The notes below the pieces were generated by a model. It was not told the DNA's origin and made no database searches. It saw nothing but the letters and a program-made list of their open reading frames with translations. From positions 124,001 to 188,000 of the forward strand of contig CAJSZV010000008.1 in the NCBI GenBank assembly GCA_910574345.1: DNA of 64,000 bases, written 5' to 3'. How positions within the stretch are numbered: the first letter of the stretch is position 1; every line of letters starts with the position of its first letter. Made by a program: the position numbers and the translations under genes. Shown here piece after piece: positions 1 through 64,000 of this stretch. The stretch comes from Clostridiaceae bacterium. Its GTDB lineage: Bacteria > Bacillota > Clostridia > Lachnospirales > Lachnospiraceae.

Positions 1-183
1 TTCAATATAGCTGACTAGGCTTTGTCCCACGGTTCTTGCCATGGTTAAAAGCTGGTCCTGTTCCGTGCGGATCAGCTCCTTTTGATAGCTTCGATAGAAG
101 AACAGGCTGAAATTAATAATAAAGGCGGCTGACAAGAGACTGGCGGCACAGAGTATGAACATATTTTTTTTACGCTTTTCCAT
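1..183 (-). CDS. Sensor histidine kinase, N-terminal 61 residues (truncated by window edge)
   Basis: The reverse strand starts at ATG 183-181 and stays open to the window edge. The visible peptide begins MEKRKKNMFILCAASLLSAA, a positively charged N-terminus followed by one membrane segment (about residues 8-30). It then continues into an extracytoplasmic stretch that starts with Arg, Ser, Tyr and Gln. The start overlaps the 3' end of the upstream response regulator by 14 bases, the usual translational coupling of a regulator-kinase pair. The kinase core (HisKA and ATPase domains) lies outside the window, so calling it a kinase rests on gene order and the membrane anchor. Stimulus unknown; the citrate-type transporter upstream is a possible target. 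Confidence 0.7.
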   Translation of the reverse strand, partial: MEKRKKNMFILCAASLLSAAFIINFSLFFYRSYQKELIRTEQDQLLTMARTVGQSLVSYIE

Positions 184-862
184 CAAAAAGGTATCCTATT
201 CCCCGGACTGTCTTTAAGTAGGCCGGTTTTTTGCTGTCATCCTCAATTTTTTCCCTGAGGCGTTTGATATAGACCATAATCGTGTTGTCGTCCACAATAT
301 ATTCGTTCCATACCTGGTGGTAAAGCTGTTCTTTGGTGAAGGTCTGTCCCGGATGTTCCAAAAAGAAACGGAACAGGACCAGTTCCCTGGCAGTCAGTTT
401 CAGAAGCCGGTCATTTTTATAACATTCCAGTTTCATGGTGTCAAAGCGAAAAGGACCTACAACCAGGCCGTTTTGGGGCTGCCGGCTGTATATGTTGTTG
501 CGCCGGATCAGGGCCTTTGCCTTTTGTATCAGGACGGCCAAGTGAAAGGGCTTGGTCAGATAATCATCGGCTCCTAGGCCAAGGCCTAAGACCTGGTCCG
601 TCTCTTCCTGCCTGCCGCTCAGCATGAGGACAGGCGTCATATTGCCGTCGGAGCGCAGTTTCTGGAGAATGGAGTAACCGTCCATATCCTCCATCATAAT
701 ATCAAGGACAATGAGATCAAATTTTCTGGAGGACAAAAGAGCCAGGGCTTCGGCGCCGCAGGAAGCCTCCCTGGCGGACATGCCCTCTCTGGTGAAGGCT
801 GTTTTCAGAGCCATGCGGATAGAAAGCTCATCGTCTACGATCAATATTTCATGGTTTGCCAT
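170..862 (-). CDS. OmpR/PhoB-family response regulator
   Basis: A 230-residue two-domain transcription factor. The receiver domain (about 1-120) shows the acidic pocket D10/D11, the phosphoacceptor D54 in the motif VLDIMM, the switch S82 and the invariant K104 in LTKPF. The C-terminal part (about 130-228) is a winged helix with the family signature at its end (TVRGIGYLF). It would be phosphorylated by the downstream membrane kinase, with which it overlaps by 14 bases. It sits 138 bases downstream of the CitMHS transporter on the same strand, separated by a terminator-like hairpin, so it probably has its own promoter. A TATAAT-like box lies in that gap with only a weak -35. Targets cannot be read from sequence. 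Confidence 0.93.
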   Translation of the reverse strand: MANHEILIVDDELSIRMALKTAFTREGMSAREASCGAEALALLSSRKFDLIVLDIMMEDMDGYSILQKLRSDGNMTPVLMLSGRQEETDQVLGLGLGADDYLTKPFHLAVLIQKAKALIRRNNIYSRQPQNGLVVGPFRFDTMKLECYKNDRLLKLTARELVLFRFFLEHPGQTFTKEQLYHQVWNEYIVDDNTIMVYIKRLREKIEDDSKKPAYLKTVRGIGYLFDGKA

Positions 863-955
863 AGGAGAGGCCTCGTTTCGTGTGATATGAACAAAAACAG
901 GAACTGCTTTTATTATAGCGTATTTTCAGCAGAAACCAAAGAGAAATCGGGAAAA

Positions 956-982
956 CAGGGATTTTGCAAGGCAGAATCCCTG
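956..982 (-). terminator. Rho-independent terminator of the CitMHS gene
   Basis: Inverted repeat CAGGGATT(C)TGC / GCA(A)AATCCCTG with a 3-base loop, followed on the reverse strand by TTTTCCC. It lies 19 bases beyond the stop of the transporter gene and before the response-regulator gene. Confidence 0.65.
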
Positions 983-1000
983 AGAGACAAAAGTAATGGG

Positions 1001-2299
1001 CTAAATCGGTATAATGGTGAACACGACTCCGATGACCAGCATGCAGATACTGACGATCCAGTATACAGGAATACTGAATTTCATGTGGTCTTTCAGCTCT
1101 GTGCCTGTCAGACCGATGGCAAGATAGGTGGCTGGCACCAGGGGGCTTACCATGAGGGCTAGGTTCTTGCCGATAACCATAGTGAGAGCCGTGCTTAAGG
1201 ATGCTACGCCGTAGGTCTCGCCTACCTGCATGACAAGGGGCATAATGCCGTAGAAGTAAGCGTCCGTGCCGATGCACAGTCCCAGAGGAAGAGCCAGGAT
1301 GCCGAAGATAATATGGATGAAACGTCCCAGGAATCCGGGGATAACCGCCATAATGGTATTAGCCATCTCCGTAAGCATGCCGGTTCCGTCAAAGATGCCT
1401 ACCATAGCCCCTGCGGCAAACAGGGTGGCAGAGATCATGAGGGCAGCGGGAGCATGTTTTTTGATCAGCTTATCCTGAAGTTTTAAGTTGGGATAGTTTA
1501 CGGCCAGGGCAAGGCTCAGGGCCAAAAGGAAGGCCACATAGCTGGTTATGTATCCCACGGAAAGAATGGCAATGAGTCCCACAGTCAGGAGAAGGTTGAA
1601 GAACAAAAGTTTCGGGCGGCGCAGAGCGGCCTCTTCCTCCTGGGATTTCTCATCGACTTCTATTTCCTCGCCTTTGCCCGTTCCCGCGCCCTGTTTGACG
1701 GCAAACATGCCAAGGAGAACAGCGATGGCGATGTTAAAGATAAATCCCACAACCTGAATGGGAATGAGGATATGCCACAGTTCATTGGCGTCCATGGCAA
1801 GAACCGTGGCGGCACGGGCCACAGGACCGCCCCAGGGAAGCAGGTTCATCACACCCATACAGGCGCCGGTGAGACACAGTAAGATCTTGGGATCGATGTT
1901 CATTCTTTTGTACACCGGATACAGGGCGGGAATGGTAATAAGAACCGTAGTTGCAGTGGTTCCGTCCAAGTGGGCGATGGTTGCGATAATGGCGGTGGCC
2001 ACTGTGACTGCGATCACATTGCTGCCAGCCTTTTTCACAAGAAAGTTCACAATCACGTCAAACATGCCGGTGTCGGACATGACACCAAAATAGATTACGG
2101 AGAAAATAAACAGGATACCGTTGCTGGTAGTGGTTCCGATGCCTTCTTTGATGAATCCGGCGACTTCTTTTGGATCATAACCCAGGATCAACGCGGCCGC
2201 CGTGGGAATCAGGGCCAGAACAACGATGGGAGACATCTTTCCCTTCAGAAGCAGAAGCACGATTAAAATAATCATAAGAAAACCAACAAGTGCAATCAT
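1001..2299 (-). CDS. CitMHS-family citrate:cation symporter
   Basis: A 432-residue, very hydrophobic protein with about 11-12 membrane segments and a short charged cytoplasmic loop near residues 205-230 (acidic run around EVDEKSQEEE). The conserved family stretches are present: an N-terminal hairpin, HLDGTTATTVLITIPAL about one third in, and LLPWGGPVARAATVL. These resemble the Bacillus CitM/CitH proteins, which import citrate complexed with Mg2+ or Ca2+. The substrate is therefore probably a tricarboxylate-metal complex, but other carboxylates are possible. Downstream on the same strand is a two-component system; CitM-type carriers are often controlled by such systems, though usually CitST rather than OmpR type. 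The ATG is preceded by a weak GAGGGG ribosome site. Confidence 0.88.
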   Translation of the reverse strand: MIALVGFLMIILIVLLLLKGKMSPIVVLALIPTAAALILGYDPKEVAGFIKEGIGTTTSNGILFIFSVIYFGVMSDTGMFDVIVNFLVKKAGSNVIAVTVATAIIATIAHLDGTTATTVLITIPALYPVYKRMNIDPKILLCLTGACMGVMNLLPWGGPVARAATVLAMDANELWHILIPIQVVGFIFNIAIAVLLGMFAVKQGAGTGKGEEIEVDEKSQEEEAALRRPKLLFFNLLLTVGLIAILSVGYITSYVAFLLALSLALAVNYPNLKLQDKLIKKHAPAALMISATLFAAGAMVGIFDGTGMLTEMANTIMAVIPGFLGRFIHIIFGILALPLGLCIGTDAYFYGIMPLVMQVGETYGVASLSTALTMVIGKNLALMVSPLVPATYLAIGLTGTELKDHMKFSIPVYWIVSICMLVIGVVFTIIPI

Positions 2300-2410
2300 T
2301 TTGTAAACCCCTCTTTTCTTTGTTTTGTAAAATCCGTTTTGCTGCTGTCTTTATCATAGGAAATGAGAATGAATATTTCCTGACTGGATTCTTACAAACG
2401 GTTAAGAAAA

Positions 2411-2451
2411 GAAAAAAAGAAGAAACTGTCCCATGAAAGTTCAGTTTCTTC
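2411..2451 (-). terminator. Terminator of the YjfB-like gene
   Basis: Perfect 10-bp inverted repeat GAAGAAACTG / CAGTTTCTTC (2419-2428 and 2442-2451) with a 13-base loop, followed on the reverse strand by TTTTTTTCTTTTC. It lies 13 bases after the stop codon of the small gene. Confidence 0.8.
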
Positions 2452-2463
2452 CCTTAAGGCCGG

Positions 2464-2640
2464 TTATGCAAGAATATCAATGTGTTCCCCCAGTCCCGGT
2501 GTGGGAATGGATTCAATCATTTCCGTCAGGGCTTCACCGGTGACCTCGGCTGTATCAAGGACCTTGGACATCATGGCCAGGCTGATACTTGTGTTGGTGG
2601 AGCAGGCTGACAAGGAAAGAGACATTGCTGCAATATCCAT
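2464..2640 (-). CDS. YjfB-like small protein (putative motility family)
   Basis: A 58-residue reading frame on the reverse strand starting MDIAAMSLSLSACSTNTSIS and ending GLGEHIDILA, behind a strong GGAGGTG site 8 bases from the ATG, with its own promoter and terminator. Sequence and length match the YjfB family of Firmicutes. That family is annotated as putative motility protein because members often sit near flagellar genes, but its biochemical role is unknown. It contains one cysteine and no membrane segment. No flagellar gene is visible nearby, though a chemoreceptor lies 13 kb downstream. Family assignment is from recognition of the conserved N-terminal MDIAA(M/L)S and the Asp/Ile-rich end; function is not inferred. 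Confidence 0.75.
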   Translation of the reverse strand: MDIAAMSLSLSACSTNTSISLAMMSKVLDTAEVTGEALTEMIESIPTPGLGEHIDILA

Positions 2641-2660
2641 AACAATTCACCTCCGCTATC

Positions 2661-2689
2661 AGTATAGCAAAGGAAAGGGTAAAAATCAA
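2661..2689 (-). promoter_or_regulatory. Sigma-A promoter of the YjfB-like gene
   Basis: On the reverse strand TTGATT (2689-2684), 17-base spacer, TATACT (2666-2661). The -10 lies just upstream of the GGAGGTG site, giving a very short leader. Confidence 0.6.
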
Positions 2690-2735
2690 CAGCATCAATC
2701 TTACATTTTCGATACCTTGTCAGACATATTTCCTA

Positions 2736-2764
2736 TTTCCCTTTTTCGGTTTTTCTATTATAAT
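2736..2764 (+). promoter_or_regulatory. Probable promoter of the first GH36 gene (weak -35)
   Basis: A perfect TATAAT at 2759-2764 lies 30 bases before the start codon. The hexamer 17 bases upstream (TTTCCC) is far from TTGACA, which would fit an activator-dependent promoter, for example one driven by a nearby AraC protein (inference). Confidence 0.4.
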
Positions 2765-2794
2765 GGGGGTAAATTTTAATTGGAGGATGTGGAT

Positions 2795-5008
2795 ATGGGT
2801 ATTGTTTTTCATGAGTCGTCAAGAGAATTTCATCTGTATAACCATAAGGTGAGCTATATTATAAAAATTATGGAAAATGGCCAGTTGGGACAGCTTTATT
2901 TCGGAAAGCGGATCCATGACAGGGAAAGCTTTGGCCATCTTCTGGAGCTGGCCGCCCGCCCCATGGCTGCTCTGCAGCAGGATTTCGGATTTTCCCTGGA
3001 GCATGTCCGCCAGGAGTACCCGTCTTACGGAACCACGGATTTCAGGCTTCCGGCTCTTGAGATTCTCCAGGACAACGGAAGCAGGCTGACGAATTTTACA
3101 TATGAATCTTACCGGATTTTTGGAGGGAAACCGGTTCTCTGCGGACTTCCGGCCACCTATATGGAGGATGAGAAGGAGGGGGATACTCTGGAGATCACCC
3201 TCAGGGACAAACTTCTGAATATTAAGCTGATTCTTCTGTACAGTATTTTTGAGGGGGAAGGGGCAGTTGCAAGAAGCGCAAGGTTCGAGAATCCTTCGGG
3301 AAAGGCGGTGTGGATTACAAGGGCCATGAGTATGAGCGTGGATCTGCCGGACTGTGATTATGACTGGATTCAGTTTTCAGGGGCATGGTCCAGGGAGAGG
3401 CATGTGAAGGTCCGCCGTCTGGAGCAGGGGATTCAGGCAGTGAGCAGCACAAGAGGCCACTCCAGCCACAACCACAATCCCTTTATTGTGCTGAAACGTC
3501 CCACTGCAGATGAATTTCAGGGGGAAGTGCTGGGATTTTCTCTGGTGTACAGCGGCAACTTTCTGGCTCAGGCGGAAGTGGATACCTACAATGTGACGCG
3601 AGTGATGCTGGGCATCAATCCCTTCTCCTTTACCTGGAAGCTGGAGAGCGGTCAGTCCTTCCAGACGCCTGAGGCGGTTATGGTGTATTCCGACCAGGGG
3701 CTCAACGGCATGAGCCAGACCCTTCACCGGCTGTACCGGACCCGCCTTGCCAGGGGAGTGTGGAGAGATAAGGTCCGCCCGGTTCTCCTCAACAACTGGG
3801 AAGCCACCTATTTTGATTTCAATGAGGAGAAACTGGTAGACATTGCCAAAGCGGCTAAGGAGGACGGCGTAGAGCTGTTTGTGCTGGACGACGGCTGGTT
3901 CGGGGCAAGGAGCAGCGACTCCAGCGGCCTTGGAGACTGGTATGCCAACACAGAGAGACTGCCGGGGGGAATCAAGGGCCTGTCAGAGAAGATTGAAGCC
4001 CTGGGAATGAAGTTTGGCCTTTGGGTGGAACTGGAGATGGTAAATCCTGACAGCGACCTTTACAGAGCCCATCCTGACTGGGCCCTTCAGACGCCGGGAC
4101 GGACAAGCTCCCAGGGAAGGAACCAGCTGGTTCTGGATTTTTCCCGGAAAGAAGTGGTGGACTGTATCTATGATATGATCGCCGGGATCCTGTCGGAGTC
4201 AAAGGTTTCTTATATTAAGTGGGATATGAACCGGTCCATAACGGAGTGTTACTCCGCTGCATTTCCGCCTGACCGTCAGGGCGAGATCTTTCACCGGTAT
4301 ATCCTGGGGGTATACAGTCTCTATGAGAGATTGATTCAGAATTTCCCGGAGATTCTTTTTGAGTCCTGCGCCAGCGGCGGCGCCAGGTTTGACGCGGGAA
4401 TGCTTTTCTACGCTCCTCAGTGCTGGACCAGCGACGATTCCGATGCTGCAGAGAGAATTAAGATTCAGTACGGCACCTCCTTCGGCTATCCTGTAGTCAG
4501 CATGGGAGCTCATGTGTCCGCAGTGCCGAACCATCAGCTTTTCCGGTTCACGCCTCTTGAGACCAGAGGGAACGTGGCTTATTTCGGGGCTTTCGGATAT
4601 GAGCTGGATCTTCAGAAGTTGTCAGAGGATGAGAGAAAGATCGTGAGAGACCAGATCGCCTTTATGAAGCAGTACCGTGAGGTGATCCAGTTCGGAACAT
4701 TTTACCGTTTGCAGAGTCCTTTTGAGAACAATATTGCCGCATGGATGAGCGTGTCAGAAGATAAGAAGACGGCAGTTGTGGGATATTATAAGATCCTCAA
4801 TGACGTGAACTGTGAATTCCGAAGGATGAAGCTCAAAGGCCTTCTTCCCGATGTCCGCTACCTGGTGGATGATAAAAAGGAATGGTTCTACGGGGACGAG
4901 CTTATGCATGCAGGTCTTGTCACCAGTGATCCATCGTCAGGGCAGGCCTATCCGGGCAATCACTGCACGGACTTCTGGTCTAAGATTTATGTGCTGAAAG
5001 CCCAGTGA
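2795..5008 (+). CDS. Alpha-galactosidase, GH36 (paralogue 1)
   Basis: A 737-residue cytoplasmic enzyme of the raffinose-family alpha-galactosidases, close to the usual 720-750. The ATG at 2795 is chosen because GGAGG lies 8 bases upstream and the N-terminus MGIVFHESSREF then aligns with the two other GH36 proteins in this window; a TTG at 2780 would overlap the ribosome site. Layout: N-terminal beta-sandwich (about 1-330), TIM barrel (about 330-650), C-terminal beta domain. The nucleophile is D477 in YIKWDMNR, and the SD of the acid/base loop is D547 in WTSDDSDA. An oddity is ELEM where the other two have EPEM in the conserved strand before the DSDLYR motif. It hydrolyses alpha-1,6-galactosides such as melibiose or raffinose once imported. 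It is monocistronic, ending 22 bases before a convergent gene. Confidence 0.94.
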   Translation: MGIVFHESSREFHLYNHKVSYIIKIMENGQLGQLYFGKRIHDRESFGHLLELAARPMAALQQDFGFSLEHVRQEYPSYGTTDFRLPALEILQDNGSRLTNFTYESYRIFGGKPVLCGLPATYMEDEKEGDTLEITLRDKLLNIKLILLYSIFEGEGAVARSARFENPSGKAVWITRAMSMSVDLPDCDYDWIQFSGAWSRERHVKVRRLEQGIQAVSSTRGHSSHNHNPFIVLKRPTADEFQGEVLGFSLVYSGNFLAQAEVDTYNVTRVMLGINPFSFTWKLESGQSFQTPEAVMVYSDQGLNGMSQTLHRLYRTRLARGVWRDKVRPVLLNNWEATYFDFNEEKLVDIAKAAKEDGVELFVLDDGWFGARSSDSSGLGDWYANTERLPGGIKGLSEKIEALGMKFGLWVELEMVNPDSDLYRAHPDWALQTPGRTSSQGRNQLVLDFSRKEVVDCIYDMIAGILSESKVSYIKWDMNRSITECYSAAFPPDRQGEIFHRYILGVYSLYERLIQNFPEILFESCASGGARFDAGMLFYAPQCWTSDDSDAAERIKIQYGTSFGYPVVSMGAHVSAVPNHQLFRFTPLETRGNVAYFGAFGYELDLQKLSEDERKIVRDQIAFMKQYREVIQFGTFYRLQSPFENNIAAWMSVSEDKKTAVVGYYKILNDVNCEFRRMKLKGLLPDVRYLVDDKKEWFYGDELMHAGLVTSDPSSGQAYPGNHCTDFWSKIYVLKAQ

Positions 5009-5030
5009 GGACAGGTGCCCTTTGGGATGC

Positions 5031-5591
5031 TTAGGCGTACAGGATTACTCCTAGACAGGCGGAGATAAGGATCAGGGCAATGGGGGACAGCCTTTTTTTC
5101 TGAAACCGCCGGCTTCCCCATATGGCCCCTGATAAGAGGGCTGTGATTACCATCTCAGGGACATGGAAAATGTACCCTTCTGTGAAGGATATACAGTGAT
5201 TCAGGGTCATGTACAGTCCTGTGGCAAGGATGATTCCTATGATGCATGGTTTGAGACCCTGGAGGACGGCCTGGACATAAGGTTTTTTTATGAGGGTTTT
5301 TAAAGCCAGGGTGATGAAATGGATCACCAGGAAAGAGGGGAGCACCACGGCAAAGGTGGCTGCAAGGGCGCCGGGAAGGCCTGCCTGGCTGCTGCCTACA
5401 TAGGTGGCTAAGTTGACCATAATGGGGCCTGGAGTGCTCTCGCTGACGGCGATCATGTAAGTCAGGGATTCATCCGTAAGCCATCCGTAAGACAGGACCA
5501 CATCGCGGATGAGAGGAATGGCGCCGTAGGCGCCTCCAAAGGCAAAGCATCCCACTTTCAGAAATCCAAGGAACAGATGAAGGCAGATCAC
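5031..5591 (-). CDS. Chromate transporter (CHR) family half-protein, second of pair
   Basis: A 186-residue membrane protein of the short-chain CHR type, with about five to six membrane segments. It has the family marks FGGAYGAIPLI near the N-terminus and ESTPGPIMVNLATYVG about residue 50. Short CHR proteins come as adjacent pairs that together make up one long-chain transporter; this one overlaps its partner by 4 bases (ATGA), so the two are translationally coupled. Proven CHR members expel chromate, but many have no known anion. In this operon two AraC regulators precede the pair, so a carbohydrate- or organic-anion-linked substrate is possible (inference). Confidence 0.88.
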   Translation of the reverse strand: MICLHLFLGFLKVGCFAFGGAYGAIPLIRDVVLSYGWLTDESLTYMIAVSESTPGPIMVNLATYVGSSQAGLPGALAATFAVVLPSFLVIHFITLALKTLIKKPYVQAVLQGLKPCIIGIILATGLYMTLNHCISFTEGYIFHVPEMVITALLSGAIWGSRRFQKKRLSPIALILISACLGVILYA

Positions 5592-6172
5592 AGGGCACCG
5601 CCTTTCTTTTTGGAACCGCCGCCAAGGAGGAACACAGCCAGGCTTACAAGGCCCGCCGCCGTCATAAGGCTGATGGAGGAAAAGTTCCAGGAAAAAAGAT
5701 TGATAAGGAACATAAGGACAAAGGAACTGACCATAATGACAATGGGCAGTTCTTTTTTTCTCATCTTTTTGATCATGGTCAGGGCGGCATCCAGAATGAG
5801 AAGCCCCACGCCGATTTTTATGCCCCGAAAGGCACGGTAAATCAGGGGGATCTCAAGAAAGTTGTCAAGGAATCTGGAAATCCAGAAAATAATCAAAAAG
5901 GAGGGGGCCACAATCCCTGCCGTGGCGGCAAGAGAACCTGTAAAACCCGCCTGTTTGCAGCCGATATAGGTGGCGCAGTTGATGGCTATGGGGCCTGGGG
6001 TGGATTCAGCGATAACCGTAATGTCCATCATCTCCTCATGGGTGATCCATGACTTTTTTTCCGCGCAGCAGTCCTCGATAATGGAGATCATGGCGTAGCC
6101 GCCGCCGAAGGTAAAGAGGCCGATTTTCATAAAGGTAAAAAATAAATCCCATATCATATGTTTTTTCATCAT
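5588..6172 (-). CDS. Chromate transporter (CHR) family half-protein, first of pair
   Basis: A 194-residue membrane protein beginning MMKKHMIWDLFFTFMKIGLF and carrying FGGGYAMISII and ESTPGPIAINCATYIG, the duplicated CHR motif also seen in its downstream partner. Its start overlaps the stop of the upstream AraC gene by 4 bases and its stop overlaps the partner by 4 bases, so the operon reads AraC, AraC, CHR, CHR. Two methionines open the frame and either may be used. The C-terminus is a short Gly/Lys-rich tail (GGGSKKKGG) after the last membrane helix. Confidence 0.88.
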   Translation of the reverse strand: MMKKHMIWDLFFTFMKIGLFTFGGGYAMISIIEDCCAEKKSWITHEEMMDITVIAESTPGPIAINCATYIGCKQAGFTGSLAATAGIVAPSFLIIFWISRFLDNFLEIPLIYRAFRGIKIGVGLLILDAALTMIKKMRKKELPIVIMVSSFVLMFLINLFSWNFSSISLMTAAGLVSLAVFLLGGGSKKKGGAL

Positions 6173-7050
6173 TGCAGACTCTCCAGTTCTTTTTTCAGCC
6201 GTTCCCGGTACTCGGCGGACAGCTGGTTGCGGTATTGAGTGGGGGACTGCCCCATGCGTTTGCGAAAGAGGGCGGAAAAGGCGACGGGATTAGGATAGCC
6301 GCACTTTTTGGCCACTACTTCCACAGGTTCGTCGTCCAGGGTAAGGAGCTCTGTGGCTCTGGTCATACAGAAGTTTGTCAGGTACTGTTTGGGGGACATG
6401 CCCAGGGTTTCATTGAAGATCTGATAGAGGTATCCGCGGCTTACAGCCACATGGTCCGCAAGATCCGATACCCGCAGGCCCTGGTCAAAATGCTGCTGGA
6501 TGTAGGCGATGGCCTCTCTTAAATACCTGTTGGTGGTTTCCCTGTCATGGCTTAGGTCTTCCTGCTGCCTGGGGGCGTTTTCGTCAATGAGGCAGGAGAA
6601 GAACTCGAAAAACAGGCCGTGAAGGTAAAACTCGTTTTTGGGGCTGTTCTGGTTGGAGCGCAGCATCTGGAATACCAGGTCCCGGATCCTCTGGGATTCG
6701 GAGCTTTTGAAAATCAGATGGTTATGGTTAAAGCCCAGATAGGATAAGTATTCCGGCGCCCTGGGGCCGGAAAAGCCAACCCAGACATAGGACCAGGGAT
6801 GGGCCTGGCTGGCCTGGTAAAAGGTGAGAATATTCGGTTCGATGATAAAGCCCTGTCCGGCGTGAAGGCGGAAGTTCTGATCATCCACATGGTAGACCCC
6901 TTCTCCTTCCAATATGTAGTGAATCACATAATTGGGCCTGACTCCGGGGCCGAAACTGTGGAGGGGGTCACATTTTGCATAGCCGCAGAAGCAGAGGTAA
7001 AAATCCTGAATCTGGCGGTTGGGCAGCTGAAGTACGAGAGATTGTTCCAT
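6169..7050 (-). CDS. AraC-family transcriptional regulator (B)
   Basis: A 293-residue regulator. Residues about 20-150 form a cupin-type sugar-binding domain (HSFGPGVRPNYVIHYILEG is typical of Firmicutes AraC proteins next to alpha-galactosidases). Residues about 185-285 hold the two helix-turn-helix motifs, with the signature ending VAFSALFRKRMGQSPTQYR. It starts 5 bases after the stop of a second AraC gene and overlaps the first CHR gene by 4 bases, so it belongs to a four-gene operon. Its close similarity in the cupin part to the neighbours at 7056-7997 and 8379-9233 suggests local duplication. Ligand unknown; alpha-galactosides are plausible from context. Confidence 0.93.
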   Translation of the reverse strand: MEQSLVLQLPNRQIQDFYLCFCGYAKCDPLHSFGPGVRPNYVIHYILEGEGVYHVDDQNFRLHAGQGFIIEPNILTFYQASQAHPWSYVWVGFSGPRAPEYLSYLGFNHNHLIFKSSESQRIRDLVFQMLRSNQNSPKNEFYLHGLFFEFFSCLIDENAPRQQEDLSHDRETTNRYLREAIAYIQQHFDQGLRVSDLADHVAVSRGYLYQIFNETLGMSPKQYLTNFCMTRATELLTLDDEPVEVVAKKCGYPNPVAFSALFRKRMGQSPTQYRNQLSAEYRERLKKELESLQ

Positions 7051-7055
7051 ATGTC

Positions 7056-7997
7056 TTACCTGTCCTTAGGGGTGGTGATAGGAGGAAGCTCATTGACGGA
7101 GGGCTGCTTCTCTGAGAAGCGGTCCAGACTTTCCTTATGGCTTCTGTAATTCTTGGGGCTGAGGCCGAATTTTTTCTTAAATGCTTTGGAAAAAGCCAGG
7201 GAATCGTCGTATCCCACTTGGGCAGACACCTCCGCAACGGGAAGGTCGGAGGAGATCAAAAGATTGGCTGCTTTGTGGAGACGAAAATCCATTAAAAACT
7301 TCTGGGAGGAAATCCCAAGTTCTTTTTGGAATATATGATTTAAATAGGTTCGGCTGATACCGATGTAGTCGGCGATATCTGTCACATTGATGCCGTGGCT
7401 GTGATTCCACTTGATGTAGTCGATAGCCTGTTCCACATACACATTGCTTCCATAATCATACCGGGTTTCTCCGCCTTTGGAAGCGCCGGCAATATGATTG
7501 TAGTTCTCTGCAAGGAGAGAGAAGATGAAAAGCAGGAAGGCGTTTCTCTTTAAATCGTTGGAGAAGGAAAGCTGGAAGGCATTCAGAATGCCTGAAATAT
7601 GCCCAGTCAGGTCTTCCTGCATCTTGAAGGGGAGAACATAGCATTGTCTGGAAAAACCGCAGTTTTTCAGTGTGGATTCGGCGCGGATGCCGTTAAAACC
7701 GATCCAGGCGTAGGTCCAGGGCTCGTCCGGGTCGGCGCTGTAGCGGATTTCCTCTCCGGGGTAGATCAAAAACATCTGGCTGCTGGATAAAAAGTAGGTG
7801 ATGCCGCCTGCAGTGTAGCTGCCTTTGCCCTCCAGGACAAAATGAATAATATATTCGTCGCGGAAGGCGGGGCCAAAGGAATGGGAAGGCTGGCAGTGTT
7901 CTATGCCGCAGTGGACCAGATACAGGTCCATGAAGGCTTCCCTGAGATGTTCCAGGCATTGGAACTGAGCGGAATCTGTGTATTTGATGTTTCTCAT
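7056..7997 (-). CDS. AraC-family transcriptional regulator (A)
   Basis: A 313-residue regulator with the start set at ATG 7997, where AGGAG lies 7 bases upstream; a further ATG at 8036 lacks a site. The N-terminal cupin domain contains CGIEHCQPSHSFGPAFRDEY. The C-terminal helix-turn-helix pair spans about residues 185-285 and ends AFSKAFKKKFGLSPKNYR. It is the first gene of the reverse-strand operon AraC(A)-AraC(B)-CHR-CHR. It is divergent from a third AraC gene at 8379, with 381 bases between the start codons. The tail after the DNA-binding domain is polar and proline-rich (about 25 residues). A role in sensing alpha-galactosides or a related sugar is inferred from the neighbouring GH36 and ABC genes only. 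Confidence 0.92.
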   Translation of the reverse strand: MRNIKYTDSAQFQCLEHLREAFMDLYLVHCGIEHCQPSHSFGPAFRDEYIIHFVLEGKGSYTAGGITYFLSSSQMFLIYPGEEIRYSADPDEPWTYAWIGFNGIRAESTLKNCGFSRQCYVLPFKMQEDLTGHISGILNAFQLSFSNDLKRNAFLLFIFSLLAENYNHIAGASKGGETRYDYGSNVYVEQAIDYIKWNHSHGINVTDIADYIGISRTYLNHIFQKELGISSQKFLMDFRLHKAANLLISSDLPVAEVSAQVGYDDSLAFSKAFKKKFGLSPKNYRSHKESLDRFSEKQPSVNELPPITTPKDR

Positions 7998-8378
7998 AAT
8001 GGTTCTCCTGGTAGGGTATTGGTGTCTTGATATCATTTTACCATATCATAATTCATTTTTCCATAAATTCACGAAAAAAAAGGCAAATTGTGTTGCAATA
8101 TATGCTTATTCCCGAAGATAAAAATTAATATTGACACTATTGGCAAAAGAGTGTATACTATATTATCATGTATTTCTGAGAATTGCGGTATAGAAAGACA
8201 GCTATGGAATACTCTCAGTTAATCTTGTATTGATAAAGAGGCGCGAAAAGCCATAGATGTGGTACAGGGACATAAGCTTCAGGTGTGTGAACTGTTTTGT
8301 AATAATATGCGTAAGTAATGGTCATAATCAATTGTCACAGAACCTGGTATTACTAATATTTGGAGGGAGCTGCATACT
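7998..8378. other. Divergent intergenic region between two AraC genes
   Basis: This 381-base AT-rich stretch separates divergent AraC genes. It holds one near-consensus promoter pointing right (8131-8159), leaving a long leader of about 210 bases before the GGAGGG site of the gene at 8379. Within the leader CTGAGA and TCTCAG flank about 37 bases, and a nine-codon frame starts at ATG 8203; neither is convincing as a known RNA. No clear promoter for the leftward operon was found, only AT-rich sequence at 8040-8100. Confidence 0.5.
8131..8159 (+). promoter_or_regulatory. Sigma-A promoter for the AraC gene at 8379
   Basis: TTGACA (8131-8136), 17-base spacer, TATACT (8154-8159), nearly ideal for the vegetative sigma factor. 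The predicted transcript starts about 8166. Confidence 0.75.
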
Positions 8379-9233
8379 ATGGAAAGATATAGCTTTTCGC
8401 TATTCCCTAATGATTATTTTTTTGACATCCGCCCTTATCAATATGGCTGGGAAGAGTGTGCGCCTCTCCATTCTTTTGGACCTTCTGTCCGCAATCATTA
8501 TTTATTCCACTACATTATCAGCGGTCAAGGGATGTTGTCTTCCCACAATACCAGCGGCAATGCACATGAATACAGCTTAGGGGCCAACAGCGGATTCCTC
8601 ATCTGTCCCGGACAGGTGAATATGTATACCGCAGACAAGGAAGATCCGTGGAAATATGTCTGGATCGAGTTTGACGGCATGCGGGCGGAGGAGTGTCTTA
8701 AGCATGCGGGCTTGGAACAGGATCAGCCTATTTATCAGCCCCGGAGCATAAAGGAGGGGGAACGGCTTCGGGATGAGCTCCTTTACTTTACGGAGAATAC
8801 AGCTAAGTCACCCATGCACCTGGTAGGCCGGCTGTTCCTGTTTTTGGATGATCTGGTGCAGTTTTCGGCCAGCCGGAGGGACGTGGGGAAACCGAGCCAG
8901 CAGGACTTTTATATTAAGGAGGCTGTGGTCTATATCCAGCAGAACTACCACCGGGAGATCACCGTAGACGAGGTGGCCAATTTCTGTAAACTGAACCGCA
9001 GTTACTTCAGCCGCAAGTTCAAAGAGACCATGGGCTGTACTCCTCAGGAGTTCCTGATCCATCAGCGCCTGACCAATGCGGCTGACTTAATGCAGCGTAC
9101 GGACCTTCCCGTCAAGGTCATAGCCGCCCAGTGCGGCTACACAAACCAGTTTAACTTCTCCCAGGCTTTTAAGAAATGTTATGGACTGCCGCCCAGGGAG
9201 TGGAGAAGGAAATATGATTCCAAGGTGGACTGA
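8379..9233 (+). CDS. AraC-family transcriptional regulator (C)
   Basis: A 284-residue regulator with a GGAGGG site 11 bases before the ATG. The N-terminal cupin domain shows ECAPLHSFGPSVRNHYLFHY, the same motif as in the two AraC proteins upstream. The DNA-binding domain (about 185-280) ends FNFSQAFKKCYGLPPREWR. It is transcribed alone from a strong promoter. It faces the ABC importer operon (binding protein, two permeases), sharing the terminator hairpin at 9277-9311. This position makes it the best candidate for controlling that importer or the nearby galactosidases (inference). Confidence 0.93.
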   Translation: MERYSFSLFPNDYFFDIRPYQYGWEECAPLHSFGPSVRNHYLFHYIISGQGMLSSHNTSGNAHEYSLGANSGFLICPGQVNMYTADKEDPWKYVWIEFDGMRAEECLKHAGLEQDQPIYQPRSIKEGERLRDELLYFTENTAKSPMHLVGRLFLFLDDLVQFSASRRDVGKPSQQDFYIKEAVVYIQQNYHREITVDEVANFCKLNRSYFSRKFKETMGCTPQEFLIHQRLTNAADLMQRTDLPVKVIAAQCGYTNQFNFSQAFKKCYGLPPREWRRKYDSKVD

Positions 9234-9276
9234 CCATAGGGCCGGTTCATTTTTTTGCTTTCAGGCAAAGGAGGAA

Positions 9277-9311
9277 GAAGCAGTCCCGGCAGAAAATGCC
9301 GGGACTGCTTC
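9277..9311. terminator. Shared hairpin between convergent AraC and ABC permease genes
   Basis: Perfect 15-bp stem GAAGCAGTCCCGGCA / TGCCGGGACTGCTTC with a GAAAA loop, placed between stop codons of convergent genes at 9233 and 9323. Neither side has a long T tract, but a stem this strong probably stops transcription from both sides. Confidence 0.7.
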
Positions 9312-9322
9312 TGAAAAAATGC

Positions 9323-10162
9323 TTATTTTCCGCCGGTCCCGGCAATACCTTCCACGAACTGACGCTGGAAGATCAGATACAGAACTACCATGGGCAGCAT
9401 GGCCAGAATGGAACCGGCCATGAGTACCGGGAAGTTGGTGGTAAACTGACCTTTCAGGGTGGAAAGACCGGAGGAAAGAGTCATCATCTTTAAATCGGAG
9501 TTCACTACCAGAGGCCACATCAGGTCTCCATATGCAAAGACGGCAGTGAAGATGGTAAGGGCAGCTACGGAGGTAGTGGTCAGAGGGAACATTACCTTAT
9601 AGAATGTCTGCCACTGATTGCAGCCGTCAAGGTAAGCGGCTTCGCCTACTTCCTCCGGAATGCTCATGTAGGTCTGGCGCAGGAAGAACACGCCGAAGGC
9701 ACTGACAAGGCCGGGGAAGACAAGGGCGAAGATGGTATTGGCCATACCCATTTTCGCTACCATCTGATACTGCGGGATAATGAAAATCTGGCTGGGCAGG
9801 GACATCTGAACCAGTACAATACCGAAGAGGATGTTCTTGCCTCTGAATTTTAGCTTTGCGAAAGCATAGCCTGCCATGGAACTGAACAGGACGGCGCAGA
9901 GCACACGGAAGAGCACCATGAGAATGGTGTTCCAATACAGATTGGCAAAGGGCAGGCTGGCAATAGCGTCTTTAAAATTGTCTGCCATGATCTGCTTTGG
10001 AAAGATGGTGGGCGGAATCTGCATACTTTCAGGAACCGTCTTGGAACTGGTCAAAATCATCCATACAAACGGAAAGACCATAATAATTGCGCCCAGAATC
10101 AAGAAAAAATAGGTAACGCATTTGGTGATCATATAGGAACGTCTTAAAGAATCAGTTTTCAT
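9323..10162 (-). CDS. Carbohydrate ABC transporter permease, MalG type
   Basis: A 279-residue inner-membrane permease with six predicted helices. It carries the EAA loop that docks the ATPase (EEVGEAAYLDGCNQWQTFYK, about residues 175-195), typical of the MalG/carbohydrate-uptake-1 class. It is the last gene of a reverse-strand operon, 12 bases after the MalF-type partner, with AAGGAGGG before its ATG. No ATPase gene is present in the operon; Firmicutes importers of this class commonly borrow a shared MsmK-type ATPase encoded elsewhere. Between two GH36 genes, it is likely to import alpha-galactosides such as raffinose or melibiose (inference). Confidence 0.93.
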   Translation of the reverse strand: MKTDSLRRSYMITKCVTYFFLILGAIIMVFPFVWMILTSSKTVPESMQIPPTIFPKQIMADNFKDAIASLPFANLYWNTILMVLFRVLCAVLFSSMAGYAFAKLKFRGKNILFGIVLVQMSLPSQIFIIPQYQMVAKMGMANTIFALVFPGLVSAFGVFFLRQTYMSIPEEVGEAAYLDGCNQWQTFYKVMFPLTTTSVAALTIFTAVFAYGDLMWPLVVNSDLKMMTLSSGLSTLKGQFTTNFPVLMAGSILAMLPMVVLYLIFQRQFVEGIAGTGGK

Positions 10163-10174
10163 TTTAGGCCCTCC

Positions 10175-11062
10175 TTAAATATCGTATGTAACCCACTTCT
10201 TCTGGCCCCAGAACTGTATTAGGGTCACGAGAAGGATCAAGCCGACAGTCCAGATAACGATAGCGGAACCGTAACCACGGTCTCCTGCCACGAAAGAGGA
10301 GCGGTAGAACAGATACATAAGGCTCTGCATATCCACAAGGGCCGGGTTCGTATCGTCAGCCATCATGTAGATGAGGTCGTAGATCTTCATGGAAGCCATG
10401 AGCCGCATAATCATAACAGAGAACAGGGTAGGGGAAACCATAGGCAGGGTAATAGTGAAAAACTGCCGGATCTTGCCTGCACCGTCAATACTGTTGGCTT
10501 CGTAAAGGGTCTTGGAGATATTCTGGAGACCTGCCAGCAGCAAAACCGCATCATAACCTACACTGCTCCATACGGACACGATAGCAACTGCCAGAATCGC
10601 TGTCCTTGGGTTGGTAATCCACTGAATCTTCATGCCCAGTATCTGGTTGAGAATTCCGTATTCGCCGTTGAAAATCCAGCGCCATACCATGGCGACGGCA
10701 GCGGGAGCGCAGACTAAGGGAAGGAAGAAGATGGTCCGGAAACCGCCTTTGAACTTCACTTTTGCATTGAGGAGCAGTGCGATCATGAGAGCCAGGGCAA
10801 CCCCTACAGGAACCGTCAGGATACAGAAATAAACTGTATTCCAGGTAGCTTTCCAGAATTCCGCATTGCCGAACATATCAATGTAGTTCTGCACACCGAT
10901 AAACTTGTAATGGCCAAAGCCTAAATGCTCACAGAAACTGGCGTACAATGTCTGTACAAAGGGCCACAGGTTTAAAACAACCAGGCCGATGATGGTGGGG
11001 GCTACCATAATCCAGCCCCAGTTTTCTTCCCGTCTTTCAGCAGGTGTCAGTTTTTGTTTCAT
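10175..11062 (-). CDS. Carbohydrate ABC transporter permease, MalF/UgpA type
   Basis: A 295-residue permease with six membrane helices, starting at ATG 11062 behind AAGGAGG. The EAA motif reads ISKTLYEANSIDGAGKIRQF (about residues 190-210). It pairs with the downstream MalG-type permease to form the heterodimeric channel of a sugar importer. It lies 14 bases downstream of the binding-protein gene. The N-terminal segment (TPAERREENWGWIMVAPTII) is the usual cytoplasmic lead into helix 1. Confidence 0.93.
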   Translation of the reverse strand: MKQKLTPAERREENWGWIMVAPTIIGLVVLNLWPFVQTLYASFCEHLGFGHYKFIGVQNYIDMFGNAEFWKATWNTVYFCILTVPVGVALALMIALLLNAKVKFKGGFRTIFFLPLVCAPAAVAMVWRWIFNGEYGILNQILGMKIQWITNPRTAILAVAIVSVWSSVGYDAVLLLAGLQNISKTLYEANSIDGAGKIRQFFTITLPMVSPTLFSVMIMRLMASMKIYDLIYMMADDTNPALVDMQSLMYLFYRSSFVAGDRGYGSAIVIWTVGLILLVTLIQFWGQKKWVTYDI

Positions 11063-11076
11063 CAAAAGCCCTCCTT

Positions 11077-12396
11077 TCAGTCATCTGCCAATTTCTTGGC
11101 AGTTTCCGTATTGACAATATTCTCCATATTCGCAAGGCCCGTCTGAAGGTCACGTGAACCGGAGTAAACACGAGTTAGTTCATCTAACACCTGGCTCTTC
11201 CACTTGGGACTGGCGGAATTGTAGACAGCCTGAACCGCATAGTCAAACTGCTCGAAAATGACATCCAGGTTCAGCTTCTCATCATAGGGGGCAAAGGCGG
11301 CGCGCCAGGTTTCCTCACAGCCGATATAGGCGGGGATAGCGGCACCGTTCTCTCCCTGGATCCGCTGAGCCTCCTCAGTACCGAAAAACTTGATGACGTC
11401 TAAAGCAATGTCCCGCTTTTTCCCATGGGCGGCAGTAGAGTAGCACAGGCCGTTGGACATGGTAGCCCTTCCGTCTTTATCTAAGCTTTCGCTGTCTTCA
11501 ATGGGGTCGGGGCACTTGGGCAGTTTCGCCAGATCCCATTTGCCGCGCATTTCGGGGTAGTTCTCCATAAGCTGAGGCAGGTTCCAGTTGCCCTCCAGAT
11601 ACATGGAGCCGGCCTCGGAGAAGAAGGCGGTTCCAGGTGCGGTCTCTGTAAAATAGGTTTGATCCGGGCACCAGTCCTCCTTCTGCATATTTACATAAAA
11701 TTCCATTCCCTTGACGGAACCGGGGTTGGTGTAGCCGGCCTTGGTACGGTCTGCGGTGAGAATATGGCCGCCGGCCTGGTAGACAAAGGCCCAGTAACCC
11801 AGCTGATCATCATTATAGGCCATATATCCGTATTTACCCGTTGCGTCATAGATTTTCCGGGAAGCATCCACTAAATCGTCCCAAGTCCAGTCATCTGTGG
11901 GGTAAGGTACACCGGCAGCATCGAACATCTCTTTATTATATACCAGCAGGCCGTTGTCCTTGTCTTTCGGAACACCGTAGAGACGGCCGTCGCTTCCGCT
12001 GGCATTGCTGCGGGAAATCTCAGAGAAATGAGTTTCATAGTAGTTAGGCTCTACATCGTTGTAGAGGTCAGTAACATCGGCCAGCATACCAAAGTCAGCA
12101 TAGTACAGCAGCTGGTTGGTGTGCATCCAAAAGATATCTGGCATGGTGTTACTTTCGGCAGAAGCCTCCAGTTTCGTCCAGTATTCGCCCCAGCTGGTTA
12201 CCTGCACTTCAATCTCTACATCAGGATGCAGGGCAGTATAGGCGTCACACATAGCCTGCATTCCAGGGCGCTGATAGACATCCCAGATCTGGAAGGTGAG
12301 ATGGGTCTTTCCGTCTGCGGAAGCGCCGCATCCGGTCATTGAGAGTGACAGAGCCAACGTCAGGGTGGCCGCTGCCATACGGGATGATTTTCTCAT
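11077..12396 (-). CDS. Extracellular sugar-binding lipoprotein of ABC importer
   Basis: A 439-residue family-1 solute-binding protein. The N-terminus has a lipoprotein signal (residues 1-22, lipobox LSMTGC with Cys-23 to be lipidated), so it is tethered to the outer face of the membrane. The mature protein shows the binding-protein pattern: LTFQIWDVYQRPGMQAMCDAY at the start, YGVPKDKDNGLLVYNKEMFD, and TDDWTWDDLVDASRKI. First gene of the operon binding protein-MalF-MalG, with promoter at 12529-12501 and an AAGGAG site 9 bases upstream of the ATG. Located between GH36 genes, so a raffinose-family oligosaccharide is the likely ligand (inference). Confidence 0.93.
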   Translation of the reverse strand: MRKSSRMAAATLTLALSLSMTGCGASADGKTHLTFQIWDVYQRPGMQAMCDAYTALHPDVEIEVQVTSWGEYWTKLEASAESNTMPDIFWMHTNQLLYYADFGMLADVTDLYNDVEPNYYETHFSEISRSNASGSDGRLYGVPKDKDNGLLVYNKEMFDAAGVPYPTDDWTWDDLVDASRKIYDATGKYGYMAYNDDQLGYWAFVYQAGGHILTADRTKAGYTNPGSVKGMEFYVNMQKEDWCPDQTYFTETAPGTAFFSEAGSMYLEGNWNLPQLMENYPEMRGKWDLAKLPKCPDPIEDSESLDKDGRATMSNGLCYSTAAHGKKRDIALDVIKFFGTEEAQRIQGENGAAIPAYIGCEETWRAAFAPYDEKLNLDVIFEQFDYAVQAVYNSASPKWKSQVLDELTRVYSGSRDLQTGLANMENIVNTETAKKLADD

Positions 12397-12500
12397 AACT
12401 CCACTCCTTTTATCTGTATTTTACGGTTTGATTATGCAGTCATACCAGAAAAAGCAGCCCGGGCCTGCTTTTTTCATACAATCCTGCTCAAACTGGTTAA

Positions 12501-12529
12501 ATTATAATAAAAGTGCACTAATCTGTAAA
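12501..12529 (-). promoter_or_regulatory. Sigma-A promoter of the sugar ABC operon
   Basis: On the reverse strand TTTACA (12529-12524), 17-base spacer, TATAAT (12506-12501); leader about 98 bases to the binding-protein ATG. Confidence 0.65.
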
Positions 12530-12671
12530 TTAAAAAGTGTGCCCAACATATATAAAAATTTTGCAAAAGTCACATTTTTGTAAAGATAGAGTGCATTTTT
12601 GCATATATTTTTTGGATTAATCATTAAAAATCACCCTAGAATTTGTGCAAAATAGTGAAAAACTTTTTTCG

Positions 12672-12700
12672 TTGATTAATTGTCCCTTCGATAGTATAAT
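12672..12700 (+). promoter_or_regulatory. Promoter of second GH36 gene, with shared spacer motif
   Basis: TTGATT (12672-12677), 17 bases, TATAAT (12695-12700). The element, including the spacer words AATTGT and TTCGATAG, recurs almost unchanged in front of the uridine phosphorylase gene at 21019-21047. Confidence 0.75.
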
Positions 12701-12762
12701 CAAACCGTAAAAGATCAGGTTCCGGACAGGAGCAATATATTGACGGAGGGAAAAAGCGGCAT

Positions 12763-14961
12763 ATGGGATATATTTCTTTTCATGAAGAGACAAAAGTATT
12801 TACACTACATACCAGGACCACCATGTACCAGATGCAGGTGGGAAGGTACGGGACTCTTTTGCATCTGTATTATGGTGCGGACTTGGGAGACGCCCAGGTG
12901 ATTCACAGCATCGTCAATCTGGACCGGGGATTTTCCGGCAATCCTTACGAGGCGGACAGGGACCGGAAGTTTTCCCTTGACGTACTGCCCCAGGAGTATA
13001 CGGCCGAAGGGAACGGGGATTACCGGATTCAGGGGATTGAGGCGGAGCATGAGGATGGAAGCCATGTTCTGCAGCTGAAATATGATTCTCATGAAATCAA
13101 AAAAGGAAAATATGTTCTGGCAGGCATGCCTGCCATGTTTGCAGGGGAGGATGAGGGGGAGACCCTTGAGATTGTGCTGAGGGACGAGCTCAGCGGTCTC
13201 TGTGTGAAACTGCTTTATGGTGTCTTGTGGGATTGTGATATTATTACCAGGACTGTGGAGGTGGTAAACCGGGGGGAGAAGAGTATTACCCTGAGAAGAG
13301 TCATGTCTGCGGAGCTGGATTTTCCAAAACGGCCTATGGACATGATTCATTTCTACGGGAGGCATTCTATGGAGCGGCTTACGGAGCGTCAGCCTCTTCA
13401 TCACGGCATCCAGTCTGTGGAGAGCAAGCGGGGAATTTCCAGCCACCACCACAATCCGACTGTGATCTTCTGCGACCACACTGCCACCGAGGATTATGGG
13501 GAGTGTTTTGGAGTGGCTTTTGTATACAGCGGCAATTTTATCTGCCAGGCGGAACTTGACCAGGTGGACCAGACCAGGGTGGTTATGGGAATCCATCCCT
13601 ATCAGTTTGCCTGGACCCTAAAGCCGGGGGAGGTTTTTACGGCCCCTGAGGCGGCCATGTCCTATTCCGGGGCAGGCTTGGAGGCTCTTTCCCATCATTT
13701 CCATGACGGGTTTCGGGAGCATCTCATCCGCAGCAGCTATGTGAAAAAGCCCAGGCCTATTTTGGTCAATAACTGGGAGGCCACTTATTTTGAGTTCAAC
13801 GAGGAGAAGCTTTATGGCATTGCCAAGGCTGCCAGGGATGTGGGGCTGGAAATGTTTGTGCTGGACGACGGATGGTTCGGCAAGCGGGACAGCGATTACA
13901 CCGGCCTTGGGGATTGGTATGTGAATGAGGAAAAGATTCACGGAGGGCTTCCCAAGCTGGTCGGAAAGATCCGGAAACTGGGACTGAAGTTTGGTATCTG
14001 GCTGGAACCGGAGATGGTGTCGGAGGACAGCGACCTTTACAGAAGACACCCGGACTGGTGCCTCAGAGTGCCGGGAAGGCTGCCTGTGAGAAGCCGGTCC
14101 CAGCTAAACCTTGACGTGACCAAAAAAGAAGTCCGGGACTATATTATGGAACAGATCTTCAAGGTCATCGACAGCTGCCAGGCGGATTACATTAAATGGG
14201 ATGTAAACCGGGCCCTGGGCAATGTGTATTCCCAGGGCGTGGAGGCGGGAAGGCAGGGGGAGATCTTCCACCGCCATATGCTGGGAGTCTATGATATGAT
14301 GGAGCGGCTTATCAGTCGTTATCCCAATCTTCTGTTTGAGACCTGTGCAGGAGGCGGGGGCCGCTTTGACGCGGGAATGCTCTACTATTCCCCTCAGATC
14401 TGGTGCAGCGACAACACGGATGCGGCGGACAGGCTGGAGATTCATTATGGAACTTCCTTCTTTTATCCCATCAGCACTTTCGGAGCCCATGTAAGCGTGT
14501 GTCCCAACCACCAGACAGGGCGTACCACCTCTCTTAGAACCAGAGGCATTGTGGCCGGGTCAGGCACCTTTGGCTATGAGCTTGATCTGGAGCACATGGA
14601 TCAGGAGGAAAAGGATGCCGCCAAGGTGCAGATCGCTCAGTTTAAGGACGCGGAGGAACTGGTACAGCAGGGGGACTACTATCGGCTGTCTGCGCCCGGA
14701 GACAGGAGCAATTCCGTGTTCTGGGAGTTTGTGTCAAAGGATAAAAGGGATGTGCTGGTAGCAGGAGTGGTGCTTCGAAGTGAAGTGAACCCGCCGGTGA
14801 ATCTCCTTCGGTTCAGAGGGCTTTTGCCGGATCTGATCTATAGGGAAAAGGAGAGCAAAGAAAGGTTTTCAGGAGCCGTGCTTATGAAGGCGGGTCTGGC
14901 CCTGCCGGTGACGTCGGAGGACTATGAGTCTGTGGTGTATCGGTTTGAGGCGGTGGAGTGA
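12763..14961 (+). CDS. Alpha-galactosidase, GH36 (paralogue 2)
   Basis: A 732-residue cytoplasmic GH36 enzyme starting MGYISFHEETKVFTLHT, with a GGAGGG site upstream and its own promoter. The beta-sandwich, TIM barrel and C-terminal domains are all present. Catalytic landmarks are the barrel strand FVLDDGWFGKRDSDY, LEPEMVSEDSDLY, nucleophile D480 in YIKWDVNR, and acid/base-loop D550 in WCSDNTDAAD. This is the most canonical of the three paralogues and is divergent from the ABC importer operon, so import and hydrolysis of raffinose-type sugars are probably coregulated. The gene is followed by a small gene remnant rather than a partner gene. Confidence 0.95.
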   Translation: MGYISFHEETKVFTLHTRTTMYQMQVGRYGTLLHLYYGADLGDAQVIHSIVNLDRGFSGNPYEADRDRKFSLDVLPQEYTAEGNGDYRIQGIEAEHEDGSHVLQLKYDSHEIKKGKYVLAGMPAMFAGEDEGETLEIVLRDELSGLCVKLLYGVLWDCDIITRTVEVVNRGEKSITLRRVMSAELDFPKRPMDMIHFYGRHSMERLTERQPLHHGIQSVESKRGISSHHHNPTVIFCDHTATEDYGECFGVAFVYSGNFICQAELDQVDQTRVVMGIHPYQFAWTLKPGEVFTAPEAAMSYSGAGLEALSHHFHDGFREHLIRSSYVKKPRPILVNNWEATYFEFNEEKLYGIAKAARDVGLEMFVLDDGWFGKRDSDYTGLGDWYVNEEKIHGGLPKLVGKIRKLGLKFGIWLEPEMVSEDSDLYRRHPDWCLRVPGRLPVRSRSQLNLDVTKKEVRDYIMEQIFKVIDSCQADYIKWDVNRALGNVYSQGVEAGRQGEIFHRHMLGVYDMMERLISRYPNLLFETCAGGGGRFDAGMLYYSPQIWCSDNTDAADRLEIHYGTSFFYPISTFGAHVSVCPNHQTGRTTSLRTRGIVAGSGTFGYELDLEHMDQEEKDAAKVQIAQFKDAEELVQQGDYYRLSAPGDRSNSVFWEFVSKDKRDVLVAGVVLRSEVNPPVNLLRFRGLLPDLIYREKESKERFSGAVLMKAGLALPVTSEDYESVVYRFEAVE

Positions 14962-14977
14962 GAGAGGCTGAGAGATC

Positions 14978-15121
14978 AATTGTTATCTTTTTGACCAGCT
15001 GGCGATTTTAGATGATCTGGTAGATGCGGCACAAAAAGAAAATACACAAAATACACCGGCGCGCATCGCTAAAAAAGGAGGCAGATCGAGAGAAAACCAT
15101 ATCAGAATCCTTCGCTTGTAA
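14978..15121 (+). pseudogene. Coding-like remnant without a start codon
   Basis: A 47-codon open stretch ending in TAA reads like real protein (FDQLAILDDLVDAAQ, then Lys/Arg-rich TPARIAKKGGRSRENHIRI) but has no ATG, GTG or TTG start. The frame is closed by TGA at 14969. It may be the 3' end of a lost gene behind the second GH36 gene. I do not recognise the family, and chance cannot be excluded at this length. Confidence 0.3.
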
Positions 15122-15142
15122 GTGAATAGAAAAGAAAGATTT

Positions 15143-15169
15143 AAGGGCCTGCCGTGACGGCAGGCCCTT
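15143..15169 (-). terminator. Terminator of the PsiE/binding protein/chemoreceptor operon
   Basis: Perfect 12-bp stem AAGGGCCTGCCG / CGGCAGGCCCTT with a 3-base loop, followed on the reverse strand by the T-rich AAATCTTTCTTTTC. It lies 58 bases beyond the chemoreceptor stop. Confidence 0.75.
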
Positions 15170-15227
15170 GGCTGTTTTCATCCGGGAAAAATTCTTTGCC
15201 GGGCTTTTATTTCATCAAACATTTCCA

Positions 15228-16811
15228 TTACAGGTTATTAAACACCACTGTCTCTTTTTCCAGACCTTCCACCACTTCCTTATTGGTTCCCATGCGCCTG
15301 GCAATATCTTCCATATCCTCCGCCAGGCTGCGGGTATTGCCTGCCACACCGGCGATGCCGCCGGCTCCGTCGTCAATGGACTTTGTGATAGTGGCGATGG
15401 AATCGGCAATCTCCGACATGGAGTTCTTAAGCCGTTCCGTTCTCTCATAGAATTCGTCCATGGCCCGGCGGATATAGGCGGCATCTTCTTTGTACTGACT
15501 GCCGGCCTGGACAAAAGCTTGGAATTCCGTAAGGACAGACCGGCTCATATAGTCGATAAGGTGCTGCGCGTTTTCGGAAAGATTGTGCACGGCAAAAGTG
15601 ACTATATCATTGACAGCCTGAATATGATTGGCCGTCTCCTGGCTGGAGTTGGCAAGATTCCGCACTTCCCTGGCCACCACGGCAAAACCCTTTCCGGCCG
15701 CTCCCGCGTTGGCCGCTTCCACGGAAGCGTTGAGGGCGATGAGACGTGTCTGCTGGGATATGGTGAGGATATCGCTGGTTAAGGTCTTGATCTGGTCCAC
15801 GCTTTTGCTTTTTTCGATGGCTTCGTTGAGAGCGCACAGGAGTTCTTCCGCCTTGGCGCCCGTAACATCCACACTGTTCTTGGCAGACTGCTCCATGGCA
15901 TCGGCTCGATTATTCATATGAATGGTGTAGGAGGTAATGGCCCCGCATTCTTCTGCTATGTTGAGCACATCCTGTCTCACGTTTTCCGTATTGTTGTTGA
16001 TTACAGCCACATTGCCAGCCACTTCCTGGAAAGTGGCCGAGAGCTGTTCCGCCAAGGAAGAGAGACCGGCGGCACTGCCTTTGGAGGCCCTAGTCCTTTT
16101 TAAGACTTCACCAGTCATGTGGTTGATGCGGCCGGAGCTTTCCTGTATGGTTCCGAGAATACTTTTAATGGGAATTACCACATAGTTGCTGATCAGTTTT
16201 AAGTCCGCAAACACCAGGAAGATGCAGGCAATTACTGCAGCCCCTCCGACCACAAGGGATATAAGGTATACCATAGAGAGACGGGTCCTCGCCTTGGCTG
16301 TTTGTTCACTGACGGAGGCAGTAAGGGCATCCATATCCGATTCCATGGCCTGGGCATAGGAGGCCACATCCCCGTTGGCAAGTCCATAGGCATCCTGGGT
16401 CTTGTGGCTGGCGCTGGCGCAGACTAAGTGGACAAGGGCGTGTTTAAAAGAATCATAATTGGACAGAAGGGATTCATACATAGCCTGATCCTCTGGCATG
16501 ACATAGGATTCATATTCCACCAGCATCTGGTCCAGGAGGGCTTCCTCCTCTTTGATCTGCTGAACCAGGAGAATCATGGTATTGTAGTCCGTGGCCACAA
16601 TGTGGCTGAGAGCCATCTTGTGGATATTCATGGAGGACTGGCAGATATCGGCCAGCCGGTTATTGCCGGCCATGTAATCGTCGGCAATCCTGGATGCACT
16701 TGCATTGACGTTGTGAATGTTGATAATGGAAAGAACATTGGATAAAAGCGCTACAATGCCCAGAAGTGCAATGGGGATAATCAAGCGGTGTTTTAAACTG
16801 ATATGTTTCAT
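15228..16811 (-). CDS. Methyl-accepting chemotaxis protein
   Basis: A 527-residue chemoreceptor. Membrane segments at about 11-33 and 185-207 flank a mostly helical extracytoplasmic domain of about 150 residues (four-helix-bundle type). The cytoplasmic signalling domain is a long coiled coil whose hairpin tip is clear (LIALNASVEAANAGAAGKG, then FAVVAREVRNLA), the part that contacts CheA and CheW. The HAMP linker after helix 2 is short and poorly conserved. It lies 18 bases downstream of an orphan sugar-binding lipoprotein on the same strand, with terminator after it. A binding protein feeding a chemoreceptor is a known arrangement (for example maltose-binding protein and Tar), so sugar taxis through that partner is the likely job (inference). 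Confidence 0.93.
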   Translation of the reverse strand: MKHISLKHRLIIPIALLGIVALLSNVLSIINIHNVNASASRIADDYMAGNNRLADICQSSMNIHKMALSHIVATDYNTMILLVQQIKEEEALLDQMLVEYESYVMPEDQAMYESLLSNYDSFKHALVHLVCASASHKTQDAYGLANGDVASYAQAMESDMDALTASVSEQTAKARTRLSMVYLISLVVGGAAVIACIFLVFADLKLISNYVVIPIKSILGTIQESSGRINHMTGEVLKRTRASKGSAAGLSSLAEQLSATFQEVAGNVAVINNNTENVRQDVLNIAEECGAITSYTIHMNNRADAMEQSAKNSVDVTGAKAEELLCALNEAIEKSKSVDQIKTLTSDILTISQQTRLIALNASVEAANAGAAGKGFAVVAREVRNLANSSQETANHIQAVNDIVTFAVHNLSENAQHLIDYMSRSVLTEFQAFVQAGSQYKEDAAYIRRAMDEFYERTERLKNSMSEIADSIATITKSIDDGAGGIAGVAGNTRSLAEDMEDIARRMGTNKEVVEGLEKETVVFNNL

Positions 16812-16829
16812 AATAACAGGAACTCCTTT

Positions 16830-18071
16830 TTATGGGGCGGTAATCCCTTCCACCATGGTATCAAGCTGCTGCTGCAAACTGTCGCCGGAAGGGTTGCCTG
16901 CCAGAATATTAGCCGTAAATTTCACAACAGGATCCCAGAAATTGCCGCCGATGCGCTGGAGGCAGGAATATTCGGACTGTTCTAAAAGGGCGGCAATGGC
17001 AGGAGCACTCTGTACTTCCTGGGAAGCTGCCGCCTTTATGTTGGAAGGGCCCTGGCCGCGAAGATGAAAGCGCAGTTTTTGATTCTGTTCGTTGGTAATC
17101 CACTGGGCCAGTTTTGCCGCCCACTCGGGTTGTTTGGAATAAGCGTTGACGCCGATGAGTTTATAGCCGGAAAAAGAGGCCATGGGAATCTGCTGCCCGG
17201 CACAGGTGTAGGATGGAAGCTTTGCCGCACCGTAGCCGCTGCCCCAGGCATCTTTCACAGCCATGGCATTCCACACACCGTTGACACCTGCGATAATGGA
17301 ACCATCTTTCACACCTTCAAGGAATCCGGCATCGTCGGCACTGACAAAACCTGGATGTTCTGCCATATTCACCATGGCTTTTGCCACATCCGTCCCTTTG
17401 ATGTCTCCGTCTGCAGCATTCCAGGTGCAGTAATTGGTGATGCCGTCATCATTGAGGCCCACTGTAAGACCTGTATTGCCGAAAAACGAATACACATACC
17501 AGCCGGAGGCCCATTCCATGGAAACTTTTTTACCGTGTTCTGCTGCAATGGCAAGCATGTTATCCCAGGACTCAATATCCTGTTCGGAAAAGTATTGTTT
17601 ATTATAATAGAGAAAATATCCGTTGTCCGCCGTGAGAGGCAGGGCATATAAGGTTTGATTCACCGACGCCGCCGTGACAGCTTCCGGAAGATTCTCTGTT
17701 CTCACCGTATCCCCGTTCTCCACAGGCTCTAAGGCGCCGGCTGCTACCAAGGTGTTCAGCTGGTCGTCTGCAAAGGCAAATACATCGGCTCCCTGTTCCA
17801 GATCCGCCATGAGGGCATCGGTACAGCTGCTTTCGCTCTGGGGTTTATAAGTGATGATAAAATCGGCTTCTTCCCCGTATTTTGCCTGAAAATCTTCAAA
17901 AATCTGATGCAGCAGTTCTTTGTCTTCCTCGGCGCCCCATACAGTGAGTTCCACTGTGGGAAATTCCGGAGGTGGGTCGGCCTTGGAAGGCTCCCCGCTG
18001 CCTTTTTGGCATCCGGATAAACACAGGGCTAATGCAAAAGCCGAAAAAAAGTTACACCATATCTTTTTCAT
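16830..18071 (-). CDS. Orphan extracellular solute-binding lipoprotein
   Basis: A 413-residue family-1 binding protein with lipoprotein signal MKKIWCNFFSAFALALCLSG and Cys-21 in the lipobox LSGC. Mature regions typical of sugar-binding proteins include VELTVWGAEEDKELLHQIFE, ADVFAFADDQLNTLVAAGAL and GVNAYSKQPEWAAKLAQWIT. No permease or ATPase gene accompanies it. It is flanked in the same operon by a PsiE-like membrane protein (20 bases upstream) and a chemoreceptor (18 bases downstream). This suggests that it presents its ligand to the chemoreceptor rather than to an importer (inference). Ligand unknown. Confidence 0.9.
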   Translation of the reverse strand: MKKIWCNFFSAFALALCLSGCQKGSGEPSKADPPPEFPTVELTVWGAEEDKELLHQIFEDFQAKYGEEADFIITYKPQSESSCTDALMADLEQGADVFAFADDQLNTLVAAGALEPVENGDTVRTENLPEAVTAASVNQTLYALPLTADNGYFLYYNKQYFSEQDIESWDNMLAIAAEHGKKVSMEWASGWYVYSFFGNTGLTVGLNDDGITNYCTWNAADGDIKGTDVAKAMVNMAEHPGFVSADDAGFLEGVKDGSIIAGVNGVWNAMAVKDAWGSGYGAAKLPSYTCAGQQIPMASFSGYKLIGVNAYSKQPEWAAKLAQWITNEQNQKLRFHLRGQGPSNIKAAASQEVQSAPAIAALLEQSEYSCLQRIGGNFWDPVVKFTANILAGNPSGDSLQQQLDTMVEGITAP

Positions 18072-18091
18072 AACTCTCTCTCCATAACATA

Positions 18092-18490
18092 TTATTTTTC
18101 TTCTATTTTATCAAGCGCCGAAACAAAGAGATATTTTCTTACAAGGAACAAAATGGCGATGGCGATAATTCCCACCAGCTCTAAATAGATGGGCATATGT
18201 TCAATGATCATCTCCCTTGCCACGGAGAATAAAAGAACTTCCACAATGGAATCCAGATCATGGCGGCACAGCATTTTAAGAAGCTCAATTCCGATAATCA
18301 AATCGAACATCTTTTTTAAGAACTGATTGAATTCGCCGCTGCTTACCAATACTTGCAAATCCACAGGCACATGGGCGAACATGATAATGAGGGCGATAAT
18401 CACAATAAGGGCTACTAAAAGCTCCAGCAGCATGGCGGTGCTGAAGATAAAATTCTGTACATCGGAATTCTTTTTTCCTAGATGCTTCAT
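18092..18490 (-). CDS. PsiE-family membrane protein
   Basis: A 132-residue protein with four predicted membrane segments. The family signature is LCRHDLDSIVEVLLFSVARE followed by MIIEHMP. The start is ATG 18490, with AGGAGG 9 bases upstream; an upstream ATG at 18553 has no ribosome site. In E. coli PsiE is induced by phosphate starvation, but the molecular function of the family is unknown. It leads a reverse-strand operon with the orphan binding lipoprotein and the chemoreceptor, a setting different from the phosphate-linked one. Confidence 0.8.
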   Translation of the reverse strand: MKHLGKKNSDVQNFIFSTAMLLELLVALIVIIALIIMFAHVPVDLQVLVSSGEFNQFLKKMFDLIIGIELLKMLCRHDLDSIVEVLLFSVAREMIIEHMPIYLELVGIIAIAILFLVRKYLFVSALDKIEEK

Positions 18491-18619
18491 GGATAGTCCT
18501 CCTGATGGTTTCCGGATAATAGACGCAAGGTATAATCGGTAATAGTTTATCATAAGATCAGCATCCTTACTACCATTAATTTCCTATGTATTGAAGAAGA
18601 TACAAGGACGGAAACGAGA

Positions 18620-18671
18620 CGGGCAGGCAGGACTGGGGCTCATGTTCCCATATATCATCTGCGCCTGCCCG
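18620..18671 (-). terminator. Possible terminator after third GH36 gene
   Basis: Inverted repeat CGGGCAGGC / GCCTGCCCG with a long (34-base) loop just beyond the stop codon of the GH36 gene. The tail is not T-rich, so its function is uncertain. Confidence 0.3.
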
Positions 18672-18678
18672 GACAGAC

Positions 18679-20868
18679 CTAATCTGCCTTCACAAGATGG
18701 AACTGAAAAGCGGAATACTCAGGCACTTCCCGGTTAATGGGAATCCCTGCATTCATAAGGGCCGACCCGGACCGAAGTTCCCGGCTTCCGTTAAGGGAAT
18801 ACATGGCCTTTGGATCAAGGCCTTTGGCTTTGATATATTCCTGAGGACCGTTGCAGGTAAGACTTGTGACCACCACGCTTAAAAGAGATTCTTTCTTATC
18901 CTTGGTCACGTGCTGCCAGGCTGTCATATTGCCGGCCTTAAAGGGGTCGGTGAGACGGTAAAAGTCCCCCCAAAAGGTAATGTGATAATACTTGCGGAAC
19001 AGGTCGCTTTGTTTTTTGCAGAGCTTCTGTTCTTTTTTTGACAGGTGGGTGGCGTCCAGCTCATAGCCGAAGGTGCCGCACATGGCCACCACGGCTTTGG
19101 TCTCCAAGGGCACGAATCTGCCGCTGTCGGAGATGTGGGCTCCCATGGTGCAGGTGGGGTACACGAAGGAGGTTCCGTAGTGGAGCTTTAACCGGTCTAT
19201 GGGATTGTTGTTGTCGCTGACCCAGTACTGGGGATAGTAGGAGAGCATAGCAGGATCAAAGCGCCCGCCTCCTCCGCTGCATCCTTCAAATAAAATATGA
19301 GGATGAGTTAAAATGATCTCGTCCATGACACGGTACAGGCCCAGTATGTAGCGGTGGCAGACTTCTCCCTGGTTCCCGGCAGGAAGGCTGTTGGACCAGA
19401 TATCAGCCAGGGAGCGGTTAATATCCCATTTTACATAGTAGATATTGGCATCATCCAAGATGGCGTTGATCTTTTCGATGAGATAGTCCTGAACATCCCG
19501 GCGGCTCATGTCGAGGGCCAGCTGGTTCCGGCTGCGGACGCCGTGTCTGCCGGGAATCTCCATGGCCCAGTCAGGGTGAGCACGGTAAAGGTCGCTGTCC
19601 TCGGACACCATCTCCGGCTCGAACCAGATACCGAATTTCATATCCAGAGCGTTGATCTGTTCCACCAGCCTGTGGAGGCCGCATTTGATCTTATTCTCAT
19701 TGACATACCAGTCTCCCAGGCCGCTGTTGTCGTCGTCCCTTTTACCGAACCAGCCGTCGTCCATGACCAGAAGGTCCACACCCATGTTCTTTGCCGCCTT
19801 GGCGATCTCCACCAGTTTTACATCGTCAAAATTCATGAAGGCCGCTTCCCAGCTGTTGATGAGCACGGGCCGCTTCACCTCCCCTACAAACTTGCTGCGG
19901 CAGAGGTTTGTCCGGTAAAAATCGTGGTAGATATGGCTTAGGGCCGTAAATCCGCGGCAGGTAAAGGCCATGACCACCTCAGGGCCCTCGAAAGTCCCGC
20001 CTGGTTTTAACTCGTACAAAAAGGAATTGGGATTGATCCCCATTACCAGGCGCAGCTGGTCGTATTGATCAAGCTCTGCTTCGGCTAAGAAGTTGCCGCT
20101 GTACATGAGGGAGAAACCGTAACACCAGCCATAGTCTTCCGTGGCCTCCCGGTCGCAGAGAATCACAAAGGGGTTCTGCTGATGGCTGGAGGAGCCGCGG
20201 ATGCTGCCTATGGAGTGGATATGGTGGGTCATGGGCTGGCGCTCTACCTGGCGTTCCTGGCCATAGCGCCCCGGAAGGCTTACCAGATCCAGGTTGGCCC
20301 CGTTTAAAAAGTCCAGGCAGACGGACATGATCTTTTTCAGATGAACCGCCTTGTCACCGGCGTTTAGTACCTTTACCGACCGGGTGATGATGTCGGCTTC
20401 CTCGAACACGCTGTAGAGAAGAATCACCTTCAGATTGCTTGCAGCGTCGCACAGAGTGACCTCCAAGGTATGTACCGTGTCCGTCTCAGAGGCGAACACG
20501 CAGGGCAGGGTGTCCAGTTTGTATTTGCCTTGGGAAATCTTGTAATCCACGGGCTTGCCGTGGTAGCAGTAGCTTCCGTCTCCGTTGATCACCTCAATGC
20601 TTGAAATGCGGAAATCTCCCTGACGGTAGGTGGTGAATTCCTGGGGCTGGGCGTCCAGGGAGAAGGTGCGTGCATTCCTGGATTCGTAAGGATTGCCGGA
20701 AAATCCCCGGTCATACTCCATGATCTGATAGCTCATATCCTCGTCCGGTACGCAAGGACCGTAATACAGATGAAGCAGGTAGTCAAAGCTGCCTATCTTC
20801 ATCTGGTAAGAGGTGTTTCTGGTATGAAGGGTAAAGGTCTTCGCTTTTTCATTGAATAGAATAGCCAT
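18679..20868 (-). CDS. Alpha-galactosidase, GH36 (paralogue 3)
   Basis: A 729-residue GH36 protein. The start is ATG 20868 (MAILFNEKAKTFTLHT), with AAGGAG 11 bases upstream; an earlier ATG at 20910 would add 14 residues that the paralogues lack. The barrel motifs are LVMDDGWFGKRDDDN and FEPEMVSEDSDLY, with nucleophile D482 in YVKWDINR. The acid/base loop keeps the first Asp (D552) but reads SDNNNPIDR, where the paralogues have SDNTDAADR and SDDSDAAER. The cysteine- and glycine-rich strand also differs (FEGCSGGGGRF). A shift in specificity or a slower enzyme is possible. It is divergent from the uridine phosphorylase gene. Confidence 0.92.
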   Translation of the reverse strand: MAILFNEKAKTFTLHTRNTSYQMKIGSFDYLLHLYYGPCVPDEDMSYQIMEYDRGFSGNPYESRNARTFSLDAQPQEFTTYRQGDFRISSIEVINGDGSYCYHGKPVDYKISQGKYKLDTLPCVFASETDTVHTLEVTLCDAASNLKVILLYSVFEEADIITRSVKVLNAGDKAVHLKKIMSVCLDFLNGANLDLVSLPGRYGQERQVERQPMTHHIHSIGSIRGSSSHQQNPFVILCDREATEDYGWCYGFSLMYSGNFLAEAELDQYDQLRLVMGINPNSFLYELKPGGTFEGPEVVMAFTCRGFTALSHIYHDFYRTNLCRSKFVGEVKRPVLINSWEAAFMNFDDVKLVEIAKAAKNMGVDLLVMDDGWFGKRDDDNSGLGDWYVNENKIKCGLHRLVEQINALDMKFGIWFEPEMVSEDSDLYRAHPDWAMEIPGRHGVRSRNQLALDMSRRDVQDYLIEKINAILDDANIYYVKWDINRSLADIWSNSLPAGNQGEVCHRYILGLYRVMDEIILTHPHILFEGCSGGGGRFDPAMLSYYPQYWVSDNNNPIDRLKLHYGTSFVYPTCTMGAHISDSGRFVPLETKAVVAMCGTFGYELDATHLSKKEQKLCKKQSDLFRKYYHITFWGDFYRLTDPFKAGNMTAWQHVTKDKKESLLSVVVTSLTCNGPQEYIKAKGLDPKAMYSLNGSRELRSGSALMNAGIPINREVPEYSAFQFHLVKAD

Positions 20869-21018
20869 GAGATAAACACTCCTTTGCATCCAAAAAGTTG
20901 ATATATGCAATCAGTCTACCATATTTTGCAGAAAATTCCTTTACCCTAATGGAAGAAAAAACAGGAAATATGGAAAGTATCATGGGAGCGCTATGGATTC
21001 CCGACGTTGTAAGGGCTG

Positions 21019-21047
21019 TTGACGAATTGTTTTTTCGATAGTATACT
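21019..21047 (+). promoter_or_regulatory. Promoter of uridine phosphorylase gene, near copy of the GH36-2 promoter
   Basis: TTGACG (21019-21024), 17 bases, TATACT (21042-21047). It shares AATTGT and TTCGATAGTATA in the same spacing with the promoter at 12672-12700. Confidence 0.75.
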
Positions 21048-21099
21048 TACTGTAAAAGCGGTTAGTGACAGAGTTAATTTTAAAGTCGGAGGGATGACC

Positions 21100-21888
21100 A
21101 TGCAAAAATTAGAAAAACAGTTTCACATCCACTGCAAAGAAGGCGATGTGGGCCGTTACTGTATTCTGCCGGGCGATCCGGGACGGTGCGGGGCTATCGC
21201 TGCTTACTTTGACAGTCCCAGGCTCATATCCCAGAATCGGGAGTATACAGTGTATACAGGGATGCTTCTGGGAGAAAAAGTTACGGTGTGCTCCACAGGA
21301 ATCGGCGGACCTTCTGCAGCTATCGCCATGGAGGAGCTGCATAATATCGGAGCGGATACCTTTATTCGTGTGGGAACCTGCGGAGGAATTGATCTGGATG
21401 TGAAATCGGGAGATCTGGTTATCGCCTCCGGGGCCATTCGGTTTGAACATACCAGCCGGGAGTATGCCCCCATTGAGTATCCGGCAGTGGCCAACTACGA
21501 GGCCATGACCGCCCTTGTTCAGGCGGCGAAGGCCATGGGAAAGCCCTATCATGTAGGCGTGGTTCAGTGCAAAGATGCGTTTTACGGCCAGCACTCACCG
21601 GCGAAGATGCCTGTTTCCTACGAGCTGCTGGATAAGTGGGAAGCCTGGAAGCGCCTTCACGTGAAAGCCAGCGAGATGGAGTCGGCAGCCCTCTTTGTGG
21701 TGGCCGATGCCCTTAGGTGCCGGTGCGGTTCTGTCTTTCATGTGATCTGGAATCAGGAGCGGGAGAGCGCCGGTCTGGACCAGGACATGAGCGAAGATAC
21801 GGCCTGTGCCGTCCGGACAGGCATTGAGGCGCTGAAACTGCTTATCCGTCAGGACCAGGAACAAAACACTTCTAAAGACGTCATGTAA
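21100..21888 (+). CDS. udp: Uridine phosphorylase
   Basis: A 262-residue nucleoside phosphorylase of the PNP/UDP family, which splits uridine and phosphate into uracil and ribose-1-phosphate. The ATG at 21100 is preferred over the one at 21094 because GGAGG then lies 7 bases upstream. Recognisable stretches are the phosphate loop [49 protein letters not shown] and the ribose-binding motif SEMESAALF. The C-terminal region is less typical, so a related pyrimidine or purine specificity is possible. It overlaps the convergent AraC gene by 8 bases and has no nucleoside genes around it. Confidence 0.85.
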
Positions 21889-22855
21889 TGACGGAATGCC
21901 GTTTTCGGTATTCCGTAGGAGAACAGCCGTACTGCGCCCGGAACTTGCGGTAAAAGTAGCTGCTGTTCTCATATCCGATCCGTTCCATAATCAGTTCTAC
22001 AGATAAGATAGTATGCTCCAGCAGATAGACGGCCTGCTGGAGCTTTCTTTTTTGCAGCAGTTCCTTGAAATTCAGTCCCGTATGTCTCTTTAAGAGACGG
22101 CTGAGATAATAGACAGGATACCCGCTGGACTCTGCTATGCTCTGCAGGTTTCCGTCCCGGTAATGCTGTTCAATATAATTTAAGATAAAGAAGAGGAGAT
22201 TCGTATCAGACGAATCCGGCGTATTCTGGTTGATAAACTGCGCATACCGGGATAAATTGAGGAAAATAAGTCCCATGGAAACCTGAAGAATCGTGTGGGA
22301 AGCGGATGTCCTGTCCACCAGTGTCCAGATCATATTTTCCATGAGATTCTCTACGGGAAGAATCTGCTTTGCCTGAATATAGAGATAGCTGGAGACCGGA
22401 TCCGGATCAGAGAGACTGGAAAGAATAAAATCCATAAGGACATTTTCCCGGTCCATCATGCTCACTGGATAGCGGAAAAATTCCGGCAGAATAATAAAAT
22501 TTACGGCAATATCCTGACTCCTGGCCGGCAGAATCTCGTGGCTGGCATGCTGGTTCAGAAACAGAATATCTCCCGGTGACATGGAAATGCGGTCAGTTCC
22601 GTTTACAATGGTGATCAGCTGCCCCTGGATGACATACAGCATTTCGATATAATTATGGCGATGCAATGGAAAATGGGTAAAACGGGTATGGGGGCGAATG
22701 TCGATGAATTTCCCCTGAGCCAGGAATTTATTGCTGTCCACGACAAATTCATGTTCAGATGTATAGAGTTCTCTCTGTACCGTTCGGTTCCCGTCTAAAA
22801 TCGCCTGTTCTTCTTCTGTGATCTGTCCGAGATATTCAATGATTTTATCTTTCAT
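21881..22855 (-). CDS. AraC-family transcriptional regulator next to rhamnose operon
   Basis: A 324-residue regulator. The start is ATG 22855 with AGAGGA upstream; the frame extends 12 codons further to an ATG without a site. The cupin domain includes [28 protein letters not shown], given here in parts: [14 protein letters not shown] and [10 protein letters not shown] helical linker follows. The C-terminal helix-turn-helix pair ends [19 protein letters not shown]. It is divergent from rhaB with 269 bases between the starts, which makes it the likely activator of the rhamnose operon, whose promoter has a poor -35. Its 3' end overlaps the uridine phosphorylase gene by 8 bases. Confidence 0.92.
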
Positions 22856-23058
22856 AATACATGTCCTCTGCCCGTCCCGTGATACAGGCACAATTCCTCC
22901 CTCTGTGATCCCGCAATGATGTCATGCAGTTACGTTCACAGGGAGCCTGGGAACAATAACGTCATACATGATCGTTGGCTTCAGCGTCATTATAAATCAG
23001 CATACCATGTCCCTGCCGGTTTTGCAAGAAAGGTCCCTGTAAAAATGAGATAAAGACC

Positions 23059-23087
23059 TAAAAAGAAAGAGGAAAAAACCGTATAAT
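23059..23087 (+). promoter_or_regulatory. Candidate rha operon promoter, activator type
   Basis: A perfect TATAAT at 23082-23087 lies 37 bases before the rhaB ATG, but the -35 position (23059-23064, TAAAAA) does not match. AraC-family activation is therefore likely. Upstream, 22913-22965 contains related words AATGATGTCATG and AACGTCATACATGATCGTT that could be regulator half-sites. Confidence 0.4.
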
Positions 23088-23124
23088 ACAGACAGAAACC
23101 AGAAAAACAAAAAGGGGAGATTAC

Positions 23125-24570
23125 ATGAAGACATATTATCTGGCTATTGATATCGGAGCTTCCAGCGGACGCCATATCCTGGGTTCTGTGGAAGACGGGA
23201 AGATGAAACTGGATGAGATCTACCGGTTCGATAACAAACAGATACAGAAAAACGGCCATGTATGCTGGGATCTGGAAAACCTCTGGAACGGGATTATAGA
23301 GGGCATGAAGGTCTGCGGCAGGATTGGCAAAATTCCGAAGACCATAGGAATCGACACATGGGCTGTAGACTATGTGCTCCTTGATGAGAACCATGAACTT
23401 CTCGGAGATGCAGTCGCTTACCGGGACCAACGGACAAAAGGAGCGGATCAGATTGTTGAAGGGCTAGTGTCGGAAAAGGAGCTGTATCAAAAGACGGGAA
23501 TTCAAAAACAGATCTTCAATACCGTTTATCAGCTGACAGCTTTAAAGAAGGAGAACCCTGATGAGCTTGACAGGGCCAGATCCCTGCTGATGATTCCTGA
23601 TTATTTTCATTTCCTTTTAACAGGAGTCATGAAGCAGGAATACACCAACGCCACTACCACCAATCTGGTTCATGCTGCGGAAAAGACATGGGATTATTCA
23701 TTGATTGAAGCCCTGGGCCTTCCCAAGGCGCTGTTCGGTCCTCTTTCCATGCCTGGGACCGCAGTGGGAGAGCTGACGGATGAGATCAGGAAGCAGGTCG
23801 GCTTTTCAGCGGTCGTGATTCTTCCGGCGACTCATGATACGGCATCAGCCTTCCTTGCCGTTCCCGCCCAGCATAACCAGGCAGTCTATCTTTCCAGCGG
23901 AACCTGGAGTCTTCTGGGAGTGGAAAATGAGATGCCTGTCACTACGGACGAGTCCAGAGAGGAAAATTTCACCAATGAGGGCGGAGCCTGGTATCGTTAC
24001 CGGTATTTAAAAAATATTATGGGGCTCTGGATGATTCAGTCCATCCGCAGGGAACTGAACGGAACCACATATGTGGCCGGGCATGAAAGCAAATACAAAT
24101 CTGACAGACAGTGGGGATTTAAAGATCTGGCGGACGAGGCTGAGAGGGCGGAAGGGTTTTCCTCCGTGGTGGATGTGAACCATCAGAGTTTCCTGGCCCC
24201 GGACAGTATGATTGATGCGGTATGTGATTACTGCCGCAATACCAATCAGCCTGTGCCAAAAAGCGTGGGGGAACTGATGCAGTGCGTCTATAAAAGTCTG
24301 GCGCTCTGCTATAAAGATGCTATCGAAAAGCTTAGCGGACTGACGGGACGGGATTACACATGCATCCACATCGTAGGCGGCGGCTGCCAGGACATGTATC
24401 TGAACCATATGATAGCCGAAATAACCGGGCTGACCGTTTACGCAGGTCCGGTTGAAGGGACGGCAATCGGCAATCTGATGATTCAGTTTATTGCAGGCGG
24501 CGAATTTGAGGATCTTAAGAGCGCAAGAGATTCCATAAGAAGAAGCTTTGATATGAAAGAAATATGTTAG
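23125..24570 (+). CDS. rhaB: L-rhamnulokinase
   Basis: A 481-residue FGGY-family sugar kinase that phosphorylates L-rhamnulose at O1. It begins with the ATP-site loop YYLAIDIGASSGRHILG and contains the family stretches FDNKQIQKNGHVCWDLE, GIDTWAVDYVLLD, YLSSGTWSLLGVE and, near the C-terminus, HIVGGGCQDMYLNHMIAEIT. The length matches RhaB (about 480-490). It is the first gene of rhaB-isomerase-rhaD-rhaM, with AAGGGGAG before the ATG. The divergent AraC gene upstream is the presumed regulator. Confidence 0.95.
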   Translation: MKTYYLAIDIGASSGRHILGSVEDGKMKLDEIYRFDNKQIQKNGHVCWDLENLWNGIIEGMKVCGRIGKIPKTIGIDTWAVDYVLLDENHELLGDAVAYRDQRTKGADQIVEGLVSEKELYQKTGIQKQIFNTVYQLTALKKENPDELDRARSLLMIPDYFHFLLTGVMKQEYTNATTTNLVHAAEKTWDYSLIEALGLPKALFGPLSMPGTAVGELTDEIRKQVGFSAVVILPATHDTASAFLAVPAQHNQAVYLSSGTWSLLGVENEMPVTTDESREENFTNEGGAWYRYRYLKNIMGLWMIQSIRRELNGTTYVAGHESKYKSDRQWGFKDLADEAERAEGFSSVVDVNHQSFLAPDSMIDAVCDYCRNTNQPVPKSVGELMQCVYKSLALCYKDAIEKLSGLTGRDYTCIHIVGGGCQDMYLNHMIAEITGLTVYAGPVEGTAIGNLMIQFIAGGEFEDLKSARDSIRRSFDMKEIC

Positions 24571-24653
24571 GCAGGTCTGTCCGCTTGCTGCGCTGACCGT
24601 ATGATAACTTTGGGCTGATAAGCAAAAATCCATAAAAAGAAGGGAGACATTTT

Positions 24654-26078
24654 ATGATGTTAGTGAACACAAAGGCGAAGATCGGTGTATTTTCCATCGC
24701 ATTGGGCGCATATCTGCCCCAGTTTCCGTCTCTGATACCGGAATTTGAGGCGCAGTATGAGACTTTTAAGAAGACGATACCGGATACAGTGGACATCGTG
24801 GACGGAGGAATCGTGACTACCAAGGAGTTGTCCCAGGCTGCCGGGGATAAATTCCGGGCGGCGGATGTGGATCTCATTATCCTGCAGCTTCTTACCTATG
24901 CCACATCTTATAACATGCTTCCGGCAGTGCGGGATCTGGATGTTCCCGTGATTCTGGTAAATGTGCAGAAGCTGAAAGCGCCGGATTACGCCAACACGGA
25001 TACGCCGAAATGGCTGGGCGAGCTTTATGCCTGCGGTGCAGTGGGAGAAATGGTGGCTGATCTGGAGAGGGCCGGCAAGCGCCATGCAGTAATCACCGGG
25101 GTTATGGAAGGGGGAGACCCTTATGTTCGGACAGAGTTAGAGGAATGGTGCAAGGCAGCCCAGGTACGCAGAAGATTCCGCAGCACCAATCTTGCTCAGA
25201 TCGGAAGGCCCTATCCCGGAATGATGGATTTGTATATTGACGAGACAAACCTGTATCACAGAATGTGGGTATACACCAAACAGTATGACTGGGAGAAAAT
25301 GTGGGTTATCGCCGATGACGTTACTGATGAGACGGCAATCCGCGCCAAGGCACAGGAGATACTGGATACCTTTGACATCGAAGGCGGCGGCAGCATTGAA
25401 AAGGTGTGGGATATGGCTAAGTATGTGGTGGCCTTTGAGCAGTGGGTGAAGGAGGAGGAACTTGGTTTTGTCGCTTCCCATTATGACGGATTTGCTCAGG
25501 GAATCGCAGGCAAACTGGACAGTATGCTGATTCCCGCCTTCTCCATGCTGATCAAGCAGGGAACCGCCTGTGCGGTAGAAGGGGATATCAAGGTGGCTAT
25601 GGCTATGTCCATTTTAAAGACCATATCGGGAACAGGACAGCTCTCGGAGATGTATTCCATTGATTTTAATGAAGACATCTGCATTATCGGCCATTCCGGT
25701 TCCGGCGATGCTGATATTTCTCAGGCAAAGAAGCCTACGATGAAGATTGTCCCTGTCTTCCACGGAAAGACGGGAGGCGGGTATCTGACTCAGTTCTATC
25801 CGCCTGCAGGCCCGGTTACTTATCTGGGAATCACTCAGGATAAGAATGGAAACTTTAAATTTGTGGCTGCAGAAGGCGTTAATGAGGACGGCCCGATTTT
25901 TACCTTCGGGGATACCAACATGAGGACCAGGTTTGCCTGCGGCGCCAGAGAATTCTGCAACAGGTGGAGCGAGGCCGGTCCGACCCATCACATGGCTGCG
26001 GCAGTGGGAAGGCATATTGATACCATTCAGAAGGTGGCAAAGATATTTAACGTGCCGGTAGAGATTATTACAAGATAG
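24654..26078 (+). CDS. L-fucose/L-arabinose isomerase-family protein, presumed rhamnose isomerase
   Basis: A 474-residue sugar isomerase of the FucI/AraA fold, not the RhaA TIM-barrel type normally found with rhaB and rhaD. Visible landmarks are an N-terminal Rossmann-like part with QLLTYATSYNMLPAVRDLD, a Gly-Thr-Ala-rich strand ending in AVEGDIKVAMAM (catalytic Glu region), IIGHSGSGDADIS (metal-ligand His region) and PTHHMAAAVGRH near the end. It is placed between rhaB and rhaD, 83 bases after the kinase stop, with GGGAG before the ATG, and no other isomerase gene is in the operon. It therefore probably converts L-rhamnose to L-rhamnulose (inference); arabinose or fucose isomerase activity is the alternative. 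Confidence 0.85.
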   Translation: MMLVNTKAKIGVFSIALGAYLPQFPSLIPEFEAQYETFKKTIPDTVDIVDGGIVTTKELSQAAGDKFRAADVDLIILQLLTYATSYNMLPAVRDLDVPVILVNVQKLKAPDYANTDTPKWLGELYACGAVGEMVADLERAGKRHAVITGVMEGGDPYVRTELEEWCKAAQVRRRFRSTNLAQIGRPYPGMMDLYIDETNLYHRMWVYTKQYDWEKMWVIADDVTDETAIRAKAQEILDTFDIEGGGSIEKVWDMAKYVVAFEQWVKEEELGFVASHYDGFAQGIAGKLDSMLIPAFSMLIKQGTACAVEGDIKVAMAMSILKTISGTGQLSEMYSIDFNEDICIIGHSGSGDADISQAKKPTMKIVPVFHGKTGGGYLTQFYPPAGPVTYLGITQDKNGNFKFVAAEGVNEDGPIFTFGDTNMRTRFACGAREFCNRWSEAGPTHHMAAAVGRHIDTIQKVAKIFNVPVEIITR

Positions 26079-26131
26079 CAAGACTTAAGCTGTATAAGAA
26101 GAATAGGATAAATGAGCAGGAGGTATGGATC

Positions 26132-26959
26132 ATGAAAGTTTTAGAGGCGGAGTTTGTGAGAGGATTTATAAGGATGGCTGGGGACGGCTGGGATCAGGGA
26201 TGGCATGAGAGAAACGGCGGAAACTTAAGCTATCGCATAAAGCCGGAGGAGGCTGCATCGGTGGAAGAAGAATTTTCCAGGAGAGAGTGGCAGCCCATCG
26301 GAACAAGTGTTCCTGATCTGGCAAAGGAATATTTCCTGGTTACCGGTTCCGGAAAGTATATGAGAAATGTTTCCATTAAGCCGGAGGATTCCATCTGTAT
26401 TATTGAACTGGACGAGAAGGGGGAGAATTACCGGATCTGCTGGGGGCTTGTAAACGGAGGGAAGCCAACCAGCGAGCTGCCTTCCCATCTGATGAATCAT
26501 GAGGTGAAAAAAAATGTGACCGGCGGAAGGTATCGGGTGATCTATCATGCCCATACCACCAATACCATTGCCCTTACCTTTGTGCTGCCCCTTAAGGATG
26601 AGACATTTACAAGGGAGCTGTGGGAGATGGCCACGGAATGTCCGGTGGTGTTCCCTGACGGCATTGGTATCGTTCCCTGGATGGTTCCGGGAGGGCGCGA
26701 TATTGCAGTGGCTACCAGTGAACTGATGAAGAAGTATGATGTGGCAGTCTGGGCGCATCACGGCATGTTCTGCGCGGGAGAAGACTTTGATCTGACATTC
26801 GGTCTGATGCATACTGTGGAAAAATCGGCGGAGATTCTGGTGAAAGTTCTTTCTATGACACCCAATAAGCGCCAGACCATAGAGCCGGATGATTTCAGGA
26901 ACCTGGCTGTGGACTTTAAGGTGACGCTTCCGGAGAAGTTCCTGTACGAGAAACATTAA
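26132..26959 (+). CDS. rhaD: Rhamnulose-1-phosphate aldolase
   Basis: A 275-residue class II aldolase, the same length as E. coli RhaD (274). It cleaves L-rhamnulose-1-phosphate into dihydroxyacetone phosphate and L-lactaldehyde. Zinc-ligand histidines are seen in YHAHTTNTIALTF and in the later AHHGMF; the glycine-rich NGGNLSYR and VTGSGKYMRN phosphate-binding segments are present near residues 27-35 and 70-80. An AGGAGG site lies before the ATG. It is third in the rha operon, 53 bases after the isomerase. Confidence 0.96.
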   Translation: MKVLEAEFVRGFIRMAGDGWDQGWHERNGGNLSYRIKPEEAASVEEEFSRREWQPIGTSVPDLAKEYFLVTGSGKYMRNVSIKPEDSICIIELDEKGENYRICWGLVNGGKPTSELPSHLMNHEVKKNVTGGRYRVIYHAHTTNTIALTFVLPLKDETFTRELWEMATECPVVFPDGIGIVPWMVPGGRDIAVATSELMKKYDVAVWAHHGMFCAGEDFDLTFGLMHTVEKSAEILVKVLSMTPNKRQTIEPDDFRNLAVDFKVTLPEKFLYEKH

Positions 26960-26981
26960 AAATTTGAGGAGAAATAAGATC

Positions 26982-27299
26982 ATGGAAAGATATGCGTGGA
27001 AGGGACGGGTAGCGCCCGGCAGGACAGAGGAATATAAAAAACGTCATGCCGAGATCTGGCCGGAGATGGTGGAAGTCTTAAAAAGCGCGGGAATCTGTCA
27101 TTACAGCATCTGGCTTACAGATCATGAGCTGTTCGGATATTATGAGTGCGAGAAGGGAATCGAATATGCCGCAAAAGTTCAGGCGGAGAGTCCGGTGGTG
27201 AAGCGCTGGGATGAGTCTATGAAAGGGATTCTTATTATGGATAAGGATCCGGTGACAGGGGCCCAGCCTTTGCTGGAGCAGGTATTTTGGATGGAATAA
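26982..27299 (+). CDS. rhaM: L-rhamnose mutarotase
   Basis: A 105-residue RhaM, a small alpha/beta-barrel dimer that interconverts alpha- and beta-L-rhamnose. The start at 26982 follows GAGGAG; an ATG 18 bases upstream overlaps the site. Family marks are MERYAWKGRVAPGRTEEYKK, HAEIWPEM with the catalytic His, YYECEKGIEYAA and the closing QVFWME. Last gene of the rhamnose operon, followed by the stem-loop at 27342. Confidence 0.95.
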   Translation: MERYAWKGRVAPGRTEEYKKRHAEIWPEMVEVLKSAGICHYSIWLTDHELFGYYECEKGIEYAAKVQAESPVVKRWDESMKGILIMDKDPVTGAQPLLEQVFWME

Positions 27300-27341
27300 T
27301 CGGAAAGACAGATGGAGAGCAAAGAAGAGGATTGTTAAGAG

Positions 27342-27370
27342 CTGCCGGCATCAGGACAGGATGCCGGCAG
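27342..27370 (+). terminator. Stem-loop at end of rha operon
   Basis: Perfect 11-bp stem CTGCCGGCATC / GATGCCGGCAG with a 7-base loop, 43 bases after the rhaM stop codon. There is no T tract, so it may act as a 3'-end stabiliser rather than a true terminator. Confidence 0.5.
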
Positions 27371-27433
27371 AGCCGTACAAAAGCTGGGATATTCATCCGA
27401 TGCAGAATCTGAACGGTTATACCGATTCAGGTG

Positions 27434-27499
27434 ATTGCGAAAGTCAAAGATGAGAGAATCTGTTATCAGAATATTCGCCAAGTTTTTCGGTTTCGCAAT
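27434..27499. other. Nested inverted repeat, unassigned
   Basis: ATTGCGAAA (27434-27442) and TTTCGCAAT (27491-27499) can pair around an inner repeat AGAATCTG / CAGAATATT. There is no gene over it. It could be a small RNA, an RNA 3' end or a protein-binding site. Confidence 0.3.
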
Positions 27500-27549
27500 G
27501 GCCTATTACACTGATTGATTACGAGAGGCAAAAAAATTGTAAAAAAGAC

Positions 27550-27578
27550 TTGTAAAGTTCGGATAGACATGCTATAAT
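27550..27578 (+). promoter_or_regulatory. Promoter of tRNA-Glu
   Basis: TTGTAA (27550-27555), 17 bases, TATAAT (27573-27578), 28 bases before the tRNA 5' end. Confidence 0.7.
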
Positions 27579-27605
27579 ACAAAAGCGTTGAGAACAACAG
27601 TGTAA

Positions 27606-27677
27606 GGCCAATTGGTCAAGCGGTCAAGACGACGCCCTCTCACGGCGTAAACCCGGGTTCGATTCCCGGATTGGTCA
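27606..27677 (+). tRNA. tRNA-Glu (anticodon CTC)
   Basis: A 72-base cloverleaf. The acceptor stem GGCCAAT/ATTGGTC pairs with one G-T, and the D arm contains GGTCAAG..GGTCAAGAC. The anticodon stem ACGCC/GGCGT closes the loop CTCTCAC with anticodon CTC. The T arm is CCCGGGTTCGATTCCCGG. The CCA end is not encoded. It decodes GAG, has its own promoter and is followed by a terminator, so it is a single-gene unit. Confidence 0.95.
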
Positions 27678-27684
27678 TAAAGGA

Positions 27685-27714
27685 AAAGAAGTCTGAGTAT
27701 GGGCTTCTTTTTTT
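27685..27714 (+). terminator. Terminator of tRNA-Glu
   Basis: Stem AAAGAAG / CTTCTTT with a 12-base loop, running into seven T residues (27708-27714). Confidence 0.8.
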
Positions 27715-27889
27715 GTCCCTTTATAGGATTGTGGTAGAATAAACCAACCGTCGATGTGTCTGCCTGTCAGAAAATTTCTGTTTTCAGTATTCTAATGGAG
27801 TTTGCCTTGGGGCTGTCCATGTATTTGATTATTTCGATTAAATTTTCAGGTAAATTACAAGTTAATATGGATGGAGATGAGGTGAAAGT

Positions 27890-28105
27890 TTGCAGCTGTT
27901 GGATGAACGTTTAAGCAGAGGCGAGGACCGGCTGGACCGAATAGAGGAGCGTTTAGATCAGGTCGAAGACCGTCTGAACAAAGCCGAGACACGGTTAGAC
28001 CGAGTCGATGGCCGCTTGAGTAAAATAGAAAACCGGTTGGGACATATAGAGATAAAGACAGATGCCCTGACCATAATTGTAGAAAATGAAGTACTAGGCA
28101 GATGA
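27890..28105 (+). CDS. Small coiled-coil protein of heptad repeats
   Basis: A 71-residue reading frame beginning at a TTG (27890) preceded by GATGAGG; no ATG or GTG is in frame. Almost the whole protein is a run of seven-residue units of the form RL-x-x-(V/I/A)-E-x, such as RLDRIEERLDQVEDRL, ending IKTDALTIIVENEVLGR. It should form a parallel coiled coil. The matching DNA shows a 21-base periodicity. Similar short heptad proteins occur in Clostridia without known function. It ends 2 bases before a strong hairpin. I do not assign a function; a lost phage tail or signalling coil fragment is an alternative. Confidence 0.6.
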   Translation: MQLLDERLSRGEDRLDRIEERLDQVEDRLNKAETRLDRVDGRLSKIENRLGHIEIKTDALTIIVENEVLGR

Positions 28106-28107
28106 AA

Positions 28108-28155
28108 AGCATCACCGGAGCCTGGCCCATTCATGGGCCTGGCTCCAGTGATGCT
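28108..28155. terminator. Bidirectional terminator between coiled-coil and GH1 genes
   Basis: Arms 28108-28130 and 28133-28155 pair over about 21 of 23 positions (AGCATCAC, GGAGCC, GGCCCAT and partners), with a tight loop. It sits between convergent genes ending at 28105 and 28169. Confidence 0.8.
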
Positions 28156-28168
28156 TATATATTTCCGA

Positions 28169-29695
<1,527 letters not shown>

Positions 29696-29715
29696 TCAAT
29701 TTTCAGGAGCCCGAA

Positions 29716-29814
29716 AATGTAAGGTGAAAGTGTAGGGTAAAATATTAAATGTAAAATGTGCTTGACATAATATGTAAAGCGTGCTATACTCAAAAATGTA
29801 AAGCAAACTAAACA
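29716..29814 (+). promoter_or_regulatory. Promoter with repeated ATGTAAAG boxes upstream of the XRE gene
   Basis: TTGACA (29762-29767), 17 bases, TATACT (29785-29790) is nearly ideal. Around it ATGTAAGG, ATGTAAAATG, ATGTAAAGCG and ATGTAAAGCAAAC recur, one in the spacer and one just after the -10. This is the pattern expected for an autoregulatory operator of the XRE protein (inference). Confidence 0.6.
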
Positions 29815-29845
29815 TCATAAGAGATGGAGCAAAAAGGGTGGTGAC

Positions 29846-30040
29846 ATGAAAAACCGAATTCAGGAACTGCGCAAAGAGCAGAAGATTCGTCAGGAGGACT
29901 TGGCGGACGCGGTGGGAGTGACAAGACAGACCATTATCTCCCTGGAAAATGGGAAATACAATGCGTCATTGCAGTTAGCCCACAAGATTGCAAGATATTT
30001 CAGAAAACCAATCGAAGAAATTTTTTTATTTGAGGAGTGA
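29846..30040 (+). CDS. XRE-family helix-turn-helix regulator
   Basis: A 64-residue Cro/CI-type DNA-binding protein consisting only of the five-helix domain: [20 protein letters not shown], the recognition helix in [20 protein letters not shown], and the closing [11 protein letters not shown]. It belongs to the short YgzD/YozG-like class that is usually paired with a small membrane protein. That is the case here, with the downstream gene starting 5 bases after its stop. Probably represses its own promoter. Confidence 0.9.
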
Positions 30041-30045
30041 GACAA

Positions 30046-30534
30046 ATGTGGTTAGATCAGTTGTTTAGGGATGAGCCGATTAACTTTGAAAAGCGGTGTC
30101 AGATGCGTATTAAATTTGGGATCGGAGTTGTGGTTTTAGGCGTAATTGCCATAGGAACGGCAGTATTTTTTAGGGACAGAATGTCTGTATTGTATCTGCA
30201 GGAGAGTGCAGGGGAGTTTATCTATCAGTTTTATTTTGCCTTAGGCATAGGCATGACGGCGGGAGGCCTGATGAAGATAAGACGAAATCTGCGGGTTCTT
30301 AAGGATCCCGCATTAAAAAAGAGAGGGGAGGTGGCGGAGACGGATGAGAGAAACCGTCTTCTGGGCCTTCGGTGCTGGGCGTATGCGGGATACAGTATGT
30401 TTCTTCTGCTTTACCTGGGGATGCTTGCAAGCGGATTCATCAGTGTGACAGTGGTGAGAACCCTTATGGTGGTAAGCGCAGTCTATGCTTTGCTGCTCTT
30501 TTTGTTTCGGCGCATGTTGAACAGAAGTATGTGA
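30046..30534 (+). CDS. Integral membrane protein paired with XRE regulator
   Basis: A 162-residue protein starting at ATG 30046, with GAGGAG 8 bases upstream; a GTG at 30037 overlaps the preceding stop. It has four predicted membrane helices in two pairs (about 25-45, 62-80, 113-133, 138-155) with a charged cytoplasmic loop between them (RRNLRVLKDPALKKRGEVAE, then TDERNR). The TDERN loop is shared by many small Firmicutes membrane proteins next to XRE regulators; function unknown. Cotranscribed with the regulator. Confidence 0.75.
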   Translation: MWLDQLFRDEPINFEKRCQMRIKFGIGVVVLGVIAIGTAVFFRDRMSVLYLQESAGEFIYQFYFALGIGMTAGGLMKIRRNLRVLKDPALKKRGEVAETDERNRLLGLRCWAYAGYSMFLLLYLGMLASGFISVTVVRTLMVVSAVYALLLFLFRRMLNRSM

Positions 30535-30590
30535 TGACTGGATGACTTCGTAAAAGTTCCTGGTTTCCTGGATCTCAAAGCTTTATAATG

Positions 30591-31484
30591 TTAAGATTTG
30601 GGCTGTGTGCAGGAATCAAGGAACATGGACAAGGTATTGGAAAGACGGTTGGAGTAGTATGCGAATCCAACCGTTCTTTTGTGTATGGGAATGTCCAGCT
30701 TCAGCTGCACCAGCTGTCCGCTGTCCAGATCTTCTTTCACAAATTCCTTGATCACGCTTCCCACCCCCAGGCCGATGCGGGCGAATTCAATGATAAGGTC
30801 CATGGTAGTGACCTCCAGAAGATTGTTGGGTTCCATACGGTTTAAGGTCATGTATTCATCAATATGCTGTCTGGTAATATTGTTGTGATCAAGGAGCATT
30901 ACATTGCCTGCCTGAAACACATCGGCATCTGCGCCTTCCCTGAGTTTTAAATTTTCCAGGTAGGCGGGAGAGGCCACGAAGATATCCTCGATCTCTATAA
31001 TAGGAAGAAAGACTAAATTTTTCTGAGGCTTCGGTTCCGCCACCAGTCCCAGGTCGATTTTCTGCTGTTCCAGCATATCCATGGTATGGGTGCTGGACTG
31101 GCTCTCAATGGTGATTTTTACATGGGGATACTGTTCAATGAACTGCTTCAGATAAGACACCATAATATAGCGGCACAGAGTATTGCTTCCCCCTATACGG
31201 ATATGCCCCATGTGGAATTCTTTGGACCGCTTCAGTTCCAATTCCCCGTTTGACAGTTCGTCAAAAGCCCGGCAGGTATGTTCAAACAGAATCCGCCCTT
31301 CATCGGTCAGCTGTACCCCTCTGGAATTGCGGGTAAACAGAGGGGTATCCAGACTGTCCTCCAGTTTGCCGATGGCTTTGCTGATGGCAGGCTGACTGAT
31401 ATAGAGTTCACGGGCAGCCTTGGAGATGTTGCCGGCTTTGGCAACCTCGTAGAAGATTTTATATTGGGAGAGATTTTGTTCCAT
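30591..31484 (-). CDS. LysR-family transcriptional regulator
   Basis: A 297-residue LysR protein. The start is ATG 31484 (MEQNLSQYKIFYEVAKAGNI) with AAAGGAT upstream. The N-terminal winged helix-turn-helix (about 1-65) contains ISKAARELYISQPAISKAIG; the periplasmic-binding-like effector domain covers 90-295. It is divergent from the tandem hydro-lyase operon, with 167 bases between the starts, and almost certainly controls it in response to a pathway intermediate. It resembles the short CysL/YwbI-like Firmicutes LysR proteins; the effector is unknown. Confidence 0.93.
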   Translation of the reverse strand: MEQNLSQYKIFYEVAKAGNISKAARELYISQPAISKAIGKLEDSLDTPLFTRNSRGVQLTDEGRILFEHTCRAFDELSNGELELKRSKEFHMGHIRIGGSNTLCRYIMVSYLKQFIEQYPHVKITIESQSSTHTMDMLEQQKIDLGLVAEPKPQKNLVFLPIIEIEDIFVASPAYLENLKLREGADADVFQAGNVMLLDHNNITRQHIDEYMTLNRMEPNNLLEVTTMDLIIEFARIGLGVGSVIKEFVKEDLDSGQLVQLKLDIPIHKRTVGFAYYSNRLSNTLSMFLDSCTQPKS

Positions 31485-31589
31485 ATGAGATCCTTTCATT
31501 CTTTATGCGGCGTAACAGTTCCGATGGGAATGCTGTTTAAACGGTTCCAATTTATAACCGACTGTTATAATAAATATGAGTATTATATA

Positions 31590-31619
31590 TTGTTATTATA
31601 CCAAGAGGAATGGTATAAT
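31590..31619 (+). promoter_or_regulatory. Promoter with overlapping inverted repeat (LysR site candidate)
   Basis: The inverted repeat ATTATACC (31595-31602) / GGTATAAT (31612-31619) includes the likely -10 TATAAT (31614-31619); TTGTTA at 31590 could be the -35 with an 18-base spacer. ATACC-N9-GGTAT fits the dyad style of LysR operators. Confidence 0.5.
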
Positions 31620-31651
31620 ACAATCAAAAAATCAAAACTTGGAGGAACATC

Positions 31652-32134
31652 ATGTCTGTCGGCAAAATTTTTAAGTTTCACGATGATCTTGACACAGATC
31701 AGATTATTGCGTCCCAATATCTGCTGCTGCCCACCATTGACGAGATGAAGGTACATACCTTTGAATCCCTGGAACCGGAATTTCCAAAGGAGGTCCGCCC
31801 CGGCGACTTTGTGGTGGGGGGAGAGAATTTTGGCTGCGGTTCATCAAGAGAGCAGGCGCCCCGTGTGCTGAAAGCCCTTGGAGTTCAGGCTGTGGTCGCC
31901 AAGTCATTTGCCCGTATTTTTTACCGCAATGCCATCAATATCGGACTTCCTGTTATCGTGTGCAAGGAACTGCCTGATGCAGTGGACAGCGGGGATGAAA
32001 TGGACCTGTCTTTGACAGAGGGAACGGCTGCGGCAAAGGGGCATACCTATCCCTGCACAAAACTGCCCCCCTATATGCAACGGATTTTGAATCAGGGCGG
32101 TTTGATTGCATCGCTTAATAAGGAGGAGGTTTAA
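31652..32134 (+). CDS. Aconitase-family hydro-lyase small subunit (LeuD/DmdB-like), first pair
   Basis: A 160-residue swivel-domain protein, the length of clostridial and archaeal LeuD types. It shows GENFGCGSSREQAPRVLKAL and AKSFARIFYRNAINIGLP, the substrate-binding Ser-Arg region of the family. The specificity loop after the DLDTDQII strand reads YLLLPT, different from the YLALKT in the second pair. It precedes its large subunit by 3 bases. The usual order in leucine operons is large then small, and leuA and leuB are absent. A substrate other than isopropylmalate (for example 2,3-dimethylmalate, homoaconitate or a methyl-citrate-like acid) is therefore possible. Confidence 0.88.
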   Translation: MSVGKIFKFHDDLDTDQIIASQYLLLPTIDEMKVHTFESLEPEFPKEVRPGDFVVGGENFGCGSSREQAPRVLKALGVQAVVAKSFARIFYRNAINIGLPVIVCKELPDAVDSGDEMDLSLTEGTAAAKGHTYPCTKLPPYMQRILNQGGLIASLNKEEV

Positions 32135-32137
32135 GTT

Positions 32138-33388
32138 ATGGGAATGACCATTGCTGAGAAGATCATTGCGCTGGCAGCGGGAGCGGATAAGGTGAAGGCG
32201 GGAGATATCCATACGGTGACTCTGGACCGGATGATGAGCAACGACGGAACCACACACCTGACAGTAGATATGTATCATAATCAATTAAAGCATCCCAGGA
32301 TTGCAGATCCCAAAAAGATGGTGTTTATTGTGGATCACAATGTGCCTTCTGACAGTCCGAAGACCGCGGCATCCCAGAAGAAGATGAGGGATTTTGCCAG
32401 AGAGCATGACATAGACTTCTGGGAAGGGCAGGGAGTCTGCCATCAGATTATGATGGAACATTATGTGTGTCCGGGAGAATTGATTTTTGGAGCGGACAGT
32501 CATACCTGTACTTACGGGGCCCTGGGGGCTTTCGGAACGGGAGTAGGGTGCACGGATCTTTTGTATGGCATGGTAACGGGAACATCCTGGGTTCTGGTTC
32601 CTGAGACCGTAAAGTTTCATCTCACGGGAAAGCTTCCACAGGGGGTATACCCCAGGGATTTGATGCTGACGATCATCGGAACAATCGGCGCCAGCGGAGC
32701 AAACTACCAGGTTATGGAATTCTGCGGAGACGGAGTCCAAACCTTAAGCGTCAATGACCGTATGGTGCTGTGCAATCTGGCAGTGGAGGCGGGGGCGAAA
32801 ACCGCTGTTTTTGAAGCGGATGAGATTGCCCTCGCATGGCTTGAAGAAAGAGGCCGAAAACCAAAGGCCGTGTTCAAAAGTGATGAGGACGCCGTTTACG
32901 CTGGAGAGTACACCTTTGATCTGTCAAAGATTCAGCCTGTGGCTGCAAAACCAGACTTTGTAGACCATGTGGTCCCTGCAAAAGAGGTGTGTGGCGTGAA
33001 GATCGACGAGGCGTTTCTGGGTTCCTGCAATAACGGACGGATTGATGAACTGCGGGTGGGGGCCGCCATTGTAAAAGACCGCAGGGTTTCCGACCATGTG
33101 CGTTTTCTGGTGGTTCCTGCAAGCAATGAAGTCTATCTTCAGGCTATGGAGGAAGGCCTGATAGACATCTTTATGAAGAGCGGCGCTATTATTATGAATC
33201 CTAACTGCAGTGTGTGCTGGGGAAGCTGTCAGGGAGTTATAGGGGAACATGAGGTGCTGATCAGCACGGGAACCAGGAACTTCAAGGGCAGGGCAGGTCA
33301 TCCCAGTTCCAAGGTATACTTGGCCTCTGCGGCCACAGTGGCGGCCTCTGCCGTCAGGGGAGAGATCTGTACCGCCGATATGCTATGA
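32138..33388 (+). CDS. Aconitase-family hydro-lyase large subunit (LeuC/HacA-like), first pair
   Basis: A 416-residue catalytic subunit carrying a [4Fe-4S] cluster; the short form typical of two-subunit archaeal/clostridial enzymes. Cluster cysteines are in GSCNNGRIDELR and in NCSVCWGSCQG; DHNVPSDSPK, GADSHTCTYGALGAFGTGVG and EFCGDGV are further family marks. The usual GSCTNGR is GSCNNGR here. An AGGAGG site lies 8 bases before the ATG, just inside the end of the small-subunit gene. It is followed by a hairpin at 33393 and then a second pair. Confidence 0.9.
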   Translation: MGMTIAEKIIALAAGADKVKAGDIHTVTLDRMMSNDGTTHLTVDMYHNQLKHPRIADPKKMVFIVDHNVPSDSPKTAASQKKMRDFAREHDIDFWEGQGVCHQIMMEHYVCPGELIFGADSHTCTYGALGAFGTGVGCTDLLYGMVTGTSWVLVPETVKFHLTGKLPQGVYPRDLMLTIIGTIGASGANYQVMEFCGDGVQTLSVNDRMVLCNLAVEAGAKTAVFEADEIALAWLEERGRKPKAVFKSDEDAVYAGEYTFDLSKIQPVAAKPDFVDHVVPAKEVCGVKIDEAFLGSCNNGRIDELRVGAAIVKDRRVSDHVRFLVVPASNEVYLQAMEEGLIDIFMKSGAIIMNPNCSVCWGSCQGVIGEHEVLISTGTRNFKGRAGHPSSKVYLASAATVAASAVRGEICTADML

Positions 33389-33392
33389 GGAC

Positions 33393-33416
33393 GGGGGCAA
33401 AAGTTTTTTTGACCCC
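33393..33416 (+). other. Hairpin between the two hydro-lyase pairs
   Basis: GGGGGCAAAAG / TTTTTTGACCCC can form a stem with one mismatch. The same GGGG-N-CAAAAG ... TTTTG-N-CCCC design is found in the structured element at 41325-41347. It may attenuate transcription into the second pair. Confidence 0.4.
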
Positions 33417-33456
33417 AAACACCTGAAAATCCCATTGACAGGAGGAAGTAAGAGAC

Positions 33457-33948
33457 ATGGAACAATTTACCGGGAAAGTCTGGGTACTGGGGGATGATAT
33501 TGATACGGATATCATTATCCCTACAGAGTATTTGGCTTTAAAAACCATAGACCATATGAAACAGTATGGGTTTTCGCCTTTAAGACCGGAGCTGGCCGCC
33601 ATGATAAAAAAGGGTGACATCATTGTGGCCGGCAGAAACTTTGGATGCGGCTCGTCAAGAGAGCAGGCTCCGGAGGTAATCAAAGCATTGGGAATCCGGT
33701 GCATTATTGCCAAATCGTTTGCCCGTATTTTTTTCAGAAACTCCATTAACAACGGCCTTCTTCTCATGGAACAGCCGGATTTATATGATGATATAAAAGA
33801 AGGACAGGAGATTACGGTGACTGTGAATCAGGATATCTCATATCAGGGAAAGTCTTACAAAGTCTCTTCTCTCCCGGATAATCTTGTGGAGATTATCCAT
33901 GCAGGCGGCCTGGTGAAAGCCATGCGCAAAAGAAACGGCCTTGACTAA
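33457..33948 (+). CDS. Aconitase-family hydro-lyase small subunit, second pair
   Basis: A 163-residue LeuD-like protein (MEQFTGKVWVLGDDIDTDII) with GRNFGCGSSREQAPEVIKAL and AKSFARIFFRNSINNGLL. The specificity loop YLALKT differs from the first pair's YLLLPT, suggesting that the two dehydratases act on different acids. AGGAGG precedes the ATG, and 27 bases separate it from its large subunit. Confidence 0.88.
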   Translation: MEQFTGKVWVLGDDIDTDIIIPTEYLALKTIDHMKQYGFSPLRPELAAMIKKGDIIVAGRNFGCGSSREQAPEVIKALGIRCIIAKSFARIFFRNSINNGLLLMEQPDLYDDIKEGQEITVTVNQDISYQGKSYKVSSLPDNLVEIIHAGGLVKAMRKRNGLD

Positions 33949-33975
33949 GACGGAGGAAAAGAAGGGAGAAAGATA

Positions 33976-35214
33976 ATGGGACAGACGATCATTGAGAAAA
34001 TTATTTCCCGCAATACGGGAAAACCATGTGTGGCCCCCGGAGATATTGTGACGGTATCCGCAGACCGGGTCATGCTTGACGATATTATGATTCCGTTTAT
34101 CGTGGACAAATTTCAGGAGATGGGATTTGACCGAGTCTGGGATCCTGACAAAGTAGTCCTGATCTACGATCATCTTGTACCGCCCAGCCAATTGGACGAC
34201 ATACGCCATTACAAGGCGGGAGACGAATTTGCAAAAAAATATGGGATCAGGCATATTCACCGGAGTGACGGAATATGCCATCAGCTGATGACGGAGGCGG
34301 GGTATGTGAAACCGGGGGATGTGGTCTTCGGCACGGACAGCCATACGACCACATATGGATGTGTGGGCGCATGTTCCACAGGTATCGGCTACACGGAGAT
34401 GGCTTCCATTCTGGGCACCGGGAGTCTGTGGGTCAAGGTGCCGGAGACCATAAAGATTATAATAGAAGGAACGCTTAAGGAAGATGTGATGTCGAAGGAT
34501 ATTATTCTTCGGATCATTGGGGATCTGGGAGCCGACGGAGCCACTTACAAGTCTCTGGAATTTTGCGGTTCCACAGTGGAAGCCATGTCCATAAGCAGCC
34601 GTATGACCATGGCCAACATGGCTATTGAGGCGGGAGCTAAGTGCGCCTTGTTTACCCCCGATGAGAAGACGGCCCGTTACTGTCAGACGGAGCTTAATCC
34701 CTTTCAGAAGAGTCTGTCAGGCGATGCAGATGCCGTGTACTGCAGGACATTGACCTACAGGGCGGAAGAGTTTGTGCGCGTCATGGCATGCCCCTCCCAG
34801 GTGGATAAAATCTGTGAGGTCAGCCGGCTGGAGGGGACAGTCATTGATCAGGTATTCATCGGCTCCTGTACCAACGGACGTCTGGAAGACCTTAAGATGG
34901 CAGCAAAGGTTTTGGAAGGGAAAAAAGTTTCGCCTTACGTAAAACTGATTGTCACACCGGCCAGCCGGAAGGTGTACGAGGAGGCTATGGCCTGCGGCGC
35001 TCTGAAGACGCTGGCTTCGGCAGGCGCCATCATCACTCATCCGGGATGCGGACTGTGCTGCGGGCGGACAGGAGGAATTCTGTGTGACGGAGAGCGGGTG
35101 GTAGCTACCAACAACCGAAATTTCCTGGGACGCATGGGAACTTCCAAGGTGGAGATCTATCTTGCTTCCCCGGCTACAGCTGCGGCATGTGCTGCGGCCG
35201 GAAAGATTGTTTAA
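33976..35214 (+). CDS. Aconitase-family hydro-lyase large subunit, second pair
   Basis: A 412-residue [4Fe-4S] dehydratase subunit (MGQTIIEKIISRNTGKPCVA). Cluster cysteines are in GSCTNGRLEDLK and HPGCGLCCGRTGG; GTDSHTTTYGCVGACSTGIG and EFCGSTVEAMS are conserved. It is clearly a paralogue of the upstream large subunit but well diverged, so the duplication is not recent. It is the last gene of the LysR-controlled unit, followed by a good terminator. Confidence 0.9.
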   Translation: MGQTIIEKIISRNTGKPCVAPGDIVTVSADRVMLDDIMIPFIVDKFQEMGFDRVWDPDKVVLIYDHLVPPSQLDDIRHYKAGDEFAKKYGIRHIHRSDGICHQLMTEAGYVKPGDVVFGTDSHTTTYGCVGACSTGIGYTEMASILGTGSLWVKVPETIKIIIEGTLKEDVMSKDIILRIIGDLGADGATYKSLEFCGSTVEAMSISSRMTMANMAIEAGAKCALFTPDEKTARYCQTELNPFQKSLSGDADAVYCRTLTYRAEEFVRVMACPSQVDKICEVSRLEGTVIDQVFIGSCTNGRLEDLKMAAKVLEGKKVSPYVKLIVTPASRKVYEEAMACGALKTLASAGAIITHPGCGLCCGRTGGILCDGERVVATNNRNFLGRMGTSKVEIYLASPATAAACAAAGKIV

Positions 35215-35235
35215 CCTTGTATTTTGACATAAAAG

Positions 35236-35263
35236 AGAACCGAGAAAAGTCGGTTCTTTTTTT
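35236..35263 (+). terminator. Terminator of the hydro-lyase operon
   Basis: Stem AGAACCGA / TCGGTTCT with a 6-base loop and a run of T residues to 35263. Confidence 0.85.
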
Positions 35264-35456
35264 GTGTCATCGAAGTGTCATAGTAAATTGCGTCCTGATT
35301 GAAATGTAACAAAAAAGTAATATATGTATAATATATGTCATATAATATTAAATAAAAAGAGAATAAACAAGGAATAATAATTCGTATATACTTAACAAAT
35401 GATATAAATATGTAAATTTTACCGGGGTGAAATCTGCCGAAACCATGGAAGAACCA

Positions 35457-35486
35457 TTGACTTTTTGTGACTGATTCCCATATAAT
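35457..35486 (+). promoter_or_regulatory. Promoter of the SleB-like gene
   Basis: TTGACT (35457-35462), 18-base spacer, TATAAT (35481-35486). Confidence 0.6.
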
Positions 35487-35577
35487 AGCCGAGATTACCG
35501 ATTAATTAGAGTAAAAGTGGGAAAAATATTCAAATTTTTCCTGATTTTTTGAAAAAAATGGGAAGAAAGGAGTATTT

Positions 35578-36306
35578 ATGATAAAGACACAGCGAAACAC
35601 CAGAGCATTTGTATCCGCTTTGTCGGCTGCAGCCATTCTGGCCCTGACTGTCAGCGGGTTCGGCGGCGGAGGAAGGGATGCGTTAACGGCATTTGCAGAG
35701 ACGCCCTCTGTGGATTCTCAAAATATGGCTGATATTGTCATGGAAGAAACCAAAGAAGCAAAGAGCATGGAGCCAAGGAGTGAACAGCCGAAAGAGGAGA
35801 GTCACAGGGAGAGAGAAGACCGGCTGGAAATTACGGATTCCGCCGACAAGGGAGGTCTTGTGGTTGGATATATGATGACCAGAAAAGTCGAAAAGGAAGA
35901 GGAGAGAGAAGAGAAGCAGGCAGCCGCCGCCGGTTATACGAAAGAGGACTATGAAGTACTGCTTAAGATTGTTGAGGCGGAGGCGGGAGTCTGTGACAGC
36001 AGAGGAAAGATTCTGGTAGCCAATGTGGTTTTAAACCGGGTGGGCAGCGATGAGTTTCCCGATACCATAAGAGACGTGGTGTATCAGCCCTCCCAGTTTT
36101 CACCGGTGAGCAACGGCAGCATCAATACCTGCAAGGTGACGGCTCAGACAGTGGAATGTGTGAACCGGGCTTTGGCAGGAGAAGACTATTCCCAGGGCGC
36201 CCTGTATTTCATGAACCGGAGTGCGTCAAGAACCGGGGCGGTCCATTGGTTTGACGGGCGTCTGACCTATCTGTTCAGCCATGAAAGACATGAATTTTTT
36301 AAATAA
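35578..36306 (+). CDS. Secreted SleB-like cell wall hydrolase
   Basis: A 242-residue exported protein. The signal peptide (about 1-40, cleaving near AFAET) is followed by a charged, low-complexity linker rich in Glu, Lys and Arg (about 45-115). The catalytic domain of the SleB/cell-wall-hydrolase type is at about 120-242: YEVLLKIVEAEAGVCDSRGK with the catalytic Glu, ILVANVVLNRVGSDEFPDTI, and QFSPVSNGS. Such domains are lytic transglycosylases or amidases; family members act on spore cortex or vegetative peptidoglycan. No spore gene is adjacent. Confidence 0.88.
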   Translation: MIKTQRNTRAFVSALSAAAILALTVSGFGGGGRDALTAFAETPSVDSQNMADIVMEETKEAKSMEPRSEQPKEESHREREDRLEITDSADKGGLVVGYMMTRKVEKEEEREEKQAAAAGYTKEDYEVLLKIVEAEAGVCDSRGKILVANVVLNRVGSDEFPDTIRDVVYQPSQFSPVSNGSINTCKVTAQTVECVNRALAGEDYSQGALYFMNRSASRTGAVHWFDGRLTYLFSHERHEFFK

Positions 36307-36372
36307 GGGATTGTGAAAAGGACAGGTTGTGGTGTATACTTAAACAAACAAGGACAAAGGAGGTGCCTGGCG

Positions 36373-36837
36373 ATGATTTTTGATTTGTCAGCAAACTTGG
36401 ATTTCTACAGAAACTTAGGGATTGAGGGCAGGTATGCAAAGGCAGTTGATTTTCTGAAAAGTAAAGATCTGAAAAGCCTTCCCTGCGGAAAGTATGAGAT
36501 CGACGGAGCCAATGTATATGCCAATGTAATGGAGTATGACACGATTCCATGGGAGGAGGCTTCCTATGAGGCCCATGAGAATTATACGGATATCCAGTAT
36601 ATGATTGAGGGATGCGAGGTCATGACCTATGCGCCGGTGAAGGAGCTGAACGTATCCGTCCCCTACAATGCGGAGAAAGACGTAGTAAAGTTTGATAATT
36701 CTGTGGCAGGACTGAGAGTTGCCGTACATGAAGGGGAGTATATGATATTCCAGCCCTGGGACGGCCACAAGCCCAAGGCAGCGGACAAAGAACCGGCTCA
36801 CATTAAGAAGATCGTGGTTAAGATAAAGGAAAATTAA
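36373..36837 (+). CDS. YhcH/YjgK/YiaL-family cupin protein
   Basis: A 154-residue double-stranded beta-helix protein of the YhcH (DUF386) family, usually found with sialic-acid or uronate genes and suspected of acting as a sugar anomerase. The start at ATG 36373 follows GGAGGTG. Conserved residues are seen in HENYTDIQYMIEG and in FQPWDGHKP near the end. It is convergent to a pectinesterase gene and shares its terminator; a role in handling a pectin-derived sugar is possible but not shown. Confidence 0.9.
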   Translation: MIFDLSANLDFYRNLGIEGRYAKAVDFLKSKDLKSLPCGKYEIDGANVYANVMEYDTIPWEEASYEAHENYTDIQYMIEGCEVMTYAPVKELNVSVPYNAEKDVVKFDNSVAGLRVAVHEGEYMIFQPWDGHKPKAADKEPAHIKKIVVKIKEN

Positions 36838-36848
36838 GCATGGACGGA

Positions 36849-36896
36849 ACAAACACCGCAGAAGACGGCTTTGCTGCAGGATTCTGCGGTGTTTGT
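36849..36896. terminator. Bidirectional terminator between YhcH and pectinesterase genes
   Basis: Perfect 15-bp stem ACAAACACCGCAGAA / TTCTGCGGTGTTTGT with an 18-base loop between convergent stop codons at 36837 and 36911. Confidence 0.75.
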
Positions 36897-36910
36897 CCGC
36901 CCAGGAAAAG

Positions 36911-37912
36911 TCAGTCCGTCCAGGGAGTCCAGCAGTCACTGCCGGAAAGAACAGCGGCCCGGTCGTAGAACTTCAGTTCATCATCGGACAGCTCATGAAT
37001 CCAGGAGGGCCGGGAGATTCCCTGAGCGCCTGGTCCCCAGCTGTGGTACTCCGCAAAGAAACAAGTCTCCCTGGCATTTGTTTTGTTCCAGTCATGCCAG
37101 CCATCGGGATGAATGTGGCGGTCCATATAGCAGTTCAGGAGAACCGTTTTGGCAAATTCCCGCCAGGGCCTTCCAAGGTATACGGTGCCCGGCGGACAAT
37201 TGCCTGAAAAATGGCAGTCCTTCATCACATAGCCGTAAGCCTGGCCGGCAGGAGTGGATGCCGCCGTCACATAACCGTTGACAGGCTGTCCGATGTCTTT
37301 GGAGAAAATATGGCAGTTTTCGAAATAAGCCGTTGCGCTTCCAAAGATGAAGTCAATATCCCCTTCTATGTAGCAGTCCCTGTAATAATGGCGGCCGTTG
37401 ATTCTGGGAGCAAACTGTTTGGGACCGACAAACCCGTTCTTTTCAATCTCCTTGGGAGGAAGGGGGCCGGTAAACAGCGTATCCTGCCCTCCAAGGAACC
37501 GGCAGTGGTCGAACATAAGCCTGTCTCCGTCTGCGTAAACCGCCAGGGCCTGTCCCACATCCGGTCCTTTTCCCGCCGTATTGGCAATGGTCAGATTCCG
37601 GAAGGTAATGTCATGAGCATCCACCAGGCAGGAATAGCTGCGGAAGGTCCCTCTCTTTTCCCCATCCTCCATCATCATTCGGGCATAAAGGCCGAAACAG
37701 ATAACTGTCTCATCCCAGGACTCTCCAACAAATGTGACATGGGGGCGGACAACTGTAAGCCTTTCTTTATAAGTTCCTTTATGAATGCAGAAGGTAACCT
37801 CCCCCTTATATTCCGCCGGAATGGAGGCAAGAGCGTCACTGACAGCAGTAAAATCTCCGCTGCCGTCTGCAGCGACATGAACGGGCGACGAGTAATCGAG
37901 ATAACGGGTCAT
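36911..37912 (-). CDS. Pectinesterase (CE8 family)
   Basis: A 333-residue right-handed beta-helix protein. The start is ATG 37912 with AAAGGA upstream. It has the CE8 order: the strand start HVAADGSGDFTAVSDALASI, GQALAVYADGDR, GGQDTLFTG with the first catalytic Asp, GDIDFIFGSATAYFENC with the nucleophile Asp, and YLGRPWREFAKTV with the substrate-binding Arg/Trp. There is no signal peptide, so it should act in the cytoplasm on imported, methyl-esterified oligogalacturonides. Monocistronic, convergent with YhcH. Confidence 0.93.
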   Translation of the reverse strand: MTRYLDYSSPVHVAADGSGDFTAVSDALASIPAEYKGEVTFCIHKGTYKERLTVVRPHVTFVGESWDETVICFGLYARMMMEDGEKRGTFRSYSCLVDAHDITFRNLTIANTAGKGPDVGQALAVYADGDRLMFDHCRFLGGQDTLFTGPLPPKEIEKNGFVGPKQFAPRINGRHYYRDCYIEGDIDFIFGSATAYFENCHIFSKDIGQPVNGYVTAASTPAGQAYGYVMKDCHFSGNCPPGTVYLGRPWREFAKTVLLNCYMDRHIHPDGWHDWNKTNARETCFFAEYHSWGPGAQGISRPSWIHELSDDELKFYDRAAVLSGSDCWTPWTD

Positions 37913-38029
37913 AATCTTTCTGTCCTTTCTGAAAATCAATCTTTTCCATAATTATACAGAAAAACACCGAATATTACTACTGTTTTTATGCTGAGCCCCA
38001 TGTGAAATGAAATTTCTCTCCGATAAAGA

Positions 38030-38058
38030 TTGACTTTTTTTCTACAAAGTGAGATAAT
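38030..38058 (+). promoter_or_regulatory. Promoter of pckA
   Basis: TTGACT (38030-38035), 17 bases, GATAAT (38053-38058); AAGGAGG follows shortly before the ATG. Confidence 0.65.
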
Positions 38059-38096
38059 AAGACCAAATTTCGATTTTATCTAAGGAGGATTTTTTC

Positions 38097-39794
38097 ATGT
38101 CAACAAAAGCTTATTATCCAATCAGTGAAATTGGATCCGGAAGGCCTGGTTTTTCTACTACCAGATCAATTATTGAAGCCGCTTTCTATGGGAACAACGT
38201 TGTTAAAGTAAATACTTTAAAAGAGGCTTATGAATTAGCAAAGAATTCTCCAGGAACGGTTGTTACCGATATGCCTGTATACAGAGGAGAAGAGTTTGGC
38301 CTTGAGAAAGACGCCAAGGTTCTTTTGTTCAATGACGGAGCAATCACCGGCCGTTATGCCACCGCACGCCGCATCTCCGGCGAACCAGGGGTAGATTGTG
38401 CAGCTCTTGACAGAGTAGCTATGGATGCGGTCTATGAGTCCCGCTGGAAAACCATGTATCATGCAGAGGTTTTCGTAGGTCTTGATCCTGAATTTATGGT
38501 AAAAGCTCATCTTCTGATTCCGGAAGGGGAAGAGAACATCATGTACAACTGGATGTTAAACTTCCAATACATGTCTGATGAGTATGTAAAGATGTATAAG
38601 AAGTCCAAAGCCGTAGGCGACGGCAAAGAGGCTGACATTTATATTTTCTCCGATCCCCAGTGGTGCGGTTCCGACCGTCCCAATGTCTCCTTAGACTGCC
38701 TGTCCGATCCCCAGAAGAAGACTCTGTGCTACTTTAATACAGAGACCAACTGCGCCTGCATTCTGGGTATGAGATATTTCGGCGAACACAAGAAGGGCAC
38801 TCTGACCATGGCATGGGCCATTGCCAACCGCAACGGTTACGCTTCCTGCCACGGCGGACAGAAGGAGTATACTCTGGCTGACGGAAGCAAGTATGTTGCC
38901 TCCGTATATGGTCTGTCAGGTTCCGGCAAATCCACTCTGACCCATGCAAAACACGGCGGAAAATATGAGATCAAGGTTCTTCATGACGACGCTTTCATTA
39001 TCAATACGGATACCTGCGCATCCATTGCTTTGGAGCCTACTTATTTTGACAAGACAGCCGACTATCCTACGGGATGTCCGGACAACCAGTATCTGCTGAC
39101 TGCGCAGAACTGCTCCGCAACTCTGGATGAGAACGGCAAGATTCAGCTTGTGACAGAAGATATCCGCAACGGTAACGGACGTGCCATTAAGTCCAAACTG
39201 TGGTCTCCCAACCGGGTAGACAGAATTGATGCTCCTGTTAACGCCATTTTCTGGATCATGAAGGATCCCACCATTCCGCCGGTAGTGAAACTGAAAGGTG
39301 CTTCCCTGGCATCGGTTATGGGTGCAACTCTGGCTACCAAGCGTTCTTCCGCAGAGCGTCTGGCTCCCGGCGTAGATCCCAACAAGCTGGTTGTGGTTCC
39401 TTATGCAAACCCATTCAGAACTTATCCCTTAGCCAATGACTATGAGAAGTTCAAAAAGCTGGTGGAAGAGAAGAATGTAGACTGCTACATTGTCAATACC
39501 GGTGATTTCATGGGCAAGAAGGTAAAACCGGCGGATACTCTGGGTATTCTGGAAGCCATTGTGGAGGGCAAGGCCAACTTCCATCAGTGGGGACCCTTCT
39601 CTGACATCGAGATCCTTGACTGGGAGGGCTTCATCCCGGATATGAACGATCCTGATTATGTAGGACAGCTGAAGGCCCGTATGAATGACCGCGTGGCTGA
39701 GATCAAAGAGTTTGCAGTGGCAAAAGAAGGCTATGACAAGCTGCCTGATGATGCACTGGCTGCTCTGGAAAAGGTAGTATCTGAACTGAATTAG
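38097..39794 (+). CDS. pckA: Phosphoenolpyruvate carboxykinase (ATP-type)
   Basis: A 565-residue PEP carboxykinase, which interconverts oxaloacetate and PEP with nucleotide. The kinase P-loop is GLSGSGKSTL (about residues 272-281), followed by the metal-site strand HDDAFIINTDT and the arginine/ATP-lid region. It is longer than the common 520-540-residue bacterial enzyme, and the usual GLSGTGKTTLS is altered to Ser-Gly-Ser and Lys-Ser, so it belongs to a diverged subgroup. In fermenting anaerobes this enzyme often runs toward oxaloacetate for succinate or propionate formation. Strong ribosome site and biased codons suggest high expression. Confidence 0.92.
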   Translation: MSTKAYYPISEIGSGRPGFSTTRSIIEAAFYGNNVVKVNTLKEAYELAKNSPGTVVTDMPVYRGEEFGLEKDAKVLLFNDGAITGRYATARRISGEPGVDCAALDRVAMDAVYESRWKTMYHAEVFVGLDPEFMVKAHLLIPEGEENIMYNWMLNFQYMSDEYVKMYKKSKAVGDGKEADIYIFSDPQWCGSDRPNVSLDCLSDPQKKTLCYFNTETNCACILGMRYFGEHKKGTLTMAWAIANRNGYASCHGGQKEYTLADGSKYVASVYGLSGSGKSTLTHAKHGGKYEIKVLHDDAFIINTDTCASIALEPTYFDKTADYPTGCPDNQYLLTAQNCSATLDENGKIQLVTEDIRNGNGRAIKSKLWSPNRVDRIDAPVNAIFWIMKDPTIPPVVKLKGASLASVMGATLATKRSSAERLAPGVDPNKLVVVPYANPFRTYPLANDYEKFKKLVEEKNVDCYIVNTGDFMGKKVKPADTLGILEAIVEGKANFHQWGPFSDIEILDWEGFIPDMNDPDYVGQLKARMNDRVAEIKEFAVAKEGYDKLPDDALAALEKVVSELN

Positions 39795-39807
39795 TGATGA
39801 CAAAGGG

Positions 39808-39835
39808 GGACGCAGCATGGGCTGCGTCCTTTTTT
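39808..39835 (+). terminator. Terminator of pckA
   Basis: Perfect 9-bp stem GGACGCAGC / GCTGCGTCC with a 4-base loop and six T residues. Confidence 0.9.
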
Positions 39836-39875
39836 AAATATGCCTGATGCAAACAGGCCCGGACAGGAGGACAGG

Positions 39876-40544
39876 ATGAGAAAAAAATACATATTGTTTG
39901 ACCTTGACGGAACTTTGACAGACCCCATGACGGGAATCACCAGATCCGTTCAGCATGCCCTCAAAGCTTATGGGATTGAGGAGCCGGATCTTGAGAAGCT
40001 TTGCCCTTTTATCGGACCGCCCTTAAAGGACAGCTTTATGAAATATTATGGTTTTTCCCAATCCCAGGCACAGGAAGCCATCGGAAAATATAGGGAGTAT
40101 TTCAGTGTCAAGGGAATCTTTGAGAATCAAGTCTACGACGGCATTGAGGATATGCTGCGGGAACTGAAGGCACGGGGAGGGATTCTTCTTGTGGCCACAT
40201 CAAAGCCGGAGGCTTTTGCCATAAGGATTCTGGAACATTTTCATCTGAAGCAGTATTTTGATTTTATATGCGGCGCAACCATGGATGAGAAGAGAGTGAA
40301 GAAAGGGGATGTGATTGCTTATGCAATGGAGACAGGGGGAATCAAACATGCCTATGAGGCGGTGATGGTGGGAGATAGGGAGCACGATGTCATAGGGGCC
40401 AGGGAGAATCATATGGACTCTGTGGGAGTCTTATTCGGCTACGGAAGCAGAACGGAGCTTGAGAAAGCGGGAGCCGGGAAGATTGCCGGTACGGTCGAGG
40501 AATTGAAGACTCTTCTTTTGCGGGATATGACTGAGGCGGACTGA
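39876..40544 (+). CDS. HAD-superfamily phosphatase (Gph-like)
   Basis: A 222-residue haloacid-dehalogenase hydrolase. The start at 39876 follows AGGAGG. Motif I is FDLDGTLTDP with nucleophile Asp-9 region, motif II is in LLVATSKPEAFA, and motif III/IV is MVGDREHDVIGARENHMDS. The cap domain (about 17-80) is the alpha-helical type of phosphoglycolate phosphatases and pyrophosphatases. Exact substrate not predictable; 5'-nucleotides or phosphoglycolate are typical. Confidence 0.9.
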   Translation: MRKKYILFDLDGTLTDPMTGITRSVQHALKAYGIEEPDLEKLCPFIGPPLKDSFMKYYGFSQSQAQEAIGKYREYFSVKGIFENQVYDGIEDMLRELKARGGILLVATSKPEAFAIRILEHFHLKQYFDFICGATMDEKRVKKGDVIAYAMETGGIKHAYEAVMVGDREHDVIGARENHMDSVGVLFGYGSRTELEKAGAGKIAGTVEELKTLLLRDMTEAD

Positions 40545-40627
40545 TGCGGGATGAGGCAATATGCACAAAAAATACTTGCTCTATATTTGGAGAAAACGCC
40601 AAAAATAAGTGAAATTAAGAAAAACTG

Positions 40628-40657
40628 CTGACATTTTTCGGAATAAAGTGATAAAAT
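40628..40657 (+). promoter_or_regulatory. Candidate promoter of carD gene
   Basis: CTGACA (40628-40633), 18-base spacer, TAAAAT (40652-40657); another TATAAT at 40663 lacks a -35. Confidence 0.45.
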
Positions 40658-40717
40658 ATGGTTATAATGAGAAATATAAGAAGCTGAACCTGTAACCGAA
40701 TATTATAGAAGGAAAGG

Positions 40718-41242
40718 ATGAGCAGATTGTTTGGCAAGGGAGAATACATTGTTTACGGCACCACAGGCGTATGTCAGGTAAAAGATATCACATCCATGTC
40801 CATGGATGAACGGCAGCAGGAAAAGCTGTATTATATTTTGGAACCCATGGGAGTAAGAGGAAGCAGGATCATGACTCCTGTTGAGGGAAATAAGAGTATT
40901 ATGCGGCCTGTTTTGTCCAGAGATGAGGCTTATCATCTGATTGACGGAATCCAGGATGTGGACGAGCTTTGGATTACAGACGACAAGCAGAGGGAGATGA
41001 AATATAAAGAAGCGCTGAAAACCTGTGACTGCCGTCAGTGGATCGGTATGATCAAGACCTTGTATGTCCGAAAGAAGGACCGTATGTCCCGCGGGAAGCG
41101 GCTGACAGAGGTGGATGAGCGGTATTTTAGGAAGGCGAAGGAAAATCTGTACAGGGAATTGTCCATCCCTCTTGAGATTCCTGCCGAGGAAGTGGAAAAA
41201 TTTATTGCGGAAAGAATGGACAGACATGGCTCCCGGTTATAG
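40718..41242 (+). CDS. CarD-family transcription regulator
   Basis: A 174-residue protein with an N-terminal RNA-polymerase-interacting (Tudor-like) domain (about 1-60: FGKGEYIVYGTTGVCQVKDI, YYILEPM) and a C-terminal helical DNA-binding part. CarD proteins bind the beta subunit and stabilise or destabilise the open promoter complex, acting at many promoters including rRNA. The family length is about 160-170. The ATG follows GAAAGGATG closely. Monocistronic. Confidence 0.9.
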   Translation: MSRLFGKGEYIVYGTTGVCQVKDITSMSMDERQQEKLYYILEPMGVRGSRIMTPVEGNKSIMRPVLSRDEAYHLIDGIQDVDELWITDDKQREMKYKEALKTCDCRQWIGMIKTLYVRKKDRMSRGKRLTEVDERYFRKAKENLYRELSIPLEIPAEEVEKFIAERMDRHGSRL

Positions 41243-41279
41243 AAGGGAGCCGTTTTTGTTCTATAGGATTAGGGATTTG

Positions 41280-41308
41280 TTGACTTCATCCCTCAAGGGC
41301 GCTATAAT
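41280..41308 (+). promoter_or_regulatory. Promoter upstream of structured leader and aminotransferase gene
   Basis: TTGACT (41280-41285), 17 bases, TATAAT (41303-41308). The transcript would begin about 41315, exactly at the structured element. Confidence 0.7.
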
Positions 41309-41315
41309 GGTGTGA

Positions 41316-41450
41316 CATGATGTTGGGGCCAAAAGGTCTTTTGCCCCCTGATGCTTGCGGATTGCTCCGCATTTCATGATCCCGCATCTTCGCTCCGCTG
41401 CGGTCGGCGCTGAACAAACGTCCACTGGACGTTTTGACTCTGGCATCATG
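41316..41450 (+). ncRNA. Multi-hairpin element A (leader of the aminotransferase gene)
   Basis: CATGATG (41316-41322) and CATCATG (41444-41450) bracket three hairpins: GGGGCCAAAAG / CTTTTGCCCC (41325-41347), TGCGGA-TTGC-TCCGCA (41356-41371) and AACGTCC-ACT-GGACGTT (41417-41433) followed by TTGACT. The last hairpin matches one in element B (51567-51585) with paired changes in the stem. It may be a leader RNA or a copy of a dispersed repeat; I cannot name a family. Confidence 0.55.
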
Positions 41451-41479
41451 GCATTGTGAAAGTTCGGGAGGAAAAGCAA

Positions 41480-42688
41480 ATGATAATGAGGTCTGACAGA
41501 TTGGCCCATGTGCATTCGGATATTCGCGGCCCATTGTATCAAGAAGCCTTGAGGATGGAGTCGGAAGGCATTAATGTACTTAAATTAAATACCGGAAATC
41601 CCGGAAGGTTCGGATTTAAGCTGCCCAACAGCGTGCGTCAGGCACTTGCTCTTCATATTGATGAGGCGGTCCCTTATTGTGATGTCCGGGGCATGGAGGC
41701 TGCAAGGAATGTAATCTGCACCTATCATATCGGCCGGGGGCTTTTAGGCATTATGCCCAATGATGTTTTCATCTGCAACGGCGTCAGTGAGGCGGCTTCC
41801 ATGCTGATGAATGTGCTGGTGGGGACAGGAGATGAGATTCTTCTTCCCTCGCCCTGTTATTCCCTGTGGAGCAACAATACATATCTCTGCAGCGGAAAGG
41901 CAGTATTCTACCGCTGCGACCCTGCCAATGAATGGAATCCGGACGTGGATGATATAAAAAGCAAAGTGACAGACCGCACCAAAGCCATTCTTGTCATCAA
42001 TCCCAATAACCCTACGGGAGCGGTTTACAGCAAAAATATTCTTTTGGAGATTGCGGATATTGCGCGGAAGAATCATCTGGTTTTGCTTTCCGATGAGATA
42101 TATGACCGGCTGATTATGGATGGTCTGCGGCATGAGTCCATGGGAGCGCTGGCGCCCGACGTGCCCTGCATCACCTTTAACGGTCTGTCAAAGAGCCACA
42201 TTGTCTGCGGCTTTCGCTGCGGCTGGATGGTATTTTCCGGTCCGAAAGGAGAGCTGGATGATATTAAGGACGGCGTGATGCAGCTTGCCTCCATGCGCCT
42301 TTGCGGCAATGCCCTGACACAGCTGGTGATTCCCGCCGCTCTTGTGGACAGCGCAAGCACACAGGAAATGCTTGTGCCCGGCGGCAGGCTTTTTGAGCAG
42401 AGAAAAGCCACGCTGGAGGCTTTAGACAGGATCGACGGGGTAAGTTATGTGAAAAACAAAGCGGCATTTTATCTGTTTCCGGGGCTTGACAAAAGTAAGT
42501 TTGATTTTCAGGACGCCCGTGATTTCGCCATGAAATTTCTCCATGAACAGCATATATTGGTGATTCCCGGCGGAGGGTTTGACTGGCATGAGGACATCCG
42601 TTTCCGCATCGTTATGCTGCCGGAACCGGAATCTTTGACGAAAGCCATGGGAGATATGGCTTACTTTTTAAAGCAGCATCGGGTTTAA
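41480..42688 (+). CDS. PLP-dependent class I/II aminotransferase (AlaT-like)
   Basis: A 402-residue fold-type-I aminotransferase. The start is ATG 41480, 8 bases after GGAGG; a second ATG follows two codons later. Landmarks are LNTGNPGRFGF near the start, ICNGVSEAASMLM, NPNNPTGAVY, SDEIYDRL and the PLP lysine in NGLSKSHIVCGFRCGW. The sequence resembles glutamate-pyruvate (alanine) aminotransferases of the AlaT type, but aspartate or other amino-acid donors are possible. Behind its own promoter and a structured leader. Confidence 0.9.
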   Translation: MIMRSDRLAHVHSDIRGPLYQEALRMESEGINVLKLNTGNPGRFGFKLPNSVRQALALHIDEAVPYCDVRGMEAARNVICTYHIGRGLLGIMPNDVFICNGVSEAASMLMNVLVGTGDEILLPSPCYSLWSNNTYLCSGKAVFYRCDPANEWNPDVDDIKSKVTDRTKAILVINPNNPTGAVYSKNILLEIADIARKNHLVLLSDEIYDRLIMDGLRHESMGALAPDVPCITFNGLSKSHIVCGFRCGWMVFSGPKGELDDIKDGVMQLASMRLCGNALTQLVIPAALVDSASTQEMLVPGGRLFEQRKATLEALDRIDGVSYVKNKAAFYLFPGLDKSKFDFQDARDFAMKFLHEQHILVIPGGGFDWHEDIRFRIVMLPEPESLTKAMGDMAYFLKQHRV

Positions 42689-42711
42689 CCATTGGCGTCA
42701 AGAAAAAATAC

Positions 42712-42740
42712 TTGACACCCATCCTCTTTTCGTGTATGAT
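42712..42740 (+). promoter_or_regulatory. Promoter of the ffh-rpsP operon
   Basis: TTGACA (42712-42717), 17 bases, TATGAT (42735-42740); the transcript would start about 42747. Confidence 0.8.
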
Positions 42741-42806
42741 AACACAGGTAGCTCAAGTCACAGAAGTGGACTGTACATCAGGCTAATCGGAACCGGGAGG
42801 GATTTC

Positions 42807-44162
42807 ATGGCTTTTGAAAGTTTATCAGATAAACTGCAGAATGTATTCAAAAACCTGCGGGGCAAAGGACGCCTGAGCGAGGCGGATGTGAAAGCTGCTC
42901 TAAAGGAAGTCAAGATGGCCCTGCTGGAAGCAGATGTAAGTTTTAAGGTGGTAAAGCAGTTTGTGAATTCCGTTCAGGAGCGGGCCATCGGCCAGGATGT
43001 GCTCAACAGCCTGACTCCGGGACAGATGGTGATTAAGATCGTTCACGAAGAACTGATTCGTCTTATGGGTTCCGAGACTACGGAGATCGCTTTAAGGCCC
43101 GGCAGTGAGATTACGGTCATCATGATGGCCGGCCTTCAGGGTGCGGGTAAGACTACCACCACTGCCAAGATTGCCGGCAAGTTAAAGTCCAAGGGAAAGA
43201 AGCCTCTTCTTGCGGCCTGCGATGTGTATCGTCCGGCAGCGGTGAAGCAGCTGCAGATTAACGGCGAGAAGCAGGGCGTTCCGGTGTTTTCCATGGGAGA
43301 GCATCAGGATCCGGTGGATATCGCAAAAGCGGCCATAGAGCATGCACAGAAGAACGGCTATAATGTAGTCATTCTGGATACCGCAGGCCGTCTCCATGTG
43401 GATGAAGGCATGATGGAGGAGCTGAGGCGGATCAAAGAAGCTGTGGACGTTCATCAGACACTGCTGATCGTTGATGCCATGACAGGACAGGATGCAGTGA
43501 ATGTGGCGGAAAGCTTTCAGGATAAAATCGGCATTGACGGTGTTATTCTGACCAAACTTGACGGCGATACCAGAGGCGGAGCCGCTCTTTCCATTAAGGC
43601 GGTGACGGGCAGGCCTATTCTGTATATCGGTATGGGGGAGAAGCTTTCTGATCTGGAACAGTTTTATCCTGACCGCATGGCTTCCAGAATCCTTGGCATG
43701 GGGGATATTCTTTCTCTCATCGAGAAGGCGGAGCTGGAAGTGGACGAGGAGAAAGCCAGAGAGCTGACCCAGAAGTTAAAAAAGGCGGAGTTTGACTTTA
43801 ACGACTTTTTGGATCAGATGAACCAGATTAAGAAGATGGGCGGCATGGCAAGTATTATGAGCATGATGCCGGGTATGCCCCAGATGAAAGGGGATATGGA
43901 GATTGATGATTCTGCCATGAACCGGGTGGAGGCCATTATCCTTTCCATGACCAAAGAAGAGCGGGCCAATCCTTCCATCCTGAACCCTTCAAGAAAGCAG
44001 AGGATTGCAAAGGGTGCGGGAGTGAACATTCAGGAAGTGAACCGCATTGTCAAGCAGTTTGACCAGATGAAGAAGATGATGAAGCAGCTTCCGGGCATGA
44101 TGGGCGGCAAGCGCCGGGGAGGCTTTGGCAATATGCTTGGAAAGTTTAGAATGCCTTTCTGA
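42807..44162 (+). CDS. ffh: Signal recognition particle protein Ffh
   Basis: A 451-residue SRP GTPase that binds signal peptides and 4.5S RNA and targets ribosomes to FtsY. The start at ATG 42807 (MAFESLSDKLQNVFK) follows GGGAGG. The N domain is about 1-90 and the G domain has GLQGAGKTTTTAKIAG, DTAGRLH and TKLDGDTRGGA. The methionine-rich M domain (about 300-451) ends GGFGNMLGKFRMPF. The ylxM gene often found upstream of ffh in Firmicutes is absent here. It leads the operon ffh-rpsP-khpA-rimM-trmD. Confidence 0.97.
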   Translation: MAFESLSDKLQNVFKNLRGKGRLSEADVKAALKEVKMALLEADVSFKVVKQFVNSVQERAIGQDVLNSLTPGQMVIKIVHEELIRLMGSETTEIALRPGSEITVIMMAGLQGAGKTTTTAKIAGKLKSKGKKPLLAACDVYRPAAVKQLQINGEKQGVPVFSMGEHQDPVDIAKAAIEHAQKNGYNVVILDTAGRLHVDEGMMEELRRIKEAVDVHQTLLIVDAMTGQDAVNVAESFQDKIGIDGVILTKLDGDTRGGAALSIKAVTGRPILYIGMGEKLSDLEQFYPDRMASRILGMGDILSLIEKAELEVDEEKARELTQKLKKAEFDFNDFLDQMNQIKKMGGMASIMSMMPGMPQMKGDMEIDDSAMNRVEAIILSMTKEERANPSILNPSRKQRIAKGAGVNIQEVNRIVKQFDQMKKMMKQLPGMMGGKRRGGFGNMLGKFRMPF

Positions 44163-44246
44163 CAAGCATGTTTTAAGTGGTTAGCAAAACAGAGAATTCT
44201 GTGTTTGTCTATAGAAGAGAATGATTACAAGGGAGGTGAGATTGAC

Positions 44247-44489
44247 ATGGCAGTTAAGATGAGATTAAGAAGAATGGGACATAAAAAAGCTCCTTTTTAT
44301 AGAGTGGTTGTTGCTGATTCCAGAGCTCCGAGAGACGGCAGATTTATCGAGGAAATTGGTTACTATGACCCGAATCAGGAGCCAAGTGTAATCAAGTTTA
44401 ACGAGGAGGCAGCAAAGAAGTGGCTGGCAACAGGTGCTCAGCCTACAGAGACTGTCGGTAAGCTGTTGAAGATCGCCGGTATCCAATAA
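44247..44489 (+). CDS. rpsP: 30S ribosomal protein S16
   Basis: An 80-residue S16 ([20 protein letters not shown]), start 44247 behind GGGAGGTGAG. Contains [20 protein letters not shown] and PTETV near the C-terminus. The S16 gene between ffh and khpA is the standard Firmicutes order. Confidence 0.98.
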
Positions 44490-44504
44490 CCTGAGGTGAG
44501 GAAT

Positions 44505-44732
44505 ATGAAAGAATTAGTTGAAGTAATGGCAAAAGCCCTTGTGGAACATCCCGAGGAAGTTTCTGTTACCGAAACCGAAAAGAACGGGGAGATGGTCATT
44601 GAATTAAAAGTGGCGCCCTCCGACATGGGTAAAGTTATTGGAAAACAGGGCAGAATCGCCAAAGCTATTCGTTCTGTTGTCAAGGCAGCAGCCTCGAAGG
44701 AAGACAAAAAAGTAGTTGTTGAGATTCAGTAA
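44505..44732 (+). CDS. khpA: KH-domain RNA-binding protein KhpA
   Basis: A 75-residue single KH domain (YlqC). The start at ATG 44505 follows GAGGTGAGG. The RNA-binding loop is DMGKVIGKQGRIAKAIR, a GxxG signature. With KhpB it binds many RNAs and affects cell division and envelope growth in Gram-positives. Lies 15 bases after rpsP and before an internal hairpin. Confidence 0.95.
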   Translation: MKELVEVMAKALVEHPEEVSVTETEKNGEMVIELKVAPSDMGKVIGKQGRIAKAIRSVVKAAASKEDKKVVVEIQ

Positions 44733-44737
44733 AAAGC

Positions 44738-44779
44738 AAGACCGCCGATCCCGCAGGGAAGACGGTCTTCATTTCTTTA
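44738..44779 (+). terminator. Internal hairpin between khpA and rimM
   Basis: AAGACCG / CGGTCTT (44738-44744, 44763-44769) around a loop of 18 bases, followed by CATTTCTTT. It may reduce read-through so that S16 is made in excess over RimM and TrmD. Confidence 0.5.
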
Positions 44780-44789
44780 GGAGTATTCA

Positions 44790-45302
44790 ATGGAAGACAC
44801 ATTGAGAGTAGGCGTGATTACAAGCACTCATGGAGTAAAGGGGGAGGTGAAGGTTTTCCCCACAACGGATGACGCCGGACGGTTTAAGCAATTGAAAGAA
44901 GTGCTTTTGGATACGGGAAAAGAGCGGATACCTATGGAAATTCAGCAGGTAAAGTTCTTCAAAAACATGGTGATCCTGAAATTCAAAGGCTTTGACAGTA
45001 TAAATGATATCGAGATCTACAAAGGGAAAGATCTACTGGTCACCAGGGACCATGCGGTGAAGCTGGGACCGGATGAGAATTTTATTGTGGATCTCATAGG
45101 GCTTAAGGTCATGACAGACGAAGGGGAGGAACTGGGAACTCTCACAGACGTGATTCAGACAGGAGCCAACGATGTGTATGAGGTTACCATGGAAAACAAA
45201 AAGACCCTGCTTCTTCCGGCAATCAAACAGTGTATTCTGAATGTGGATCTGGAGGAAGGGAAGGTTTTGGTTCATGTTATGGACGGACTGATGGATTTGT
45301 AG
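44790..45302 (+). CDS. rimM: Ribosome maturation factor RimM
   Basis: A 170-residue protein with N-terminal RimM domain ([20 protein letters not shown]) and C-terminal PRC barrel (about 95-168, [10 protein letters not shown]). It binds S19 and helps 30S head assembly. Start behind TAGGAG. Directly upstream of trmD as in most bacteria. Confidence 0.97.
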
Positions 45303-45324
45303 AAGCTTACAGAAAGGGCTTGCC

Positions 45325-46080
45325 ATGAATTATCATATTCTTACTCTGTTTCCGGAGATGGTTAAAAACGGGCTCTGCACCAGTGTTATCGGCCGGGCCG
45401 TGGAGAGGGGAATCATCCGCATCAATGCGGTCAATATACGGGATTATGCAAAGGACAGGCATCGGCAGGTAGATGATTATCCTTACGGCGGCGGGGCCGG
45501 TATGGTGATGCAGCCGGGGCCGGTGTGTGATTCCTATGAGGATCTTTGCAGGAGGATCGGAAAGCGTCCCAGAGTCATCTACATGACTCCTCAGGGCCGG
45601 GTGTTCAACCAGTCCATTGCCGAGGAACTGGCAAAGGAGGAGGATCTGGTGTTTCTCTGCGGTCATTACGAAGGCATAGACGAAAGGGCTCTGTCCCTTA
45701 TTGCCACGGATTACCTCTCCGCAGGCGATTACGTGCTTACGGGAGGGGAGCTTCCGGCTATGGTGATGATCGACTGTATTTCCCGGCTTGTTCCCGGAGT
45801 GCTGAGCAACAACGAGTCGGCGGAGATTGAATCCTTCCACGACAACCTGCTGGAATATCCTCAGTATACGAGGCCGGAAGAATATAAGGGCCTGAGAGTT
45901 CCCGATGTTCTCCTGTCAGGGCACCATAAGAATATCGAAACCTGGAGAAGGCAGGAGTCTATCCGCAGAACCTATGAGCGGCGGCCCGACCTGTTGGACC
46001 ATGCCAATCTGACGAGGAAGGAACAGGAATTTCTGGAAACTATTCGGTCAGAGGGGAAGGCGGCGGCTGCAGGAGTTTGA
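45325..46080 (+). CDS. trmD: tRNA (guanine-N1)-methyltransferase TrmD
   Basis: A 251-residue SPOUT methylase that makes m1G37 in tRNA and prevents frameshifting. Conserved segments are MNYHILTLFPEM, PYGGGAGMVMQPGP, the knotted SAM site LCGHYEGIDER and YVLTGGELPAMVMID. The catalytic Asp lies in the region VPDVLLSGHHKNIETWR. Starts 22 bases after rimM. Confidence 0.98.
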   Translation: MNYHILTLFPEMVKNGLCTSVIGRAVERGIIRINAVNIRDYAKDRHRQVDDYPYGGGAGMVMQPGPVCDSYEDLCRRIGKRPRVIYMTPQGRVFNQSIAEELAKEEDLVFLCGHYEGIDERALSLIATDYLSAGDYVLTGGELPAMVMIDCISRLVPGVLSNNESAEIESFHDNLLEYPQYTRPEEYKGLRVPDVLLSGHHKNIETWRRQESIRRTYERRPDLLDHANLTRKEQEFLETIRSEGKAAAAGV

Positions 46081-46089
46081 AAAAAGGGC

Positions 46090-46118
46090 TTGCACATAGG
46101 AAAATATTGTGATAGAAT
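46090..46118 (+). promoter_or_regulatory. Promoter of rplS
   Basis: TTGCAC (46090-46095), 17 bases, TAGAAT (46113-46118). The leader of about 80 bases could carry an L19-type autoregulatory structure, which I could not confirm. Confidence 0.65.
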
Positions 46119-46203
46119 AAGTTGGCTTTTAAATAAGAGATGGTCCTCTGTTACCGGAATGCAGGTATTAAGAACGTCAAATATATTTTCAGGAGGTTCC
46201 AAA

Positions 46204-46551
46204 GTGAACGAGATTATTAAAAGTATTGAAGCAACTCAGCTGAAAGCATCTGTGCCGGAGTTTCATGTTGGTGATACTGTAAAAGTATACAACAAGATCA
46301 AGGAAGGCAACCGCGAGAGAATCCAGGTATTCGAGGGTACTGTCATAAAGAGACAGAACGGCGGAGCGAGAGAGACCTTTACCGTGAGAAAGAATTCCAA
46401 CGGAATCGGTGTTGAGAAGACATGGCCGGTACATTCCCCATTTGTGGACAATATCGAAGTGGTAAGAAGAGGTAAAGTAAGAAGAGCGAAGCTGTACTAC
46501 TTAAGAGGCAGAGTTGGTAAGGCTGCTAAGGTAAAAGAGTTAGTAAAGTAA
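46204..46551 (+). CDS. rplS: 50S ribosomal protein L19
   Basis: A 115-residue L19 starting at GTG 46204, 7 bases after AGGAGG; longer in-frame extensions upstream have no ribosome site and are not conserved. Contains [34 protein letters not shown] and [20 protein letters not shown]. Own promoter upstream and a hairpin downstream. Confidence 0.97.
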
Positions 46552-46569
46552 GATTTCAGATGAGACCAG

Positions 46570-46598
46570 GGGGGACAATAATTTATTTATTGTCCCCC
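46570..46598 (+). terminator. Stem-loop after rplS
   Basis: Perfect 12-bp stem GGGGGACAATAA / TTATTGTCCCCC with a 5-base loop, 18 bases after the stop codon. No T tract follows. Confidence 0.65.
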
Positions 46599-46639
46599 TA
46601 TGTGTACATGGGCGGAAAGGAATACGGGCAGGTGTAAGG

Positions 46640-47185
46640 TTGGAATTTTATCAGGTAGAAGAGACCAACACCTTAAGACGGGTGATTGGATGGATTGTGG
46701 ATATTGCAGTGGTCATCTCCCTGGCATGGTTTGTAGTCTATGGGTATGGAACCCAGGTCAGGATGGCCGGACAGTCCATGACGCCTCAGCTTCTGGGTGA
46801 GGATGTGGTGCTTATGGACCGTCTCACATACGATTTTACGGATCCGGCCAGATTTGATATCGTGGTGTTTGAGCGGGAGGACCACAAATTCAATGTGAAG
46901 AGAGTCATCGGCCTTCCGGGAGAGGTGGTTCAGATCATAGACAACCTGGTCTATATTAATGACGAACCTCTTGAGGCGGAAAACGGACTGAACCAGGTAG
47001 TGCTGGCAGGAATCGCGGAGAATCCGGTTACACTGGGGGAGGATGAATATTTTCTCCTTGGAGATAACCGGGACGGCAGTGAGGACAGCCGTTTTGTGAA
47101 TATTGGGAATGTAAAGAGGGAGCAGATCCGCGGAAAAGTGTGGCTGCGGCTGCTGCCTTTGATTGATATAGGACTCGTAGAGTAG
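46640..47185 (+). CDS. lepB: Signal peptidase I
   Basis: A 181-residue type I signal peptidase with one N-terminal membrane anchor (about 17-38) and the catalytic domain outside. The Ser-Lys dyad is S46 in MAGQSMTPQLL and K87 in NVKRVIGLPGE; GDNRDGSEDSR is the third box. No ATG lies in frame early enough, so the start is the TTG at 46640 with AGGTG upstream. Encoded between rplS and rbgA, the usual Firmicutes position. Confidence 0.94.
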   Translation: MEFYQVEETNTLRRVIGWIVDIAVVISLAWFVVYGYGTQVRMAGQSMTPQLLGEDVVLMDRLTYDFTDPARFDIVVFEREDHKFNVKRVIGLPGEVVQIIDNLVYINDEPLEAENGLNQVVLAGIAENPVTLGEDEYFLLGDNRDGSEDSRFVNIGNVKREQIRGKVWLRLLPLIDIGLVE

Positions 47186-47194
47186 GAGCGGAAT

Positions 47195-48094
47195 ATGAAT
47201 ATACAGTGGTATCCGGGGCACATGACGAGGGCGAAGCGTGCCATGAAGGAAGACATAAAACTTATTGATCTCATCATTGAGCTGGTGGACGCCAGGGTTC
47301 CTTATTCCAGCAGGAATCCGGACATTGATGAGCTGGGGCGCCAGAAGTCCCGGCTGGTCCTGTTAAACAAAGCAGATCTGGCCAATGAGACGTGGAATGA
47401 TGCCTGGGCGTCTTATTATCGGTCCCAGGGGTTCCAGACGGTGAAGCTGGATTCCCGAAGCCGGGCCGGGCTTAACAAGATCCAGGCAGCTGTTTTGGAG
47501 GCCTGCCGGGAGAAGATCGAGAGGGATAAAAAGAGAGGAATACTGAACCGGCCCGTTCGTGCCATGGTAGTGGGAATTCCCAATGTGGGGAAATCCACCT
47601 TTATCAATTCCTACGCAGGCAAGGCCTGCGCCAAGACGGGCAATAAACCGGGAGTGACCAGAGGCAATCAATGGATCCGCCTGAACAAGACTCTGGAACT
47701 TTTGGATACGCCGGGGATTTTGTGGCCCCGGTTTGAGAATCAGGAGGTAGGGGTTCATCTGGCTCTTATCGGTTCCATCAATGACGAGATTCTTGATAAG
47801 GAAGAACTGGCTCTTAAATTGATCAATTTTCTGAACAGCCGGTATCCTCAGGTCCTTAAGGAGCGGTTTGGAGAAGCCTTGGGAGAAGAGGGGGGTGACG
47901 AGGAAAGGCAGGATATGATTGCTGATCCCGCCCACGACGACGAAAGTCTTAAGGTTCTTAAGAGCATAGCCAGGATACGGGGATGCCTCGTAAAAGGCAG
48001 CGGGTATGATCTGAAGAAGGCGGCGAACCTTTTGCTGGACGACTTTCGCGGCGGGAAACTGGGAAGGATTACCCTGGAATTTCCTCCGGCTTAG
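47195..48094 (+). CDS. rbgA: Ribosome biogenesis GTPase RbgA (YlqF)
   Basis: A 299-residue circularly permuted GTPase: G4 (LLNKADL) comes first, then G1 ([13 protein letters not shown]) and G3 (LDTPGILWP). It acts late in 50S assembly, recruiting L16. The N-terminus [20 protein letters not shown] is typical. Starts 9 bases after lepB. Confidence 0.97.
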
Positions 48095-48153
48095 ACAGGC
48101 AGGAAGACACCTTGTCTGAAGGGTTACTATCACGAAAGAGGAATGGAGAGATT

Positions 48154-48828
48154 ATGGCAGTGAGAACTTTGACAGGCGAAAAGCTTGAAAAAGAACTGGC
48201 CCGCCTGGAGGCCATGAAAGAATATGAATATACGTATGAGGCATGTTCCCATATCTGCGGAATCGACGAGGCGGGAAGGGGGCCCCTTGCAGGGCCAGTG
48301 GTGGCGGCTGCTGTGATTCTTCCAAAGGACTGTCAAATTCTGTATCTCAATGATTCCAAGAAGCTCTCCCAGCAAAAAAGAGAGTTTCTTTATGAGGAGA
48401 TTACAAAAAAAGCCCTTGCCTATGGAATCGGTATGGCAAGTCCGGGACGCATTGATGAGATCAATATTCTTAGAGCCACCTATGAAGCCATGAGCCAGGC
48501 AGTGGAAAAGCTGGGAATCCTGCCGGATATTCTGCTGAACGACGCAGTGACCATACCGGGTATTGACATCATGCAGGTTCCTATTATAAAGGGGGATGCC
48601 AAGAGCGTGTCCATCGCTGCGGCCAGTATTCTCGCCAAAGTGACCAGGGACCGGATGATGACGGAATATGACAAAATATATCCTCAGTATGGATTTGCCA
48701 AACACAAAGGTTATGGGACAGCCCTGCATATAGAAGCTCTCCATAAACACGGGCCATGCCCCATTCACCGGCGGACCTTCCTTAAGAATTTTCACCTGGA
48801 GGACAAGAGTGGCACGGAAGAATCGTGA
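48154..48828 (+). CDS. rnhB: Ribonuclease HII
   Basis: A 224-residue RNase HII removing ribonucleotides from DNA and RNA primers. The start at ATG 48154 follows GGAGAG. The N-terminal extension (about 35 residues) precedes the core [20 protein letters not shown]. The acidic residues are D and E of DEAG and the later Asp in [10 protein letters not shown] and TEYDKIYP. It overlaps the yraN gene by 20 bases. Confidence 0.96.
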
Positions 48829-49168
48829 GAACAGGAGAATCATCGGCAGCCGTTACGAGGAAGCAGCGGCTGCTTTTTTAAAAGATCAGGGGTATGAGAT
48901 TGTAGAGCGAAATTACAGAGACCGTCAGGGGGAGATCGACTTGATCGCAAGGGACGGCCCATACCTTGTGTTTGTGGAAGTGAAGTATCGGAAAGACACA
49001 GGGACGGGATATCCTGAGGAGGCGGTTCATGGGGGAAAGCAGAAAACAATACGGCGTACTGCTTCCTATTATATGTACAGCCGCGGACTTGGGGAAGAGA
49101 CGCCGTGCAGGTTTGATGTGGTAGCCATTACGGGCAGCGAGATCCGGGTCATCAGAAACGCATTCTAG
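48809..49168 (+). CDS. yraN: YraN family (UPF0102) nuclease-like protein
   Basis: A 119-residue protein with the restriction-endonuclease-like fold: [30 protein letters not shown] and VFVEVKYRK give the D-(E/x)-K core. It starts at a GTG (48809) inside the 3' end of rnhB, with GAGGA upstream. Biochemical role is unsettled; it may be a Holliday-junction-type nuclease. The rnhB-yraN pair is widely conserved. Confidence 0.92.
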
Positions 49169-49220
49169 GATAAGGGTGAATTTCCCCAAGACACCGGCAG
49201 TCTGAAAAGGAGATGTGATC

Positions 49221-50072
49221 ATGAAGATAGATTGGATACGAAAAGGCCATAAGCCTGTCATGACGGATGTGGAACGGGAAGGGGTTTCCTACCTTGCCTT
49301 TCCACTTCTTGAAGAGACAGGGATTGTGAGCCACGGATTTTCTACCAGAATCGGCGGAGTCAGCCAGGGAAAATACAGCACCATGAATTTTACCTTTACC
49401 AGAGGAGATAATCCGGAACATGTTATGGAAAATTACCGGCGCATGGCCAGGGCTTTAGGAGTGGATGAAACACGTATGGTTCTGTCCTGGCAGACCCACA
49501 CCACCAATGTGAGGAAGGTCACAGAGGAGGACGCCGGAAAAGGGATTGTGAAGGAACGGGATTACGGCCAGGTGGACGGTCTGATTACGGATGTGCCCGG
49601 AATCACCCTGGTGACCTTTTATGCGGACTGTGTTCCCCTGTATTTTGTGGATCCGGTACATAAGGCCATCGGTCTGAGTCATTCCGGCTGGAGGGGAACC
49701 GTAAGACGCATGGGGCAGGTGACTCTTTCGGCCATGAAGGAGCACTACGGCACGCAGCCGGAGGATGTATTGTGCTGTATAGGCCCCAGCATCTGTCAGG
49801 ACTGTTTTGAAGTGGGAGAAGAAGTGATTCTGGAGTTTCAGAAGGAATTTGACAAGAGCCATTGGACAGAGTTGTTCTACAAAAAGGATAACGGCAGGTA
49901 TCAGCTGGATCTGTGGAAGGCCAATGAGATCATACTGGGGGAGGCAGGGGTGAGAAAAGAGCACATCCAAGTGACGGATATCTGTACCCACTGCAACCCG
50001 GAGTATTTGTTCTCCCACAGAACCTGCGGCAATGAGAGAGGCAATCTGGCGGCGTTTCTCTCGTTGAGGTAG
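49221..50072 (+). CDS. pgeF: Peptidoglycan editing factor PgeF (YlmD/laccase domain)
   Basis: A 283-residue Cu/Zn-site protein formerly called multicopper polyphenol oxidase; family members also have purine nucleoside phosphorylase activity. The start at ATG 49221 follows AGGAGATG. Metal-site residues lie in SHGFSTRIGGVS, ADCVPLYFVDP with Cys, SHSGWRGTVRR with His, and CIGPSICQDCFEV. Convergent with prs and separated from it by a long hairpin. Confidence 0.92.
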   Translation: MKIDWIRKGHKPVMTDVEREGVSYLAFPLLEETGIVSHGFSTRIGGVSQGKYSTMNFTFTRGDNPEHVMENYRRMARALGVDETRMVLSWQTHTTNVRKVTEEDAGKGIVKERDYGQVDGLITDVPGITLVTFYADCVPLYFVDPVHKAIGLSHSGWRGTVRRMGQVTLSAMKEHYGTQPEDVLCCIGPSICQDCFEVGEEVILEFQKEFDKSHWTELFYKKDNGRYQLDLWKANEIILGEAGVRKEHIQVTDICTHCNPEYLFSHRTCGNERGNLAAFLSLR

Positions 50073-50087
50073 ACATTGGGTAACCCT

Positions 50088-50151
50088 CATCATCAAAAAG
50101 CAGCCCCCTTCATGATTGATATCATCGTGAATAGGGCTGTTTTTGATGATG
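50088..50151. terminator. Bidirectional terminator between pgeF and prs
   Basis: CATCATCAAAAAGCAGCCC (50088-50106) pairs with GGGCTGTTTTTGATGATG (50134-50151) with one bulged base, giving an A/T-flanked stem that serves both strands. Confidence 0.8.
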
Positions 50152-50157
50152 CAGATG

Positions 50158-51348
50158 TCAGTCGCTTCCGGTAGAGCGATATCTTTGAATCCGCTCCTGG
50201 ATTTTGAGGGTGGGAGACAGGGATTTGCCGATAGGCACATCATGATTCAGGGAGTTGATGATAGCAGCCAGGTATTTGCTCATATCCGCCTCCAGATACC
50301 ATTTCCTTGAGAGAAGCTCTTCGGTGCGGTAGTTTAAGTTGGTGGTGATCACATAGTCTATGTAGCCTTTTTCATGAAATTCGTCGAATTTCTCCAGGCC
50401 GTTTGTGAACAAACCGAAGGTGCAGCAGATGACCACTTTCTTTGCCCTGCGTTCTTTTAATTCTTTGGCAGTGTCCAGCATACTCTCCCCGGAGGAGATC
50501 ATGTCGTCAATAATCAGCACCGTCTTTCCTTCCACGGAAGAACCTAAGAATTCATGGGCTACAATAGGATTGCGGCCGCCCACGATTCTGGAATAGTCAC
50601 GGCGCTTGTAAAACATGCCCATGTCAACACTCAGATTGTTGGCTAAGTATACGGCCCGGTCCATGGCGCCCTCGTCAGGGCTTATGACCATCAGGTGTTC
50701 CTTGTCAATGGTCAGGTCAGGGTCATAGCGCAGAAGGGCTTTGATAAACTGGTAAGTGGGCATAAAATTATCAAAACCATTGAGGGGAATGGCATTCTGC
50801 ACTCTGGGATCGTGGGCGTCAAAGGTAATGATATTGGCAGCTCCCATGGCGACCAGCTCTTCCAGAGCCATAGCACAGTCTAAGGATTCCCTGGAACTTC
50901 TTTTGTGCTGCCTGCTCTCATAGAGAAAGGGCATGACGACGGTTACACGGTGGGCAGTGGCGGCAGTGACGCTGATGAGCCGTTTCAGATCCTGAAAATG
51001 ATCATCCGGAGACATGTGGTTCACATGGCCGTACATGCGGTAGGTCAGGCTGTGATTGGTCACGTCAGCCATGGCGAAAATGTCGGTTCCGCGGGCCGAT
51101 TCCGCAAGAACGGCCTTGGCCTCTCCCGAACCGAAGCGGGGACACTTAAAACTTAAAAGATAAGAATCTGCTCCGTAACCGCGGTAGTTTAAATCCGCTT
51201 TCCGGCGGATCAGTTCTTCCATATCGTGCCGGCGGAAAGCCACGATATGCTCATTTACCAGTGAAGCCAGTTCTTTACATCCCTCCAGGGCAGCCAGTTT
51301 TAACGGCGCCACAGGTAGGTAATCCTTAAATACATAATCATCTGCCAT
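50158..51348 (-). CDS. prs: Ribose-phosphate pyrophosphokinase, long divergent type
   Basis: A 396-residue PRPP synthetase, about 80 residues longer than the usual 315. It has duplicated phosphoribosyltransferase-like domains. The ribose-phosphate loop is VLIIDDMISSGESMLD, where the common form is DD(I/M)-x-D-T-(A/G)-G. ATP and metal-site regions are seen in VTVVMPFLYESRQHKRSSRE and ITFDAHDPRVQNAIP. This long type occurs in Lachnospiraceae and relatives; the extra N-terminal 40 residues and the C-terminal extension (about 40 residues ending RYRSTGSD) are typical of it. Own promoter at 51434-51405. Confidence 0.88.
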   Translation of the reverse strand: MADDYVFKDYLPVAPLKLAALEGCKELASLVNEHIVAFRRHDMEELIRRKADLNYRGYGADSYLLSFKCPRFGSGEAKAVLAESARGTDIFAMADVTNHSLTYRMYGHVNHMSPDDHFQDLKRLISVTAATAHRVTVVMPFLYESRQHKRSSRESLDCAMALEELVAMGAANIITFDAHDPRVQNAIPLNGFDNFMPTYQFIKALLRYDPDLTIDKEHLMVISPDEGAMDRAVYLANNLSVDMGMFYKRRDYSRIVGGRNPIVAHEFLGSSVEGKTVLIIDDMISSGESMLDTAKELKERRAKKVVICCTFGLFTNGLEKFDEFHEKGYIDYVITTNLNYRTEELLSRKWYLEADMSKYLAAIINSLNHDVPIGKSLSPTLKIQERIQRYRSTGSD

Positions 51349-51404
51349 GAAAGAGATTCCTCCATATTCGTAGTGATGGCGACTTCAGGTTATAGATTAA
51401 TTTA

Positions 51405-51434
51405 TTTATACCATTTTTTTACAAAGCCAGTCAA
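51405..51434 (-). promoter_or_regulatory. Promoter of prs
   Basis: On the reverse strand TTGACT (51434-51429), 18 bases, TATAAA (51410-51405). Confidence 0.6.
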
Positions 51435-51500
51435 TCCATATCAGAGAAGTTTCCCAAAAAGTGCAATTTTTATGTAGGAATTATGGATGGGGAGGGGTCC

Positions 51501-51684
51501 GCCTGGGGAGGATTGGTGTATTCCCATTCGGGACCGCTTACGCTTAGGTTCGCCTAGCGTGCCGAAAAGCCGCCAGTGGCGGGTTTGAGTGCTCCCTGCA
51601 GCGGTACTAAGTCCGCAAAATACGCGGACTAAGGACCGGCGGGTCAAATATCCCTCATCGGGAATACACCAATCCTCCCCAGGC
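51501..51684. repeat. Multi-hairpin element B with 25-bp perfect terminal inverted repeats
   Basis: Positions 51501-51525 are the exact reverse complement of 51660-51684 (arms start GCCTGGGGAGG and end GTATTCCC on the left). Inside are three hairpins: ACGCTTAGG-TTCG-CCTAGCGT (51540-51560), AAGCCGCCA-G-TGGCGGGTT (51567-51585) followed by TTGAGT, and AGTCCGC-AAAATAC-GCGGACT (51610-51630). It has no coding frame. It looks like a MITE-like or REP-like element or a structured RNA. The middle hairpin matches element A at 41417-41433. Confidence 0.7.
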
Positions 51685-51832
51685 TACGCATTCCCATGCC
51701 TTAATTACAGAAAAATTGTTGATATGACGCGGGGAGCCAAATTTGTTTTATAGCAAAGAGGAAATACCTTAAAAGCACCACAATATACCAAGTGAATGCG
51801 ATTCTTCAATTGAATAATCCCAGAACCCTCCC

Positions 51833-51861
51833 TTTACAAAAAATGGGAATCTTGCTATCAT
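51833..51861 (+). promoter_or_regulatory. Promoter of DUF512-der operon
   Basis: TTTACA (51833-51838), 17 bases, TATCAT (51856-51861), 30 bases before the ATG. Confidence 0.6.
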
Positions 51862-51891
51862 TAACTTAAGATGAGAAAGGAATGAAAGGAT

Positions 51892-53271
51892 ATGAGAAGA
51901 GGACATGTGATCAAGTCGGTGGATCCGGGGTCGATTGCAGAGGAATTGGGAGTGGAGGCGGGAGACCGCCTGTTATCCGTTAACGGACATGAGCCGGAGG
52001 ACATCTTTGATTATGAATATTATATAAGAAATGAAGCCGTCACCGTGATCATATCAAAGGAGAATGGGGAGGAGTGGGAGCTGGATATTGAGAATGATTA
52101 TGAGGATTTGGGGATTACCTTTGAGAACGGGCTTATGAGCGAATACCGTTCCTGCAGGAACCAATGTATTTTCTGTTTCATTGATCAGATGCCGAAGGGA
52201 ATGAGGGATACCCTTTATTTTAAGGATGACGATTCCAGGCTTTCTTTTTTGCAGGGCAATTATGTTACACTGACCAATATGTCAGAAAAGGATGTGGAGC
52301 GGATTATCCGTTTTAAGCTGGCGCCTATTAACATATCCGTCCACACCACCAATCCTGCACTTCGCTGTGAGATGCTTCACAACCGGTTCGCGGGGGAGGC
52401 CTTAAAGATCATGGACAGGCTTTATGAGGCGGGGACTCCCATGAACGGACAGATCGTTATGTGCAAAGGAGTGAATGACGGGGAAGAACTGGAACGGACC
52501 ATAAGGGATCTGACCGCCTATATTCCCTGCATGGAGAGTGTGTCCGTGGTTCCTGTGGGACTGTCCAAGTTTCGGGAAGGCCTTTATCCCCTTGAGCCGG
52601 TGACAAAGGAGGACGCTGTCCGCACCATAGAGATAGTGGAGAGGTGGCAGGAAAAGATCTGCAGGGAGCACGGAATTCATTTTATCCATGCCAGCGATGA
52701 GTTTTATATTCTGGCAGGATACGATATGCCGGAGGAGGAGAGATATGACGGATATGTCCAGCTTGAGAACGGGGTAGGCATGGTCCGGCTTTTTATGGAT
52801 GAAGTCCGGGAAGCCTTAAAAGGGCTGGAGGGAGATGATCGGAAGGGGGAGATCTCCATAGCCACAGGGGTCCTGGCCTATGAATATATGAGCCGGGCTC
52901 TCGAAGAGATAAAAGGGAAATATCCGGGCATTACCGTACACCTGTACAAGATTGTCAATGAGTTTTTCGGGGAGCAGATTACAGTGGCCGGTCTGATTAC
53001 CGGAGGGGACTTAATCAGGCAGTTAAAGGGCAGGCCTTTAGGGGAGCGGCTTTTGCTTCCGTCTGTCATGTTTCGCAGCGGAGAAGAGGTATTCCTGGAT
53101 GATGTTACCAGGGAAGAGGTAAAAACCGCTTTACAAGTACGGGTTAATATTGTAAAATCAAGCGGACAAGATTTTGTGAACGCAGTGCTGTATCCCCAGA
53201 ATGAAGAAGGAGCTCTTTTTTACGACGGATACGAATTGTCATATATGGAAGGAAAAGGAGACAAGGCATGA
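51892..53271 (+). CDS. DUF512 family PDZ/radical-SAM-like protein
   Basis: A 459-residue protein with an N-terminal PDZ-like domain (about 1-65, [20 protein letters not shown]) and a central radical-SAM-type core in which C88, C92 and C95 form CRNQCIFC (C-x3-C-x2-C) for a [4Fe-4S] cluster. The DUF512 domain at the C-terminus has [12 protein letters not shown] and [19 protein letters not shown]. It is almost always next to der in Firmicutes; the reaction is unknown. It overlaps der by 4 bases, so the two are coupled. Confidence 0.92.
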
Positions 53272-54596
53272 GTAAACCAATCGTAGCAATCGTAGGGCGT
53301 CCCAATGTGGGCAAGTCTACCTTGTTTAACGCAATCGCCGGGGATATGATTTCTATTGTGAAAGACACTCCCGGAGTGACCAGGGACCGGATCTACGCGG
53401 AGTGTACCTGGCTGAATATGAATTTTACATTGATTGATACCGGTGGAATCGAGCCGGATACCAGCGATATCATTTTGTCCCAGATGAGGGAGCAGGCACA
53501 GACCGCCATCTCCACGGCTGATGTGATTATCTTTATGGTGGATGTGCGCCAGGGGCTGGTGGACTCTGATTTCAGGGTGGCGGATATGCTGAGGAAGTCC
53601 AGAAAGCCCATTGTCCTTGTGGTCAATAAAGTGGACAGCTTACAGAAGTACGGCAACGACATTTATGAGTTTTACAACCTTGGAATCGGCGAGCCTTTTG
53701 CCGTTTCCGCGGCTTCCCGTCTTGGAATCGGCGATATGCTGGATGTGGTTACCAGTCATTTCAGCACAAAGGGTCTGGAGGAAGAGGAGGATGACCGCCC
53801 CAGGATCGCTATTGTGGGCAAGCCCAATGTGGGCAAGTCTTCCATTATTAATAAGCTGACCGGAGAGAACCGGGTGATTGTGTCCGATATAGCGGGAACC
53901 ACCAGAGATGCGGTGGATACCAACGTAGTCCGGGGAGATACGGAATATGTCTTTATTGACACGGCGGGTCTTAGGAGAAAGAATAAGATCAAGGAAGAAC
54001 TGGAACGGTATACCATTATCCGTGCGGTTACTGCCGTGGAGCGGGCGGATGTGGTTATCGTAGTCATAGACGCCACGGAAGGCGTGACGGAGCAGGACGC
54101 CAAGATCGCCGGGATCGCCCACGAAAGAGGAAAGGGCATTATCATCGCTGTGAATAAATGGGATGCCATAGAGAAGAATGACAAGACCATCTATGAATTT
54201 ACGAAAAAGATTCAGAATACTCTTTCTTTTATGACCTATGCCGAGATGGTGTTCATCTCCGCCGTGACAGGTCAGAGGATGGAAAAGCTGTTTGAAATCA
54301 TTGATATGGTGCGTCAGAATCAGAATCTGCGTGTATCCACAGGAGTGCTGAATGAGATTATGACCGAGGCAGTAGCCCTCAAGCAGCCTCCGTCAGACAA
54401 GGGAAAACGTCTGCGGCTTTACTACATTACCCAGGTGGCCGTGAAACCGCCTACTTTTGTAATATTTGTCAATGACAAGGAACTGATGCATTTTTCATAT
54501 ACCAGGTACTTGGAGAACCGGATTCGGGAGTCTTTTGGATTCAGGGGAACCGCTCTTAAGTTCATTATCAGAGAACGTTCAGGAAAGGATGCATAA
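53268..54596 (+). CDS. der: Ribosome biogenesis GTPase Der (EngA)
   Basis: A 442-residue protein with two tandem GTPase domains, [12 protein letters not shown] at the start and [13 protein letters not shown] near residue 183, each followed by switch regions ([17 protein letters not shown]) and base-specificity motifs NKVD and NKWD. The C-terminal KH-like domain (about 350-442) docks on the 50S subunit. Essential for 50S assembly. Coupled to DUF512 upstream, 3 bases before plsY. Confidence 0.97.
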
Positions 54597-54599
54597 TAT

Positions 54600-55235
54600 A
54601 TGGAACGAATCATATGCCTTGTGTTGGGATATTGCTTCGGATTGTTTCAAACAGGATATCTCTACAGCAAAAAACATCATGTGGACATCAAAAAGGAGGG
54701 AAGCGGCAATTCCGGCAGCACCAATGTGCTTCGGGTTATGGGAGTGAAGGCCGGGATCATCGTGTTCTTAGGAGACGCGGGAAAAACCATTCTGGCCTGC
54801 GTGGCGGCCCGGATTCTGTTTGGAGGAAAAGCGGATATGGTAAATCTCTTAGTCCTCTATGCAGCTCTTGGGGCTATTCTGGGTCATAATTATCCCTTCT
54901 ACATGCATTTTAACGGAGGCAAGGGGATTGCGTGCACGGCAGGACTTTTGGCGTCCATTGACTGGCGTCTTATGCTGATCTGCCTTATTGTGTTTGTGGT
55001 GATTGTGGCGGCTACCCGGTATGTGTCTCTTGGTTCATTGGTTGTGGTGAGTATTTTCATGGCCTGGATGGTGGTGTTCGGGATGATGGGAGAGTACGGG
55101 GTGCGTCCGGGCCTTCTGCCGGAATTTTACGGGGTGGCGGGAGTTATCGCGGCTCTTGCGTTCCTCAGACATCGGGCCAACTTAAACCGGCTTTTACATG
55201 GGACGGAGAATAAGATCGGTGTGAAGAAAAAGTAA
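54600..55235 (+). CDS. plsY: Acyl-phosphate:glycerol-3-phosphate acyltransferase
   Basis: A 211-residue membrane enzyme with about five to six helices that acylates glycerol-3-phosphate in phospholipid synthesis. Signature segments are the first loop EGSGNSGSTNVLRVMG and the second HNYPFYMHFNGGKGIAC. The ATG lies 3 bases after der. Its product gene neighbour gpsA makes its substrate. Confidence 0.95.
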   Translation: MERIICLVLGYCFGLFQTGYLYSKKHHVDIKKEGSGNSGSTNVLRVMGVKAGIIVFLGDAGKTILACVAARILFGGKADMVNLLVLYAALGAILGHNYPFYMHFNGGKGIACTAGLLASIDWRLMLICLIVFVVIVAATRYVSLGSLVVVSIFMAWMVVFGMMGEYGVRPGLLPEFYGVAGVIAALAFLRHRANLNRLLHGTENKIGVKKK

Positions 55236-55275
55236 GCTGTCATAGCAGAAAGCAGCAAAAGGGTCAGGAGGATAT

Positions 55276-56304
55276 ATGGCAAAAATCGGAATCATCGGAG
55301 CAGGGACCTGGGGCACGGCTCTGGGCCTTCTGCTGTATGGCAACGGACATGAGGTAATCTTATGGTCTGCTTTTGAGAGAGAAGCCAGTCATCTTAAGGA
55401 ACGAAGAGAGCATCCCAACCTTCCGGGAGTTCATCTTCCGGATGATATGGAGTTTACGGCTTCTGTTGAGGAGGCTATGGAGGACAGGGAGGTTCTGGTT
55501 CTGGCAGTCCCGTCCATCTATGTAAGATCCACGGCAAAGGTCATGGCGCCTTTTTGCGGAGAAGGCCAGATCATCGTCAATGTGGCAAAGGGGATTGAGG
55601 AATCCACTCTCATGACTCTTTCCCAGGTCATCGAAGAGGAGCTTCCCAAAGCATATGTGGCGGTTCTGTCAGGCCCAAGCCACGCGGAGGAGGTAAGCCG
55701 GGGAATCCCTACTACCTGTGTGGTGGGTGCTCCGGACAGGGAAGGGGCACAGCGGATACAGAACCTGTTCATGAGCCCTGCGTTCCGGGTGTATATAAGT
55801 CCCGATGTACTGGGAATCGAACTGGGAGGTTCCCTGAAAAATGTTATAGCCCTGGCGGCGGGGATCGCCGACGGTCTGGAGTATGGAGACAACACCAAAG
55901 CAGCGCTGATCACCAGAGGAATCCACGAGATCGCCCGGCTGGGAATGAAGATGGGCGGAGCATTCGAGACCTTTAGCGGACTGTCAGGAATCGGAGATCT
56001 GATTGTCACCTGCGCCAGCATGCACAGCCGCAACCGAAGGGCTGGAATTCTTATGGGTAAGGGATATTCCATGGAAGAAGCCATGAAAGAAGTGAGTATG
56101 GTGGTGGAAGGTGTCTACTCAGCCAAAGCCGCCTGGAAACTGGCAGAGAAGTATCAGGTATCTATGCCCATCGTGGAACAGGTGAACCTGGTGCTGTTTG
56201 AGGGGAAGGATCCGAAAACAGCGGTTTCGGAGCTGATGATGCGGGATAAGACCAGCGAGGACGGCGGCAGGCTTTCGTGGAATCACCCAGGGGATCGAGA
56301 ATGA
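55276..56304 (+). CDS. gpsA: Glycerol-3-phosphate dehydrogenase [NAD(P)+]
   Basis: A 342-residue enzyme that reduces dihydroxyacetone phosphate to glycerol-3-phosphate for PlsY. It has the Rossmann loop IGIIGAGTWGTALGLLLYGN, the substrate lysine in GGSLKNVIALAAGIADG, SGPSHAEEVSRGIPT, and the C-terminal helical domain with GLSGIGDLIVTC. AGGAGG before the ATG. End of the der-plsY-gpsA unit, followed by a terminator. Confidence 0.97.
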   Translation: MAKIGIIGAGTWGTALGLLLYGNGHEVILWSAFEREASHLKERREHPNLPGVHLPDDMEFTASVEEAMEDREVLVLAVPSIYVRSTAKVMAPFCGEGQIIVNVAKGIEESTLMTLSQVIEEELPKAYVAVLSGPSHAEEVSRGIPTTCVVGAPDREGAQRIQNLFMSPAFRVYISPDVLGIELGGSLKNVIALAAGIADGLEYGDNTKAALITRGIHEIARLGMKMGGAFETFSGLSGIGDLIVTCASMHSRNRRAGILMGKGYSMEEAMKEVSMVVEGVYSAKAAWKLAEKYQVSMPIVEQVNLVLFEGKDPKTAVSELMMRDKTSEDGGRLSWNHPGDRE

Positions 56305-56318
56305 TATGGAAAAAAATG

Positions 56319-56359
56319 GAAACTGAAGCGAGAAAGAGCGCGACAGTTTCTTTTTTTTT
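56319..56359 (+). terminator. Terminator of der-plsY-gpsA operon
   Basis: GGAAACTG / CAGTTTC stem with a GC-containing loop followed by nine T residues (56351-56359). Confidence 0.9.
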
Positions 56360-56424
56360 GTGCCAAAATAATGAATGTAATGTGAATTGCTTAATGATGC
56401 TTAAAAAAGAGAAAGGAGACGATG

Positions 56425-57012
56425 ATGGGGAATACTTACGGATACATTCGGGTAAGCAGCTGTGACCAGAACGAAGACAGGCAGTTGATTGCACTGAGAG
56501 AACTTGCCGTTCCGGCCAGGAATATTTTTATGGACAAACAGTCAGGGAAAGATTTTAATCGTCCCGAATATAGAAAAATGGTTCGGAGACTTAAAAAAGA
56601 GGATTTGCTGTATGTCAAAAGCATTGACAGGCTGGGGCGCAATTACACGGAGATCTTGGAACAATGGCGGATTCTGACAAGAGAAAAAGGCGTTGATATC
56701 GTAGTCCTGGACATGCCACTTTTGGATACCAGAAGGGGAAAGGATCTTATGGGCACGTTTTTAAGTGACATTGTTCTGCAGATTCTGTCTTTTGTAGCGG
56801 AGAATGAAAGAAGCAGCATTCATCAGCGCCAGGCCGAGGGGATCGCCGCAGCGAAAGCGAAAGGAGTACAGTTCGGTCGTCCGCTAAAGCCTCTGCCGGA
56901 CAATTTTTACGAGATGTGTCAATTATGGAAGGCTGGGAAAATCACGGGGACAGCCGCTGCAAAAGCCTGCAACATGCCTTTGTCTACCTTTCGGTATCGG
57001 GCCAATTCATGA
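56425..57012 (+). CDS. Small serine recombinase (resolvase/invertase family)
   Basis: A 195-residue serine recombinase. The catalytic Ser is S11 in YGYIRVSSCDQNEDRQ; SIDRLGRNYTEILEQW supplies the active-site Asp-Arg region. The long E helix (about 100-135) leads to a C-terminal helix-turn-helix (ITGTAAAKACNMPLSTFRYR). The length matches resolvases and invertases rather than large phage integrases. Either of two adjacent ATGs can start it (56422 or 56425), just after AAAGGAG. No partner transposase or invertible gene was seen; candidate target palindrome at 57171-57198. It marks the start of the accessory region behind gpsA. Confidence 0.92.
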   Translation: MGNTYGYIRVSSCDQNEDRQLIALRELAVPARNIFMDKQSGKDFNRPEYRKMVRRLKKEDLLYVKSIDRLGRNYTEILEQWRILTREKGVDIVVLDMPLLDTRRGKDLMGTFLSDIVLQILSFVAENERSSIHQRQAEGIAAAKAKGVQFGRPLKPLPDNFYEMCQLWKAGKITGTAAAKACNMPLSTFRYRANS

Positions 57013-57170
57013 GAAAGATAAATGATCGGAAATGAAGATTTTACAATAATGTGTACTTTTTTGTAAATGACTTACAGCCCTTTACATAGAACAGAATACC
57101 ACATAAAAGTCGGATTTTCAATACCTGAACCCTATAAAATTTCCAAAGTCTCCATGCCGGGACTCTGCAG

Positions 57171-57198
57171 ATAAAGTGTACGAAAAAGTACACTTTAT
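57171..57198. repeat. Palindrome downstream of the serine recombinase
   Basis: ATAAAGTGTAC-GAAAAA-GTACACTTTAT is a perfect 11-bp inverted repeat. A single half-site-like GTGTACTTTTTTG occurs at 57051. It may be a recombinase site or a regulator operator, or a terminator-like hairpin. Confidence 0.4.
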
Positions 57199-57235
57199 TG
57201 CTATGGGGAAAATCGGAGAATGGGGGCGTGAAAAT

Positions 57236-57721
57236 ATGAGGCATTCCACAAAAAAGCTGGATCTGACCGGTCAGAGGTATGGGAAACTGACGGTTTTGGA
57301 GCCGGCCCCCAATATAGGAACCAAGACAGCGTGGCTCTGTCGCTGCGACTGCGGTCAGGAGACAGTGGTCAGAACCTATCATCTGCGCAGCGGACACACG
57401 GTCAGCTGCGGTTGCATAGTGCCGGAAGGAGCTGGTGCAGGCCTTGGTTGCCTGACCTATGTAGATGGAACCTGTGTGGAAATGCTGAGGGCCAAGACGG
57501 TGAGACGGAATAATACCAGCGGTGTGCCGGGAGTGGACTGGAGAGTTTCCAAAGGGCTGTGGAGAGCTTCCATCTGCTTTAAGGGAAAGCGGTATTATCT
57601 TGGCAGCTACAAAAACTTCGAGGACGCAGTCAAAGCCCGCAGACGGGCGGAGGAAAACATGCATGACCGCTTTTTGAGCGAATTTGCTGCCAAGGCCTCA
57701 CAAAAGGCTGCCGGCAGTTGA
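57236..57721 (+). CDS. AP2-domain DNA-binding protein with zinc-ribbon-like N-terminus
   Basis: A 161-residue protein. The start at ATG 57236 follows GGGGGCG; a further in-frame ATG at 57203 is possible. Residues about 8-60 carry LTGQRYGKLTVLEPAPNIGT and the cysteine pattern CRCDCG ... SCGC, probably a metal-binding fold. Residues about 85-145 form an AP2/ERF-type three-stranded sheet: NTSGVPGVDWRVSKGLWRAS, then RYYLGSYKNFEDAVKARRRA. Bacterial AP2 proteins are typical of phage or mobile homing-nuclease-related genes, though here no HNH domain is visible. Function unknown, probably DNA binding. Codon use and the adjacent recombinase support acquisition by transfer. Confidence 0.82.
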   Translation: MRHSTKKLDLTGQRYGKLTVLEPAPNIGTKTAWLCRCDCGQETVVRTYHLRSGHTVSCGCIVPEGAGAGLGCLTYVDGTCVEMLRAKTVRRNNTSGVPGVDWRVSKGLWRASICFKGKRYYLGSYKNFEDAVKARRRAEENMHDRFLSEFAAKASQKAAGS

Positions 57722-57928
57722 TCCCCACAGGCAGCAGGCCAAGGGGGCATGTTTGCGGCGCGAAGCGAATGCTTTAGAGTATGTCCATTATCCTGCCTTA
57801 ATCCGGCGGGTATTTGACATACGTGGACAGCCGCCAAGTCCGGAAAGTTCGGCAGGGCCGGTTGTGTTCACAAGAAAAAGAGGGAGAGGGGGAAAGGTAT
57901 GCTTCAGGGAAGAATGCCTATGGCATGC

Positions 57929-57958
57929 CCCGCCGTCAACTGCGTCGATGACGGCGGG
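57929..57958 (+). other. Strong hairpin upstream of the riboswitch pair
   Basis: Perfect 10-bp stem CCCGCCGTCA / TGACGGCGGG with a 10-base loop, ending 5 bases before the first aptamer. No T tract follows; it may insulate or compete with the first aptamer's outer stem. Confidence 0.5.
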
Positions 57959-57963
57959 AGCAG

Positions 57964-58061
57964 AATCTGATATGACGCAGGGGCAAACCATGGGAAACCG
58001 TGGGGCAGCAAAGCTATGGGAACTAAGGTATCGTTCCGGACGACACGATGCTATGTTAGCC
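57964..58061 (+). promoter_or_regulatory. Cyclic-di-GMP-I (GEMM) riboswitch aptamer, first copy
   Basis: The conserved GEMM-I core is readable: ACGCAGGGGCAAACC, the P2 arm closed by a GAAA tetraloop (CCATGG-GAAA-CCGTGG), then GCAGCAAAGC (tetraloop-receptor side), GGGAACTAAGG, and the P3 return strand ACGATGCTATGTTAGCC. The order and spacing follow the known Vc2 type. Boundaries are approximate; the outer P1 stem is weak or remote in this copy. Confidence 0.85.
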
Positions 58062-58176
58062 CGGCTGCTGGAACAGGGGCAACCCGTCTGAAAAGACGGC
58101 TTCGCAAAGCCAGGGGACTAAAGCATAAAATCCGGGAAAATCATCCGGAGAGTATGCCATGTCGGCCCAGCCGCCG
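58062..58176 (+). promoter_or_regulatory. Cyclic-di-GMP-I (GEMM) riboswitch aptamer, second copy
   Basis: Second aptamer directly after the first: ACAGGGGCAACCC, P2 CCGTCT-GAAA-AGACGG, TTCGCAAAGCC, GGGGACTAAAGC, a P3 arm capped around 58130-58145 (TCCGG / CCGGA), and the return strand TATGCCATGTCGGCC. P1 pairs 58062-58071 with 58167-58176 with one mismatch. Its 5' P1 strand begins at the immediate end of the first aptamer. It lies 47 bases before the ATG of the surface protein. Confidence 0.88.
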
Positions 58177-58223
58177 GATACTTTGCATCCGAACGATGAT
58201 TTAGCAAAGAAAGGAAGATTTAT

Positions 58224-61142
58224 ATGAAGTTAAAAAAAACCTTAAAAAGACTGCGCAGACGCGGCTTTGCTCTGCTGCTTGCCGCATTGGTAAGTATCAA
58301 TGCTGTGCCGTGTACTGTTTTTGGTGCGGTAGATGAGGTGGATACCGTAAGCGAAGCTTTATCCGGCGAGGATTCGGACGAAGGCTCTGAGTCATGGGAA
58401 AGCACAGATACAGAATCTGCGTCGGAAGGAGACAATACCGGTGCTGATGCAGACGCAGAGGCGAATACGGACACAGAGGCAGATGACGGCAGTGACAAGG
58501 AAGTGACTGATACGGATTCTGACTCCGGTGACAGCACGGATGCCGGGACCGATACCGGATCTGGCGACGGCGCGGAGACTGACGGCGCTTCTGACCTTGA
58601 AGACAGCGCTGAGAGAGAGCCTGGTTCTGATTCCGATAGCAGTACAGAGAGAGAGCCCGGTTCTGATTCTGATGGCAGTACAGAGGCAGAGCCCGGTTCT
58701 GATTCTGATGGCAGTACAGAGGCAGAGTCCGGTTCTGATTCCGATGGCAGTACAGAGACAGAGCCCGGTTCTGATTCCGAAGGCAGTACAGAGGCAGAGC
58801 CCGGTTCTGATTCCGAAGGAAGCACCGAGACAGACGCCGGGTCGGAAGATCTTGGGGAAACGGATTCTGATTCCGATGGCAATACCGGGACCGAAACGGA
58901 TACGGACTCTGGCAATGACGGCAATGCAGATGCGGATATGGATAATAACGAAAATGCTGACATGAATGAAGAGGGCAATGCAGAAACGGATGTAAATAAG
59001 GAGACGGACGGTGCTGACGGGAAGAATGATACGGAAGCAAAGGCGGATGATAAAGAGAATTCCCATATTTTATCTGACGGAAATGTTTTGGATACAAAAC
59101 TCCCTGAAGATGCGAAATTGCCTGAAAAGCCGGAAATCCCCGTTGTTCCTGCAGAACCTTTGCCTGATGAAGTTCAGACATTTCTGGATGCAGTAAGCAA
59201 TATTCCCGAAATTACAGGGGATAATCTGGAAGAGTATATTGAAAAGATCAGCGCTGCAATTGATGCTTATGCTGCGCTTCTGGAAGCCGGGCTGGAAGAT
59301 TATGAAGGCGTGGCCGCTGCTTTGCAAAGGGCGGAGCTGGCCTATGGGGCAGCCGCCGAGACGTTGGGCTTGGGGACTGCGACATTCGCAAGTGAAGCAG
59401 AAAAGGTCATTACGGGCGAAGGCATGGAAATTGTTAAACAAAGCGGTGTAACAATCAATCCAGGTGCAGCCGCCCCAAGTGGCAATATAGGAAGGCCTGG
59501 AAATTTAAACAATTATGGCGGGACAATTGACAAAAAGGTTGAGGATGATGGATTTTATTATCGTTGTCCGACGAATACTATCGTGGGCAAGAATTGCGGC
59601 CATGTTGTTGCCCAGTACATTCCTGACGAATATTGCAATATAACTACTACACTCAGTAATGGAGCTATTATTGATAATGTGAATTATACAGTGGGGACTT
59701 TTCCTGGCACCCAAAATCCATGTATAAAACTCAATTATGGCAGTGTACAGCCAGGCACAACAAAAGTGGAGATGGAGTATTATGTCATTTACAATGTAAA
59801 GCATGAGTCTGGATATTGTACTTGCGGACGATATACCACTATCCCTTCCGATTATTCCTGGCATAAATACGATGTTACAGTTAATGCCGATTATATCTTG
59901 CGCTATGACCTTGACGGAGGTACAGGCAATATCGGTTCAACAACAAAAACCGTTCCCAAAACCTCTGAAAACTTAACGATTACAAAACAGGAACCGACAC
60001 GTGACGGCTATAATTTTGTCGGATGGGAAGTAAAAGGACCGGATGGGAGTACAACCGTTTATAAAGCCAATGAAGTCATTACTTTGAATTGGGAAAAAGG
60101 CCCAACTGTTGAGCAGACATTAGTGGCGAAGTGGGAGAAGATCGCTGAGGGAGATGCGGATGCGGACGCCGATGATGATGCGGATAGTGACGCGGATGCG
60201 GATGCGGATAGTGACGCGGATGCGGATGCGGATAGTGACGCGGATGCGGATGCGGACAGCGATGCGGATAGTGACGCGGATGCGGATGCAGATAGTGATG
60301 CGGATGCCGACAGTGATGCAGATGCGGATGCAGATAGTGATGCGGATAGTGACGCGGATGCGGATGCGGATAGTGACGCGGATGCGGATGCAGATAGTGA
60401 TGCGGATGCCGACAGTGATGCAGATGCGGATGCGGATAGTGACGCGGATGCGGATGCGGATAGTGACGCGGATGCGGATGCGGACAGCGATGCGGATAGT
60501 GACGCGGATGCGGATGCGGACAGCGATGCGGATGCCGACAGTGATGCAGATGCGGATGCAGATAGTGATGCGGATAGTGACGCGGATGCGGATGCGGATG
60601 CGGATAGTGACGCGGATGCGGATGCGGACAGTGATGCGGATAGTGACGCGGATGCGGATGCAGATAGTGATGCGGATGCCGACAGTGATGCAGATGCGGA
60701 TAGTGACACCGATGCGGATAGTGACGCCGATGCGGACGCCGACAGTGACGCCGATGCGGACGCGGACAGCGATGCGGATAGTGACACGGATGCAGATGCC
60801 GACAGTGATGCGGACACCGATTCAGACTCCGATTCCGGCAGTGATACAGAGACACCGCCGACGAATATGTATACAAGAGTTGTATATGAAAGCAGCAGTG
60901 ACGAAGATGTGGTTCCCACTGTAATTCCTCTTGCAGCCATTCCGAATCAAAATGTTCCTTTAGCGGAAATTCCTGATGAGGCTGTGCCCCTGGCAATGAT
61001 TATTGACGAGGAGGTTCCTTTGGCAGGTCTTCCCAAAACAGGGGATACTTCCCAGGCATCAGGGCTTCTTGCACTGATTTCCGGAATGCTCCTTGCCCTG
61101 GTGGCTCTGGACGGAAAACGGCACAAAGAAAATCAGATGTAA
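58224..61142 (+). CDS. LPKTG-anchored surface protein with long acidic repeats
   Basis: A 972-residue exported protein. The signal peptide is about 1-37 ([20 protein letters not shown]). Residues 38-310 are extremely acidic and include six 12-residue repeats (130-201, type E[11 protein letters not shown]). Residues 314-385 are helical, rich in Ala, Glu and Leu. Residues 391-550 form an unrecognised domain with cysteines (RCPTN, GKNCGH, YCTCG). Residues about 555-637 form an InlB/Listeria-Bacteroides-type repeat (DLDGGTGN ... GYNFVGWEV). Residues 644-875 are Asp-Ala/Asp-Ser repeats. A linker with VPLA/IPLA units leads to LPKTG (936-940), a hydrophobic helix and KRHK, a sortase signal. This suggests a stalk-borne adhesin or matrix protein switched by c-di-GMP through the two upstream riboswitches. 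No sortase gene is in view. Confidence 0.9.
58611..58826 (+). repeat. Six tandem 36-bp repeats in the surface protein gene
   Basis: Each unit encodes E-(R/A/T)-E-(P/S)-G-S-D-S-(D/E)-(G/S)-S-T; a partial unit follows to about 58850. The DNA copies are more than 80 percent alike by eye, consistent with recent expansion. Confidence 0.85.
60153..60846 (+). repeat. Asp-Ala/Asp-Ser low-complexity array (about 690 bp)
   Basis: Built of hexamers GATGCG, GACGCG, GATAGT and GACAGT arranged as higher-order DADADS and DADS blocks. The array has no stop codon in several frames on both strands. Length is likely to vary between strains and short-read assemblies may have collapsed it. Confidence 0.9.
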
Positions 61143-61164
61143 AAAGCAAGTTCCTATGATATGC

Positions 61165-61194
61165 TGCGGCCCGAATAAACGGGCCGCAATTTTT
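61165..61194 (+). terminator. Terminator of the surface protein gene
   Basis: Perfect 9-bp stem TGCGGCCCG / CGGGCCGCA, 6-base loop, then ATTTTTC. Confidence 0.85.
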
Positions 61195-61241
61195 CGATTA
61201 CACGGAACACAGTCAAGTACGATTGAAATGGAGCCAAAACA

Positions 61242-63011
61242 ATGAGTAAAGATAAAAGAAAAAAGATATGTTTCATCAGCACGGCGGCACTATTCGGTGT
61301 GGGGGCAGCGATTTTTTTGTTTCTCCATTTTGGCGGACACACGAAGCCCGGCATAACATCCTATAAAGAAAAATGTTCCCTGTTGGAAGAAACCGTACTG
61401 ACAGAGGAGAATGAAAGGTTTCTGGGAAAAAGTCCTGCCGGCGGACAGGCCGGACATGCAGTATTTCTTTCTGTCTGCAATACGGCTGAGCGGGCCAGCG
61501 TATTCTGCGGAACCGGGCCGGATCTTTTGTCTGCCTGGAAACATGCGGATGCCCAGGTAATGGCCTTTTTAGAGAACAGCAACTTTGACCCTGTTTGGGT
61601 AAAAGCCGATGTGGTCTTCTTTTCCGATACCCTTGAGGAAGAAGAATTCATTCAGAAAATTCTGGCCGCACGTCACGAATTTTACCGGTATGGCGTGGCT
61701 TTTGATAAACATTTTCAGACAGCGCTTTTGGAGGCAGAGTTAAACGGAGCAAAGATTTATGACTATGACAACGGCGGCATTCAGATAGAGGAACTGAACC
61801 GATATTTGGAGAAAGCTGACAGGAAGCCTTTGGAAACTCTTCCTCCGGTCTATACGGTCTTCCGGTGTGCGGGGTGGCTCTGTGATGAAAATAAACATGT
61901 GTATGAACTGAGTCGGGACGGTCTGGAATATGGAAGGAGGCACATAAGCCCCATTGACAAAGACTATGCCAGACAATTGATTGTGAATGCCTCATCCTTT
62001 CTCATGGATCAGGTGAAGGACGACGGTTCTTTCATTTACGGAATCTATCCGCGTTTTGACAGGGAGATTGATAACTACAATATCGTACGCCACGCCAGTA
62101 CTCTGTGGTCCTTAATCTGCAGATACCGCCTGGAACCGGAAAAAGAGCTGGAGGAGAAGATTGACATGACTATTGATTACATGCTTGCCAAAGTAGTCTA
62201 TGACTCTCATGGGCGTGCCTTTTTATATGAAGAGAAAGACGACGAAATCAAGTTAGGCGGCTGCGGAATTGCCGTAGTTGCCCTGACGGAGTACATGGAT
62301 GTATTTCAGAGCGACAAATATGAAGAGGTGTGCCATGATCTGGGGAACGGAATTTTATCTATGATGGACCAGTCCACAGGAGAGTACTATCATGTTCTCA
62401 ATGGGGATTTTACCAGAAAGGAAGAATTCCGCACGGTTTACTATGACGGCGAGGCCACATTTGCCTTATGCCGGCTTTATGGCCTTACAAAAGATCCCCA
62501 GTGGCTTCAGGGGGCGAAAAAAGGAGTGGACCATTTTATTCAGGAGGACTACACCAGATACAAGGATCATTGGGTAGCATACAGTATGAACGAGATTACA
62601 AAATATGTGCCGGATTGTGAAGAATACTATGATTTTGCACTGAAAAACGCCCAGGTGAATCTGGAGACAATCTATAATCGGGATACCACTTATCATACCT
62701 ATCTGGAACTTTTAATGGCAACCTTTGAGACGTACTGCCGGATGACGGAACATGGCTGCAGGCCCAAGGACTTTGATCTGGAGATGTTTCTGGATACCAT
62801 CTATACAAGAGCAGACCGCCAGCTAAACGGTTATTTTTATCCGGAGTATGCCATGTATATGAGAAATCCTCAGAGAATCTTAGATACATTTATGGTACGT
62901 CACGACGGATACCGGGTCCGAATTGATGATGTACAGCATAACATTGGCGGGTATTATCTCTATTTTAAAAATTATGACAAGTTGGTATCCATGGGATTGA
63001 GAGAGAGATAA
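61242..63011 (+). CDS. Membrane-anchored extracellular protein of unknown function, (alpha/alpha)-toroid-like
   Basis: A 589-residue protein with a short Lys/Arg-rich N-terminus and one membrane segment (about 9-28), so the bulk is outside. Residues about 30-190 form a mixed alpha/beta domain. Residues about 220-580 show a run of paired helices with Trp, Tyr and His-rich turns (FIYGIYPRFDREIDNYNIVR, HASTLWSL, TVYYDGEATFALCRLYGLT, DPQWLQGAKKGVDHF). These look like six-hairpin glycosidase or epimerase toroids. I do not recognise the family. It follows the c-di-GMP-controlled surface gene by 100 bases on the same strand, with a terminator between, so a link to surface polysaccharide or to that protein is only contextual. 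The start at ATG 61242 follows GGAG 9 bases upstream. Confidence 0.75.
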   Translation: MSKDKRKKICFISTAALFGVGAAIFLFLHFGGHTKPGITSYKEKCSLLEETVLTEENERFLGKSPAGGQAGHAVFLSVCNTAERASVFCGTGPDLLSAWKHADAQVMAFLENSNFDPVWVKADVVFFSDTLEEEEFIQKILAARHEFYRYGVAFDKHFQTALLEAELNGAKIYDYDNGGIQIEELNRYLEKADRKPLETLPPVYTVFRCAGWLCDENKHVYELSRDGLEYGRRHISPIDKDYARQLIVNASSFLMDQVKDDGSFIYGIYPRFDREIDNYNIVRHASTLWSLICRYRLEPEKELEEKIDMTIDYMLAKVVYDSHGRAFLYEEKDDEIKLGGCGIAVVALTEYMDVFQSDKYEEVCHDLGNGILSMMDQSTGEYYHVLNGDFTRKEEFRTVYYDGEATFALCRLYGLTKDPQWLQGAKKGVDHFIQEDYTRYKDHWVAYSMNEITKYVPDCEEYYDFALKNAQVNLETIYNRDTTYHTYLELLMATFETYCRMTEHGCRPKDFDLEMFLDTIYTRADRQLNGYFYPEYAMYMRNPQRILDTFMVRHDGYRVRIDDVQHNIGGYYLYFKNYDKLVSMGLRER

Positions 63012-63138
63012 GGGGAATGTTTTTTTCATTGCTTTCACTCTGTCTCTTCTCACATTTTATACAGCAAAATGTATTATATTATAACCAGAAGGAATATTAC
63101 GTATAACTTCTATGTAGGGGCTTTATTAAAGGAAAGTG

Positions 63139-63167
63139 TTGACAAGCGAAAATGATAAAGCTATAAT
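63139..63167 (+). promoter_or_regulatory. Promoter of the terminal binding-protein gene
   Basis: TTGACA (63139-63144), 17 bases, TATAAT (63162-63167): full consensus, suggesting strong expression. Confidence 0.85.
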
Positions 63168-63217
63168 GTAAAAAGTTTTACATAAAATGCTTGCATATTT
63201 ATGAGGAGGAGAATATT

Positions 63218-64000
63218 ATGAAAAAACTGATTACATTAGGTTTGACAGCAGCCATGGTTGCTTCCTTAACTGCCTGCGGCGGAGGAAGCGGCGCAGATGC
63301 CACTACTGCGGCAGCAGGGGGAGACAGCACTACAGCAGCGGCAGGCACAGGGGACGCTACAGCAGCGGCGGATAATTCCGGCGCGGGAGAAGCAGCAGGG
63401 GGCACGTTTAAGATCGGTGTCATCGGACCTTTAACCGGTCCTGCGGCAGCTTACGGCATTGCGGTACAGAACGGTGCTGACCTGGCTGTAAAAGAGATCA
63501 ATGCGGCAGGCGGAGCTAACGGAATTATGTTTGAGGCCAACGCCCAGGATGACGAGCATGATGCTCAGAAGTCCGTGAACGCTTACAACACATTAAAAGA
63601 CTGGGGCGCTCAGGCTATCGTAGGTTCCACCACATCCGATCCATGTATCGCAGTGGCAGCCGAGACTTCCAATGACAATATGTTCCAGATTACTCCATCC
63701 GGATCCGCTGTAGAGTGCGTATCTCCGGAGAACGTGTTCCGTGTATGTTTTGCAGACCCGGATCAGGGAACGGCTTCCGCTGTTTATATCGGCGAGAACA
63801 AACTGGCTTCCAAAGTTGCCGTGATCTATGACAGCTCCACAACATATTCTTCCGGTATCCGTGAGGCCTTTGTGAAGGAAGCGGGAAACCAGGGAATCGA
63901 GATTGTGGCGGACGAAGCATTTACTGCAGACAATGCAACAGACTTTTCCGTACAGCTTGACAAGGCAAAAGATGCCGGCGCAGAGCTGGTATTCCTTCCG
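63218..64000 (+). CDS. Branched-chain amino-acid ABC transporter binding lipoprotein (truncated at window end)
   Basis: The first 261 codons are in the window and the frame is still open at the edge. A lipoprotein signal (MKKLITLGLTAAMVASLTAC, Cys-20) is followed by an Ala/Thr/Gly-rich linker (about 22-60). The LivJ/LivK-type periplasmic-binding fold then begins: FKIGVIGPLTGPAAAYGIAV, LAVKEINAAGG, and QDDEHDAQKSVNAYNTL. This is the receptor of a high-affinity Leu/Ile/Val or related amide importer; the permease and ATPase genes would be expected to the right. Strong consensus promoter and GAGGAGGAG site before the ATG. Confidence 0.94.
   Translation, partial: MKKLITLGLTAAMVASLTACGGGSGADATTAAAGGDSTTAAAGTGDATAAADNSGAGEAAGGTFKIGVIGPLTGPAAAYGIAVQNGADLAVKEINAAGGANGIMFEANAQDDEHDAQKSVNAYNTLKDWGAQAIVGSTTSDPCIAVAAETSNDNMFQITPSGSAVECVSPENVFRVCFADPDQGTASAVYIGENKLASKVAVIYDSSTTYSSGIREAFVKEAGNQGIEIVADEAFTADNATDFSVQLDKAKDAGAELVFLP

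Follow-up and report, generated by a model that had tools for sequence, protein, structure and literature searches.

Overall organization of the locus

The window, which is the whole 64 000-nucleotide stretch of DNA that was analysed, carries at 58224–61142 the regulated gene, coding for a Ser-Asp-repeat, sortase-anchored (LPKTG) protein of 972 residues, and two c-di-GMP-I aptamers in tandem precede it; the gene, the RNA elements and the AP2-like gene described below are on the plus strand. The original prediction of a sortase-anchored repeat protein downstream of the RNA agrees with the domain search, in which LPXTG_double matches the end of the product at 69.0 bits (cut-off 48) and a List_Bact repeat is also present. 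The N-terminus of the product is signal-like by eye and is not called by the strict script used for secretion signals. Directly upstream, as context outside the RNA, lies the gene for an AP2-like protein (57176–57721; PF00847, 23.9 bits, under the cut-off of 33.3). Downstream of the surface protein there is an open reading frame of 589 residues (61242–63011) with no Pfam match at an E-value of 0.001.

The tandem aptamers

A covariance search with RF01051 (gathering cut-off 35 bits) places aptamer 1 at 57972–58072 (54.2 bits, E-value 8.3 × 10−8) and aptamer 2 at 58073–58178 (40.8 bits, E-value 1.6 × 10−4), confirming the two GEMM-I cores in tandem that had been proposed from the letters; in the whole-genome search the pair scores 54.2 and 48.2 bits. 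A model of our own, R1, built from 38 aptamers of loci that bear the platform described below, gives 77.6 bits for aptamer 1, whose sequence is in its training set, and 59.9 bits for aptamer 2, which is outside it. In the R1 alignment 95.8% of the cells are paired, compared with 84.3% after shuffling, and 14 of the 22 pairs show changes on both sides. The GGGGCAA(A/C)CC start, GAAA-capped P2 and GCAAAGC that had been noticed earlier are found in both copies, with the core GCAAAG at 58008–58013 in aptamer 1 and 58104–58109 in aptamer 2 and with C92 (Vc2 numbering) at 58068 and 58174, respectively. The ligand-contact letters of the class, which we take to be G20, A47 and C92, are carried by both aptamers. 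The window pair are c-di-GMP-I (RF01051) aptamers, and ligand binding is predicted for them. A c-AMP-GMP or dual-ligand reading of the window was rejected, since GEMM-Ib needs A20 and both aptamers have G20.

Seven c-di-GMP-I aptamers are listed by the search of the genome (5.6 Mb in 106 contigs, completeness 97%), every one of them in an array: three on contig C13, two on contig C1 and two in the window. The same search found no c-di-GMP-I aptamers in 14 control genomes, so that matches by chance are not an issue. With six GGDEF matches in its genome, the host plausibly synthesizes c-di-GMP.

A probable shared platform at the ribosome-binding site

A hairpin, S1 (CGGAU/AUCCG, loop ACUUUGC; 58175–58191, with arms at 58175–58179 and 58187–58191), lies directly 3′ of aptamer 2. 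Its loop strand CUUUGC (58181–58186) is complementary to a GCAAAG (58204–58209) that abuts the Shine–Dalgarno sequence AAAGGAAG (58210–58217; start codon at 58224), and the two strands would form a second helix, S2. The earlier statement that neither a terminator nor an anti-RBS stem is obvious after the second copy stands for the terminator, but not for the anti-RBS stem, for which 58175–58209 is a candidate element. No plus-strand terminator-like site was found within 57862–58250, and terminator control was rejected on this ground. An Rfam search of 57700–58300 at E-values up to 1 matched only c-di-GMP-I and its GGC variant; the platform and the 5′ hairpin HP0 described below thus correspond to no listed Rfam family.

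All three tandem arrays of the genome end alike, with GCCGGAUACUUUGC(A/G)UCCG, a spacer and GCAAAG, which is immediately followed by a purine-rich Shine–Dalgarno sequence. With at most one mismatch the 15-base motif occurs in the genome only at these three array sites; allowing two mismatches adds nine sites, compared with four for a reversed control pattern. The window array combines several aptamers with one platform, as in the glycine type, and lacks a separate platform after each aptamer: the linker from C92 of aptamer 1 to G21 of aptamer 2 is 10 nt long (58069–58078) and contains no plus-strand terminator-like site. One translational platform therefore appears to be shared by both window aptamers, as also suggested by the usual distance of 9–12 nt between neighbouring aptamers in the arrays. 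The letters of the GCAAAG at the ribosome-binding site are identical to those of the aptamer core, suggesting that the two compete for the loop CUUUGC.

A six-pair helix with a one-nucleotide L1 is the classic geometry of an H-type pseudoknot. Over 98 distinct platforms, about 80 of which were gathered by a pattern requiring CUUUGC and GCAAAG, L1 is 1 nt long in 90 and 2 nt in eight, L3 measures 4–14 nt and, in 95, no more than 4 nt separate GCAAAG from the start of a Shine–Dalgarno-like run, so that the parts (a stem of 5 bp, L1 of 1–2 nt, a second helix of 6 bp and L3 of 4–14 nt) fit this fold. The S1 pair that is free of the pattern is standard in 87 of the 98, compared with 81.4 on average after shuffling; a value as high is reached by 19 of 10 000 shuffles, relatedness being uncorrected. 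S2 yields no covariation because its six letters are constant across 22 arrays picked by their aptamers, an invariance that is expected if CUUUGC has to match GCAAAG both at the ribosome-binding site and in the core. The core of the last aptamer is GCAAAA or ACAAAG in 14 of 80 arrays in which the loop is still CUUUGC, which counts against competition between core and loop.

Distribution among relatives

A 19-base form of the motif occurs in three of 397 genomes sampled within the family, compared with c-di-GMP-I aptamers in 110 of 299, indicating that the platform is a trait of a lineage and not a property of the aptamer class. A scan of named genomes for the motif together with GCAAAG gave at least 118 stretches (L071–L188), the record titles of those listed being mostly Oscillospiraceae, Lachnospiraceae and other Clostridia; the first 80 were studied in depth. 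With the window and four earlier loci these make up 88 motif places (L084 duplicates L052), 81 of which have an aptamer core upstream by regular expression. Among the seven others, L071, L083, L094 and L118 are chance matches, L116 and L139 lie at contig ends, and L141 contains two aptamers detected by R1. The last 38 loci of the scan (L151–L188) comprise 36 new places, 32 with both core and Shine–Dalgarno sequence and four (L168, L171, L175 and L186) with neither. All eight places of the listed scan that are without an aptamer and away from contig ends resemble chance matches, four of them in records of Methylobacterium, Treponema, a Spirochaetaceae and a Porphyromonadaceae. By this measure the pattern of motif plus GCAAAG is specific.

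An aptamer-only search was made of 11 other genomes, which had themselves been reached via the motif but whose arrays were not chosen by platform. It gave 75 matches, mostly arrayed, from which 23 regions were taken, the rest falling in loci already in the set. A core was found by regular expression in 22 of the 23 regions and all 22 end in the platform, loop CUUUGC included; eight of them (L219, L220, L221, L225, L227, L230, L240 and L241) also appear in the pattern scan. L222 has an aptamer match of 34 bits and no core by regular expression. CUUUGC and GCAAAG are kept in L238 with an altered S1 stem, which counts against a conserved platform stem.

Array size and the specificity position

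R1 matched 87 times in one set of 44 sources and 66 times in another of 40. Its default filters and overlaps drop aptamers (21 of 87 places have no chained match and 33 have one), and array sizes were therefore taken from the regular expression. By this count, 98 distinct arrays hold one (18), two (56), three (18), four (4) or five (2) aptamers, the 18 single-aptamer arrays including undercounts. Where R1 resolves neighbouring aptamers, linkers from C92 to the next G21 are 9–21 nt long, mostly 9–12 nt, with two exceptions of 32 and 52 nt; they are measured between non-overlapping matches only, so that shorter ones escape.

Position 20 differs with the place of an aptamer in its array. G is present in 77 of 80 first aptamers, and the 80 last aptamers have A in 40, G in 25, C in 14 and T in one (Fisher p = 3 × 10−19 for first versus last, uncorrected for relatedness). 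The 32 middle aptamers have G in 20, A in 11 and C in one, and the 18 singles have G in ten and A in eight. We know of no ligand for an aptamer with C at this specificity position, as seen in the 14 last aptamers. A at the specificity position of the last aptamer in 40 of 80 multi-aptamer arrays resembles GEMM-Ib (c-AMP-GMP), from which the window differs in having G in both aptamers. The survey passages of PMC9481103 associate G at position 20 with c-di-GMP and A with c-AMP-GMP. A helix C92-UAAU…AUUA-G21 (with TGAT/ATCA variants) is clear in the linker of a subset of arrays, and A20 in this subset can be explained by such a helix (C92–G21, U93–A20) instead of a change of ligand. The window is without the pairing, and the helix was set aside as a general mechanism.

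The 5′ hairpin and a candidate leader reading frame

Upstream of aptamer 1 lies HP0, a GC-rich hairpin of 10 bp with a 10-nt loop and fully (100%) complementary arms (57929–57958). Position 57929, at which the original prediction started the tandem riboswitch, belongs to the 5′ arm of this separate hairpin. The loop strand CUGCGUC (57940–57946) is complementary to GACGCAG (57974–57980), 2 nt before G21 of aptamer 1, and the predicted duplex, PK1, has an energy of −13.6 kcal mol−1. A hairpin of the HP0 type reaches the score used in 70 of 94 arrays; the 24 below it were left out. For 69 distinct loci, close relatives among them, pairing of the HP0 loop with the 18 nt before aptamer 1 averages −8.68 kcal mol−1 when matched and −6.14 kcal mol−1 when mismatched, and none of 10 000 permutations reaches the matched value; the control of the 18 nt further upstream gives −4.57 kcal mol−1 in the 19 loci that have them. 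Runs of at least five pairs occur in 59 of the 69 loci, compared with 46% of mismatched pairs. In about two-thirds of the loci the end of the PK1 strand is 2–5 nt away from G21, the place expected for the end of a P1 strand. These comparisons suggest that the HP0 loop pairs with the flank of aptamer 1 at the site that P1 would otherwise occupy.

A Shine–Dalgarno-like purine run, recognized from its sequence (57882–57897), precedes a candidate leader open reading frame, MLQGRMPMACPAVNCVDDGGSRI (57899–57970), which starts 30 nt before HP0, as in many relatives. A Shine–Dalgarno-led start 12–48 nt upstream of the hairpin is present in 61 of the 70 hairpin loci. Relative to the leader start, CCNCCN with TGG, GGN or GAY as the next codon is in frame 0 in 36 cases, in frame 1 in four and in frame 2 in none (binomial p = 1 × 10−13, near-identical loci being retained). 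Leader frames were found for 84 of the 94 arrays and 59 of these contain Pro-Pro. The distance from the end of the codon pair to the hairpin is exactly 9 nt in 29 of the 59 and 4–11 nt in another 21, whereas the pair lies elsewhere in the other nine. No Pro-Pro is present in the leader frames of the three arrays of this genome, the window included, and the Pro-Pro layer is thus one seen in relatives. From the passages of the two sources concerned, PPW, G/PP/G and D/PP/D are strong stalls in Escherichia coli (PMC5811046) and, among three motifs in Bacillus subtilis, PPW depends most strongly on EF-P (PMC5885033). PPW does not occur in PMC11611912 or PMC4176338, nor in PMC8129111, which instead has passages on codon pairs.

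Downstream proteins and neighbouring genes

Products shorter than 30 residues were excluded, and a signal-like hydrophobic stretch was called by the strict script in 72 of the 80 remaining downstream products. Seven of the other eight, including that of the window, are signal-like by eye; the eighth, that of L101, comes from a short frame that is broken or wrongly started. Domains in the 29 products scanned out of 45 complete ones include LPXTG_double (14), SLH (11) and MucBP (4). Most of the downstream proteins examined look secreted. The secretion signal K-R-G-L-A-L-x-L-x-L-x-M-C-L-x-M-L-x-x-x-A-F-A is, by eye, common to reading frames downstream of the arrays, whose bodies are unrelated; a shared signal before unrelated bodies suggests the reshuffling of leader-plus-signal cassettes.

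The other two arrays of the genome also precede large surface-type proteins. At L008:5647–5895 (G000 C13:35639–35893) a triple c-di-GMP-I array with the same platform stands before a 1214-residue VPRTG surface protein, which is followed by a sortase-like gene (by eye), the stretch lying between rpoC-like and ribosomal-protein genes. Behind the C1 array, L009:7189–11910 encodes a 1573-residue protein that consists mostly of Ser-rich SESxSTSxSQ repeats and has an LPKMG-type end; a tyrosine-recombinase-like gene (by eye) is present at L009:5102–5995.

Of 94 arrays, the window counted, 29 are preceded by a same-strand homologue of the AP2-like gene, and the match ends within 200 nt of aptamer 1 in 24 of the 29. 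Among the 65 arrays for which 700 nt or more of upstream sequence exist, 22 have the homologue. The genome has four AP2-like matches, one of them partial. A second copy, at L243:2509–3018, is directly upstream of a GGDEF gene (a putative diguanylate cyclase). Each of these two AP2-like genes is preceded by a serine recombinase gene (window 56422–57012 and L243:1633–2280; 68% identical), so that one recombinase and AP2-like module stands before a c-di-GMP array and the other before a putative diguanylate cyclase. Related recombinases occur upstream of five other arrays (L142, L085, L130, L079 and L100).

Predicted folding and regulation

Each of the three GCAAAG copies in the window gives −7.9 kcal mol−1 with the platform loop. 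In nested folding of 76 last-aptamer leaders the mean probability is 0.37 for pairing of the loop with the core, 0.38 for pairing with the strand at the ribosome-binding site and 0.085 for S1 alone. The rarity of S1 counts against the platform stem within the limits of nested folding, which cannot model a pseudoknot. The computed ligand-free fold of the window pairs 58061–58071 with 58167–58177 at ten of 11 positions; the helix ties up both C92s, that of aptamer 2 lying in the 3′ strand together with the CGG of the platform hairpin. This pairing of the 3′ ends is in line with the original prediction, which had suspected a mutual influence of the two folds. The prediction had also named 58062–58071 as the 5′ strand of the second P1; the segment instead holds the P3 strand and C92 of aptamer 1. 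A canonical P1 of aptamer 2 from this segment was rejected, since the computed fold pairs it with 58167–58176 in a competing helix. Across 56 arrays, inter-aptamer pairing averages −13.4 kcal mol−1 for matched and −12.6 kcal mol−1 for mismatched strands (3 of 10 000); the pairing is strong in many of the arrays, but the small difference gives weak family support for such a helix.

The favoured explanation, which we put slightly above even, is a c-di-GMP-I array acting through one shared translational platform that is OFF when all aptamers are bound. With little c-di-GMP, the loop CUUUGC would be caught by free GCAAAG cores, or 58061–58071 would pair with 58167–58177, or both, leaving the ribosome-binding site open. 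Binding of c-di-GMP would lock the aptamer cores and 3′ ends, whereupon the hairpin and its pseudoknot with GCAAAG could form beside the Shine–Dalgarno sequence and translation would fall. Any one free aptamer could hold the gene on, making a sharp OFF switch for which every aptamer must be bound, and at the 5′ end the HP0 loop would pair with the flank of aptamer 1 in place of P1. The OFF direction is the least certain step and is held with modest confidence. In the computed ligand-free fold of the window CUUUGC pairs with the strand at the ribosome-binding site and four Shine–Dalgarno bases pair with the coding region, both at odds with the OFF prediction for the ligand-free state.

This fold, with CUUUGC on the GCAAAG beside the Shine–Dalgarno sequence, is instead what would be expected of the main rival, in which the same platform has the opposite sign: the helix of loop and ribosome-binding strand would be OFF by default and c-di-GMP would free the site, giving an ON switch. 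The downstream products, with their SLH, MucBP and LPXTG_double domains, resemble surface proteins, and surface proteins of such kinds are often promoted by c-di-GMP. The triple tandem of B. thuringiensis, which in the relevant passages of PMC4759541 is ON before surface-protein genes, likewise speaks for this sign and counts against the OFF reading. However, the hairpin starts at position 93, right behind C92, so that it has no obvious competition with ligand binding, and no conserved structure was found through which binding would open the site; we regard an ON switch as possible but on the improbable side. Two independent c-di-GMP-I riboswitches, each with its own platform and together pseudo-cooperative, would accord with the 347 doublets and 12 triplets apparently tabulated under multiple expression platforms in the part of PMC9481103 concerned and with an excerpt of PMC12452182, in which every unit of a c-di-GMP tandem is described as an aptamer with a platform of its own. 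The usual linkers of 9–12 nt, the single conserved platform per array and the lack of a plus-strand terminator-like site, whether in the linker or from the end of aptamer 2 to the start codon, make such a pair very improbable.

A further possibility, compatible with both the OFF and the ON reading, adds a second input to c-di-GMP control of the ribosome-binding site: a ribosome pausing on the leader frame would open HP0 and PK1 and so modulate aptamer 1. The frame bias of Pro-Pro motifs towards the Shine–Dalgarno-led start, their position at 9 nt or 4–11 nt before HP0 and the stalling at PPW, G/PP/G and D/PP/D described above favour a composite leader of this kind. Against it, all three arrays of this genome are without Pro-Pro in their leader frames and the HP0 arm constrains some of the codons after the motif; we regard a composite leader, too, as possible but on the improbable side. 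A wider scheme, to which we give somewhat less credence still, would make these arrays multi-sensor translation gates in a large group of Clostridia. In it, a leader that can stall ribosomes at Pro-Pro-X would set the 5′ pseudoknot on a first aptamer of the c-di-GMP type. The last aptamer, which often differs at the specificity position, might respond to a different dinucleotide or serve purely as a decoy, and all cores would compete with the GCAAAG mimic at the ribosome-binding site for one loop.

Comparison with known systems

Small H-type pseudoknots beside or over the Shine–Dalgarno sequence control translation in preQ1 and SAM-II riboswitches. There the pseudoknot is the ligand-binding fold, whereas that of the window would be a platform downstream of separate aptamers. 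Tandem glycine riboswitches, as outlined in PMC4759541, also have two homologous aptamers and one expression platform, but belong to another aptamer class with another ligand. In the survey data of PMC9481103, tandem c-di-GMP-I riboswitches outnumber tandems of every other class, with 347 doublets and 12 triplets, which may include arrays of the window kind. Bc3-5 of B. thuringiensis consists, in the sections of PMC4759541 that treat it, of complete riboswitches with one terminator each that are ON with c-di-GMP. The window shares with Bc3-5 the same aptamer class in tandem and surface-protein genes downstream (PMC4759541, PMC9481103) and differs in having a single non-terminator platform at the ribosome-binding site instead of a terminator per unit. 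A sharpened response is reported, in passages of PMC4759541 and PMC9481103, for c-di-GMP-I tandems with their own terminators; this precedent is not directly transferable to near-abutting aptamers with one shared translational platform. The mgtL/mgtA leader of Salmonella (a Mg2+ riboswitch, with EF-P) likewise has a short proline-bearing reading frame inside a structured sensor leader, as excerpted from PMC6460261, but responds to another ligand by transcription attenuation, and the window frame is without the Pro-Pro of an mgtL-like leader. Searches of the open-licence PMC literature turned up no account of the platform, of the 5′ pseudoknot or of a leader frame, Pro-Pro or other, combined with c-di-GMP riboswitches. 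The shared-platform arrangement differs from the tandem c-di-GMP-I riboswitches found in print.

Biological implications

If the favoured explanation is right, the array works as a logic device made of RNA, with a platform that mimics the array itself in that the strand at the ribosome-binding site copies the aptamer core. The natural series of one to five aptamers per platform bears on how the number of aptamers sets sharpness, and the platform is a searchable signature for such sets of surface proteins. Many records with the platform take their names from gut species or gut samples, which suggests that its hosts are gut bacteria. Were the multi-sensor scheme to hold, translation of surface proteins would depend on c-di-GMP, on translation speed and possibly on a second nucleotide. 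With the favoured explanation, an entire set of secreted surface proteins in Lachnospiraceae, Oscillospiraceae and their relatives could have its translation governed by one second messenger.
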